Below, in pieces: positions 1 through 36,361 of a DNA stretch of 36,361 nt; the first letter of the stretch is position 1; each line of letters begins with the position of its first letter. Both the position numbers and the translations under genes were made by a program. The DNA lies in IMG/VR virus record IMGVR_UViG_3300042549_005708, positions 1 to 36,361 of that record, one strand, 5' to 3'. Under the pieces are notes generated by a model. It worked only from the letters and a program-made list of their open reading frames with translations. It made no database searches and had not been told where the DNA came from. This DNA is from a virus.

Positions 1-52
1 TGTCCTGCGCTCTTCGCCACATCCGTCGGATGCAGCCTCGAAACCAGGCATC

Positions 53-156
53 TGGAGGCGCGGTCCGGAGTCGAACCGGACTAACCGGATTTGCAATCCC
101 TCGACAGCCTTACGAATCAACAGCTTGCGAGATAACCGCTTCGACCCAACCGCGCC
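53..156 (-). tRNA. tRNA-Cys-like gene (GCA) with an extra hairpin; possibly a pseudogene
   Basis: Read on the minus strand, the 5' end GGCGCGG (150-156) pairs perfectly with CCGCGCC, which is followed by TCCA at the 3' end (53-63). The T arm TCCGG-TTCGACT-CCGGA, a D-loop AGCGGTTA (133-140) and an anticodon loop TTGCAAA (90-96, anticodon GCA) all resemble bacterial tRNA-Cys. The gene is about 104 nt instead of about 75. The extra sequence lies between the D arm and the anticodon arm (about 100-131), is bounded by CTCG/CGAG, and has an inner AGC/GCT pairing. The lower anticodon stem pairs poorly (two mismatches). It could be an unusual tRNA with an expanded arm, an interrupted tRNA, or a decayed copy. 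Its 5' end faces the prophage, so it does not look like a standard tRNA 3'-end attachment site. Confidence 0.6.
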
Positions 157-236
157 AGCAGTGGAACAGGGCGTATTCTGCCACAGGTTCAGACGGCCAA
201 AACGAAAGCGCTGCGCAACCGCGCGCGGGGCGTGTA

Positions 237-252
237 CTGTATATTTGCACAG
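237..252 (+). promoter_or_regulatory. LexA (SOS) box
   Basis: The sequence CTGT-ATATTTGC-ACAG matches the CTGT-N8-ACAG form of the proteobacterial LexA operator and sits in the flanking context TA...CA. It contains a TATATT that could be the -10 element, and ends three bases before the ATG at 256. Bound LexA would therefore block both the promoter and the start of the following ORF. Confidence 0.7.
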
Positions 253-255
253 CAC

Positions 256-555
256 ATGACCCCCGAAAGCATCTCTTCGCCCGTCAAAGCCACGATCCGC
301 ACGCTTTACGCGCACGGCGGCCGGCGGGCATGTACGGGCACGCTTCACGAGTTCAGCGGCGAGATGACCGTGGTTCGGCTGGAGGGCAGGTTCGGCACCA
401 CGCCAGCGCTGCACCTCTCGTGCTTTCAGCCGCAGCGCCTGTTTGAGCCGCGCATCGTGGACATGGTTGCGGGCGAGCTGGAGATCCACGGCATGGAGCG
501 CACCGCCGATGGCAGCTGGGTGGCCCAGGCGTGGCGGCTTCGCCTGGGCGACTAA
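256..555 (+). CDS. Small SOS-box-controlled protein of unknown function
   Basis: This 99-aa protein belongs to no family I recognise. It begins MTPESISSPVKATIR and has alternating charged and hydrophobic segments suggestive of a small beta-rich soluble domain. There is no signal peptide and no membrane segment. I chose the ATG at 256; a GTG at 232 is in frame but would place the coding start inside the LexA box. With the box occupying the position of a normal Shine-Dalgarno, the message may be leaderless or have a very short leader. It is convergent with the methyltransferase at 602 and may be host DNA flanking the prophage or the last phage-carried cargo gene. Confidence 0.6.
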   Translation: MTPESISSPVKATIRTLYAHGGRRACTGTLHEFSGEMTVVRLEGRFGTTPALHLSCFQPQRLFEPRIVDMVAGELEIHGMERTADGSWVAQAWRLRLGD

Positions 556-601
556 CCGCTCCGTCGAATGCGGCAGGCCCGGCAGGCCCGCCGCAGTGCG
601 G

Positions 602-1390
602 TCAGAACAGCCCAGCGGGCTCTGCTATTCGGTCATAGCTGTAGATGATCAGCTCGGTGCGGTCGACCGCCTTTGCACCACCGCCGACCGTGTAGCTTAT
701 CGGCACCTCATCCATTTGCAGGCCCGCAAAGCACGCGCGCACATCAGGGTGGTCATTGATACTCAGCACGGCCTTGCCCTTGATGCCGCGCATCAGCTCG
801 GCCATGGCCGTGTATTGGTCCCAGGGGAAATCCACGCCATAGCCCTCGGTCTGCCAGTAAGGTGGGTCCAGGTAGAACAAGGTGTGGGGGCGGTCGTACC
901 GGCGCATGCACTCCTTCCAATCCAGGCGCTCGACGTAGGTGCTGGCCAGGCGCAAGTGCGCCGCGCTCAGTGTCTCTTCCAGCCGGAGCAAATTGATGGG
1001 CGGCGCGGTGGTGGCGGTGCCCCAAGTCTGCCCTTGCACCTTGCCACCAAATGCGTGGTGCTGCAGGTAGAAGAACCGTGCAGCACGCTGCACGTCGGTC
1101 ATGGTCTCAGGCGGAGTGTCCTGCAGCCACTTGAACACATCGCGGCTGCTAAGCGCCCACTTGAACTGCCGGACAAACTCTTCGAGGTGGTGCTTGACCA
1201 CCCGGTACAGATTGACCAGCTCGCCATTGACATCGTTGATGACTTCCACTTCGGCCGGGGGCCGGAGAAAGTACAAGGCTGCACCGCCTGCAAAAACCTC
1301 CACATAGCAGCTGTGCGCTGGAAAGCGCGGGATCAAGATATCTGCCAGGCGGCGTTTGCCGCCCAGCCACGGGATGATTGGGGTTGCCAT
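602..1390 (-). CDS. DNA adenine methyltransferase, D12 (Dam-like) class
   Basis: This 262-aa protein is an N6-adenine DNA methyltransferase that uses S-adenosylmethionine. The N-terminal PWLGGKRRL (residues 7-15) is the usual start of the D12 class. The AdoMet motif is VEVFAGGAALYF (30-41), and the catalytic DPPY is at residues 175-178. Length and motif order fit the Dam/M.MboI-type family, though the target site cannot be read from the sequence. No restriction endonuclease lies next to it, so it is probably an orphan phage methylase that protects phage DNA or alters regulation. It is the last minus-strand gene of the late region. A small hairpin (about 1421-1438) lies upstream on its strand. 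Confidence 0.9.
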   Translation of the reverse strand: MATPIIPWLGGKRRLADILIPRFPAHSCYVEVFAGGAALYFLRPPAEVEVINDVNGELVNLYRVVKHHLEEFVRQFKWALSSRDVFKWLQDTPPETMTDVQRAARFFYLQHHAFGGKVQGQTWGTATTAPPINLLRLEETLSAAHLRLASTYVERLDWKECMRRYDRPHTLFYLDPPYWQTEGYGVDFPWDQYTAMAELMRGIKGKAVLSINDHPDVRACFAGLQMDEVPISYTVGGGAKAVDRTELIIYSYDRIAEPAGLF

Positions 1391-1528
1391 AAGGGCTCCA
1401 GGTAGTCGATTACACTCGCCCCGCCTGTACAGGTGGGCAGGGCCTTGGCTTGACTTACTGGGTACTTCAGTGGGTCAGGTGGCCGTCCGAGTGTTCGTAG
1501 CACCCGGGCGGTCGCCTTGTTCTTTTTT

Positions 1529-1705
1529 TCAGTCGATGCGGGGTGGTGGCCCCTCATCGTTTTGCGGGAAAGCCTCGCGCAGCACACGCGCTTGCAGCTC
1601 TTGCTGGTATTCCCGCTGGTCTCGCCGTAGGCGCTCAGTCAACTGTTTGATGGCCTTGCGGCCGGGCGCCGGGCGTGACGCCTGGGCGTGTGCATGCGTG
1701 TGCAT
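1529..1705 (-). CDS. Small charged protein at the end of the lysis cassette
   Basis: This 58-aa protein begins MHTHAHAQ. A central charged helix carries many Arg, Gln and Glu residues (REYQQELQARVLREAF), and the C-terminus is proline-rich. It starts at an ATG that overlaps the stop of the endolysin-holin gene (TGATG), so translation is probably coupled. I recognise no family. Its position after endolysin and holin is where a spanin gene might be expected, but I see neither a lipobox nor an N-terminal membrane anchor, so a spanin role is not supported. One of the dispersed 18-bp palindromes (1689-1706) covers its start codon. Confidence 0.6.
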   Translation of the reverse strand: MHTHAHAQASRPAPGRKAIKQLTERLRRDQREYQQELQARVLREAFPQNDEGPPPRID

Positions 1706-1706
1706 C
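1689..1706. repeat. Dispersed palindrome, copy A
   Basis: TGTGCATGCGTGTGCATC matches the reference form TGTGCATACGTGTGCACA at 15 of 18 positions. It overlaps the start codon of the 58-aa gene and the stop codon of the endolysin-holin gene. Confidence 0.55.
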
Positions 1707-2256
1707 ACACACCAGGCAGTTTGCCGCCACCGCTGCTCAGCTCCGTCTTGCGTTGGCTGCTGAAGCTGGTGCCCAGCCAGTAGCCGCCCACGATGCTGAT
1801 CACCAGCAGCACCCCAGTCACGATCTGCACGCGCAGGTTGCCGTCGTACGTTTCTGGGTGTACGAAGAACACATCGATCAGCAGCATGAACGGCATGGCC
1901 AGCAGCACCAGGCTGAGCCAGAAGGCCGGGTTGAGCCAGAAGCCAGGTGCGCCCGGCTGCATGTACTGGGCATTGGCAGCGCGTGCGCCTTGGATACCGC
2001 CACCCACTTCGTCCAGCTTGTACCAAACGCTCTCGATAGCGGCGCGCACAGCTGCGGCCGCCGTTGGGTCGCCCTGCAGGGTCTCCAGCAGCTCTTGCTC
2101 GTTGCGGGCGCCGATGGCTTCCTTGGCAGCAGCCACGACCACTTCAGCGGCCTTGATGTTGCGCTCGGCCGTGTCCGAGCCAGAGCTGAAGATGCGGCCC
2201 AGCTTGGGCACCAGGTCAATGAGGGCCGGCAGTACGGCAGCGATGAAGGGGGCCAT
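1705..2256 (-). CDS. Holin alone, from an internal start inside the endolysin-holin gene
   Basis: An in-frame ATG at 2256 (residue 199 of the fusion, beginning MAPFIAAVLP) is preceded by AAAGGAG (2263-2269) with a 6-base gap, one of the best ribosome binding sites in the window. Initiation here gives a 183-aa protein containing only the holin part, with its own hydrophobic N-terminus. This is the normal size and start for the three-TM holin family. I infer that both a long and a short product are made, in the way dual-start holins and antiholins are. Alternatively, the upstream lysozyme gene has lost its stop codon. Confidence 0.65.
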   Translation of the reverse strand: MAPFIAAVLPALIDLVPKLGRIFSSGSDTAERNIKAAEVVVAAAKEAIGARNEQELLETLQGDPTAAAAVRAAIESVWYKLDEVGGGIQGARAANAQYMQPGAPGFWLNPAFWLSLVLLAMPFMLLIDVFFVHPETYDGNLRVQIVTGVLLVISIVGGYWLGTSFSSQRKTELSSGGGKLPGV

Positions 2257-2850
2257 GGGTTGCTCCTTTGCGTGTGAGGTGGATGCTGCGGCCGAAATGG
2301 CCTCTGGTTTCGTGGTGTTGACCTGGTCAACGCGCTCGACTTCGGCATAGCTGCCGCCATGGGCTTCGTACTCCTGCCTGGCGCGGGCCATGGTCACCAC
2401 CGGCTGGCCGTACGGGCTGCCGGGCAGGCTTGCCCACTCGCGGTTGCACTTGACCACGGCTTGCTCAAAGCGGCCCGCGATCACGTCGTCCAGAGCCCTG
2501 CGGCCCTTGATCAGCGCCGTAGCACCCAGGTCCTGATTGGTCGGGCTGAAGTCGGCGAAGCCGTACTGCGCCACCAGGCCGTCCCACGTCCTGGACAGGA
2601 ACTGGTACGCGCCCGCCGCAGTGCTGGTGATGGGTTTACCGCCCAGCTTGCGCGTGATTGCCCGGCGCGGATGGTCGGCGAAGTCGTCGGCCGTGCCAGG
2701 CTGGCCGTCCAGGCCAACCAAGTGGCCACCGCCAAACATCACGCGGTAGCCGTCGTCGCTGCTAGTGCCCTCGCCATGCCGCAGCATGCGCAGGAAGGCG
2801 CGCACGTTGGGGTTCTGCAGCGCGTGCAGCAGTTCTATGGGGTCCGACAT
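1705..2850 (-). CDS. Endolysin (lambda R-type) fused to a three-TM holin
   Basis: This 381-aa protein has two parts. Residues 1-165 resemble the lambda R transglycosylase: FLRMLRHGEGT carries the likely catalytic Glu27, followed by GYRVMFGG, DHPR, AAGAYQFL, DFSPTNQD and EWASLPG. After a linker, residues 199-381 resemble the GTA/phage three-TM holin family. They contain a hydrophobic N-terminal stretch, an amphipathic Ala/Glu-rich region, and two strong membrane segments at about 309-330 and 341-362. The gene has a good Shine-Dalgarno (AGAGAGGT) overlapping the stop of the upstream gene. An internal SD and ATG allow separate holin production. The fusion would tether the lysozyme to the membrane; which side it faces is unknown. 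The reading frame is open throughout, though one sequencing error could fuse two adjacent genes. Confidence 0.85.
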   Translation of the reverse strand: MSDPIELLHALQNPNVRAFLRMLRHGEGTSSDDGYRVMFGGGHLVGLDGQPGTADDFADHPRRAITRKLGGKPITSTAAGAYQFLSRTWDGLVAQYGFADFSPTNQDLGATALIKGRRALDDVIAGRFEQAVVKCNREWASLPGSPYGQPVVTMARARQEYEAHGGSYAEVERVDQVNTTKPEAISAAASTSHAKEQPMAPFIAAVLPALIDLVPKLGRIFSSGSDTAERNIKAAEVVVAAAKEAIGARNEQELLETLQGDPTAAAAVRAAIESVWYKLDEVGGGIQGARAANAQYMQPGAPGFWLNPAFWLSLVLLAMPFMLLIDVFFVHPETYDGNLRVQIVTGVLLVISIVGGYWLGTSFSSQRKTELSSGGGKLPGV

Positions 2851-2853
2851 GCG

Positions 2854-3135
2854 TTACCTCTCTTTGCAATGAAACTGGGCAGGTGGTCCGCTCGACCAGA
2901 AATGTGATGTGACCCACTGCACCTGCAGGATGGCCAGGGCCAGCAGTACGCCGAACCACTCCAGGGGCCAGCCCAGCAGCGGCCAGGGCACGCCGATGGC
3001 CGCCACCGTGCCCAGCAGCCAGAACGATGCACGCACGCCGGCGTGGGTTCCGCTGTTGGTCTTGCTCATGCGGCAGAACACGCTGATGAACAGCAGTGCG
3101 CAGACCAGCTCATGCGCGATCAGCAGATAGCTCAT
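2854..3135 (-). CDS. Small three-TM membrane protein, holin-like
   Basis: This 93-aa protein begins MSYLLIAHELVCALLFISVF. Three hydrophobic segments fall at about residues 2-22, 36-56 and 60-80, with short polar loops. Size and topology match class I phage holins or phage membrane proteins found beside them. Its ATG overlaps the previous stop (ATGA), and a GGAGG motif lies upstream. Its own stop codon lies inside the Shine-Dalgarno region of the endolysin-holin gene, so the two are tightly coupled. It may be the real timing holin or an antiholin partner of the fused holin. Confidence 0.7.
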   Translation of the reverse strand: MSYLLIAHELVCALLFISVFCRMSKTNSGTHAGVRASFWLLGTVAAIGVPWPLLGWPLEWFGVLLALAILQVQWVTSHFWSSGPPAQFHCKER

Positions 3136-3509
3136 GGCTTGGCACCTCCCCCAACGCGGTTCAGGATCGCTTGCAGCGCGGCGCCCACGGCCTCGAAAAC
3201 GGGCCGCCACCCATTGCCGAGCGCGCCGATGGCAAACGCCACCGGGGCAAGCGCCTCGTTCGCCGGGATCTGCCAGCGGCTTTGCAGCACTGCCGACAGG
3301 GCCGATGTGAGCGCCACCGCAGTCAATGTGCACCGCAGCAGCAGCCAGGCCCCGGCCGTGCGCGTCATGGTGTCTGCCGCGCTCAGTGGCCATAGCGCAC
3401 CGGCCAGAGCCGCGAACACAATCAGCGCATACGGGCCTGCCATGGGGCCCAGTAGCGCGATGGACACCGCCGCCAGGCTGATGCCTGATGTAGACGTGGG
3501 CTCAGGCAT
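3132..3509 (-). CDS. Multi-TM phage membrane protein, holin-like
   Basis: This 125-aa protein begins MPEPTSTSG. It has hydrophobic segments at about residues 10-25, 27-45 and 53-75 and a C-terminal Ala/Gly-rich region with some amphipathic character. I chose the ATG at 3509; the coding start overlaps the end of the upstream peptidase gene by 8 bases. It precedes the 93-aa membrane protein in the lysis cassette with an ATGA overlap. It is probably a second holin or antiholin-type protein; no specific family is recognised. Confidence 0.65.
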   Translation of the reverse strand: MPEPTSTSGISLAAVSIALLGPMAGPYALIVFAALAGALWPLSAADTMTRTAGAWLLLRCTLTAVALTSALSAVLQSRWQIPANEALAPVAFAIGALGNGWRPVFEAVGAALQAILNRVGGGAKP

Positions 3510-3981
3510 CAAAACGATCCTCCGGGGGCAAAAAAAAGCCGGCAGGTGCCGGCGACTGGTATCCGCTGCGCAGCACCGCTGCCAGCCCGTTCGGCCCGAA
3601 TCGCCACGGCTCTTTCAGCTTGAGCGCTGCCGCCATGGCCTCGCTGCAAAACCAGCCGCGCTCGCTGTCGGACAACCAGGGCAGCACAAATCGCACATTG
3701 CCCATGAGGTCGTACGGCGCGCCCTGGTTGAACTCGAACCAGCTGCGCGCGTAGTCTTCGGCCTGCGCGTTGCCGGGCAAGTCGACCATGTCCCAGTGGT
3801 CCGAACCGTAGTCGATCCGCTTGAGCCGCACACCGCCATCGATGTAGCTGGCGCTGCCGCTCATGCCGTCGGCAAACACCAGCTCGCAATGGCTGTACGG
3901 CCCGCGGTCGATCAGCCGCACCAGGCGGCTGTAGATGCCCTGCACACCCGGGCGGGTGGCTTTGTAGAAGGCGGCGCGCAT
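3502..3981 (-). CDS. Permuted papain-like cysteine peptidase/amidase
   Basis: This 159-aa protein resembles the YiiX/DUF830-type permuted NlpC/P60 fold. The order is His first (YSHCELVF, His31), then a GAPYD motif (88-91), then the nucleophile Cys112 in GWFCSEAMAAAL. Proteins of this kind are common in phage tail and lysis regions and may cleave peptide crosslinks during infection, or act on lipid-linked substrates; the substrate here is unknown. It lies between the tail-fibre genes and the lysis cassette, 3 bases from the gene at 3985. A terminator-like hairpin with eight T's on the minus strand lies inside its 3' coding end. Confidence 0.7.
   Translation of the reverse strand: MRAAFYKATRPGVQGIYSRLVRLIDRGPYSHCELVFADGMSGSASYIDGGVRLKRIDYGSDHWDMVDLPGNAQAEDYARSWFEFNQGAPYDLMGNVRFVLPWLSDSERGWFCSEAMAAALKLKEPWRFGPNGLAAVLRSGYQSPAPAGFFLPPEDRFDA
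3530..3553 (-). terminator. Terminator-like hairpin inside the peptidase gene
   Basis: On the minus strand GCCGGC-ACCT-GCCGGC is followed by eight T's (3530-3537). The structure lies within the last codons of the peptidase gene and before the three lysis genes. It would reduce lysis-gene transcription unless polymerase is antiterminated. Confidence 0.6.
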
Positions 3982-3984
3982 GGC

Positions 3985-4410
3985 TCAGCCGCCCCGGAAG
4001 CGTTCGATCTCTTGCACAGGCGCATCCAGGATCTGAAGCGCACGGCCAGCGGCGATCAGGCCAGCGGCCTCCAGCGCCTGCACGCCCGCCCGAAGGTCTG
4101 CGCGGTCCAGATCGATGAAGGTCGCCCCCTCTTGGTCTTTGAGGTCCGCGCGCAGCGCTGCGGACTGCTGGCGCTGCGCCAGGCTCGCCGCAGGGTTGTC
4201 GAGCGCCGCCATTTCGAGCGTTACCTTTTCGGCCCGTGTGAACCGGTTGCGGAAGGCCAGCTTTGTGATGTGGCGAACGACCACTGCAGTGGGTGCTGAT
4301 GGCTCCGGAGCCACACGGTATGCGTCAGGCGCAAAGTTCTCGGCCATGAATTCCGGGCTCGCAATGATGGTGTTGACCACCATGCCGCTCTCAATGATTT
4401 CGTATTTCAT
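3985..4410 (-). CDS. Putative tail-fibre-associated protein or chaperone
   Basis: This 141-aa soluble protein begins MKYEIIESGMVVNTIIASPEFM. It is followed by Ala-rich helices and LAFRNRFTRAEKVTLEMAALDNP, a segment typical of small proteins encoded after phage tail fibre genes. I cannot assign a named family. A strong AAGGGGGAG Shine-Dalgarno precedes the ATG. It sits directly after the glycine-rich tail protein, which suggests a role in fibre assembly or stability; that is inferred from position only. Confidence 0.65.
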   Translation of the reverse strand: MKYEIIESGMVVNTIIASPEFMAENFAPDAYRVAPEPSAPTAVVVRHITKLAFRNRFTRAEKVTLEMAALDNPAASLAQRQQSAALRADLKDQEGATFIDLDRADLRAGVQALEAAGLIAAGRALQILDAPVQEIERFRGG

Positions 4411-4419
4411 TTCTCCCCC

Positions 4420-5235
4420 TTATGCCTGCCATTCGATAAAGACGCCGCCAGCGCCGCCGCTGTTTCCCAGCCCACCGCTACCCCCGTTGATCCACCCACC
4501 ACCGCCACCGCCTCCGAACAAGCCGCCTGGGCCAGCCTGCCCCGAGTTCTGCCCCCCTCCACCGCCGGCAAAGAGCCCTCCGGCAGCGTTGCAGCCACCT
4601 CCGCCGCCGGCCTCCCCGGCAATAAAGGTCACGCCGCCGCGACCGAGTGGCTGCAAAAGCCGTCCAGCGCCAAAAGGAATGCCGAAGGTAGGAGCAACGG
4701 AGGGGAGGCCAAGCCCATCACTCGAACTAAGCGCGCCGCCACCGTTGGTTCCGATGGATGGGCCGCCAACACCCGCTCCGCCCGTTTGGTTGGGTGTGGC
4801 GCTTGAATACCCAACGCCGTACACCCCAACGGCTCCACCGCCGCTCCCTGCGCTGTTGCCAGATGCCCCACCAGCCGTATTGCGAACGTTGCCGCCACTT
4901 GCGGCTCCGCCCGCTGTTGATGTACCGCCGCCAGCGGTCAAACTGAGTCCGGTCGCTGTCGCCGTCGTCTGCCCCCCAGCCGCACCATTTGATGCGCCCC
5001 CAGCACCTACAGTGAAGGTCACCACCGTGCCAGCCGTGAGCCGCACCTTGGACTGGGCAAGTCCACCGGCGCCCCCACCGCGTCCGTTGTTCAAACCAGC
5101 CGCGCCGCCGCCAATGGCAGTGATCAGATAGTCGCCAGTTACAGGCGCCGTAAAGCTGCCGGATGCCGAAAAGACTCGCTGCTCCGGGATGCCGCCCCCG
5201 GTGCGCGTGCCAAAGAGTTCGCTTGCTGCTGTCAT
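4420..5235 (-). CDS. Glycine-rich tail tip/adhesin protein
   Basis: This 271-aa protein is dominated by glycine. After a short N-terminal segment with RVFSASGSFTAPVTGDYLI, it carries many GGG blocks separated by short loops and ends in GGAGGVFIEWQA. The opening beta segment and later Gly runs match the glycine-rich domain of phage tail adhesins. Some of these, such as the gp38 adhesin of T4-like phage S16, form polyglycine-II bundles with exposed receptor-binding loops. I infer a receptor-contacting role. The start codon directly follows the stop of the upstream fibre gene (TAAATG). Confidence 0.7.
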   Translation of the reverse strand: MTAASELFGTRTGGGIPEQRVFSASGSFTAPVTGDYLITAIGGGAAGLNNGRGGGAGGLAQSKVRLTAGTVVTFTVGAGGASNGAAGGQTTATATGLSLTAGGGTSTAGGAASGGNVRNTAGGASGNSAGSGGGAVGVYGVGYSSATPNQTGGAGVGGPSIGTNGGGALSSSDGLGLPSVAPTFGIPFGAGRLLQPLGRGGVTFIAGEAGGGGGCNAAGGLFAGGGGGQNSGQAGPGGLFGGGGGGGWINGGSGGLGNSGGAGGVFIEWQA

Positions 5236-5913
5236 TTAGATAAGCCCTCGTGTCGTGTCTTCGTAGTACAAATCCAGGCCAAAACGCTCGACATCGATCT
5301 CCAGCGTCCCGGCTGCCCAGCCGCGCAAAGGTGTGGTGCCAAAGTTCCACACCCCGCCTGTGGCGCCGCTCATCCAGCGCGCTCCGTGAAAGTCCCCTTT
5401 CAAGAAGCTGGCGGGTGCAACAAGCGTCACGTTGTTGGCGGCCACGATGTAGCGCACGCCCACCACCGCGTTGACCGTTGCACCAGCCGTGCTGAGCAGC
5501 TGGCTGGGCACAGTGCCGACATCCAGCGCCGCCCAGCTGGCCGAAACGCCCGGCACTGCCGTGGTGACGTTGGCCAGGTTCGCCAGCAGTACCCAGAAGC
5601 GGCCCGAGTGGCGCACGCAGGCGGGCATGGCAAGGGCGCCAGTCAGATCGCTCCAATTGCCCTTAAAGTTGGCCGCACTGGCGGCCACCGATGCGGCCTG
5701 GGATGCGGCCACCGATGCGCCAGCGGCTGCGGTGGCGTCTTCGTTGGCGCTGAGGGCGTTGGTGTACGCCGCGTCGGCAATGGCTTTGATGCCAGCGACC
5801 ACGCCAGGCATGGACGTGCCCACCGTATAAGCCTCGGGGTTGAAGGTTGGGCTGCCCAGTTGCGGGTACGGTGGTACCACTGGCGCCGCGGGAACGGCAA
5901 CAGGTGAGGTCAT
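5236..5913 (-). CDS. Tail fibre-like protein
   Basis: This 225-aa protein has a proline-rich N-terminus. An Ala/Ser-rich segment (about 55-82, AAGASVAASQAASVAASAAN) looks like a trimeric fibre shaft. A region NFKGNWSDLTGALAMPACVRHSGRFWVLL follows, which resembles the carbohydrate-binding-like module of phage fibres. It overlaps the upstream gene by four bases (ATGA). With the glycine-rich protein behind it, it probably forms the side or central fibre; host specificity cannot be predicted. Confidence 0.7.
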   Translation of the reverse strand: MTSPVAVPAAPVVPPYPQLGSPTFNPEAYTVGTSMPGVVAGIKAIADAAYTNALSANEDATAAAGASVAASQAASVAASAANFKGNWSDLTGALAMPACVRHSGRFWVLLANLANVTTAVPGVSASWAALDVGTVPSQLLSTAGATVNAVVGVRYIVAANNVTLVAPASFLKGDFHGARWMSGATGGVWNFGTTPLRGWAAGTLEIDVERFGLDLYYEDTTRGLI

Positions 5914-6869
5914 ATGTTTCCTTTGATGTTGAGATCGACTTGCGCGGTGATCCAGTCCGTGGATCGGACTGAGCCGGTGATCTTTCCGACCGTGGCAAGG
6001 TGGCTGTACTTCGCTAAATTGCTGACCTCGATGGCCACCGCCTTGCCCAGCACCTGGTCGAGCAGCGCCTTTGCCAGTGGGGCCTGGTCGGCATCAATCA
6101 CGCAGCTCAGGTTGATGTTGGTGGCCTTGCGGCCCTCCACCTCGATGTAGGTGCCGTCCTTGCGGGCAGACTCTTCCTGGTAGCTGTAGTCCTGCGTGGT
6201 GGCCTCCATGCCGTACTGGGCGCCGCTGATCTTCTGGCGCGGTGCCAGCAGCTGCCGCCAGTTACCCACGCTCATGAAGCCGATGGCGGCCTCCACGCTG
6301 CCCGTGTTGCGCGACACCGTCACGGTGATCTCGGTGGACGGGTGCAGCGGGATGTTTTTGAGCGTGTAGTACGTGCCCCGCTGCAGGTCGCCGAACAGGT
6401 ATTCATACTCGCCGAAGGCCTGCTGCCACAGCTCCATCGCCACCGGGGGGATCAGGTTGGCACCACCAGCGCCCGCCTTCACGGTGATGCTGAGCGCATC
6501 GCCCTCAATGCCGTAGATGGCCAGGCCGGTGGCAAAGGGCACGTTGAGCACGTAGGTGATGGAGCCAGTTCGCCGCGCCTTCGTGAACAGGTACTTGTCA
6601 AACGGCGCCATCCGGTTGGTGGGTGCACCTTCGTCTTTCAGCCAGAAGGCTGCAGCAGCCGTGGTGCCCGGCGTGTAGGTGTTGGCCGGCGCGCCTGTGA
6701 TGGCCTGCACGCATTCGTACGTGTAGCCATCCCAGACGCGCCGCTGACCCACCGCAAAGGTGCCGCCAGTGGCCCACAGCACCTCTCCCACAGCCGCGTC
6801 CACCTCCGGTATGGTGGTGCCCGCGCCGATCATGCTGGCAGTGATCGTCTTGGGTAGCAGGATGTTCAT
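5910..6869 (-). CDS. Tail protein downstream of the tape measure (distal-tail candidate)
   Basis: This 319-aa protein begins MNILLPKTITASMIGAG. It has a short WDGYTYECVQAITG segment near residue 50 that resembles a chitin/carbohydrate-binding-type module. The C-terminal part (about 235-319) reads like a beta-rich phage tail domain. It overlaps the tape measure stop codon (ATGA), the position normally held by distal tail proteins. The exact family is not recognised, and a minor-tail or baseplate role is inferred from order. Confidence 0.6.
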   Translation of the reverse strand: MNILLPKTITASMIGAGTTIPEVDAAVGEVLWATGGTFAVGQRRVWDGYTYECVQAITGAPANTYTPGTTAAAAFWLKDEGAPTNRMAPFDKYLFTKARRTGSITYVLNVPFATGLAIYGIEGDALSITVKAGAGGANLIPPVAMELWQQAFGEYEYLFGDLQRGTYYTLKNIPLHPSTEITVTVSRNTGSVEAAIGFMSVGNWRQLLAPRQKISGAQYGMEATTQDYSYQEESARKDGTYIEVEGRKATNINLSCVIDADQAPLAKALLDQVLGKAVAIEVSNLAKYSHLATVGKITGSVRSTDWITAQVDLNIKGNI

Positions 6870-9800
6870 GCCATCGCTTTCTGGCGGCTAAAGCTGCCGC
6901 CGTTGGTGTAGGTTTCAAACTGCTGTGCCATCTGCGACATGCCCCGGGTGTTGCTGGCTGTGACGGCAGCTGCTGCTCGCACAGCGGCCATCTCGGCACG
7001 CAGGGCGGCAAGCTCTGCAGCCAGGTCGGCTTGGCCACCGCCCGCCAGGCCAGGGTTGGCCGCCGGGTTGTATGCCTTGGGCACGATCTTTTCGCCCTCG
7101 TGGATCAGTGCCAGCATGTCCTTGGGCACGTAGTCGGTGCCCACAGCAAATGCAGGCACCTTGCCCAGCAGCCCGCGGCGGTACAGGTCCAGCTCAGCCT
7201 CCGTCATCTGCGATGTGGAGCCATCTGCGTAGGTACGCAGCCCGGTGTTGCTGATCGTGGTTTTGCCCGGAGCCGCTGGCGCAATGCCGGTAGGGCCCCA
7301 CACAGCGCCCGAGCCACCTGCCCCGCTTGAACCAGGTGCCGGGCTGCCAGGCGTAATCCCGCGCCGATACAGGTCCAGCTCGCCCTCCGTCATCTGGTAG
7401 GTCGAACCGTCGGAGTAGGTGCGCAAACCTGTTGGGCTGACGCTAACGACCGTCGCCGCAGCCGCCCCGCCACGCGCCCCCCAGGAAGCGCCACTCGCAC
7501 CACCTGATCCACCGGACACCTTGTCTGGTGCCTTCAGGTTCGTGTCGGGGAACATCAAGCCCTTGAGGTCTTGAATGGCCTTTTCGACACTGACCGTGGC
7601 CTCATACGTGCCGTTCGCAATGTCGATCTGCTTGCGCCAATACTCCAGGTGCTCGTCCAGCACTTCGGTCTGGTCCTTGATCGCGCGAATCTGCCGCTCT
7701 GCCTCGCTGAGCTGCAGCTCACTGATGCTGCCCAACTCGTTGAGCTGACCGGCCAACACCAGCGCATCGCGGTCGCGCTGAAACTGGGTGGCATAGCTGC
7801 CGTTGTCGATGCCGTTGCGGGCAGCGTCAATGGCCTGGCTGATGGCATCTGCCTCAGGCAGGTAGCCCGTGGCCCGCGCCGTGGCCAGCGCCTGCATGAT
7901 GAAGTCGCGCCCCTGCGCGGCCTGCATGTCGCGGGTGCTTCCCACCTCGCTGTACAGGTCGCGCACGTTGTCGCGCAGCACATCAAACAGGCTGCTCAGG
8001 CTGCTCGACAGCTCTTCAGCCACCTGCAGCCGGGCGTCCAGCAGTTCGCGTTCGGCAGCCACGGCACGCTCCAGGCTGCGGAAAGCCTTGTCGCGTGCCT
8101 CGGCCTGTTCCCTTTGGATGCGGGCTTCGGCCTCTGCGGCGCTCTCGTTCAGCTCGGCAAAGGCGCCAGAAAGCTCGATCAGCGAAGCCGCTGTTTTGCC
8201 TGCATCCTTGCCTAGGCCCAGCACCTCCGAGTTGGCGTCAATCAGGCCCTGGATGCTCGCCTGCATGTCGGCCGGCTTCAGATCGCTGGCGGTCAGTGCC
8301 GTGACGCTCGCCAGGAAGTCGTTAAGCCGCGCCTGCTCTTTCGGGTCGGCGTTGGGCTTGTTGCCGATCAGAGCCGGGTCAATGCCATCAAGCAGGCCCA
8401 CCTTGCCCAGGTCGGCAATGGTGATGGGTTTCCCCCCAGAAGCGATGTCCGAGAGGCCCTTGCCTGCGGTGGCTACTAGGTTGTCACGGTTCTTGCGCTG
8501 CACTTCCACCTGGTTGAGCTGGTCGGTAACCAGCCTGCGGAACTCATCGCGCGACTGCGGCGTCTTGATGCCCAGGTCGGCGAAGCGCTTGTCCAGGTCT
8601 TCTTTCTTCTTTGCCCGGCGCTCTTCCTCGGTGTAGTAGTTCTGGTAGTAGTCGTTCGTTAGGGCCGCCATGCGCTCCAGCCCGCCAAACGCCTCCGCCA
8701 GTGCGCTCGCCGCATCAGCCCCTGACAAGCTCGCGTCGAGCAGCGTTACACCCAGGGTGTCAAACGCGTCATTCACGCTGGACAAGCTGGTGGCCAGGCG
8801 CGTCAGGGTGTCGATGGCCTTTTCGCCTTCCTTCGCGTACTCGCTGGCCACGTAGCGGGTGGTGGTGCTTACATCGTCCACCTCGCTATAGATCGTGGTG
8901 CGGTCTTCGCCCTCCGTGCCCACGTTCTCGGACACGATGCGGGTGCCCCGCGTGGTCGTGGTCTCGAATCGGCCGATAACCTGCTGGGCCAGCTCGTTGT
9001 TGGCAGTCGCCAGCGCTTCGGAGATCTTGGCGGCAACCTGCTCGCCGCTCAAACCCTCGAAGTTCAAGCCCTTGCCATCTGCACCGCCCAGCGTGGTGGT
9101 GAAGGCACGCACGGCCGCAGAGCCCAGGCCGAGCACGTCGGCCATGTCGCCCACGTTGGTGCGCAGGCCGTCGTATGCGCTCTGGATGGCCTTCGACTGC
9201 TTGGCCACCTGGTCGGCCAGGTCGCCGTATTCAGCCTCCAGCTTGTCCACGATCAGCTGCAGGGTAGACGCCTGCTGCGTGTTGCCCTGCCCCGAATCCT
9301 TGAGCGCCTGCAGCTGCTTGCGGCGGGCCTCAAGCTCAGCAACCGGGTTCATCGTGCTGTAGCTTGGCCCGTCAAAAAGGGTGCCGCCTTCGCGCCATTC
9401 CTCCCATGGGGTCAGGTCGCCCTTGCCCAGCGTACCTGCAATGCCGCTGCCAACGCGCCGCTCGGAGCGGAATGCGCCCACAGCGTTCAACACTGCAGCA
9501 ACCACCAGCGCGGCGACTGCGCCAGGCAGTGCAGCCGATGCCCAGGGGCTCGCTGCACCAGCGCCTGCCGTACCGTAAGCGCCATTCGTAGCCAGAAGAC
9601 CATCGAGCCCAAGGCCGGTGGCGTTGCCGTACACAGAGCCAAGCACGTTGGCGCCCGACATGGTGCCCGCGAAATACTGGCTGCCCAGCGTGTAGGCCTG
9701 CTTGCCCGCGCTAAAGATGCTGAAGGCGTTGCTTGCCGATCCCACGGCGGATGCACCAGCACCCACCGCACCCGCAGCACTGGCCGCACCGCCGCCGCCG

Positions 9801-11872
9801 AACACGCCCATAAGGTTGCCTACGATGTTCACCACGAACTTCTGGGCAAACATCTTGTAGATCTGGTCGGCCACCGCCGTTTTGAACGTGGTCACCAGCG
9901 AGCGCGTGAAGCTCTTCCAGCCCGCCTTGCCGTTGTTCAGCATGTCGGCAAAGCCCTTGCGGAAGATGTCTTCGTACTTTTCGACGGAGCTTTTCCAGTC
10001 CCTTTCAAACTCGCGCGCCGCTTGCGCCGCCTCTTCGCGGTTGCCCCGCGTGGCCATCAGCTCAACCAGTTCCTTACGCTTGGCAATCTCACGCTCGATT
10101 GCCTCGAAGCCCTCAGTGCCCGGCGCGAGGCGCGCCTGGTTCTCCTGCAGGCGCGCAAGTGCCACACGCTCGACAGCTTCCGCAAGCGTGATGTTGAGCG
10201 ATGATGCGAGCGCGATGGCCTGCTCTTCGGACTTCAGCGCGCTGATGCGGTCTTCCACCGTGGCCAACGACTGCGCAGTGGCCCGCTCTTGCGCTTCAAC
10301 AGCGGCGGCAATGGCGTTTGCCTCCCGGTTGCGCGCATCAGCGGCCGTCTGGGCAATTTCAGTGATCAGCTTCAGCGACTTCGCCTCGGCGTCGGCTGCC
10401 GACTTGATCGCGGGCTGCTTGGCAAGCAGATCGGCCTGGGCTTTTGTGTACTGCTCCAGCGTCAGCTGGCCCGCCTTGTACACCGCCGTGAGGCGCGCCC
10501 AGTCTTCCGAGAACGAGGCCGACAGGCCGCCCAGCTCGGCCATCAGCTTTGCCTGATCGCCCATTTCGCGGCGTGCGGCCTCGGCTGCCTTGCGGGCCTC
10601 TTCGGCCGCGCGCTTGCGATCTTCTTCTGCCGCCTTGGCTGCGGCGGGGTCAAACTCCAGAGAGCGCTTGGGGATCACTGGGCCGGCTGGAGCGGCAGGG
10701 ACGCCGCTGGCTGGCACGGGTGCTGCGGCCACAGGCGGCTGCATGCCGTAGACGGACCTGACGCGATCCCAGTAGCCCGAATAAACGGCGCTGACGTTGT
10801 CCTTGTAGTTTTGCGCGCCGATGGAGAGAAAGCTGTTGCCAGCCTCGCGGCCTTCCTTGAACTTCGCGATGACATCGTTCAGGGCCTTGACCATGGGGCC
10901 GCTCAGATCGCGGGCCAGGTCCAACGAGTTCTTGGAGATCTCTGCCAGCTGCTTGTTGAACTTTTCGGCCTCGGCCGCTTGTTCGCCAGTCAGCTTGCCC
11001 ACCAGCGCCGTCTTTTCGGCCAGGTCGTTCAGGAACGGGGCCACATCCTTGATGGACTTGCCGAACAATTCCTGCACCAGGCGGGCCTTGTTGCCATCGT
11101 CGGCAAAGTCAGACAGGGCCACCGCAGTGCGGCGCAATGCCTCTGCGGGGTCCAGGCGGCGCAGCTCTTCCGCGCTCAGGCCGATGGCCTTCAATGCCTC
11201 GGCCTGCGTGCTGCCTGGCTTGGCATCGGACAGCACGGAATTGAACTTGACCAAGGCGGTGCCCACGGTGTCCAGGCTGGTACCGGTGCGCAATGCCGCG
11301 TCTTCCAGCGCGCTCAGGTTTTCAATGCTGGCGCCGGTCGCATCCTTCAGGTCGTTGAGGCGGTCCACCCCATCGTTGATGCTCTTGACGAAGGCGAACA
11401 TGGAGCCCAGCGACAGCCCGGCCAGCATGCCGGAGATGGAAGCCTTGGCGATGTTCGCAACGGTGCTCAGGCCACCAATGGAAGTGCTCAGGCCCGATTG
11501 GGCTTTGGTAGCAGCTTCGGCCTTTGCCTTGGCGGCGTCGAGCTGGTCCAGGTACGGCTTGAGCGCGTTGGTGTCGAGCCCGCGCATGCGGGCCAGCTCT
11601 TCCTGGTAGCGCCGGGTGCTGGTGCCGCCAGCCTCGAATGCAGCAATCTGGCGCTGCAGACTGGCAATGGTGTTTTTGGTGGCCTTATCGACACTTCGGG
11701 CAGCGGCCTCGCCACCGGCGCCAATCTTTTGCAATCCATCGCCACCAGCTTTGCCTGCCTGCTCTGCAGCCTGGCCTAACGATGCCAGCGTACGCTTGGC
11801 GCGGCCTACGCCCACCTCTACGCCCGAGGCGTCCGCGCCGATCTTGATCTCTGTGCTCAGGTCTTCGGACAT
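6866..11872 (-). CDS. Tail tape measure protein
   Basis: This 1668-aa protein is by far the longest in the window and follows the tail chaperone pair, the standard siphovirus position. It is rich in Ala, Gln, Lys and Glu helices with coiled-coil character, and has hydrophobic stretches near residues 135-160, 640-700 and 765-790. Near the C-terminus, two copies of TGLRTYxDGSTxQMTExELDLYRRG are followed by FAVGTDYVPKDMLALIHEGE, the common tape measure ending. It sets tail length and is ejected with the DNA. I chose the ATG at 11872; a TTG start at 11884 would add four residues. A small hairpin (11923-11940) lies just upstream. Confidence 0.92.
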   Translation of the reverse strand: MSEDLSTEIKIGADASGVEVGVGRAKRTLASLGQAAEQAGKAGGDGLQKIGAGGEAAARSVDKATKNTIASLQRQIAAFEAGGTSTRRYQEELARMRGLDTNALKPYLDQLDAAKAKAEAATKAQSGLSTSIGGLSTVANIAKASISGMLAGLSLGSMFAFVKSINDGVDRLNDLKDATGASIENLSALEDAALRTGTSLDTVGTALVKFNSVLSDAKPGSTQAEALKAIGLSAEELRRLDPAEALRRTAVALSDFADDGNKARLVQELFGKSIKDVAPFLNDLAEKTALVGKLTGEQAAEAEKFNKQLAEISKNSLDLARDLSGPMVKALNDVIAKFKEGREAGNSFLSIGAQNYKDNVSAVYSGYWDRVRSVYGMQPPVAAAPVPASGVPAAPAGPVIPKRSLEFDPAAAKAAEEDRKRAAEEARKAAEAARREMGDQAKLMAELGGLSASFSEDWARLTAVYKAGQLTLEQYTKAQADLLAKQPAIKSAADAEAKSLKLITEIAQTAADARNREANAIAAAVEAQERATAQSLATVEDRISALKSEEQAIALASSLNITLAEAVERVALARLQENQARLAPGTEGFEAIEREIAKRKELVELMATRGNREEAAQAAREFERDWKSSVEKYEDIFRKGFADMLNNGKAGWKSFTRSLVTTFKTAVADQIYKMFAQKFVVNIVGNLMGVFGGGGAASAAGAVGAGASAVGSASNAFSIFSAGKQAYTLGSQYFAGTMSGANVLGSVYGNATGLGLDGLLATNGAYGTAGAGAASPWASAALPGAVAALVVAAVLNAVGAFRSERRVGSGIAGTLGKGDLTPWEEWREGGTLFDGPSYSTMNPVAELEARRKQLQALKDSGQGNTQQASTLQLIVDKLEAEYGDLADQVAKQSKAIQSAYDGLRTNVGDMADVLGLGSAAVRAFTTTLGGADGKGLNFEGLSGEQVAAKISEALATANNELAQQVIGRFETTTTRGTRIVSENVGTEGEDRTTIYSEVDDVSTTTRYVASEYAKEGEKAIDTLTRLATSLSSVNDAFDTLGVTLLDASLSGADAASALAEAFGGLERMAALTNDYYQNYYTEEERRAKKKEDLDKRFADLGIKTPQSRDEFRRLVTDQLNQVEVQRKNRDNLVATAGKGLSDIASGGKPITIADLGKVGLLDGIDPALIGNKPNADPKEQARLNDFLASVTALTASDLKPADMQASIQGLIDANSEVLGLGKDAGKTAASLIELSGAFAELNESAAEAEARIQREQAEARDKAFRSLERAVAAERELLDARLQVAEELSSSLSSLFDVLRDNVRDLYSEVGSTRDMQAAQGRDFIMQALATARATGYLPEADAISQAIDAARNGIDNGSYATQFQRDRDALVLAGQLNELGSISELQLSEAERQIRAIKDQTEVLDEHLEYWRKQIDIANGTYEATVSVEKAIQDLKGLMFPDTNLKAPDKVSGGSGGASGASWGARGGAAAATVVSVSPTGLRTYSDGSTYQMTEGELDLYRRGITPGSPAPGSSGAGGSGAVWGPTGIAPAAPGKTTISNTGLRTYADGSTSQMTEAELDLYRRGLLGKVPAFAVGTDYVPKDMLALIHEGEKIVPKAYNPAANPGLAGGGQADLAAELAALRAEMAAVRAAAAVTASNTRGMSQMAQQFETYTNGGSFSRQKAMA

Positions 11873-11922
11873 AGCGCCCCACAAATGCGAAGGGCCCGCC
11901 GTAGCGAGCCCAGAAATGGAAA

Positions 11923-11940
11923 AGCCACCCGAGGGTGGCT
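11923..11940 (-). terminator. Short hairpin with T-run between the chaperone and tape measure genes
   Basis: AGCCACC pairs with GGTGGCT around a short loop, and on the minus strand it is followed by CTTTTCC. The stop codon of the frameshifted chaperone lies at its edge. It may be a weak terminator or a messenger-processing or stability hairpin. Confidence 0.4.
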
Positions 11941-12744
11941 ACTTGTGTTTGCCTGCGGCTGCAGCGCGGATAACGGGCAGTGCGGCCTGCTCCATCACTT
12001 CGAGCGCGGCCAGCAGGTCGGCCCACTCATCGGGCGGCAGGTTGAGCCGGTCGATCAGGGGGTACACGGCCTCCCAGCGCACGCCGATGACTACGGCCCC
12101 CATCCCGCCCGAGGCATGCACCCAGCGGGTGCCGAGCCGGCAGAACATCTGCACTGCCTGCTCGTTCTCGGGCCAGATCTCCAGCTCTTCGCTGTCGTAG
12201 TCCTCAAGCTCGAAGCCCGCCTCGCGGGCCTCCGCCTGGGTGATGGGTGGCTCGTGCAGCGCCGCAGCGCAGGCCCTCAGTTTCCCAGCTGGCCCTGGTA
12301 GATGGCGCGGTCGTAGCGGGTGACGATCTCGCCCAGTGCGCCGCCGAAGCGGTCTTCCAGCTCTTCGAGCGCTTCGGCTGTGAATTCGTCGTCCACGTCC
12401 CAGCCTTTGGCGATCTGCAGCACCAGACGGGCGTCGTTCTCAATCGAGCGGCCCACGCGCGATTCCAGCGTGGCGGCTTCGTCCAGCTCGGCTGCGTCGG
12501 TGTCCTTGCCCTCTTCGGCCGCGGTGCGGGCGGCGGCATCGGCACGCAGGTCGGCGTAGAACTTGTCCTTGATGGCCGACCAGGCGCGCTTGCCGTGGGC
12601 CGTCATCGTGAGGGTCAGCTCCAACAGGCCGCCATCCAGGCGCTTGAGCTGCAGCGTGAGGGGGAAGGTAACGGCCTGGCCAGCGGCAAGGCTCTTGAGC
12701 TTGATGGGCTGAACGGTCTTGGGTGCTTTGGTGGTGTCGGTCAT
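11939..12744 (-). CDS. Tail assembly chaperone fusion (G-T type) made by -1 frameshifting
   Basis: If ribosomes slip back one base at GGGAAAC (12280-12286), translation passes the stop at 12277. It then continues through LRACAAALHEPPITQAEA to the TAG at 11939, giving a 268-aa product (155 + 113 residues). The downstream part (ELEIWPENEQAVQMF, then VRWEAVYPLIDRLNL and DEWADLLAALEVMEQAALP) resembles the small tail assembly proteins encoded by the T frame of lambda-like phages. It has no convincing independent start. The pair sits between tail tube and tape measure genes, exactly as lambda G and GT do. The products are expected to coat the tape measure during tail assembly. Confidence 0.85.
12277..12744 (-). 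CDS. Tail assembly chaperone, unshifted product (G-like)
   Basis: This 155-aa protein starts at the ATG giving MTDTTKAPKTVQPIKLKSL and ends YQGQLGN. It has a beta-rich N-terminal domain and an acidic C-terminal helix (DEFTAEALEELEDRFG). It fits phage tail assembly chaperone families by size, acidity and position. It is the major product of the gene, and most ribosomes should stop at the TGA right after the slippery AAC codon. It is separated from the upstream tail tube gene by 113 bases containing GC-rich hairpins. Confidence 0.85.
   Translation of the reverse strand: MTDTTKAPKTVQPIKLKSLAAGQAVTFPLTLQLKRLDGGLLELTLTMTAHGKRAWSAIKDKFYADLRADAAARTAAEEGKDTDAAELDEAATLESRVGRSIENDARLVLQIAKGWDVDDEFTAEALEELEDRFGGALGEIVTRYDRAIYQGQLGN
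12280..12286 (-). other. Programmed -1 ribosomal frameshift site GGGAAAC
   Basis: The heptamer is in the correct phase (G GGA AAC), and the zero-frame stop TGA follows immediately. A GC-rich stretch with a possible GCGC/GCGC hairpin begins a few bases downstream. Lambda uses the closely related GGGAAAG between G and T. Confidence 0.85.
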
Positions 12745-12857
12745 AGGTGTCAATCGCAGGGTGAATAAATGCCCGTACCCAGCCCTGCCGCCCCTGCGAA
12801 AGAGCGAACAGGGCCGGGCCGTTTGCGAGTTGTGGGGCCTATGGCCCCGGGGTTTGG

Positions 12858-13508
12858 TTAGGCTGCGTAGCGGGTGCTGCGGGCGTTGCCCGACACGGCC
12901 ACACGGCAAACCACGATCTGGCCGTCCTGCTCGACTTCTTCCTCGTTGAGGTTGATCGTGCAAGGCAGCAGGCTGGTGGCGCCGCTCTTGGCCACGCTGC
13001 GCATGATCGTGTCGGTCTGCACATCGGTCAGGGTGCGCAGCGCCAGGTAGCCGGGCGTGGTGATCGCGTCGGCGTCCATGTCGAACGTACGGTCCACAGC
13101 GCTGAAGCCGTCGTTGATGCTGAACTCAACATCCGACTCGCTGAACTTGTAGGTGACCTTTTTCGCTTCGCCACCGCTGGAGCTGTGGTTCATCGTGGTG
13201 GTCAGCTGTACCCAGGTGGACACCTTGCGCAGGGAGCCAGCACCCGAGCCCGTGGGGTACAGGTTGGTATTGGAGGTGTCTGCCTGCTCCAGCACGATGG
13301 TGTTGGCGTCGTTGACGGTCTTCACGCGGAAGGCGCGCTTTTGCAGCCGCGCCCAGCCCGACGTGATTTCGACAATGTCGCCCACCACCAGCGCGTGCGC
13401 CGTGCAGCTGACCACGGCTTCGGCCGCGTTGGTGATGGCAGAGATGGGGCGGACCGCGGCGAAGGCGGTTGCAACGGAACGAATTGTTCCTGACGGGGTG
13501 CGTGCCAT
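12858..13508 (-). CDS. Major tail tube protein
   Basis: This 216-aa protein begins MARTPSGTIRSVATAFAAV. The first part contains a beta-barrel-like segment with AHALVVGDIVEITSGW, and the C-terminal part is typical of tail tube proteins (TWVQLTTTMNHSS, EFSINDGFSAVDRTFDMDADAITTPGYLALR). It is followed by the tail chaperones and preceded by tail completion genes. The ATG at 13508 has an AAAGG seven bases upstream. A terminator and a second hairpin (13534-13550) lie between it and the neck genes, so it may be transcribed partly from its own promoter or by read-through. Confidence 0.8.
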   Translation of the reverse strand: MARTPSGTIRSVATAFAAVRPISAITNAAEAVVSCTAHALVVGDIVEITSGWARLQKRAFRVKTVNDANTIVLEQADTSNTNLYPTGSGAGSLRKVSTWVQLTTTMNHSSSGGEAKKVTYKFSESDVEFSINDGFSAVDRTFDMDADAITTPGYLALRTLTDVQTDTIMRSVAKSGATSLLPCTINLNEEEVEQDGQIVVCRVAVSGNARSTRYAA

Positions 13509-13570
13509 TTTGGGGCCTTTCAAAAGTGAAGAAGCCCACGCGAGGTGGGCAGTAGGTAGCCCTCGCGGGC

Positions 13571-13607
13571 AAGAAAAAAGCCCGCTGGTTTGAGGCCAGC
13601 GGGCTTT
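13571..13607 (-). terminator. Rho-independent terminator between neck and tail genes
   Basis: A perfect 12-bp stem AAAGCCCGCTGG/CCAGCGGGCTTT (13577-13588 with 13596-13607) has a 7-base loop. On the minus strand it runs into six consecutive T's followed by CTT. It lies after the tail completion gene at 13653 and before the tail tube gene. Confidence 0.8.
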
Positions 13608-13617
13608 GCGGGGTGGC

Positions 13618-13635
13618 TGTGCACGCGTATGCACA
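13618..13635. repeat. Dispersed palindrome, copy B (most extended inverted repeat)
   Basis: TGTGCACGCGTATGCACA lies inside longer inverted arms GGCTGTGCA and TGCACAGCC (13615-13638). It sits in the intergenic region between the tail completion gene and its terminator, so coding constraint cannot explain it. Confidence 0.6.
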
Positions 13636-13652
13636 GCCGGGGAGTGGCAGCG

Positions 13653-14009
13653 CTATCGAGGGCTGGTGATCGAAAAGTCTTGCTGCGCCGCGCGCAGGCC
13701 GGTGTCTTCCTCAAAGCGCGCGATGCGCTGGCCCAGCGGCTCCACGGTGGCGCCTGCAGCGGCCAGCAGGGCGTCTTCCACCTGCTTGGCAAGGGTGGTG
13801 GCTGCCTCGCGCGTGGCGGCCCAGCACACCAGCTGCATGCGGGCGTTTTCGCTGGTGGCCAGGTTGCCTTCGCTGTACTGCATGCTGCGCCCGCCTACCT
13901 GCTGGTACACGATGCGCGGAAGCGCAGTGTTGGCGGGAGCCACGTCGGGGTACACGCGGTCGGCCACCAGGGCGCGCAGGGCGGCAAAAACAATGTGCTC
14001 GGCACTCAT
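13653..14009 (-). CDS. Tail completion protein, DUF3168/gp17-like
   Basis: This 118-aa protein begins MSAEHIVFAALRALVADRVYP. It continues with TALPRIVYQQVGG and ARMQLVCWAATREAATTLAKQVEDAL, the signature layout of the DUF3168 tail completion family. That family caps or joins the tail at the neck. It overlaps the HK97 gp10-like gene by four bases. A terminator follows, so it ends the head-neck transcription block. Confidence 0.85.
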   Translation of the reverse strand: MSAEHIVFAALRALVADRVYPDVAPANTALPRIVYQQVGGRSMQYSEGNLATSENARMQLVCWAATREAATTLAKQVEDALLAAAGATVEPLGQRIARFEEDTGLRAAQQDFSITSPR

Positions 14010-14446
14010 GGGGGCAGTTCCTTTCGTACCTGCGCGGCCAGCACCTGCTGCGCCGTGCTCAGCGCCCGCTGGCGGGCTGCGTCATACCCGGGCCGCAGGA
14101 ACGGGCGGGCAGCCATGCGGCTGGTGCCGCGCTCCAGCAGGCCGCCATGCGGTGCCTTGCGCTTGTTCCAGCTCACGCGGTACACACTACGCGCGTCGCC
14201 CGATTCGTCGTCTGCATACGCCTGGTAGATCGCATCCCGCAGCGTGCCGGTCTGCACGAACGGGGCATTGCCCGGCGCGCTGTGCTTCTCGGCACTGCTG
14301 GCGGCGGTGGATGCCCGCTGGCGTACCTCTTCGTACAGCACCTGGGCGCCGGCCTGCGCTGCGGGCCGGGTGGCTGCAGCGGCTGCGGCTGTGATCTTGT
14401 CGAGCTTGGCGTTGATGGCCGTCAGGTCGATGCTGGCGGTGATCAT
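14006..14446 (-). CDS. HK97 gp10-like neck/tail component
   Basis: This 146-aa protein begins MITASIDLTAINAKLDKI. It is helical at the N-terminus and then carries APFVQTGTLRDAIYQ and ends in GTSRMAARPFLRPGYDAA. The G-T-S/R-M-x-x-R-P-F-L-R-P motif is characteristic of the HK97 gp10 family of head-tail components. It overlaps both neighbours by four bases (ATGA), including the homing endonuclease upstream, so the inserted endonuclease gene is translationally coupled to it. Confidence 0.88.
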   Translation of the reverse strand: MITASIDLTAINAKLDKITAAAAAATRPAAQAGAQVLYEEVRQRASTAASSAEKHSAPGNAPFVQTGTLRDAIYQAYADDESGDARSVYRVSWNKRKAPHGGLLERGTSRMAARPFLRPGYDAARQRALSTAQQVLAAQVRKELPP

Positions 14447-15138
14447 GTGACCACCTGCGTTTGCATCTTTTCGGCCTTTGTTTTTGCCCAGCGTGCAGCC
14501 TGCGCCGCCGCCATCCGCTGCTTAGTTTCAGGACTAGCCTTTTTGCCCAGCTTGCGACTTCGCATCTTTTCGATCGAAGCCTGCGTGTGCGGTCCGTGCG
14601 GTATGCCCTTTTTTGCAGCGCTGATCCTCGCTGCAGTTTCCGGGCTGACGTACTTGCCACGGTTAGCCTCGTTGGCTTTTTGGCGAGCCTCGGGGTTCAT
14701 AAGATGGACCTTGTTGCGCTCCACCTGCGCTGCTCGCCGCTCTGGAGTCATTTTCTTCCCGCGCCCTGCAGCGCTCATCCTGGCGCGAGCTTCTGCCGAA
14801 GCCATCCTCCCCAGCGATGCCTGACGCATTTTCTCGCGCGCCTCGGGTGAATGGGTCCGGCCGCTGGCGCCTTCGCCGCCCTCGGTGAAATTGGCCAGGG
14901 CGATGCCAGAAGCCTTGAAAGAGGCTATGAGCTGGCACTCATGAATGAAGGCAGCTCGCTCATCCTCAAAGCGCTCGATGATTTCGACAATGACGCCGTG
15001 TTTGCGTGCGATCCGTTGCCAGAGCTGGGTCCGAGGCTTGAACTTAAAGGCTCGCCGGCCTGAACCCTTGCCGACGTAGAAAACCTCTTTGGTATCGGCC
15101 CGCCGATGGAGGTATGTGTAGAAATTCGTACAGCTCAT
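14443..15138 (-). CDS. Free-standing GIY-YIG homing endonuclease with NUMOD3-like repeats
   Basis: In this 231-aa protein the GIY-YIG-type core appears as FYTYLH (6-11) followed by YVGKG (21-25), with Arg28 and a candidate metal-binding Glu67 in FIHECQL. From about residue 85, several repeats of the pattern SPEAREKMRQASLGR are DNA-binding NUMOD3-type modules, each with conserved Ser-Pro, basic and small residues. Such enzymes cut phage genes that lack the insertion and spread themselves. It breaks the usual order head closure then gp10-like, and its base composition looks less GC-rich than its neighbours. A 50-base gap upstream could carry its own promoter. The start used is MSCTNFYTYL. Confidence 0.88.
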   Translation of the reverse strand: MSCTNFYTYLHRRADTKEVFYVGKGSGRRAFKFKPRTQLWQRIARKHGVIVEIIERFEDERAAFIHECQLIASFKASGIALANFTEGGEGASGRTHSPEAREKMRQASLGRMASAEARARMSAAGRGKKMTPERRAAQVERNKVHLMNPEARQKANEANRGKYVSPETAARISAAKKGIPHGPHTQASIEKMRSRKLGKKASPETKQRMAAAQAARWAKTKAEKMQTQVVT

Positions 15139-15188
15139 TTTGAAATCACTTCGTGTACGGGGGCCGCATCCTAATAGTGCTTTCGATT

Positions 15189-15506
15189 TCACGCCAGCAC
15201 TTCGCAAACTAAATCCAGATACTCGCGCCCCGCAGCGTCGGGCAGCACGGCCAGGATGTTGTACGTGGTGCCGCCGCTGACAACGCGCTGCCCCGCGTTG
15301 ATGCCGGTGCGATATCGCCGCCGGATCGATGCCTGCACAGTGCTGGTGGTGGCCCCGGCCTTGATCGACTCCAGCCCGCCAGTGTGGCGAATGTCGGCCC
15401 AGAAGCCCTCCACATCCACCCAGGTGGCCAGCGGCTGGCCCATGCTGTCTTGCACGGTAGTGGCCTGCTGCAGCGTGCAGCTGTTGCGCAAGGTGCCCGC
15501 GCGCAT
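15189..15506 (-). CDS. Head closure (head-tail joining) protein
   Basis: This 105-aa protein begins MRAGTLRNSCTLQQ, the classic opening of the SPP1 gp16-like head closure family. It contains WADIRHTGGLES and ends with AGREYLDLVCEVLA. It closes the portal after packaging and connects it to the tail. I chose the ATG at 15506, which overlaps the upstream stop as TGATG. An in-frame ATG at 15518 would add four residues and start MGGV. Confidence 0.85.
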   Translation of the reverse strand: MRAGTLRNSCTLQQATTVQDSMGQPLATWVDVEGFWADIRHTGGLESIKAGATTSTVQASIRRRYRTGINAGQRVVSGGTTYNILAVLPDAAGREYLDLVCEVLA

Positions 15507-16057
15507 CACACCACCCATGTGCGGTAGGGGTCCAGCAACCGGTCGGCAAAGCTGTGGGGCACGGTGGGCTTGTCGGTGCTGCCCTCGCGGTTGGCGTACA
15601 TGTCACCCACGGCCAGCAGCATCCACGCCTTCAGCGGGGCCGGCACGCTGGCCCGGCCTGCCGTGAAGTCCACCTCTACCGCGTTGACCTGGTCGCGCGT
15701 GGCAGGCCATGCCTTGCCATAGGCCGGCACCACGTAGCCCGGCGTGCTGGCCGTGTCCACCGTGTAGTCCTGCGGCGCCAGGGTTTGCAGCGCGCCGTTC
15801 GCGTCGATGTAGCGCACAGCGTCTACCGAAGCGAGGGGGCCGCGCACCAGCCGGATCGCATCAGGGAAGGCATCGAGCGTGAGGCGCCAGCTGGTGGTGG
15901 GCAGCGTGGTGTCCAGCCGGTCTTCGCAGCTCTCGCGCGCGGCGGTGATGTACAGCGCGATCAGCGCGTCTTCGGCCGAGTCCGTCACACGCAGGTGCTG
16001 CTTCGCTTCGGCCAGGGTTACAGGCTCGACGGGGGTGGTGATGCGGATGGGGTTCAT
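15506..16057 (-). CDS. Head-tail connector protein, gp6-like
   Basis: This 183-aa protein begins MNPIRITTPVEPVTLAEAKQ. The segment VTLAEAKQHLRVTDSAEDALIALYITAARESCEDRL is the diagnostic helical start of the phage gp6-like/YqbG connector family. The C-terminus contains LKAWMLLAVGDMYANRE. It forms the ring below the portal. It starts with a four-base overlap with the small gene upstream and ends overlapping the head closure gene. Confidence 0.9.
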   Translation of the reverse strand: MNPIRITTPVEPVTLAEAKQHLRVTDSAEDALIALYITAARESCEDRLDTTLPTTSWRLTLDAFPDAIRLVRGPLASVDAVRYIDANGALQTLAPQDYTVDTASTPGYVVPAYGKAWPATRDQVNAVEVDFTAGRASVPAPLKAWMLLAVGDMYANREGSTDKPTVPHSFADRLLDPYRTWVV

Positions 16058-16209
16058 GGCCGTTTCGTGTTTTGCTGTGCGGGCCGCACGGTGTTGGGTG
16101 CCACAGGGCGCACCGTGGCAGGCGCAGCGCGCGTGTAGCCGTTGCCAGCGGGCGCACGGGCGTATACGGGCGCGCTGCCGCCGGGCTGGTTGAACAAAAG
16201 CAGCAGCAT
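16054..16209 (-). CDS. Small Pro/Ala-rich protein between head and connector genes
   Basis: This 51-aa protein begins MLLLLFNQPGGSAPVYA. The rest is rich in Pro, Ala, Thr and Arg, with a short repeated ATVRPVAPNTVRP-like pattern. Its stop overlaps the connector start (ATGA) and its ATG lies six bases after the upstream stop, so it fits the operon perfectly. Tiny genes of this type occur at this position in related prophages, but I can assign no function. Confidence 0.5.
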   Translation of the reverse strand: MLLLLFNQPGGSAPVYARAPAGNGYTRAAPATVRPVAPNTVRPAQQNTKRP

Positions 16210-16214
16210 GGCGA

Positions 16215-17657
16215 TCAGAGGTGGTAAGCCACCTGCACGTTGGTGATCGTGAAGCTGGGGGTGGTGCCGCCCAGCGTCCACACCGCGCGCCAGGTGCGCG
16301 GCAGTGGGCCGTTGACAGCGGCATTGGCCACGGCTGCCACACCGGGGTACACCTGCAGCACATACACGCCCGAGGCGGTGATGCTGGCCGTGGCAGCACC
16401 CGGGATGTCATACCAGGTGGTGCCGCCATCAGCAGAGCCCTGCAGCTTGAAGACTGCTGTGGGCGACGTACCCGTGACCGCTCCGATGTTGAACGCCACC
16501 GTGGCGCCGCGCGCATTGAAGTTGGTCTGCGTGGCACCGTTGCCGGTGGTGGTCTTGGCACCCGTGTCGCCGGTGTTGACGTTGAAGTTACCGCGCAGCC
16601 GGTCCCAGGTGGCACCGTTGTAAGCAAGCTGCGCCGCGCCGACCTGCGTGATCGTGGGGTTCGCCAGGCCGTCAGCAGATGCGGCCGCTGTGGGGTAGCC
16701 GGAGACCGATACGGGCTGGGTGGCGGTGACCTGTGCAATCGGGATGGGCTCTGTGGCGTATGTGCCCGGAACCATCGTCCATGTCTGCGTGCCCGAGGTC
16801 CACGCCGTAGCCCGCACGCGAAACCATTTCATCGCGTTAACGGACAGTTCCCAAGCGTAAGCAGGGGCGGCACCCAGGACGCCTGTCGCCGTGTCTGGTG
16901 TGTTCACATTGGAGCGAGCGGCCTGCGTGCCAAACCAAGTGCCGTCGGTGCCGTTCGTCGAATCCAGCGATCCCTCAAAGATGCAATTCACGCCTGCAAA
17001 CGTGCCTTTGCAGTGAATCATCAGGTTGGAGAACCGCTCCGTATTCACAAATACCGTGCTGGTGGCCGATGTGATGTTGCCCACGGTCGGCGCGTAGCTG
17101 GCGGGCTTGCTGGCCACCTTCAGCCGGCCCTCTTCATCCATCTTCAGGATGGTGTAGTCGTTGTTGTTCGCGGTGGGCAAATCGTCATCGGAACGAATCG
17201 CCAGCATCAGATTGCCGATGGCACCCGATACGTGCGGGCTGTCTTCCGCGTAGGCAGAAGCAGAGGTAATCGACACTGGCGAAGCACGCAGCCCTGCATC
17301 AGTCAGGCCCGTCGCCGCTGGGAAGTTGGAAACGGCCACCGGGCCTGCCAGCGTGGCGGTGATGTTCTCCAGCGCGGCCAGCGTGGCACCATCGAGCGCC
17401 ACCGTACCGGACACGGCCGAGGTGTTGATGGTGCGGCCCGCCAGCGTCTCCGCGGCGGCTTTGATGGCGCTGGCGGCTACCAGCAGCGCGGCAGCAGTGG
17501 CTTCGGTCGCTGCGCCCAAGGGCAGCGGCAGCGCTTCGGCCGTGACCGGCTGGGAAACGGGCAGGTTCGCCACATGGATCACCTGGCGCTCGGCGCCGCC
17601 GACGCCTGCGATGGTTTCGATCTTGGTGCCGGTACCGGGCAGGGTTACGTCGGGCAT
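16215..17657 (-). CDS. Putative head decoration/structural protein
   Basis: This 480-aa protein begins MPDVTLPGTGTKIETI. It has Ala-rich helical stretches (about 46-105) and then beta-rich domains. Repeats include VTATQPVSVSGYP, and the C-terminal module (GATVAFNIGAVTG, VFKLQGSADGGTTWYDI, TWRAVWTLGG) is a beta-sandwich of a kind seen in phage virion decoration. It lies among the capsid genes, between the small acidic protein and the connector, so a head surface or head-fibre role is likely. I recognise no precise family. No catalytic motif is visible. Confidence 0.55.
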   Translation of the reverse strand: MPDVTLPGTGTKIETIAGVGGAERQVIHVANLPVSQPVTAEALPLPLGAATEATAAALLVAASAIKAAAETLAGRTINTSAVSGTVALDGATLAALENITATLAGPVAVSNFPAATGLTDAGLRASPVSITSASAYAEDSPHVSGAIGNLMLAIRSDDDLPTANNNDYTILKMDEEGRLKVASKPASYAPTVGNITSATSTVFVNTERFSNLMIHCKGTFAGVNCIFEGSLDSTNGTDGTWFGTQAARSNVNTPDTATGVLGAAPAYAWELSVNAMKWFRVRATAWTSGTQTWTMVPGTYATEPIPIAQVTATQPVSVSGYPTAAASADGLANPTITQVGAAQLAYNGATWDRLRGNFNVNTGDTGAKTTTGNGATQTNFNARGATVAFNIGAVTGTSPTAVFKLQGSADGGTTWYDIPGAATASITASGVYVLQVYPGVAAVANAAVNGPLPRTWRAVWTLGGTTPSFTITNVQVAYHL

Positions 17658-17693
17658 GGTGTGCTCTCAGGTTGGGGGCGGTTCAGGCTTTGG

Positions 17694-17730
17694 CTTGCAC
17701 CCGCCAGCCGGGAGGACTGGCAGGTGCAAG
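17694..17730. other. Intergenic hairpin before the decoration gene
   Basis: CTTGCACC and GGTGCAAG (8 bp), followed after one mismatch by GCCAG/CTGGC (5 bp), form a stable hairpin in the 96-base gap between two capsid-region genes. No T-run follows on either strand, so it is more likely an RNA stability or processing structure than a terminator. Confidence 0.4.
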
Positions 17731-17753
17731 GCGAAGACGGATCAGGCAGGGGT

Positions 17754-18032
17754 TTAGTCGGCTGCAGCGCCGGTTGCTGCGCCGTCTGCAGTGTTTGGAT
17801 CGGCGGGATCGGCCGGGTCTGTGCCGCCTTCGTCCGCATCGGCCTTGTCGGCAGATTCGTCGGCAGCACCGGCGGCTGCAGCACCCTTGCGCGACTTGGC
17901 AGCCCAGCCTTCTTTGGTGGACACCTGGATCAGGTCTTTGTCATCGGTATCGATTTCCTGGCCCTTCTTGAACTCTTCAACGCGGACGCCCTGGTGTGCC
18001 CAGGAAAAGTCCTGCTTTGCAATCAGCTTCAT
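17754..18032 (-). CDS. Small capsid-region protein with acidic Ala-rich tail
   Basis: This 92-aa protein begins MKLIAKQDFSWAHQGVRVEEF, a compact beta-rich domain found in small genes beside phage capsid genes. From about residue 50 it becomes an Ala/Asp/Glu-rich low-complexity tail. I chose the ATG at 18032, which has GGAG six bases upstream. It lies just after the capsid gene and its terminator. It may assist head assembly or head-tail joining; the function is unassigned. Confidence 0.6.
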   Translation of the reverse strand: MKLIAKQDFSWAHQGVRVEEFKKGQEIDTDDKDLIQVSTKEGWAAKSRKGAAAAGAADESADKADADEGGTDPADPADPNTADGAATGAAAD

Positions 18033-18047
18033 GCTTTGCTCCAAAGC

Positions 18048-18070
18048 AAAAAGGCCACGCGGGCCTTTTT
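18048..18070 (-). terminator. Terminator after the major capsid gene
   Basis: AAAAAGGCC pairs with GGCCTTTTT (9 bp, 5-base loop). It has U-runs on both strands, so it could act in both directions. It lies 49 bases after the capsid stop and before the small acidic protein gene. It would produce a capsid-rich transcript. Confidence 0.65.
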
Positions 18071-18118
18071 GCGGGTTTGATGGGAGACCCCCGAAGGGGT
18101 CTGACGAATCGCCAGAGA

Positions 18119-19522
18119 TCAGGTGGTCGCGATCTTGAGCAGCTTGATGGCCTGCGTGTTGCGCACCTTGCCGCCCACGCGCTTGCGGGCGTAGAACTTC
18201 ACAAAGCCAGGCGTGGTGATTTCGTCGCGCGTCAGGCGCATGCCCACACGGTCGGCCACCAGGTAGCCTTCCTTGAAGTCACCGAACGCCAGGGGGAAGG
18301 CATTGGCCGCAACGATGGGCATGTCTTCCGCTTCGGTCACGGGGTAGCCCATGAAGATGTCCGGCTGCCCTGCAACCACGGCAGGCTGCCAGAGGTACGC
18401 GCCCGTGGTGTCTTTGTACTTGCGCAGCCCGGCAAGCAGCAGCTTGTTGGAAACCCAACGCGCATTGCGGCGGTAGCGGGCGCGCAGGCTGTACACGATG
18501 TCGTAGAACGTGTCCAGATTGGTCGGCAGTGCTGCTGCCTGGCCGGATGCGATGTACTGCAACACGCCATAGGCACGGGCCGAGTCTGCCGTTGCAACGG
18601 GGGTACCCGTCAAGAAGCCGGTGGGCTTCTTCACGCCGTTACCCGACACGAAGGCAGCGCCTTCGCCTTGGGCGATCGCTTCGCTCACGGAGTTGATCAG
18701 CCAGTCTTCCACATTGAAGAAGAGATCGTCCAGCGATTCTTCTGAGGCTTGCGGCTTGGCGCTGGCCATGCCAAACGTGGGCGCGCACTCCTGAATGTCA
18801 GGCGTGGTCGTCTGGTTGCGGGTGTCCGTTTCACCCATCCATTCAAACGTTGCACCGTTCACGTCGAACAGTTCTTTGTAGTCGGGCGTGCCAACGGTGA
18901 TGACCTGCGAGATCTCGCGGATCGGAGAGATATCGACCGACAGCCGATTGATGGCGCGCTCGATCTGCTCGGGCAGCGCAAAGCCGCCTGCCGACCCCGT
19001 GGTGGTGACCACCTGCGCGGCACGCTTGTCCAGGCCGCGCGACTTCAGCTCGGCTGCCTGCTTGGCTTCGAAAGCACGGCGGGCGTTGCTGGCGCGCTGC
19101 TGCACTTCGCCGTCATTGGGGTTGCGCACCCATTCCAGGAAGGCCGACTTGTATTCGGCTTCTTCTTCGGACTGGCGGGCTTCGCGGTCGCCGTGCATGG
19201 CGCCAGGGCGAGAGAGCTTCAGCTGGAGCTTTTCCAGGTGGCTCTTGGTTTCAGACATGGACGTGATGGCTTCATCCATCTTGGCGAGCTTGGCGTCCAG
19301 CTCGGCAGTGCCCTTGCCGGCCTTGATGGCTTCGATGCGGGCGTCGTTGGTTTTTTTGTACTCTTCGAAAGCAGTGGCGATCTTGTCGATTGCTTCGCTG
19401 ACGGTCTTGATGCTGGGGTCTTCGCGCTTTTCCAGCGCGGCAGCGCCGAAGCCCTCTGCCTTGGCAGAGAACGCGGCAAAGTGGGCGGCCATGGTGGCCA
19501 GCATGATCAGAGACTTCTTCAT
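18119..19522 (-). CDS. Major capsid protein, HK97 fold
   Basis: This 467-aa protein contains a long helical N-terminal region (about 30-170, a scaffold-like delta domain with coiled coil). The HK97-type core follows: TTTGSAGGFALPEQIERAI, ISPIREISQVI, FEWMGETDTR, SEESLDDLFFNVEDWLIN, then GNGVKKPTGFL, RRNARWVSN, GYPVTEAEDMP, LAFGDFKEGYLVADR. The prohead protease next to it presumably removes the N-terminal region. Unusually, residues 1-23 look like a signal peptide (MKKSLIMLATMAAHFAAFSA, then KAEG). Confidence 0.95.
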   Translation of the reverse strand: MKKSLIMLATMAAHFAAFSAKAEGFGAAALEKREDPSIKTVSEAIDKIATAFEEYKKTNDARIEAIKAGKGTAELDAKLAKMDEAITSMSETKSHLEKLQLKLSRPGAMHGDREARQSEEEAEYKSAFLEWVRNPNDGEVQQRASNARRAFEAKQAAELKSRGLDKRAAQVVTTTGSAGGFALPEQIERAINRLSVDISPIREISQVITVGTPDYKELFDVNGATFEWMGETDTRNQTTTPDIQECAPTFGMASAKPQASEESLDDLFFNVEDWLINSVSEAIAQGEGAAFVSGNGVKKPTGFLTGTPVATADSARAYGVLQYIASGQAAALPTNLDTFYDIVYSLRARYRRNARWVSNKLLLAGLRKYKDTTGAYLWQPAVVAGQPDIFMGYPVTEAEDMPIVAANAFPLAFGDFKEGYLVADRVGMRLTRDEITTPGFVKFYARKRVGGKVRNTQAIKLLKIATT

Positions 19523-19534
19523 GGTGGTGTGCTT

Positions 19535-20239
19535 TCAGTGGGTGAGGGAGTCCAGCAGCCGTTGGGCTGCCTTGAGGGCTTTGGCGGTCGAATCCGCGGA
19601 ATCACTCCGCTCTTCTCCCATCCGCATGACGCGCGACACATAGGCCGTCGCTTCGCTTTTGCTGAAGCCTGCATCGCGCAGGATTCGCTCGGCATCTTTG
19701 GGGGTGGCCAGGTCGGTGGCCGACTTGACGTTGGTGACGCGCGCCTTCTGGTTGGCCGGAAACGTGACCATGGAGACTTCCCACAGGTCTATCTCCGTCA
19801 GCGTGCGCACGTCAGTGTCGCGGTCGTAGGCCCATTGCTTGGCAATGAAGCCGATAGACAGGCCGGTGAGCGCACCCAGCTTGAGCAGCGCGTAGGCTTC
19901 TTTGCCCTGCACCGTTTCAAGCGCCAGCTGGCCCTTGATCAGCAGGCCCGTGCCGTCTTCGCGCATCTCTGTCCAGATGCCAATGGGCTGCGATGGGTCG
20001 TGCTGCCACAGCATGGCGGGCATGGTGCCGGCTGCCTTGTGCTCGGCCAGGGTGGCCTTGAAGGCGCCGGACGCGATCACGTCGTCATAGTTATCGCGCA
20101 CGCCGAACACGCTGCCGTAGCCTTCGATGGAGCCGTCCTCGCCCACAGCCTTGATGCTCAGGCTGTAGGCGCGCGTTTCACGGCCGCCAGTGGAGCGGTC
20201 CTTGCGCTCAAGGCGCTGGGGGGTCAGTTTCTTCGTCAT
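19535..20239 (-). CDS. HK97-family prohead protease
   Basis: This 234-aa serine protease of the prohead maturation family cleaves the capsid N-terminal scaffold region and itself during head assembly. The motifs are SIEGYGSVFG (37-46), His80 in MLWQHDPSQPIG, Ser128 in TGLSIGF and Glu154 in DLWEVSMVTFPAN, giving the likely catalytic triad. A C-terminal helical tail follows. It overlaps the end of the portal gene by 32 bases. The capsid gene starts 12 bases after its stop. Confidence 0.93.
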   Translation of the reverse strand: MTKKLTPQRLERKDRSTGGRETRAYSLSIKAVGEDGSIEGYGSVFGVRDNYDDVIASGAFKATLAEHKAAGTMPAMLWQHDPSQPIGIWTEMREDGTGLLIKGQLALETVQGKEAYALLKLGALTGLSIGFIAKQWAYDRDTDVRTLTEIDLWEVSMVTFPANQKARVTNVKSATDLATPKDAERILRDAGFSKSEATAYVSRVMRMGEERSDSADSTAKALKAAQRLLDSLTH

Positions 20240-21434
20240 CGCTTGTACCTTTGGAGCCGTTGCTCATGTTCAGGGGGGTGAGGGGAACGTCCAGGCCAGG
20301 CAGCGGGTCGCGGCCTTCTTCCTCGCGCAGTTCATTGCGGGTGTAGATGCCCAGCTCGGCCATCGTGCGAATCCACTGCGCGCGGTCTTTGATCGCCCCC
20401 ATGCGCATGTATCGCGTGTCGAAGGTGCCGAACAGCGGGCCGCTGCCGTCGAGCAGGGTTTCGTCAATGCGCTGCGTCCAGGCCTTGTGCCAAGGCATCA
20501 GGCAATGGATCAGGTGAGCGCTGAAGAACGCCTCGGAGCTGGCGAAGGTGGCGCTTTTGTCGGAGTGGCCGATCATGATCGGGAAGACCCCAAACACCCG
20601 GCAGATTTCCTCGATCTGCAGACGGCGCGTCTCGACGTGCTGGGCGTCCACTCCCGTCATGGCGGTGCTGATCCACTTCGCTGCGCGGTCAAGAATCAGC
20701 GGCTCGCCAAAGCGAGCAAGACCCGCCTTCTTCTTCACCCAGGTGCTCAGACGCGTGTGCTGCTCTTCCGTCAGGCTGCCGTCTACGCTGTAGACGCCGC
20801 TTGGCCTGAGCGAGTTGTTGTGCATTGCCGACTGGCTCTTCTCGGTGGCCATCGCCAGCCCGATGGCGCTTGCTGCCAGCCGCACCGCAGACAGTGTCTT
20901 GTACATGTCCCACTGCAAGCCGTTGAGCAGGAAGACATCGTCAGGCCCGAACACCCCCACGGTGCCCCATTCGTCGCGCACGGTGTACCGCACCTCGTAG
21001 CGACTGACGCGATCCTCTTGCCAGCTGCCCGGCTCTACGGGGATCAGCTCTTGCACCCTGCCGTTTGCGCCGCGCACCTTGATGCTGAGCCCTTTGCCCG
21101 CCAGGCAGGCGTGCAATGTCATCATCTTTCGCCACTCAAGCGAGGTCTGCCATTCGTTGGGGCGGCGGTTGAGCAGCCGGTACTCAGGGATGTTGGTTGC
21201 CCGCTGCTTTCGTCCGTCCGGCAGCTCACGCATGACATGCAAGTCAGGGGTGGAGCACCCTTCGGAGATGACCTTGACGCAAGCGAGTACGGTGGACACC
21301 TGCAGCGCGGTTTTCGCGCTGACGTGCACGCCTGCGATGCCGGAGCTGGTGCCACCGTCGTCGATCAGACCGATGATCTGGTCGTAAGTCAGCTCGGCTG
21401 CTTTGCGGCCAAAGATGCGGTCGAGGAGTTTCAC
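20208..21434 (-). CDS. Portal protein, HK97-type
   Basis: In this 408-aa protein the HK97-type portal layout is clear: VSTVLACVKVISEGCS, LLNRRPNEWQTSLEWRKMM, WDMYKTLSAVRLAASAIG, VFGVFPIMIGHSDKSATFASSEA, then a C-terminal NELREEEGRDPLPGLD. It forms the dodecameric DNA gate of the head. The start is a GTG at 21434 that overlaps the terminase stop as GTGA. This start gives the normal N-terminus VKLLDRIFGR. Confidence 0.92.
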   Translation of the reverse strand: MKLLDRIFGRKAAELTYDQIIGLIDDGGTSSGIAGVHVSAKTALQVSTVLACVKVISEGCSTPDLHVMRELPDGRKQRATNIPEYRLLNRRPNEWQTSLEWRKMMTLHACLAGKGLSIKVRGANGRVQELIPVEPGSWQEDRVSRYEVRYTVRDEWGTVGVFGPDDVFLLNGLQWDMYKTLSAVRLAASAIGLAMATEKSQSAMHNNSLRPSGVYSVDGSLTEEQHTRLSTWVKKKAGLARFGEPLILDRAAKWISTAMTGVDAQHVETRRLQIEEICRVFGVFPIMIGHSDKSATFASSEAFFSAHLIHCLMPWHKAWTQRIDETLLDGSGPLFGTFDTRYMRMGAIKDRAQWIRTMAELGIYTRNELREEEGRDPLPGLDVPLTPLNMSNGSKGTSDDEETDPPAP

Positions 21435-23107
21435 GTCGTTTCCCAAAATGAGGTTTCGGTGCGCTCGTTGGAAAGCGCTCGGCCCAGTGCCATCAGCATG
21501 GCCATGGGGCCGTCGATCTTGTTTTCGGGCCGCTCTTTCACCGGGGCCATCAGCTCGTTGAACTTGCTTTGCTTCACGACCAGGTTGCTGACCATCCAGC
21601 CCATCACCGGGTTGCCTTCGTGCTGCAGCTTGCCCTCGCGCACCATGTTCTCCACCTGGATCAGGGCCGGGGTAAAGAACACCGCGCGCTGCGATATCTC
21701 CACCAGTGGCAGGCCCTCTTCGATCAGCTTGCCGGCGAAGTACATCGACAGGGCCGGGTCGAAGGCAATCTCTTGCACTGCGAAGCGGCGGCAGTAGGTG
21801 CGCATGTCGTCGGCCACTACATCGAAGTCGGTCAGGTCGCCGTCTGTCACCACCACGTAGCCCTGGCGCGCCCAACCTGCCAGGTGGGCGTTGCCGCTTT
21901 CTTGAATAGCCAACTCGTTCAAGTACAGACGTGTGCACACGCCCCACTTGCCGGTGGCGTCGTCCTGCCAGGCCAGAGCCAGCGCTGCAAAGTCTTTCTT
22001 CTGCGCGAGATCGAGGCCCATGTACACCTTGGCGCCATCTGGTATCGACTCGATACCGGCTGCAGCCGAGCCACAGCGCTCCCAGGCCCGCATGTCCATC
22101 CATGGGCTTTCACCCGACACCCACACGTTCAGCCGCTTCGTGAGGAAGTTGCTGAGCGCGCTGGGCATGGCCTGCGCCTTGCTGGCCTGCGCCATCAGCT
22201 CATCGAGCTGGACCGACTTGCCCAGGTTCGGGTTGGCCTTGATCCACACGGCCGGGTCGAAGTGATCGTCGCCATCGTCCAGCGTGTAGATGATCCCGAA
22301 CACGCGCTCGTCCTGCACCACACGGTCCAGGATCTTGGTGACGTGCGTGCGCCGTTCGTAGCAGATGCCGCTGCGGTCGGTGCCGGCCGTCGTGATGGTC
22401 CACAGCAGCGACTGCTCGCGGGCGCCCCGGGCGCTGTCAATCACGTCATACACCGCCCGGGTCTTGTGGGCGTGCAGCTCATCGAGCAGCGCAAAGTGAA
22501 CGTTCAGGCCGTCCAGCGTACTGCCCTCGGCAGCCAGCGGCGCGGCCTTGCTGCTGGTGTGCGCCACCGTCAGGCTGTGCTGCATGATCGCCACGCCCAG
22601 GTGGGTGCGCAGGCCGGGCGAGCGCTCGGCCATGGCCTTAGCGTCATCGAACACGATGCGCGCCTGGTCGCGGGTGGTGGCAGCCGTGTAGCACTCGGCC
22701 CCGTGCTCGCCGTCTGCGGTCAGCATGTACAGCAGCAGGGCCGAGCCCTTGGCCGACTTGCCGTTTTTGCGGGCCTCTTCCTCGTACGCCTCCAGGAACC
22801 GGCGCAGCCGGGTCTCGTGGTGCACCCAGCCGTATACCGTGGTGAGGATGAAGCACTGCCAGGGCTCCAGCTCCAGCCGCTTACCGTCGCGCGCCCACTT
22901 GCCCTTGATGTGCGGCAGCAGCTCGGCAAAGGCGCAGGGCCGCGCGGCGCGGTCGGCGTCAAATATCCATGGCCATTCGTCGCTGACCGGGCGGGCCAAG
23001 TCATCAGCCTGCCGCTGCACCGCAAGGCGCGTCCATTTGCAGGTCGGAATGGCCCCGTTGAGCACATCGCGCATGTACTGCTGCGCGCGCTCAACGTATT
23101 CGTTCAT
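21431..23107 (-). CDS. Terminase large subunit
   Basis: This 558-aa protein is the ATP-driven packaging motor and genome-cutting nuclease. Walker A is EARKNGKS (111-118), Walker B is FALLDE (205-210), and a coupling TITTAGTDRSG follows at 236-246. The nuclease domain has MGLDLAQKKDF (362-372, metal-binding Asp365) and a further acidic region, EIAFDP, near residue 440. It belongs to the HK97-type TerL family (Terminase_1). It lies five bases after the small subunit gene and overlaps the portal start. Confidence 0.95.
   Translation of the reverse strand: MNEYVERAQQYMRDVLNGAIPTCKWTRLAVQRQADDLARPVSDEWPWIFDADRAARPCAFAELLPHIKGKWARDGKRLELEPWQCFILTTVYGWVHHETRLRRFLEAYEEEARKNGKSAKGSALLLYMLTADGEHGAECYTAATTRDQARIVFDDAKAMAERSPGLRTHLGVAIMQHSLTVAHTSSKAAPLAAEGSTLDGLNVHFALLDELHAHKTRAVYDVIDSARGAREQSLLWTITTAGTDRSGICYERRTHVTKILDRVVQDERVFGIIYTLDDGDDHFDPAVWIKANPNLGKSVQLDELMAQASKAQAMPSALSNFLTKRLNVWVSGESPWMDMRAWERCGSAAAGIESIPDGAKVYMGLDLAQKKDFAALALAWQDDATGKWGVCTRLYLNELAIQESGNAHLAGWARQGYVVVTDGDLTDFDVVADDMRTYCRRFAVQEIAFDPALSMYFAGKLIEEGLPLVEISQRAVFFTPALIQVENMVREGKLQHEGNPVMGWMVSNLVVKQSKFNELMAPVKERPENKIDGPMAMLMALGRALSNERTETSFWETT
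21922..21939. repeat. Dispersed palindrome, copy F
   Basis: AGTACAGACGTGTGCACA matches the reference 18-mer at 15 of 18 positions, including the whole right arm. It lies inside the large terminase gene. Confidence 0.45.
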
Positions 23108-23112
23108 GGTGG

Positions 23113-23676
23113 CTATCTGTTGGGGTTGGTGAACATGGCGAAGCCCACGGGCTGCGTCTCTGGCTTGGGGTCGATTCCTGGCAGCGTGGGCTGCACGTAG
23201 TTGCTGGCCTGCACCCGGCCGCGTGCCGCAGGGCTGAGGCCGAAGTGCATCAGGTAGCGGTTGAGCTGCTCGCGGTGCTTGCCGATCAGCTGCACGATCA
23301 CGCTTTGCTGCGCGTAGCCCGAGGGCGTCACGGAATAGCTGGCCTTGTAGACGGCGTCGGCGTAGTCGCTGCCTTCATCCACCAAGCGGGCCACCTGCCC
23401 GTTGAATGCCGTCTCCAGCTCGGCCAGCCGGCCGGCTGCCTGGCAGTACAGCGCCAGCGCCGCGCGATCCAGGCCGCTGATCAGCCCGAGGTCTTCAAGC
23501 AGCGGAGTGATCCGCTTCCATTCCTTCTTCGCCTCGACCCCGAGGTGCTTGGGCGGGCTGGGGATCTCAATGCGGGGGTTCACCCCGGCCGCCAGGTCGA
23601 GCGGGCGCTTTCCCGCGTTCCCTTCCAGCACCCGCAGGGCCACAGGCTTGGGCAGCGGTCCGCGTGATCCAGTCAT
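23113..23676 (-). CDS. Terminase small subunit, P27 family
   Basis: This 187-aa protein begins MTGSRGPLPKPVALRVLEGN, the signature opening of P27-type small terminase subunits. The family segment RIEIPSPPKHLGVEAKKEWKR follows. It recognises the packaging site and delivers DNA to TerL. I chose the ATG at 23676, which has an AAAGGA Shine-Dalgarno; longer in-frame extensions lack one and have atypical composition. It is five bases from TerL. Confidence 0.92.
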   Translation of the reverse strand: MTGSRGPLPKPVALRVLEGNAGKRPLDLAAGVNPRIEIPSPPKHLGVEAKKEWKRITPLLEDLGLISGLDRAALALYCQAAGRLAELETAFNGQVARLVDEGSDYADAVYKASYSVTPSGYAQQSVIVQLIGKHREQLNRYLMHFGLSPAARGRVQASNYVQPTLPGIDPKPETQPVGFAMFTNPNR

Positions 23677-23806
23677 TTCCGTTTTCCTTTCATCCCCCCA
23701 GGGGAGTACCCCCCCACCCAAAACCCGCGCACACAAAAATTTGAGGAACCGGTCGGTTTCCAATGTGAGGGCGGCAGACTTTGAAGTCCCCCTCCCCCTG
23801 GCCGCG
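23677..23806. other. Gap between HNH and terminase genes; candidate packaging-site region
   Basis: This 130-base stretch holds the small terminase ribosome binding site and unusual C-rich runs (around 23690-23722 and 23788-23803) with an AT-rich island (ACAAAAATTTGAGG). In HK97-like phages the cohesive-end site lies between the HNH and small terminase genes. I cannot identify the actual cos sequence. Confidence 0.35.
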
Positions 23807-24181
23807 TCAGGGCTCGCGGTAGCCAGCCCAGCTGCGCCGCACACCTCGCGCCGACTCGGCTTTGGTCTTCACCGCGTGGCAGGGCTCACACAGCGCCTGC
23901 TCGTTCGTCGTGTCGTCGGGACCACCTTCAGCCAGCGGGATGCGGTGATCGCGCACGGTGGCCAGCGTCACTCGGCCCAGGCGTTCGCACTCTTCGCACA
24001 GCGGCTTGCGTGTGAAGAGGTCGGTGCGCATGGCCTGCAGCCTTCGGCCAGTGATCCGTTTCGTTTCGTTGACGGGTTTGGCCCAGGCTTTCTTTGGATG
24101 CTTGGGGCAGCGGCCCGAGCCATCCCGCACCAGCACGCCGCAGCCTGGGTGACTGCAGGGGCGTGGGGCGGCTTGAGTCAT
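23807..24181 (-). CDS. HNH endonuclease associated with packaging
   Basis: This 124-aa protein has an N-terminal Cys/His cluster (CSHPGCG, CPKH). The HNH core follows: CEEC (62-65), TVRDHRIPLAEGG (75-87, DH at 78-79), TNEQALCEPCHAVKT (92-106). The two CxxC pairs bind structural zinc. Next to terminase genes, such proteins act with TerL in cleaving cos DNA in HK97-type phages. No clear Shine-Dalgarno precedes the ATG. Confidence 0.9.
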   Translation of the reverse strand: MTQAAPRPCSHPGCGVLVRDGSGRCPKHPKKAWAKPVNETKRITGRRLQAMRTDLFTRKPLCEECERLGRVTLATVRDHRIPLAEGGPDDTTNEQALCEPCHAVKTKAESARGVRRSWAGYREP

Positions 24182-24442
24182 AGATTGGCGTTTACCGGGC
24201 TACCTTCACCGCGTCCTAAGCGCTTGTCTCGCACCGGGGAAACCGGCGGTCATCGGGGCTCGTCCCATGGGGCTGGGTACTAGCCAGCCAGATCCAGTCA
24301 TGCGGTCAACGCCAGAAAAGAAAAACCCCGACACGCTTTCACATGCCGGGGTTCCCACTGTGTGCATCGCGGGTGGAGACGCAATACACACACAGTGCCT
24401 GAAATGTACCCAAAAGGTCTATGTCGTAAAACTCCCGCGCGT
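24182..24442. other. Gap with terminator, no gene seen
   Basis: Apart from the minus-strand terminator at 24316-24353, this 261-base region holds CA-rich repeats (ACACACACAG near 24386) and the leader of the HNH gene. It should contain or follow the late control region acted on by the Q-like protein, but no convincing promoter pair was found. Confidence 0.4.
24316..24353 (-). terminator. Terminator between Q-like antiterminator and HNH gene
   Basis: On the minus strand AACCCCG and CGGGGTT (24324-24330 with 24347-24353) form a stem, followed by TTTTTCTTTT. It lies after the antiterminator gene and before the late genes, the natural place for a terminator that a Q-type protein overrides. Confidence 0.65.
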
Positions 24443-24865
24443 CTATAGCGCTCTCGACTTTGCATCGGATACAGCCGCCGCAACCCGCCTGCGCTCCCGC
24501 TCTTCCGCCTGCGCCTCAAACCAGGCCGCAATGGCGTGGTCTGCTTGCTCCAACTGCGCCTTGATGGTTGACGGTGCCCGTTGCATACGCTGCGCTGTCT
24601 CTTTGATCCCCAGGTCTTTCAGGTAGATGCATTCCAGCGTCATGAACAGATGGCCTTTGCCCAGCTTCAGGGCGCGCACGGCTTCGTCGGTCTGCGCTGC
24701 CTCTTCGTCTTCCACTGGGATGGCCACATGGTTGTACGACCCGCGGGACCACACCTCACTGGCCAGCACCGACCTGGTGGCAAAGCCACGGCCACCGCTG
24801 GCACCGCGCGATGACCAGATGGCCCAGTTTTCCAGCCGTCGCTGGATGCGTTTAAGCCGCGCCAT
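24443..24865 (-). CDS. Q-like late gene antiterminator
   Basis: This 140-aa protein begins MARLKRIQRRLENWAIWSSRG, like the LEW/W-x-x-W start of Phage_antitermQ (Q82/Q21-type) proteins. It then has LECIYLKDLGIKETAQRMQRAPSTIKAQLEQADHAI, a helix-turn-helix region typical of the family's C-terminal half. It would modify polymerase at the late promoter so that it reads through terminators such as those at 24316, 13571 and 3530. Its location at the junction of early and late genes supports this. Confidence 0.75.
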   Translation of the reverse strand: MARLKRIQRRLENWAIWSSRGASGGRGFATRSVLASEVWSRGSYNHVAIPVEDEEAAQTDEAVRALKLGKGHLFMTLECIYLKDLGIKETAQRMQRAPSTIKAQLEQADHAIAAWFEAQAEERERRRVAAAVSDAKSRAL

Positions 24866-25172
24866 ATTGCCGCGCCTCTTCTTCAGTCAGGGGCCAGATG
24901 CATACGTGTGCACAGCCAAACTCCACCATGGCCTGGGCAGCGATCTGCATGTCCGGGTGCCGCACATCAAACGGCGTGCCCACCACCCGCCCGCCTTCCA
25001 CTGCATAGAAGCAACCAGGTTCACCACGCAGGCCACGGCGCACCAGCGTGAATGCTTCCTTGCCCCACTGGGCCGCCTTGCGCTGGATTGACGCATACGC
25101 ATCGGGCATGTGGGCCTTGATCTCTGCGATCTTGTCGTCCACTGACTTTGCCGGGGTAGTTGAAGTGTCCAT
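24852..25172 (-). CDS. Phage protein of unknown function
   Basis: This 106-aa soluble protein begins MDTSTTPAKSVDDKIAEIKAHMP. It has a helical first half and a beta-alpha second half (GCFYAVEGGRVVGTPFDV, CAHVCIWPLTEEEARQYG). It overlaps the antiterminator gene by 14 bases and precedes it in the operon. I recognise no family. Palindrome copy C lies in its 3' part and encodes part of AHVCI. Confidence 0.6.
   Translation of the reverse strand: MDTSTTPAKSVDDKIAEIKAHMPDAYASIQRKAAQWGKEAFTLVRRGLRGEPGCFYAVEGGRVVGTPFDVRHPDMQIAAQAMVEFGCAHVCIWPLTEEEARQYGAA
24897..24914. repeat. Dispersed palindrome, copy C
   Basis: GATGCATACGTGTGCACA matches the reference 18-mer at 16 of 18 positions and is followed by GCC, as in copy B. 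It lies inside the 106-aa gene. Confidence 0.55.
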
Positions 25173-25551
25173 CTGTCCAACCTTTTGTATAGAGCTGATA
25201 GGTGAGGGGTGAAGCGCTTGCGCGTACGTGCCCGTGGGTGTGCATGCCTATGCCCGCCCGCCTTGCATCAAGACGCTGGGCACTGTCCAAACCCGCCCTG
25301 CAAACCCACTGGGCAATGCAGCGGCTTCAACCCCCATAACTGGGGAGACAGGGGTGCTGGTGGTCTCCATGCCAAACGCTGGACACCCTGGACACTTGGA
25401 CACTTACGTCATGGGCGCATGCAGTGACATCCCCGCAACCGCGCCACAACGGGGGCGCACAGCGCTCCCCTGCCCTTCGGGCACGCTGGCGCGAATCACG
25501 CCTCCCCCAGCGTTTGCGGCACGGCGCGATTCAAGCGCCGTGACCAATCGG
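25173..25551. other. 379-base non-coding region with TGGACAC repeats
   Basis: No credible gene is seen here. Three direct copies of TGGACAC (starting 25380, 25389 and 25397) form an iteron-like cluster, followed by TTACG. The region follows the primase-helicase gene on the minus strand. It could be a replication origin, a regulatory region for the downstream antiterminator operon, or a decayed gene. Confidence 0.45.
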
Positions 25552-28296
25552 TCAAAACGGCGCATCGTCACCTTCCTGTGTGAATGGGCTGGCCGCTGGC
25601 GGTGGTGCCAGGGGCGCAGGTGGTGGGCTGGGCGGCAGGCCGTTCTCCAGTCCGGTATCAGGGTCGGCCTTGGGCCAATCCTTCGGCCGCGTGTAACCCC
25701 AGGCGCGGGCGCCATTGATCTGTTTCTTGACGCGCTCCCAGCCCTCGTGATCCAGCCAGCTGCGGATCTGCCCTTCGAGGGCGGGCGTACTCTTGGCAGC
25801 GTCCACACCCAGGGCCAGGGTCAGCTGGGCAATGGTCACAAACTCGGTCAGCTCGTTGACCACAGCACCAATGCCCGCAGCCGTCGGGGCGCGAGTCAGC
25901 ACATGCAGCAGTTCAGACAGCACCGCCGTCTCCACCAGGCGGCTTTCCTGCATGGGCACAAACAGCCGGCGCTCTTGATCCGTGGTGGGCGTGTACACCG
26001 CGCCCTGCCCGTACAGCGCAAAGGCCTCAGCCAGCAGCTGCTCGCGGTACTTCTTCAGCCACTCCGTGTTGATGATGTGCCGCACCGGTATCGGCCAGAA
26101 GCGCCGGTTGCCCGTGCGGTCGCGCAGGTACGTGTTTTCGTTTGTGGTGCCCACCAGCAAACACTGGCGTGCGAAGCTGCCCACCGTGGCGCCATAGGCC
26201 ACCCGGTAGCGGTCCACCTTGCTGCTGATAAATGCCTTGATGGCGCCCACCTCCGCCTTGCTGAAGTGCGTCAGCTCAGCGATCTCATACAGCCACAGGC
26301 CCTGCACCTGCTCTTGCGCCTCTTTCCCACGGCCCACCTCGAAGGGGGTGTCGCTGAAGTATTCGCTGCCCGCCAGTGCCTCCACCAGCGTGCTCTTGCG
26401 CAGGCCGCCCGCGCCTTCCAGCACAGGGCAGTAGTCAAACTTGCAGCCGGGCTCCATCACCCGGTACACCATGCCCAGCAGCCAGCAGCGGCCCACGATC
26501 TGCAGGTACTCCATCATGGGCTTGCTCAGGCTGTCCGGGCTCTCGCCCAGCACATGCACCAGCCAGTTGTCGATACGGCTCTTGCCGTCCCACTCCAGGC
26601 CCTGCAGCATCTCGCGAATGGGGTGAAAGCGGCGTGTGTGCGCCACCGTCTGGATCGCCTCAGCCAGGGCCGCGCGCGAGATGCTGGGCAGGCCATACGT
26701 GTCTGTCAGGTACTTGCCCAGCAGCAGGTCCACTGCATCCGTCACATCGCCCGCCTTCGCATAGGCCCACGGCCATGCCGTGCGGGCCTGCACGTTGTTG
26801 CTCAGCTCGTTGTAGGCCAGCACATCCTTCAGGGCCGGGTCGCGCTCCAGGATCAGGATGACCATCTTGCGGCTTGCCAGCCAGCGCTTGTTGGTCTTGT
26901 CGTAATACGGCACCAGCCAGTCCGGCACCATGTACGCGCCGATGCGGGTCATGCCCGTGTCGTCGTCATCCTCGCCACCCAGCGCAGCACCACCGCCAGG
27001 GGCATCGCCCCCACCGCTACCACCGCTCCCGGTGCCAACGAGGCCATCGATTTTTTTGCCGGCCGCCGGCTCTGCCACCTCGCCATCAGGCAGCGCATGC
27101 GCCCGTGCAAAGAAGGCCTGCACGCGTGCAAAGTCCCAACCATCGGCCTCGATCGCGTCACGCGCGTCCCAGCCATCGGCCACCGTGCCAGGCGCAGGTA
27201 TGGGCAGCAGCTGCACCGTGCAGCCGTGCGTGTCACGCAGCAGCGCACCAATGCCCAGCATCGCCTTCATGCCCGGTTGCTTGCCTTCTGGCAGCAGCGG
27301 CATCGCCTGGGCCGCCAGCTTCAGTGTCGCCTCGCGCACCTTCGCGCGGTCTTTATCCGTAATGTTGCCAAGGCTCTCAAGCTGTGCCATGGCCTGCGCC
27401 ACCACATGGTCCTTTAGGTCCTTCGGCACCGCCTCACGCTTTGCATCACAGTCAGGCCACAACATCACTGTGCAACCCGTCAACCAAGACCAATCAGCCT
27501 TCGCCCATACCTTGCAGCCGCCGGGCCAGCTGACAACGCAATACACGCCCGGGGCACTCGCGTCCAGCAGCTGCTGCAAGCACTCGGCCTTGCGCTCACC
27601 TTCCACCAGCACCACCGTGCGCCCACCGGGCAGTGCACCACTGGGCAGGAACAGCGGGCGGGGTTCGTCCCACTGGCGCCAGTGCCATTTCGCAGCGCCA
27701 TCGCGCGCGCTCATGCACCAGGTGTACGGCAGCGTGTCTTTGCCCCCTGTGCTAGTAATGAACCGGGCCACATAGCCATGCAACTCATCGCCAACGCGGT
27801 AGGTGGCTTTGTGCTCCAAGGTCTCGGGCTTGCGGTCAAAGTGCTTAAAGGTCGGCGTCGCCGCATTGGCAGGCACCGGCCGCACCGTAGTCCACCCCTC
27901 GGGCTCTGCCGCTGGCTTGGGTGCAGGCGCGGGCCTGGGCGGTGCTGGCGGTGGCGGCGTGCCACCTGCAGCCGCCTTCACCAGCCCGGCCACGCTCTCC
28001 AGGCCCTCTTCGCGCGCCACCTGAATGGCCGCCTTCGCCTGGCTCAGGCCATGAATGGCCGCGTACAGGCTCAGCAGGTCTCCGCCCTGCTCATCGCTGG
28101 CAAAGTCTGCCCAACGTCCGTTGACCAGGTTGATGCTGCAGCTGCTGCCCTTGCCACCGCTGAGCGAGCCGCACACGTACTCATGCCCGCGGCGTTCGCC
28201 ATCGGGCAGCCACATCGGCACCAGCCGGTCAGCACTGGCCAGCAGCGCTTCGGCCAGGGCCGCGAATTGAATGGGAGGCAATGGGGCGTTGCTCAT
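25552..28296 (-). CDS. Primase-helicase, Toprim plus VapE-type ATPase
   Basis: This 914-aa protein is a replication protein. The N-terminal part has a primase-like region (HEYVCGSLSGGKGSSCSI, then GGDLLSLYAAIHGLS at 71-85). After a proline-rich linker comes a Toprim-like domain with VVLVEGERKAECLQQLL (228-244, Glu232) and LWPDCDA (279-285). A Gly-rich linker follows, and then the VapE/virulence-associated E helicase domain. Its Walker A is LEGAGGLRKSTL (626-637), with Arg in place of the usual Gly, a known variant in the family, and Walker B is LWLYEIAEL (667-675). It probably primes and unwinds phage DNA. The start is MSNAPLPPI. Confidence 0.9.
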   Translation of the reverse strand: MSNAPLPPIQFAALAEALLASADRLVPMWLPDGERRGHEYVCGSLSGGKGSSCSINLVNGRWADFASDEQGGDLLSLYAAIHGLSQAKAAIQVAREEGLESVAGLVKAAAGGTPPPPAPPRPAPAPKPAAEPEGWTTVRPVPANAATPTFKHFDRKPETLEHKATYRVGDELHGYVARFITSTGGKDTLPYTWCMSARDGAAKWHWRQWDEPRPLFLPSGALPGGRTVVLVEGERKAECLQQLLDASAPGVYCVVSWPGGCKVWAKADWSWLTGCTVMLWPDCDAKREAVPKDLKDHVVAQAMAQLESLGNITDKDRAKVREATLKLAAQAMPLLPEGKQPGMKAMLGIGALLRDTHGCTVQLLPIPAPGTVADGWDARDAIEADGWDFARVQAFFARAHALPDGEVAEPAAGKKIDGLVGTGSGGSGGGDAPGGGAALGGEDDDDTGMTRIGAYMVPDWLVPYYDKTNKRWLASRKMVILILERDPALKDVLAYNELSNNVQARTAWPWAYAKAGDVTDAVDLLLGKYLTDTYGLPSISRAALAEAIQTVAHTRRFHPIREMLQGLEWDGKSRIDNWLVHVLGESPDSLSKPMMEYLQIVGRCWLLGMVYRVMEPGCKFDYCPVLEGAGGLRKSTLVEALAGSEYFSDTPFEVGRGKEAQEQVQGLWLYEIAELTHFSKAEVGAIKAFISSKVDRYRVAYGATVGSFARQCLLVGTTNENTYLRDRTGNRRFWPIPVRHIINTEWLKKYREQLLAEAFALYGQGAVYTPTTDQERRLFVPMQESRLVETAVLSELLHVLTRAPTAAGIGAVVNELTEFVTIAQLTLALGVDAAKSTPALEGQIRSWLDHEGWERVKKQINGARAWGYTRPKDWPKADPDTGLENGLPPSPPPAPLAPPPAASPFTQEGDDAPF

Positions 28297-28373
28297 GCGG
28301 CACCCCCACTGCAAAAGTCACAGAAGCCAGCGTCTCCACCGCCAGCGGCGTCCAGTGCAAAGGTCATGGGGTG

Positions 28374-28667
28374 TCAAGCGCTCCATGCCTGCAGCACAGC
28401 GGCCAGATCCACATAGCCCGGCTGCTCGCTGGGCACCTGCACTGCGGGCATGTATTCCGCCACGGGCCGGTTGCGGTAGCCCACGCGGCGAGTGCGTGGC
28501 GCGTGCAGCTGGCCAGCGCGGTGCATGTTGCTCACGGTGCGGCGTGCCGCATCCAGTCCCACACAGGCCACAGCAGCCATCTCCCGCAGAGTCGGCCCAC
28601 GGTCAGGCGTAGCCAGCTGGCTGCAAGCATTCAGCAGCGCCAGGCGCACTTCACCGGCCGGCCTCAT
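28374..28667 (-). CDS. Winged-helix-like small regulatory protein
   Basis: This 97-aa protein begins MRPAGEVRLALLNACSQLA. The segment TLREMAAVACVGLDAARRTVSNMHRAGQLHAPRTRRVGYRNRP reads like a winged helix-turn-helix followed by a basic wing. Such genes between CII and primase genes can serve as replication initiators or regulators. The start overlaps the CII-family gene stop (ATGA). The exact family is unresolved. Confidence 0.6.
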   Translation of the reverse strand: MRPAGEVRLALLNACSQLATPDRGPTLREMAAVACVGLDAARRTVSNMHRAGQLHAPRTRRVGYRNRPVAEYMPAVQVPSEQPGYVDLAAVLQAWSA

Positions 28668-29161
28668 TTGCCACCGCCCTGGCGCGTGGCCCACTTCGCC
28701 ATCGTCGCCTCGTGCTTGCACTCCAGCTGGTGCATGAACTGCTGACCACTGGCCACCAGCTCCGCCCACTGCTGGCGTACCTCGCGCATCTCGTTCGGGC
28801 TGACCTCGCCATCCGCATCGGCGCGGGCCGCAGCAGTCACCACATCAGCAAACTCGCGCACCAGGTTCGCCAGCGCCTCGGCCGTGATCTGGCCCGCATC
28901 CTGCGCACCATGGGGCAGCAGCAACAGGGTGCCGCCCACGGCCTCAGCCAGGCGCGTGGGGTAGTCCAGCGCATTGGCGCTGTGCACCTCTACGCACATG
29001 GCGGCAATCTCGGCCGCATCCACGGCACCCAGCTTGTACTGGGGCGCTGCACGCAGCTCCTTTTCGAGGGTGCTAGGGCTCTTGCCCAGACGGGCGGCCA
29101 CGGCATCCACACCGCCGGGGTAATGGCGCACTGCGCGCCGGATCGAGTCAAGTACGTTCAT
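28664..29161 (-). CDS. CII-family phage regulatory protein (CP76)
   Basis: This 165-aa protein begins MNVLDSIRRAVRHYPGGVDAVAARLGKSPSTLEKELRAA, the signature of the Phage_CP76 'CII' regulator family. KLGAVDAAEIAAM and ALDYPTRLAEAVGGTLLLLP follow. It binds DNA through the N-terminal helix-turn-helix and is expected to influence the lysis-lysogeny decision. A strong AGGTGGAG motif precedes the ATG. It lies downstream of Cro on the early leftward transcript. Confidence 0.88.
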   Translation of the reverse strand: MNVLDSIRRAVRHYPGGVDAVAARLGKSPSTLEKELRAAPQYKLGAVDAAEIAAMCVEVHSANALDYPTRLAEAVGGTLLLLPHGAQDAGQITAEALANLVREFADVVTAAARADADGEVSPNEMREVRQQWAELVASGQQFMHQLECKHEATMAKWATRQGGGK

Positions 29162-29416
29162 CTGCTCCACCTATCAAGACGCTAAAGACACGACAGCTGC
29201 AGGCCAAAGACACTGCGGCCATGAGGAAAAGAAAGCACACCACCACGCAGCCGCACAAAGCGCCGGGCACCTGCCCGCGCACGGCGCACCTTGTGAAGGG
29301 GTTGGAGAGAGGCCCCGGCGGCGCGGCCTGGGGCGTGGTGGGTGCGCAAAGGGGTGCCCGCCCGGCCTTGGTCTACGATGGAAGTTCCTACACAACCAAC
29401 ACCAAAGGGGGCGGAC
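29162..29416. other. Gap between CII gene and rightward small gene
   Basis: This 255-base region contains the CII ribosome binding site and the leader of the small plus-strand gene at 29417. Possible promoter elements for that gene are TTGGTC (29369-29374) and a TACGAT nearby, but they are too close for a standard spacing. I see no convincing gene on either strand. Confidence 0.35.
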
Positions 29417-29623
29417 ATGGAAAAGGACGAATTCCTGGCACAACACACGTTCAGCGAGGAAGGACTCAGCACCTGGCAACGTGTGGAAAAAACTTTGATG
29501 CAGGCTCCGGCGATGGAGCCCAAGCGCACCGCGAAGCTGCTGGGTCTGCTGCTAGAACGGTTGGAGCAGAAAGAGCTGCTCGACATGTCCGAAATCGACG
29601 AGATGCTCATCGAGATCATTTAG
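29417..29623 (+). CDS. Small acidic helical protein of unknown function
   Basis: This 68-aa protein begins MEKDEFLAQHTFSEEGLSTWQRVEK. Two amphipathic helices follow, with LLGLLLERLEQKELLDMSEIDEMLIEII. An AAAGGGGG Shine-Dalgarno precedes the ATG. It runs opposite to the Cro-CII transcript and its stop overlaps the stop of the 81-aa minus-strand gene by eight bases, so it is convergent with it. It could be a plus-strand regulator or the antidote half of a pair. I recognise no family. Confidence 0.5.
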   Translation: MEKDEFLAQHTFSEEGLSTWQRVEKTLMQAPAMEPKRTAKLLGLLLERLEQKELLDMSEIDEMLIEII

Positions 29624-29861
29624 CGAAACGCCCCTGGATACGCGCGGCCCGGAAAGCGCGTAATTGCGCATTGCTCTCACGCCTTGCAATGCGCGCTGAT
29701 GGCTTTTCGCCTTTCACTCCCTGGATAAACCCGATCTGCGCACGGGCATCGCTCAGTTCCCTCGCTGTAGCAGGCCACTTTCCGGTGATGCCCACGGTTT
29801 CGCGCATGCGCTCAATGGAGCCCATTGCCCGTGCAACAGGTCCTGGCAAAGTGCTACGCAT
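29616..29861 (-). CDS. Small protein following Cro
   Basis: This 81-aa protein begins MRSTLPGPVARAMGSIERMRETVG. It has a basic C-terminus (RRESNAQLRAFRAARIQGRFAK). It overlaps the Cro gene end by eight bases, so the two are co-translated from the early leftward transcript. I see no motif that fixes a function. Small basic genes at this location often encode early regulators. Confidence 0.55.
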   Translation of the reverse strand: MRSTLPGPVARAMGSIERMRETVGITGKWPATARELSDARAQIGFIQGVKGEKPSARIARRESNAQLRAFRAARIQGRFAK

Positions 29862-30117
29862 TGGCCACCTCCTGCCCTGCACCCGTGGGCAGCGACGCGG
29901 CCAGGTCGGGCCAGATTCGCTCACAGCTCTCCGGCCAGTATTCGCGTCGCGAAAAGGCACCTTGGGTGAACTCTTCGATTGCTGCACCGTGCTCAACCGG
30001 GACCGGCTTCGCTCCAGCAGCCATGCTTGACACAAACGACTGGGGCACTCCCAAATGGAGCGCTAGTCGCGCGGCACGGCCTCTCTCGGCGGCCAACCAT
30101 GAACGAAATGTATCCAT
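29854..30117 (-). CDS. cro: Cro/YdaS-like regulator
   Basis: This 87-aa protein begins MDTFRSWLAAERGRAARLALHLGVPQSFVSSMAAGAKPVPVEHGAAIEEF, a helix-turn-helix characteristic of the YdaS/Cro family. It is the first gene of the leftward early operon and is divergent from the repressor. Its ATG lies inside operator O1, and the likely -10 of its promoter ends seven bases before the ATG, so the message is probably leaderless. It should compete with the repressor for the same operators. Confidence 0.85.
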   Translation of the reverse strand: MDTFRSWLAAERGRAARLALHLGVPQSFVSSMAAGAKPVPVEHGAAIEEFTQGAFSRREYWPESCERIWPDLAASLPTGAGQEVANA

Positions 30118-30123
30118 GGGCTA
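30111..30123. promoter_or_regulatory. Repressor operator O1
   Basis: TATCCATGGGCTA spans the start codon of Cro. With O2 it forms a perfect 10-bp inverted repeat, TATCCATGGG and CCCATGGATA, separated by 11 bases. Confidence 0.75.
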
Positions 30124-30124
30124 C

Positions 30125-30152
30125 ATCTTAACCCATGGATATGTAAAAGCAA
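30125..30152 (-). promoter_or_regulatory. Leftward early promoter (PR-like) for cro
   Basis: On the minus strand the -35 is TTGCTT (30147-30152) and the -10 is TAAGAT (30125-30130), with a 16-base spacer. Operator O2 lies in the spacer and O1 covers the start site. The predicted transcription start coincides with the Cro ATG. Confidence 0.6.
30129..30141. promoter_or_regulatory. Repressor operator O2
   Basis: TAACCCATGGATA (reverse complement TATCCATGGGTTA) lies in the cro promoter spacer, with its centre 18 bases from that of O1. It differs from O1 at one position when aligned. Confidence 0.75.
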
Positions 30153-30202
30153 TATCCGACGGCGAATTGCGGCCTGTATCCCCGGGTGATGTAATCCAGA
30201 GG

Positions 30203-30586
30203 ATGCAAACTGTCTTTGAAACGAGAAAGCAGCGGCTTGCTATGCTGAAAGATCGCTACAAGACTTGGTCATCTCTCAACGAAGCAATCGGCTGGTCTTC
30301 CGCTGATCCCCGGCTATCACAAATCGCAAGCGGCTCAATGAGGAGCGGGCGCGGCACACCCTACGTAATGGGTGATCTGACCGCGCGGAAAATTGAGGAA
30401 GCACTTCAGCTGGCCGAGGGCTGGATGGATACGCCGCCAACCTATGCCGAGCTGCACAACGAACAAGATCCACGCGCGTTAGTTATGACCCTGATGGAGG
30501 CCATGCCCTCGTCGGAGTGGGCAACTGTCGTGCGACTAGTAGATGCTCTTACGCAACCGCAGGACAAACAGGTCAACAGCCAGTAA
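30203..30586 (+). CDS. Prophage repressor (CI-like, no peptidase domain)
   Basis: This 127-aa protein begins MQTVFETRKQRLAMLKDRYKT. The N-terminal half is a DNA-binding domain of the prophage repressor type (SLNEAIGWSSADPRLSQI, GTPYVMGDLTARKIEEALQLAEGWMD). The C-terminal half is short (about 45 residues) and lacks the S24 self-cleavage domain, so LexA-like cleavage by RecA is not expected. The start at 30203 fits the family, but its Shine-Dalgarno (AGAGG) is unusually close; an upstream ATG at 30116 overlaps operator O1. It is divergent from cro and followed by a secreted-protein gene. Confidence 0.78.
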   Translation: MQTVFETRKQRLAMLKDRYKTWSSLNEAIGWSSADPRLSQIASGSMRSGRGTPYVMGDLTARKIEEALQLAEGWMDTPPTYAELHNEQDPRALVMTLMEAMPSSEWATVVRLVDALTQPQDKQVNSQ

Positions 30587-30601
30587 CGATGAAAGAATGA
30601 G

Positions 30602-31066
30602 ATGAAGTTAGCCGCATTGATAGCGATACCACTGCTCCTTACAGGCCTGAGCGGGCACGCCCAAAGCTCGCTGCTCGACGCGCCCACCACGTTTACGTCC
30701 GGTGAGTGGTCAGTAAAACGGCAAGTCGATTCCATGACTGATGTCGTACGCTGCACAGGCCTCTATAAAGGCTCCCCAATGGTGCAAGCATCTGCCACGG
30801 GCTTTTACATTCGCATTCGCGGCGGCATTCAGAGCGTCAAACTTAGGTTCGACAGCGATCCACCCCAAGAGATGAGGCTTCCGACCCGCCTCGAAAAGGA
30901 CATCAGCGCGGTGATCCTGGAAGGAACTGACTACCAAAAGGCGCTTGAGAGCAAGCGACTTCGGTATGAAACGCTGCTTGTCGTGCGCGGCATGGCAGAC
31001 GGCGACATTTCCCTCGACGGGCTCAAAGAGGCCGTCGAGCACATCAAGGCTGGCTGCCCAGCCTAG
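30602..31066 (+). CDS. Secreted/periplasmic protein in the lysogeny operon
   Basis: This 154-aa protein begins MKLAALIAIPLLLTGLSGHAQ. It has a clear signal peptide and a probable AHA-QS cleavage site, followed by a beta-rich mature domain with one Cys pair candidate (DVVRCTG and the C-terminal KAGCPA). It lies 15 bases after the repressor stop and is followed by a strong terminator, so it is expressed from the lysogen. This is the classic position for lysogenic conversion or superinfection exclusion proteins. No family is recognised. Confidence 0.7.
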   Translation: MKLAALIAIPLLLTGLSGHAQSSLLDAPTTFTSGEWSVKRQVDSMTDVVRCTGLYKGSPMVQASATGFYIRIRGGIQSVKLRFDSDPPQEMRLPTRLEKDISAVILEGTDYQKALESKRLRYETLLVVRGMADGDISLDGLKEAVEHIKAGCPA

Positions 31067-31082
31067 AAGAACCCCACACACG

Positions 31083-31106
31083 AACCCGCTTCGGCGGGTT
31101 TTTTTT
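31083..31106 (+). terminator. Rho-independent terminator of the lysogeny operon
   Basis: AACCCGC-TTCG-GCGGGTT (31083-31100) has a stable UUCG loop and continues into T's up to 31106. It isolates the repressor operon from the rightward early operon. Confidence 0.88.
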
Positions 31107-31124
31107 CGCCCGCAAAAAGAAACT

Positions 31125-31137
31125 TAACCCTGGAATA
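31125..31137. promoter_or_regulatory. Repressor operator O4
   Basis: TAACCCTGGAATA aligns with O2 (TAACCCATGGATA) at 10 of 13 positions. It lies directly upstream of the TTGACA of the rightward promoter. Confidence 0.5.
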
Positions 31138-31164
31138 TTGACAAATATATCCAAGGGATACAGA
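31138..31164 (+). promoter_or_regulatory. Rightward early promoter (PL-like)
   Basis: The -35 is a perfect TTGACA (31138-31143). A TACAGA (31159-31164) can serve as a weaker -10 with a 15-base spacer. The repressor operator O3 lies between them. The first gene starts at 31198. Confidence 0.6.
31148..31160. promoter_or_regulatory. Repressor operator O3
   Basis: TATCCAAGGGATA aligns with TATCCATGGGYTA at 11 of 13 positions and is itself an inverted repeat (TATCC/GGATA). It sits inside the rightward promoter. Confidence 0.65.
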
Positions 31165-31197
31165 CTCGCGCCCACGTTCACACAAACGAGGGCCGAA

Positions 31198-31515
31198 ATG
31201 CAAACCCAAACCACCCCCAGTGCACACGTATGCACAACCCTGCCGCCCGGCAATCTGCCCCTGAGCAATCAATGGCCCGACCTGCACGGGCCCATGTACT
31301 TGAAGAGCGAATGCGGCCGCGTGCAGCGGTATGTGCGGCAGAACGAGGGCGATAGCTACTACGGTCCGGTCGGCACATGGCACTGCAACGAGGTGCGAGT
31401 CGCAGAAGACGGCCAGAAGTGGATCAAGCACAGCGGCGCCAGTTACGACCCCTATCTGGTGGTCGACAACTTTGGCCAGATGGTGGAAGTGCAACAGCGC
31501 CGGGGTGCCGCATGA
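31198..31515 (+). CDS. First gene of the rightward early operon, unknown function
   Basis: This 105-aa protein begins MQTQTTPSAHVCTTLPPG. It has a Cys/Trp-rich middle (YLKSECGRVQRYVRQ, GTWHCNEVRV) and a YDPYLVVDNFGQMVEVQQ end. It is soluble. A GAGGG Shine-Dalgarno precedes the ATG. Phage genes directly under PL often encode host takeover or antirestriction proteins, but nothing here fixes such a role. Palindrome copy D lies in its 5' coding region. Confidence 0.65.
   Translation: MQTQTTPSAHVCTTLPPGNLPLSNQWPDLHGPMYLKSECGRVQRYVRQNEGDSYYGPVGTWHCNEVRVAEDGQKWIKHSGASYDPYLVVDNFGQMVEVQQRRGAA
31219..31236. repeat. Dispersed palindrome, copy D
   Basis: AGTGCACACGTATGCACA reads TGTGCATACGTGTGCACT on the minus strand, 17 of 18 matches to the reference form. 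It lies at codons 8-13 of the first rightward gene. Confidence 0.55.
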
Positions 31516-31790
31516 CCCGCATCGCCCTCCCCCCGCTCGAAAACTGGCTGGCCTCCATCGTCATATGCCTGGCCGTGGGCTACGTGGCTGCGCAAGACAG
31601 CCACCGCGCTGACCAGGACGAAGCCGCCATCGCCCACCAGCTCGACCCCGCCCACTCTCGCGACTGGGCCGCAGAGCAGGCATGCAAGGGCCAGCCCTAT
31701 GAATGGGCCGACGACACCACCCTGGTGTGCCACACCGAGCAGCCGGGCACCGTCATCACCGCACAGGCCCAGTCCAGGGTGCAACCATGA
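31512..31790 (+). CDS. Small single-TM protein
   Basis: This 92-aa protein begins MTRIALPPLENWLASIVICLAVGYVAAQ, a membrane segment at about residues 12-28. A soluble, acidic domain with two Cys (QACKGQPYEWADDTTLVCHTE) follows, probably periplasmic if the N-terminus is inside. It starts with an ATGA overlap. A role in membrane takeover or exclusion is possible but unproven. Confidence 0.65.
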   Translation: MTRIALPPLENWLASIVICLAVGYVAAQDSHRADQDEAAIAHQLDPAHSRDWAAEQACKGQPYEWADDTTLVCHTEQPGTVITAQAQSRVQP

Positions 31791-31921
31791 CAGCCCGACG
31801 CCACACCCGCGCCGCAGTGCGCATGGCAATGGCCTCGCTCCGCTGGGCGCTGGGTGCCTGCATCACGCTGCTGGCCATCGTCGGCCTGGGCGCGGTCTCC
31901 GCTTTCATCGACAAGCGCTAG
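31787..31921 (+). CDS. Very small membrane protein
   Basis: This 44-aa protein begins MTARRHTRAAVRMAM. It has a basic N-terminus, one membrane segment (LGACITLLAIVGLGAVSAF) and a short basic end (IDKR). The start overlaps the upstream stop (ATGA). Its size and topology match phage single-TM micropeptides of unknown role. Confidence 0.6.
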   Translation: MTARRHTRAAVRMAMASLRWALGACITLLAIVGLGAVSAFIDKR

Positions 31922-31930
31922 GCCGCCGCC

Positions 31931-32266
31931 ATGCCCACGGCCACCCCCACCGCCTCCAGCGCCATCGTGCTGCACATCCGCGGCCAGGTCACCAGTGCCA
32001 CCCGTCGCTACACGCGCAAGGGTGTCCCGCTGGTGGAGCTGGAGATCGCCGACCACGCCACCGGACAGACCGTGTGCATCACGCGCCGCTATCTGGACAC
32101 AAGCATGGCCAGCAGCATGGCTGCCACGGTTCTCGCACAACGCATGCGCGGCCAGCTGGCCGAGGTGCGCGCCATCAATCCCCGCTTCAAGGCATCGCGC
32201 CTTGAGTGCGAAGCCGACCACATCACCCTACCCACCACAAGCGCCTCGCGCGCGGATCTCGCATGA
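31931..32266 (+). CDS. Putative OB-fold single-strand DNA-binding-like protein
   Basis: This 111-aa protein contains IVLHIRGQVTSATRRYTRKGVPLVELEIADHATG, whose beta pattern with basic and aromatic spacing resembles the OB folds of SSB and PriB-like proteins. RYLDTSMASSMAATVLAQRM follows. I infer possible nucleic acid binding. The motif is weak and the assignment is tentative. It lies just before the dNMP kinase gene, which it overlaps (ATGA). Confidence 0.5.
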   Translation: MPTATPTASSAIVLHIRGQVTSATRRYTRKGVPLVELEIADHATGQTVCITRRYLDTSMASSMAATVLAQRMRGQLAEVRAINPRFKASRLECEADHITLPTTSASRADLA

Positions 32267-32943
32267 ACCACACACACGTTATCGGCCTCACAGGCCCCAT
32301 GGGCAGCGGCAAAGACACCGTTGCCGACCTGCTGACCACGCACTGCCGCGCGCACAAGATAGCGTTTGCAGACGCACTCCGTGCGGAGATCGTTGACGCG
32401 TACTGCATCGAGCACATCTACCTCACGCGCCGCGAGACCAAAGAGCACCCGCTCAGCGCACTGGCCCTGGCGCGCTGCATTGACACCGCCTTCGTGGGCC
32501 GCATGCTGATCAACCACCAGCTGCAGCACAACGGCCAAGAGCTGGACCTGAACGCACCCCGCAGCCCGCGCCAGATCATGCAGTGGTGGGGCACCGAGTA
32601 CCGGCGCGCAGCCCAGCCAGCCTACTGGGTCAGCAAGGCCGCGCAGCGCATCAGCTGGATGGCCAAGGCGCTCAACGCTCGACTGATCGTCATCACCGAT
32701 GTGCGCTTTGAAGACGAAGCGAACCTCGTGCGCAAACTGGGCGGGCAGATCTGGCAGATCAAGCGCCCCGGGTGCGAGGTGGCAACCGGCTCGCACGTCA
32801 GCGAGGTCACAGGGGCCGCCTTCACCCCCAACCTCGTGATCAACAACAGCCACGACATGCGCCACCTGCAGCAGCTGGTGCTGGGCGGCTGGGCCGCAAA
32901 AGACTGGGGCCTGCCAGGCGTACGCGTTGAGGTGCCAGCATGA
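32263..32943 (+). CDS. Deoxynucleoside monophosphate kinase
   Basis: This 226-aa protein begins MNHTHVIGLTGPMGSGKDTVADLL, with the P-loop GPMGSGKDT at residues 11-19. IMQWWGTEYRR and LIVITDVRFEDEANLVRKLGG, conserved in phage dNMP kinases of the T4 gp1 type, follow. It phosphorylates deoxynucleoside monophosphates to feed phage DNA synthesis. It overlaps both neighbours by four bases. Confidence 0.9.
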   Translation: MNHTHVIGLTGPMGSGKDTVADLLTTHCRAHKIAFADALRAEIVDAYCIEHIYLTRRETKEHPLSALALARCIDTAFVGRMLINHQLQHNGQELDLNAPRSPRQIMQWWGTEYRRAAQPAYWVSKAAQRISWMAKALNARLIVITDVRFEDEANLVRKLGGQIWQIKRPGCEVATGSHVSEVTGAAFTPNLVINNSHDMRHLQQLVLGGWAAKDWGLPGVRVEVPA

Positions 32944-33302
32944 GCCGCCGCCGCATCTCCAAGGCCAGCGACAGCATCAGCCTGGCCAAGCCCAACATGA
33001 CCGCAGTGCACCTGCAGCGCGGCCGCCCCACACCCCTGCGCACCGGCGGCCTGCATGACATCGGTGCCACCAACGTATCCGCCCACGGCAAGGTGCTGAT
33101 CAGCCCAGTGCCCAACGCAGCCGAGCTGGCCGCCCGCCGCCAGAGCGAGCGCCTGGAGATCGCCAGCAACGACATGCCCGTGCGCAACAGCACCATGCGC
33201 GGCCCGGCCTACACCTGCCCCGAGCTGCGCACCAACCCACCCCGCCCCGGCAGCGCAGACGCCTTTCGCCTGCCCAGCCGCACCAGCTTCAACAAGGGAT
33301 GA
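32940..33302 (+). CDS. Basic protein of unknown function before the ParB-like gene
   Basis: This 120-aa protein is strongly basic and rich in Arg and Pro. It has an N-terminal MSRRRISKASDSISLAKPNM and a region MPVRNSTMRGPAYTCPELR. No enzyme motif is visible. It is the immediate partner gene of the ParB-like protein (ATGA overlap), so it may act with it. Confidence 0.6.
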   Translation: MSRRRISKASDSISLAKPNMTAVHLQRGRPTPLRTGGLHDIGATNVSAHGKVLISPVPNAAELAARRQSERLEIASNDMPVRNSTMRGPAYTCPELRTNPPRPGSADAFRLPSRTSFNKG

Positions 33303-35488
33303 CCACCATGGCCACCGACCAGCACGACACCTTCACCGCCACCCTGCCCGCCTCCGGCGCAGGCCCGCAGATGCGCATGGTGGAGATCGCCCTCATTGAA
33401 GAGAGCACCACCAACCCCCGCAAGACTTTTGACGCGGTCAAGCTGCAAGAGTTGGCCGATAGCATCAAGTCCAGCGGAGTGCACCAGCCCATCCTGCTGC
33501 GCCCCCTGCCCGGCCACCGCGTGCCCGAGACGTGGGGATGGCGCCGCCAGGGCGCACCCCTGCCCCAGTACGAACTGGTGGCCGGCGCCCGGCGCCTGCG
33601 CGCCTGCAAGCTCGCCAAGGTCACCGAAGTGCCCGCCATGATTCGCGAGCTGACAGACGCCCAGGCGCGAGAGATCCAGGTCATCGAGAACCTGCAGCGC
33701 GAAGACGTGACCGAGCTGGAGGAAGCCGAGGGCTACGAAGAGCTGATGCGCCAATGCAACCTCAAAGCCGACCAGGTCGGCGCCAAGATCGGCAAAAGCC
33801 GCAGCTACGTGTACGCCCGCCTCAAGGTGCTCGACCTGTGCCACCAAGGCCGCCAGGCCCTGCGCGAAGGCAAGATCGATTTCAGCCGCGGCCTGCTCAT
33901 CGCCCGCATCCCCGACGAGGCCCTGCAGCTCAAGGCACTGCACTTCTGCACCGACCCCGACTGGCAGGGCGACATGCCCGGCTACCGCGAATGCGCAGCC
34001 TACGTGCAGCAAGAGTTCATGCTGCGGCTCGACAAAGCCCGCTTCAACATCGCCGACGCCACCCTAGTGCCCGACGCAGGCAGCTGCAAAGACTGCAGCA
34101 AGCGCACCGGCGCCAACCCCGACCTGTTTGCCGACGTGAAGAGTGCAGACGTGTGCACCAGCCCGCCCTGCTTTCACGCCAAGGAACAGGCCCACGCCGC
34201 ACTGATGGTGGCCCAGGCCCAGGCCAAGGGCATCACTGTCATCGCGGGCAAAGAAGCGCAAGAGCTGATGATCGGCAGCTACCAGCCCAAGCTCAAAGGC
34301 TACAAGCGCCTGGACAGCGTGGAAGACAGCCCAACCGACCAACCCCTGCGCAAGATCATCGGCGCGCAGATGGAGGCCGAAGGCATCAAGCCCGTGCAGA
34401 TCGAGCACGCTCGCAAGCCGGGCGAGCTGATCGATGCCCTGCCCAATGAAGTGGTGCTGCGCCTGCTCAAGACCGTAGAGGGCCAGGCACAGGCCACCAA
34501 AGAAGTGGCGGCCGAGGTCAAAGAATTTGCCGACAACAAAAAGGCCAAGAGCCTGGCCAAAGCCACAGCGCAGTACGAACAGGCGTGGCGCAACAAGCTC
34601 GTGGACCTGAGCTGGGTACAGATCGAGTGCGCCACGCCCCACAGCCAGTTCACCCGCGAAGTGCACCGCTACGTGGTGCAGCGCGAAGTCAACAGCCTGA
34701 GCCAGGACGACGCTGCAGTCGTGGCCGACATCTTGAACCTCGGCAAAGTGGCCCCGCACAGCGCCCTGCTCGACTACGCCAAGACCACCGCCTACCCCGA
34801 CCAGCTGCACCTGCTGGTCATCATGCAACGCGACAGCGGCGCGAGCCACTACGCCCACAACCGCCCCAAAAACGAAGGCCTGATGCTGGTGGCAGGCATC
34901 GTGTTTGACGATGGCCTGGACACCCTCATCGAGCAACTGCAGGCCGAGGCACGCGAGCAATACCTGCCCAAACCCGTGAAAGTTGCGGCTCCGAAAGCCG
35001 CCTCTACCCCTGGCCCCGCTGCGCAAGCTGTACCTACGCGCGAGGGTGCCAAGGGCACAAAGACCAAGGGCAAAAACGCGCCCGCTGCGCAAGCCCGCGC
35101 TACCGCGCCCAAGACATCGAAGGCCGAAGCCAGCGCCCAGATCGCTGCGCAGCTGGCGGCGCTGGAGGAACAAGACCAGGCGCCTGCGGCGCAGGGCAAC
35201 GAAGGCGCCCCCGCTCCTTCGGGCGGGGACGCATCCGCTACCCATGGCGAGGTCGGTGCAGGCGCAGAGACCGGGCCGGCAGTCGAAGCAGGCACGCTCG
35301 CCATCGGCGCCCGGGTCAAGGTCAAGCCCACCGCCAACGGCCCCAAGCAGGCCCCCCACGTCGGCAAGGTAGGCACCATCGAGCGCAAGGTAGGCCCCGA
35401 CGCCTGGGACGTAGCCATCCCCCGCGAAAAGCGCTCCGTGCCCTTGTTCGTGGCCTTCCACTCGACTGAGCTGCAGGTGGTGGCATGA
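33299..35488 (+). CDS. ParB-like protein with zinc-finger-like and KOW-like C-terminal regions
   Basis: This 729-aa protein has an N-terminal ParB domain: TNPRKTFDAVKLQELADSIK (38-57), LVAGARRLRACKLA (93-106) and VIENLQREDVTELEEAEGY (128-146). A KorB/ParB-type helix-turn-helix (AKIGKSRSYVYARL) follows. Then comes a Cys cluster CKDC and later CTSPPC (about 262-288), suggesting a zinc finger. A long Ala/Lys-rich linker precedes a short domain, GARVKVK and GKVGTIERKVGPDAWDVAI, like a KOW/SH3 fold. ParB-family proteins bind centromere-like palindromes and use CTP; no parA lies nearby. It overlaps the ASCH-domain gene (ATGA). Confidence 0.82.
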   Translation: MTTMATDQHDTFTATLPASGAGPQMRMVEIALIEESTTNPRKTFDAVKLQELADSIKSSGVHQPILLRPLPGHRVPETWGWRRQGAPLPQYELVAGARRLRACKLAKVTEVPAMIRELTDAQAREIQVIENLQREDVTELEEAEGYEELMRQCNLKADQVGAKIGKSRSYVYARLKVLDLCHQGRQALREGKIDFSRGLLIARIPDEALQLKALHFCTDPDWQGDMPGYRECAAYVQQEFMLRLDKARFNIADATLVPDAGSCKDCSKRTGANPDLFADVKSADVCTSPPCFHAKEQAHAALMVAQAQAKGITVIAGKEAQELMIGSYQPKLKGYKRLDSVEDSPTDQPLRKIIGAQMEAEGIKPVQIEHARKPGELIDALPNEVVLRLLKTVEGQAQATKEVAAEVKEFADNKKAKSLAKATAQYEQAWRNKLVDLSWVQIECATPHSQFTREVHRYVVQREVNSLSQDDAAVVADILNLGKVAPHSALLDYAKTTAYPDQLHLLVIMQRDSGASHYAHNRPKNEGLMLVAGIVFDDGLDTLIEQLQAEAREQYLPKPVKVAAPKAASTPGPAAQAVPTREGAKGTKTKGKNAPAAQARATAPKTSKAEASAQIAAQLAALEEQDQAPAAQGNEGAPAPSGGDASATHGEVGAGAETGPAVEAGTLAIGARVKVKPTANGPKQAPHVGKVGTIERKVGPDAWDVAIPREKRSVPLFVAFHSTELQVVA
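34142..34159. repeat. Dispersed palindrome, copy E
   Basis: AGTGCAGACGTGTGCACC matches the reference 18-mer at 15 of 18 positions. It lies within the ParB-like gene at the codons for SADVCTS. Confidence 0.45.
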
Positions 35489-36102
35489 AAGAGCGCCCAA
35501 TCCTTTTCAGCGCGCCGATGGTGCGCGCACTGCTGGCTGGCACCAAAACGCAGACGCGGCGGGTGGTGAAGCCAGCGCCTCAAATGATCACTGAAAACAC
35601 CATCACAACCTGGGATGGGCCGCCTACTGCGCTGCAATATCAGCTTGAAAGAATGGGCAAGGGATGCCCCTACGGCCAGCCCGGCGACCGGCTTTGGGTT
35701 CGTGAGAGTTTGTTTCTCAGCAAGGAAACAGACCGCCACCACTACAGCGCGACCGGCCTCATTGGGTCAGCCGTTGATTACGAGGCAGAGCCGCCGCCAT
35801 CGGTTGGTCTGCCTGCCCGGTCGATACCAAGCATCCACATGCCCCGCTGGGCCAGCCGCATCACCCTGGAAATCACCAGCGTGCGCGTGGAGCGGCTGCA
35901 GGACATCAGCTTTGCAGACGCCGCGGCCGAGGGCCTGCACTACACCAGCGAACGCCTTGACCGATGGAGCGCTGACGGCAGCTCATGGGTGGCGACACCG
36001 CAAAACGCCTACCGCGCGCTGTGGCAGGACATCAACGGCCCCGACAGCTGGGCCGCCAACCCGTGGGTGTGGGTCGTTGAGTTCCGGAGACTGAAGCCAT
36101 GA
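35485..36102 (+). CDS. ASCH-domain phage protein
   Basis: This 205-aa protein begins MKERPILFSAPMVRALLAGTKTQTRRVVKP, then CPYGQPGDRLWVRES and MPRWASRITLEITSVRVERLQDIS, the standard pattern of phage-encoded ASCH-domain proteins. These have an RNA/nucleoside-binding beta-barrel related to the PUA fold. The cellular target is unknown. It overlaps both neighbours by four bases. Confidence 0.85.
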   Translation: MKERPILFSAPMVRALLAGTKTQTRRVVKPAPQMITENTITTWDGPPTALQYQLERMGKGCPYGQPGDRLWVRESLFLSKETDRHHYSATGLIGSAVDYEAEPPPSVGLPARSIPSIHMPRWASRITLEITSVRVERLQDISFADAAAEGLHYTSERLDRWSADGSSWVATPQNAYRALWQDINGPDSWAANPWVWVVEFRRLKP

Positions 36103-36361
36103 CCCACGGTCGCAAGAAACCCCGTGTCCCGCGCCCCATCAGCGCCAACCCGTTCCACACCGCCCGCATGCGCGCCACATGTCTCACGGCAGCCGAGATC
36201 GCCGAGGTCATGAACCCGATGCGCGCCTGCCTTAAAGCCGTGCGCGAGGGCGTGGCCAGCCAGGCCCAGTACGAGGTACTGCACTCCGGCATCCTCATCG
36301 CCGAGGCCATCGAGCACAGCGGCATCGTGCGCGGCCTGGCCGACCACATCACCAGCGCCCT
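36099..36361 (+). CDS. Phage protein of unknown function (partial, runs off the end)
   Basis: The visible 87 residues begin MTHGRKKPRVPRPISANPFHTARM. The N-terminus is basic and the C-terminal half helical (LTAAEIAEVMNPMRACLKAVREG, EYL-like helices, GILIAEAIEHSGIVRG). It starts with an ATGA overlap with the ASCH gene. The stop lies beyond the window. I cannot assign a family. Confidence 0.6.
   Translation, partial: MTHGRKKPRVPRPISANPFHTARMRATCLTAAEIAEVMNPMRACLKAVREGVASQAQYEVLHSGILIAEAIEHSGIVRGLADHITSA

Follow-up and report, generated by a model that had tools for sequence, protein, structure and literature searches.

A putative -1 ribosomal frameshift giving G- and GT-type tail chaperones, with DUF1799 as the T half, in a siphophage-type tail operon

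The DNA examined in this study, an IMG/VR virus record of 36,361 bases analysed over its whole length (the window), very probably carries a -1 programmed ribosomal frameshift within a siphophage-type tail operon, giving G and GT tail assembly chaperones. Domain identity and gene order support frameshifting of the G/GT type, as do the absence of a separate start for T and a near-universal slippery heptamer held in phase among relatives. The production of two tail chaperone forms through a one-base ribosomal slip is well known in phages, and Xu, Hendrix and Duda are reportedly, from 2004, the namesakes of the G/GT-type -1 programmed frameshift in tail assembly chaperone genes. For this phage, the gene model is corrected to one gene with two predicted products.

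The site lies on the minus strand, where a 0-frame ORF (12277–12744) encodes a protein of 155 aa ending in QGQLGN. A first-pass annotation of this DNA had described an in-phase G_GGA_AAC heptamer directly followed by the 0-frame stop, and this was confirmed: G precedes GGA AAC, the final two sense codons of the ORF, placing the heptamer at 12286–12280 and the abutting TGA at 12279–12277. The -1 frame extension (11939–12280) is open for 113 codons, as had also been stated, and ends at the TAG at 11941–11939; the interval originally given, 12277–12744, therefore covers the 0-frame ORF but not the extension, which reaches beyond it to 11939. The -1 reading at the junction is LRAC, the opening residues of the extension are LRACAAALHEPPITQ, and the expected length of the G-T fusion is 268 aa. 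The GGGAAAC string is not in itself rare, with six occurrences in the window against 3.4 expected, and the case therefore rests on phase, neighbouring genes and relatives. Taken together, phase, stop, the match of the -1 product to PF08809 and conservation in relatives exceed chance.

The 0-frame protein matches PF08748 (Phage_TAC_4) with an E-value of 7.5e-19 and 68.6 bits (curated cut-off 21.1), the match reaching the last residue, and is annotated as a G-type tail assembly chaperone. The tail assembly protein-like domain that had been proposed for the -1 frame proved to be DUF1799 (PF08809; E-value 1.6e-15, 57.5 bits, curated cut-off 26), matched over T residues 22–103. All nine PF08748 carriers in a survey of 299 genomes also carry PF08809, adjoining it, and a single profile, phrog_17368, covers both the G and the T parts. 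The PHROG "tape measure" labels on both parts are misleading.

The gene order likewise upholds the earlier comparison with the lambda G/GT arrangement between tail tube and tape measure. The tail tube protein gene (Phage_tail_3, PF08813; 12858–13508, minus strand; 5.1e-24 with Pfam and 2.2e-48 in a second profile match) lies upstream of the chaperone gene, and the tail tape-measure protein gene (6866–11872, minus strand; phrog_25966, 3e-86) lies downstream, with no intervening gene on either side; the ATG start of each is inferred. Farther upstream on the same strand is the head module, comprising terminase, portal, HK97-type capsid, head completion and gp10-like genes. Flanked by the head-completion and HK97-gp10-like genes is a reading frame (14443–15606, minus strand) with a NUMOD3 motif and a GIY-YIG-like stretch, NFYTYLHRRADTKEVFYVGKGSG, which probably encodes a homing endonuclease that has inserted itself into the morphogenesis module. 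Elsewhere, the window encodes a D12-class adenine methyltransferase (602–1390, minus strand), a replication protein with a VapE-like domain (25555–28314, minus strand) and a ParB-like protein of 729 aa (33299–35485, plus strand). Additionally, a hairpin resembling an intrinsic terminator, AGCCACCCTCGGGTGGCT followed by TTTCC, starts within the T stop codon (11923–11940, minus strand) and lies in the gap that separates GT from the tape-measure gene. Hairpins of this kind stand 3' of T in 27 of 109 relatives, compared with 3 of 109 for a control region, and the annotation of phage Silvanus includes one; the hairpin might limit transcription of the tape-measure gene.

The alternative that T is a separate gene, with a start of its own or reached by termination-reinitiation at the stop of G, is very improbable. 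It would find candidate starts in the CTG codons at 12280 and 12259 and the ATC at 12244, and several GenBank records do annotate T as its own CDS with an internal start. Upstream of the site, however, the -1 frame is stop-free for 51 codons, and the first 42 of the 113 codons of the extension contain no ATG, GTG or TTG. The earliest such codon past the upstream stop in this frame is the GTG at 12154, 71 codons before the end, and a start there would cost the DUF1799 match roughly its first quarter. The internal starts annotated in relatives fall at scattered positions, and a separate gene would leave the retention of a phased heptamer unexplained.

Searches of GenBank phages with the G protein (tblastn) and with the whole gene (blastn) gave no match, so conservation was assessed through T, profile and tail-tube searches, giving three independent selections of loci made without reference to the heptamer. 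The collection scan used the closer alignment rows (A2), alignment A1 being too diverse. Among loci picked by T protein similarity, an in-phase GGGAAAC or AAAAAAC stands at the junction in 56 of 58 (absent from L011 and L050). After removal of duplicates this set comprises 50 sites, 45 with GGGAAAC and five with AAAAAAC, the stop being adjacent in 44 and no more than 9 nt away in all 50; these 50 were filtered on the two heptamers, and 56 of 58 is the less biased figure. In loci selected with the DUF1799 profile, where 32 heptamers were permitted, all 59 carry an in-phase XXXAAAC (22 GGGAAAC, 37 AAAAAAC), a result drawn mostly from 500 bacterial genomes of one phylum and one family and including a few loci shared with the T-similarity set. 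The stop is adjacent in 43 of these and within 54 nt in 57, whilst in the remaining two, which are near-identical, it comes at 105 nt. Selection by the neighbouring tail tube protein gave a site in 22 of 24 loci (21 XXXAAAC, one GGGAAAT), each with an adjacent stop, and one of the two loci lacking a site (L143) has only 564 nt past the match. The conservation of heptamer and open -1 frame called for by the first-pass annotation was thus found by each selection, and the site is near-universal in the relatives examined. Further GenBank phages agree (Klebsiella RCIP0075, Vibrio Marilyn, Pseudomonas Medea1 and KL1), whereas Microcystis yong1 does not, and such genes are annotated as fused in Silvanus, KL1 and Smarc2.

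Against this reading, a canonical site is missing from a few relatives (L011, L073, L009, L050 and L157). In L011, Pectobacterium phage Taid, no XXXYYYZ site is found at 2985–3005 and the G ORF ends CAA AAG TAA immediately ahead of the T frame, which may represent a shorter slip on A_AAG, with the stop adjacent. In L009, Salmonella phage STSR3, five A residues are present at 2990–3005, against six in related phages. Contig L050, which is close to L029, L033 and L034, has a short in-phase deletion at 2480–2510 that removes the heptamer and leaves T in the -1 frame, and is either a defective variant or an assembly error. In L142, downstream of 4681, GGGAAAT replaces GGGAAAC.

GGGAAAC and AAAAAAC swap at the same position across relatives, as is expected from tRNA slippage. 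The presence of six A residues in some relatives could also suit a transcriptional origin of the second frame, in which RNA polymerase slips at the A/G run, since A runs can slip in transcription. This carries almost no weight here: the window has only GGG and AAA, GGGAAAC is the commoner heptamer in close relatives (45 of 50), and the conserved phase relative to the reading frame is a requirement of the ribosome and not of the polymerase. A sequencing error or the decay of a formerly continuous gene, to which the deletion in L050 and the missing A in L009 might point, is scarcely credible when the identical break, placed at the identical codon pair, occurs in more than 100 loci from independent isolates, prophages and metagenomes.

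Codon usage around the site bears on both the heptamer and the stop, with the limit that the counts come from related sequences and are not independent events. In close relatives the codon GGA makes up 14 of 453 glycine codons elsewhere in the G ORFs but 45 of 45 at the GGGAAAC sites. The -1 frame always opens with CTN, which is CTA at 15 of 50 sites, whereas CTA makes up 29 of 507 leucine codons elsewhere in T frames and 7 of 690 in G frames. A 0-frame stop is created when the first -1 codon is CTA, or CTG followed by A; where it is CTC, the stop comes 6–9 nt later. This pattern suggests selection for an early 0-frame stop as such, whether because it gives G a clean end or because it belongs to the signal.

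The efficiency of such a site is less easily read. The resemblance to the lambda heptamer GGGAAAG that had been pointed out holds in that there is a one-base difference, but XXXAAAG belongs to the efficient class in E. coli, whilst heptamers ending in AAC, such as A_AAA_AAC, are reported to be inefficient there (PMC4066793), which counts against the frameshifting reading. The further proposal that a stop beside the slippery codon may raise efficiency found no support in the literature consulted: when a stop was set directly 3' of the HIV-1 heptamer in a bacterial system, E. coli, frameshifting fell, and with extra RF2 it was abolished (Horsfield 1995, cited in PMC4373837). Rous sarcoma virus and barley yellow dwarf virus provide natural cases of a stop adjacent to the heptamer (PMC4373837). 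From the reported low efficiency and the effect of the stop, it may be hypothesised that an AAC heptamer with an adjacent stop keeps shifting low, or makes it dependent on release factor.

A stronger version, in which the adjacent stop throughout the DUF1799 group is part of the recoding signal and is paired with a poorly slippery AAC heptamer, is rather unlikely. With the stop in the A site, slippage from the E and P sites would compete with release-factor binding, and the G:GT ratio would be set by release-factor activity. If this were true, tail-assembly stoichiometry would respond to the termination efficiency of the host. The conserved site also raises the question of why a heptamer class reported as weak in E. 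coli, and usually abutted by a stop, should be fixed in the DUF1799 group.

With regard to RNA structure, no unusually stable fold was found in the first 40–60 nt past the site of the window, the z scores being +0.75 over 40 nt, +1.39 over 60 nt and -1.29 over 100 nt (folds computed without pseudoknots); this, like the lack of raised synonymous constraint noted below, weighs against the frameshifting reading. Across 88 non-redundant sites, the mean downstream z45 is -1.2 for GGGAAAC and -1.6 for AAAAAAC, with 41% of sites below -2, whilst the upstream control is near 0. Because these downstream folds are more stable than shuffles, unlike the control, stimulatory structures are predicted to be common in the group; they are not claimed for the window. 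Three further candidates were rejected. A conserved downstream stem-loop in close relatives was set aside as synonymous constraint was not raised, and a hairpin that seemed stronger beside AAAAAAC than beside GGGAAAC in three phages showed no such difference across the 88 non-redundant sites (P 0.31). Additionally, an upstream Shine-Dalgarno-like stimulator was infrequent (5 of 54 GGGAAAC and 8 of 34 AAAAAAC sites, against controls of 2 of 54 and 1 of 34).

Structures were predicted from alignments built without rows from GenBank phages, giving a confident fold for T (mean pLDDT 92.7) and a mean pLDDT of 85 for G. Amongst solved structures, the match to the G model that covers most of both proteins is the HK97 tail assembly chaperone (2ob9; Z 4.8, rmsd 4.5, 98 aligned), and with so low a Z the resemblance is only suggestive. 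Among viral models, the best matches come from phage Scapp, whose matched proteins, of 129 and 236 aa, are tape-measure chaperones. Searches of PDB sequences with the G and T profiles returned chance matches only, and the T model showed no convincing resemblance to a solved structure, which does not establish that its fold is novel.

The arrangement, domains, gene order and conservation observed here are by far best explained by a -1 frameshift at the heptamer. The majority of ribosomes would make G and terminate at the TGA abutting G_GGA_AAC, whilst a minor fraction, probably a few percent, would move back by one base at GGGAAAC, with the tRNAs for Gly and Asn re-pairing on GGG AAA, and would read the 113 DUF1799 codons to give the GT fusion. 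For two genes of a tail chaperone cluster of the HK97-like kind, frameshifting was measured at 6–7% (PMC3711429). In lambda, G attaches to the tape-measure protein and T delivers tube subunits, and a G:GT ratio of around 30:1 matters (PMC5009743). On the model of lambda, G and the G portion of GT would coat the tape-measure protein, the T portion would recruit tail-tube subunits, and neither would stay in the virion; it is from this analogy that chaperone roles for G and GT are proposed.

More generally, DUF1799 appears to be the frameshift-encoded T half of a tail chaperone, linked to an XXXAAAC site at essentially every locus sampled. The VarioGold paper (PMC9658991) names DUF1799 without mention of frameshifting, and the general identification may be a small addition to the literature, though possibly it is stated elsewhere. 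It is of modest interest that phages with DUF1799 almost always have a heptamer ending in AAC, usually with the stop abutting.

Lambda shares with the window the order V-G-T-H (tube, G/T, tape measure), the -1 shift and a two-product chaperone, but differs in its GGGAAAG heptamer and in a 0-frame stop that lies 15 nt downstream rather than abutting. Chaperone genes preceding the tape-measure gene in the phiCbK group and Colossus (PMC3556154) and in HCTV-1 and -2 (PMC5009743) have AAAAAAC or GGGAAAC shift sites, as does that of Loki (PMC5313236), where the heptamer abuts the stop; these are likened to the window by site and position. The HK97 chaperone is likened by predicted fold at low Z, there being no match at the level of PDB sequence. 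The closest parallel in design is gp18/gp19 of Burkholderia phage KL1 (JF939047; PMC3483164), in which, as verified in the record, GGGAAAC abuts the gp18 TGA with a -1 shift, giving products of 142 and 264 aa from a gene upstream of the tape-measure gene. Unlike the window, KL1 places a further gene, gp20, after the frameshift gene and ahead of the tape-measure gene, and its proteins are absent among the phage matches to the T or G of the window. The design seen in the window is therefore already known, KL1 gp18/gp19 having been published in 2012 (PMC3483164).
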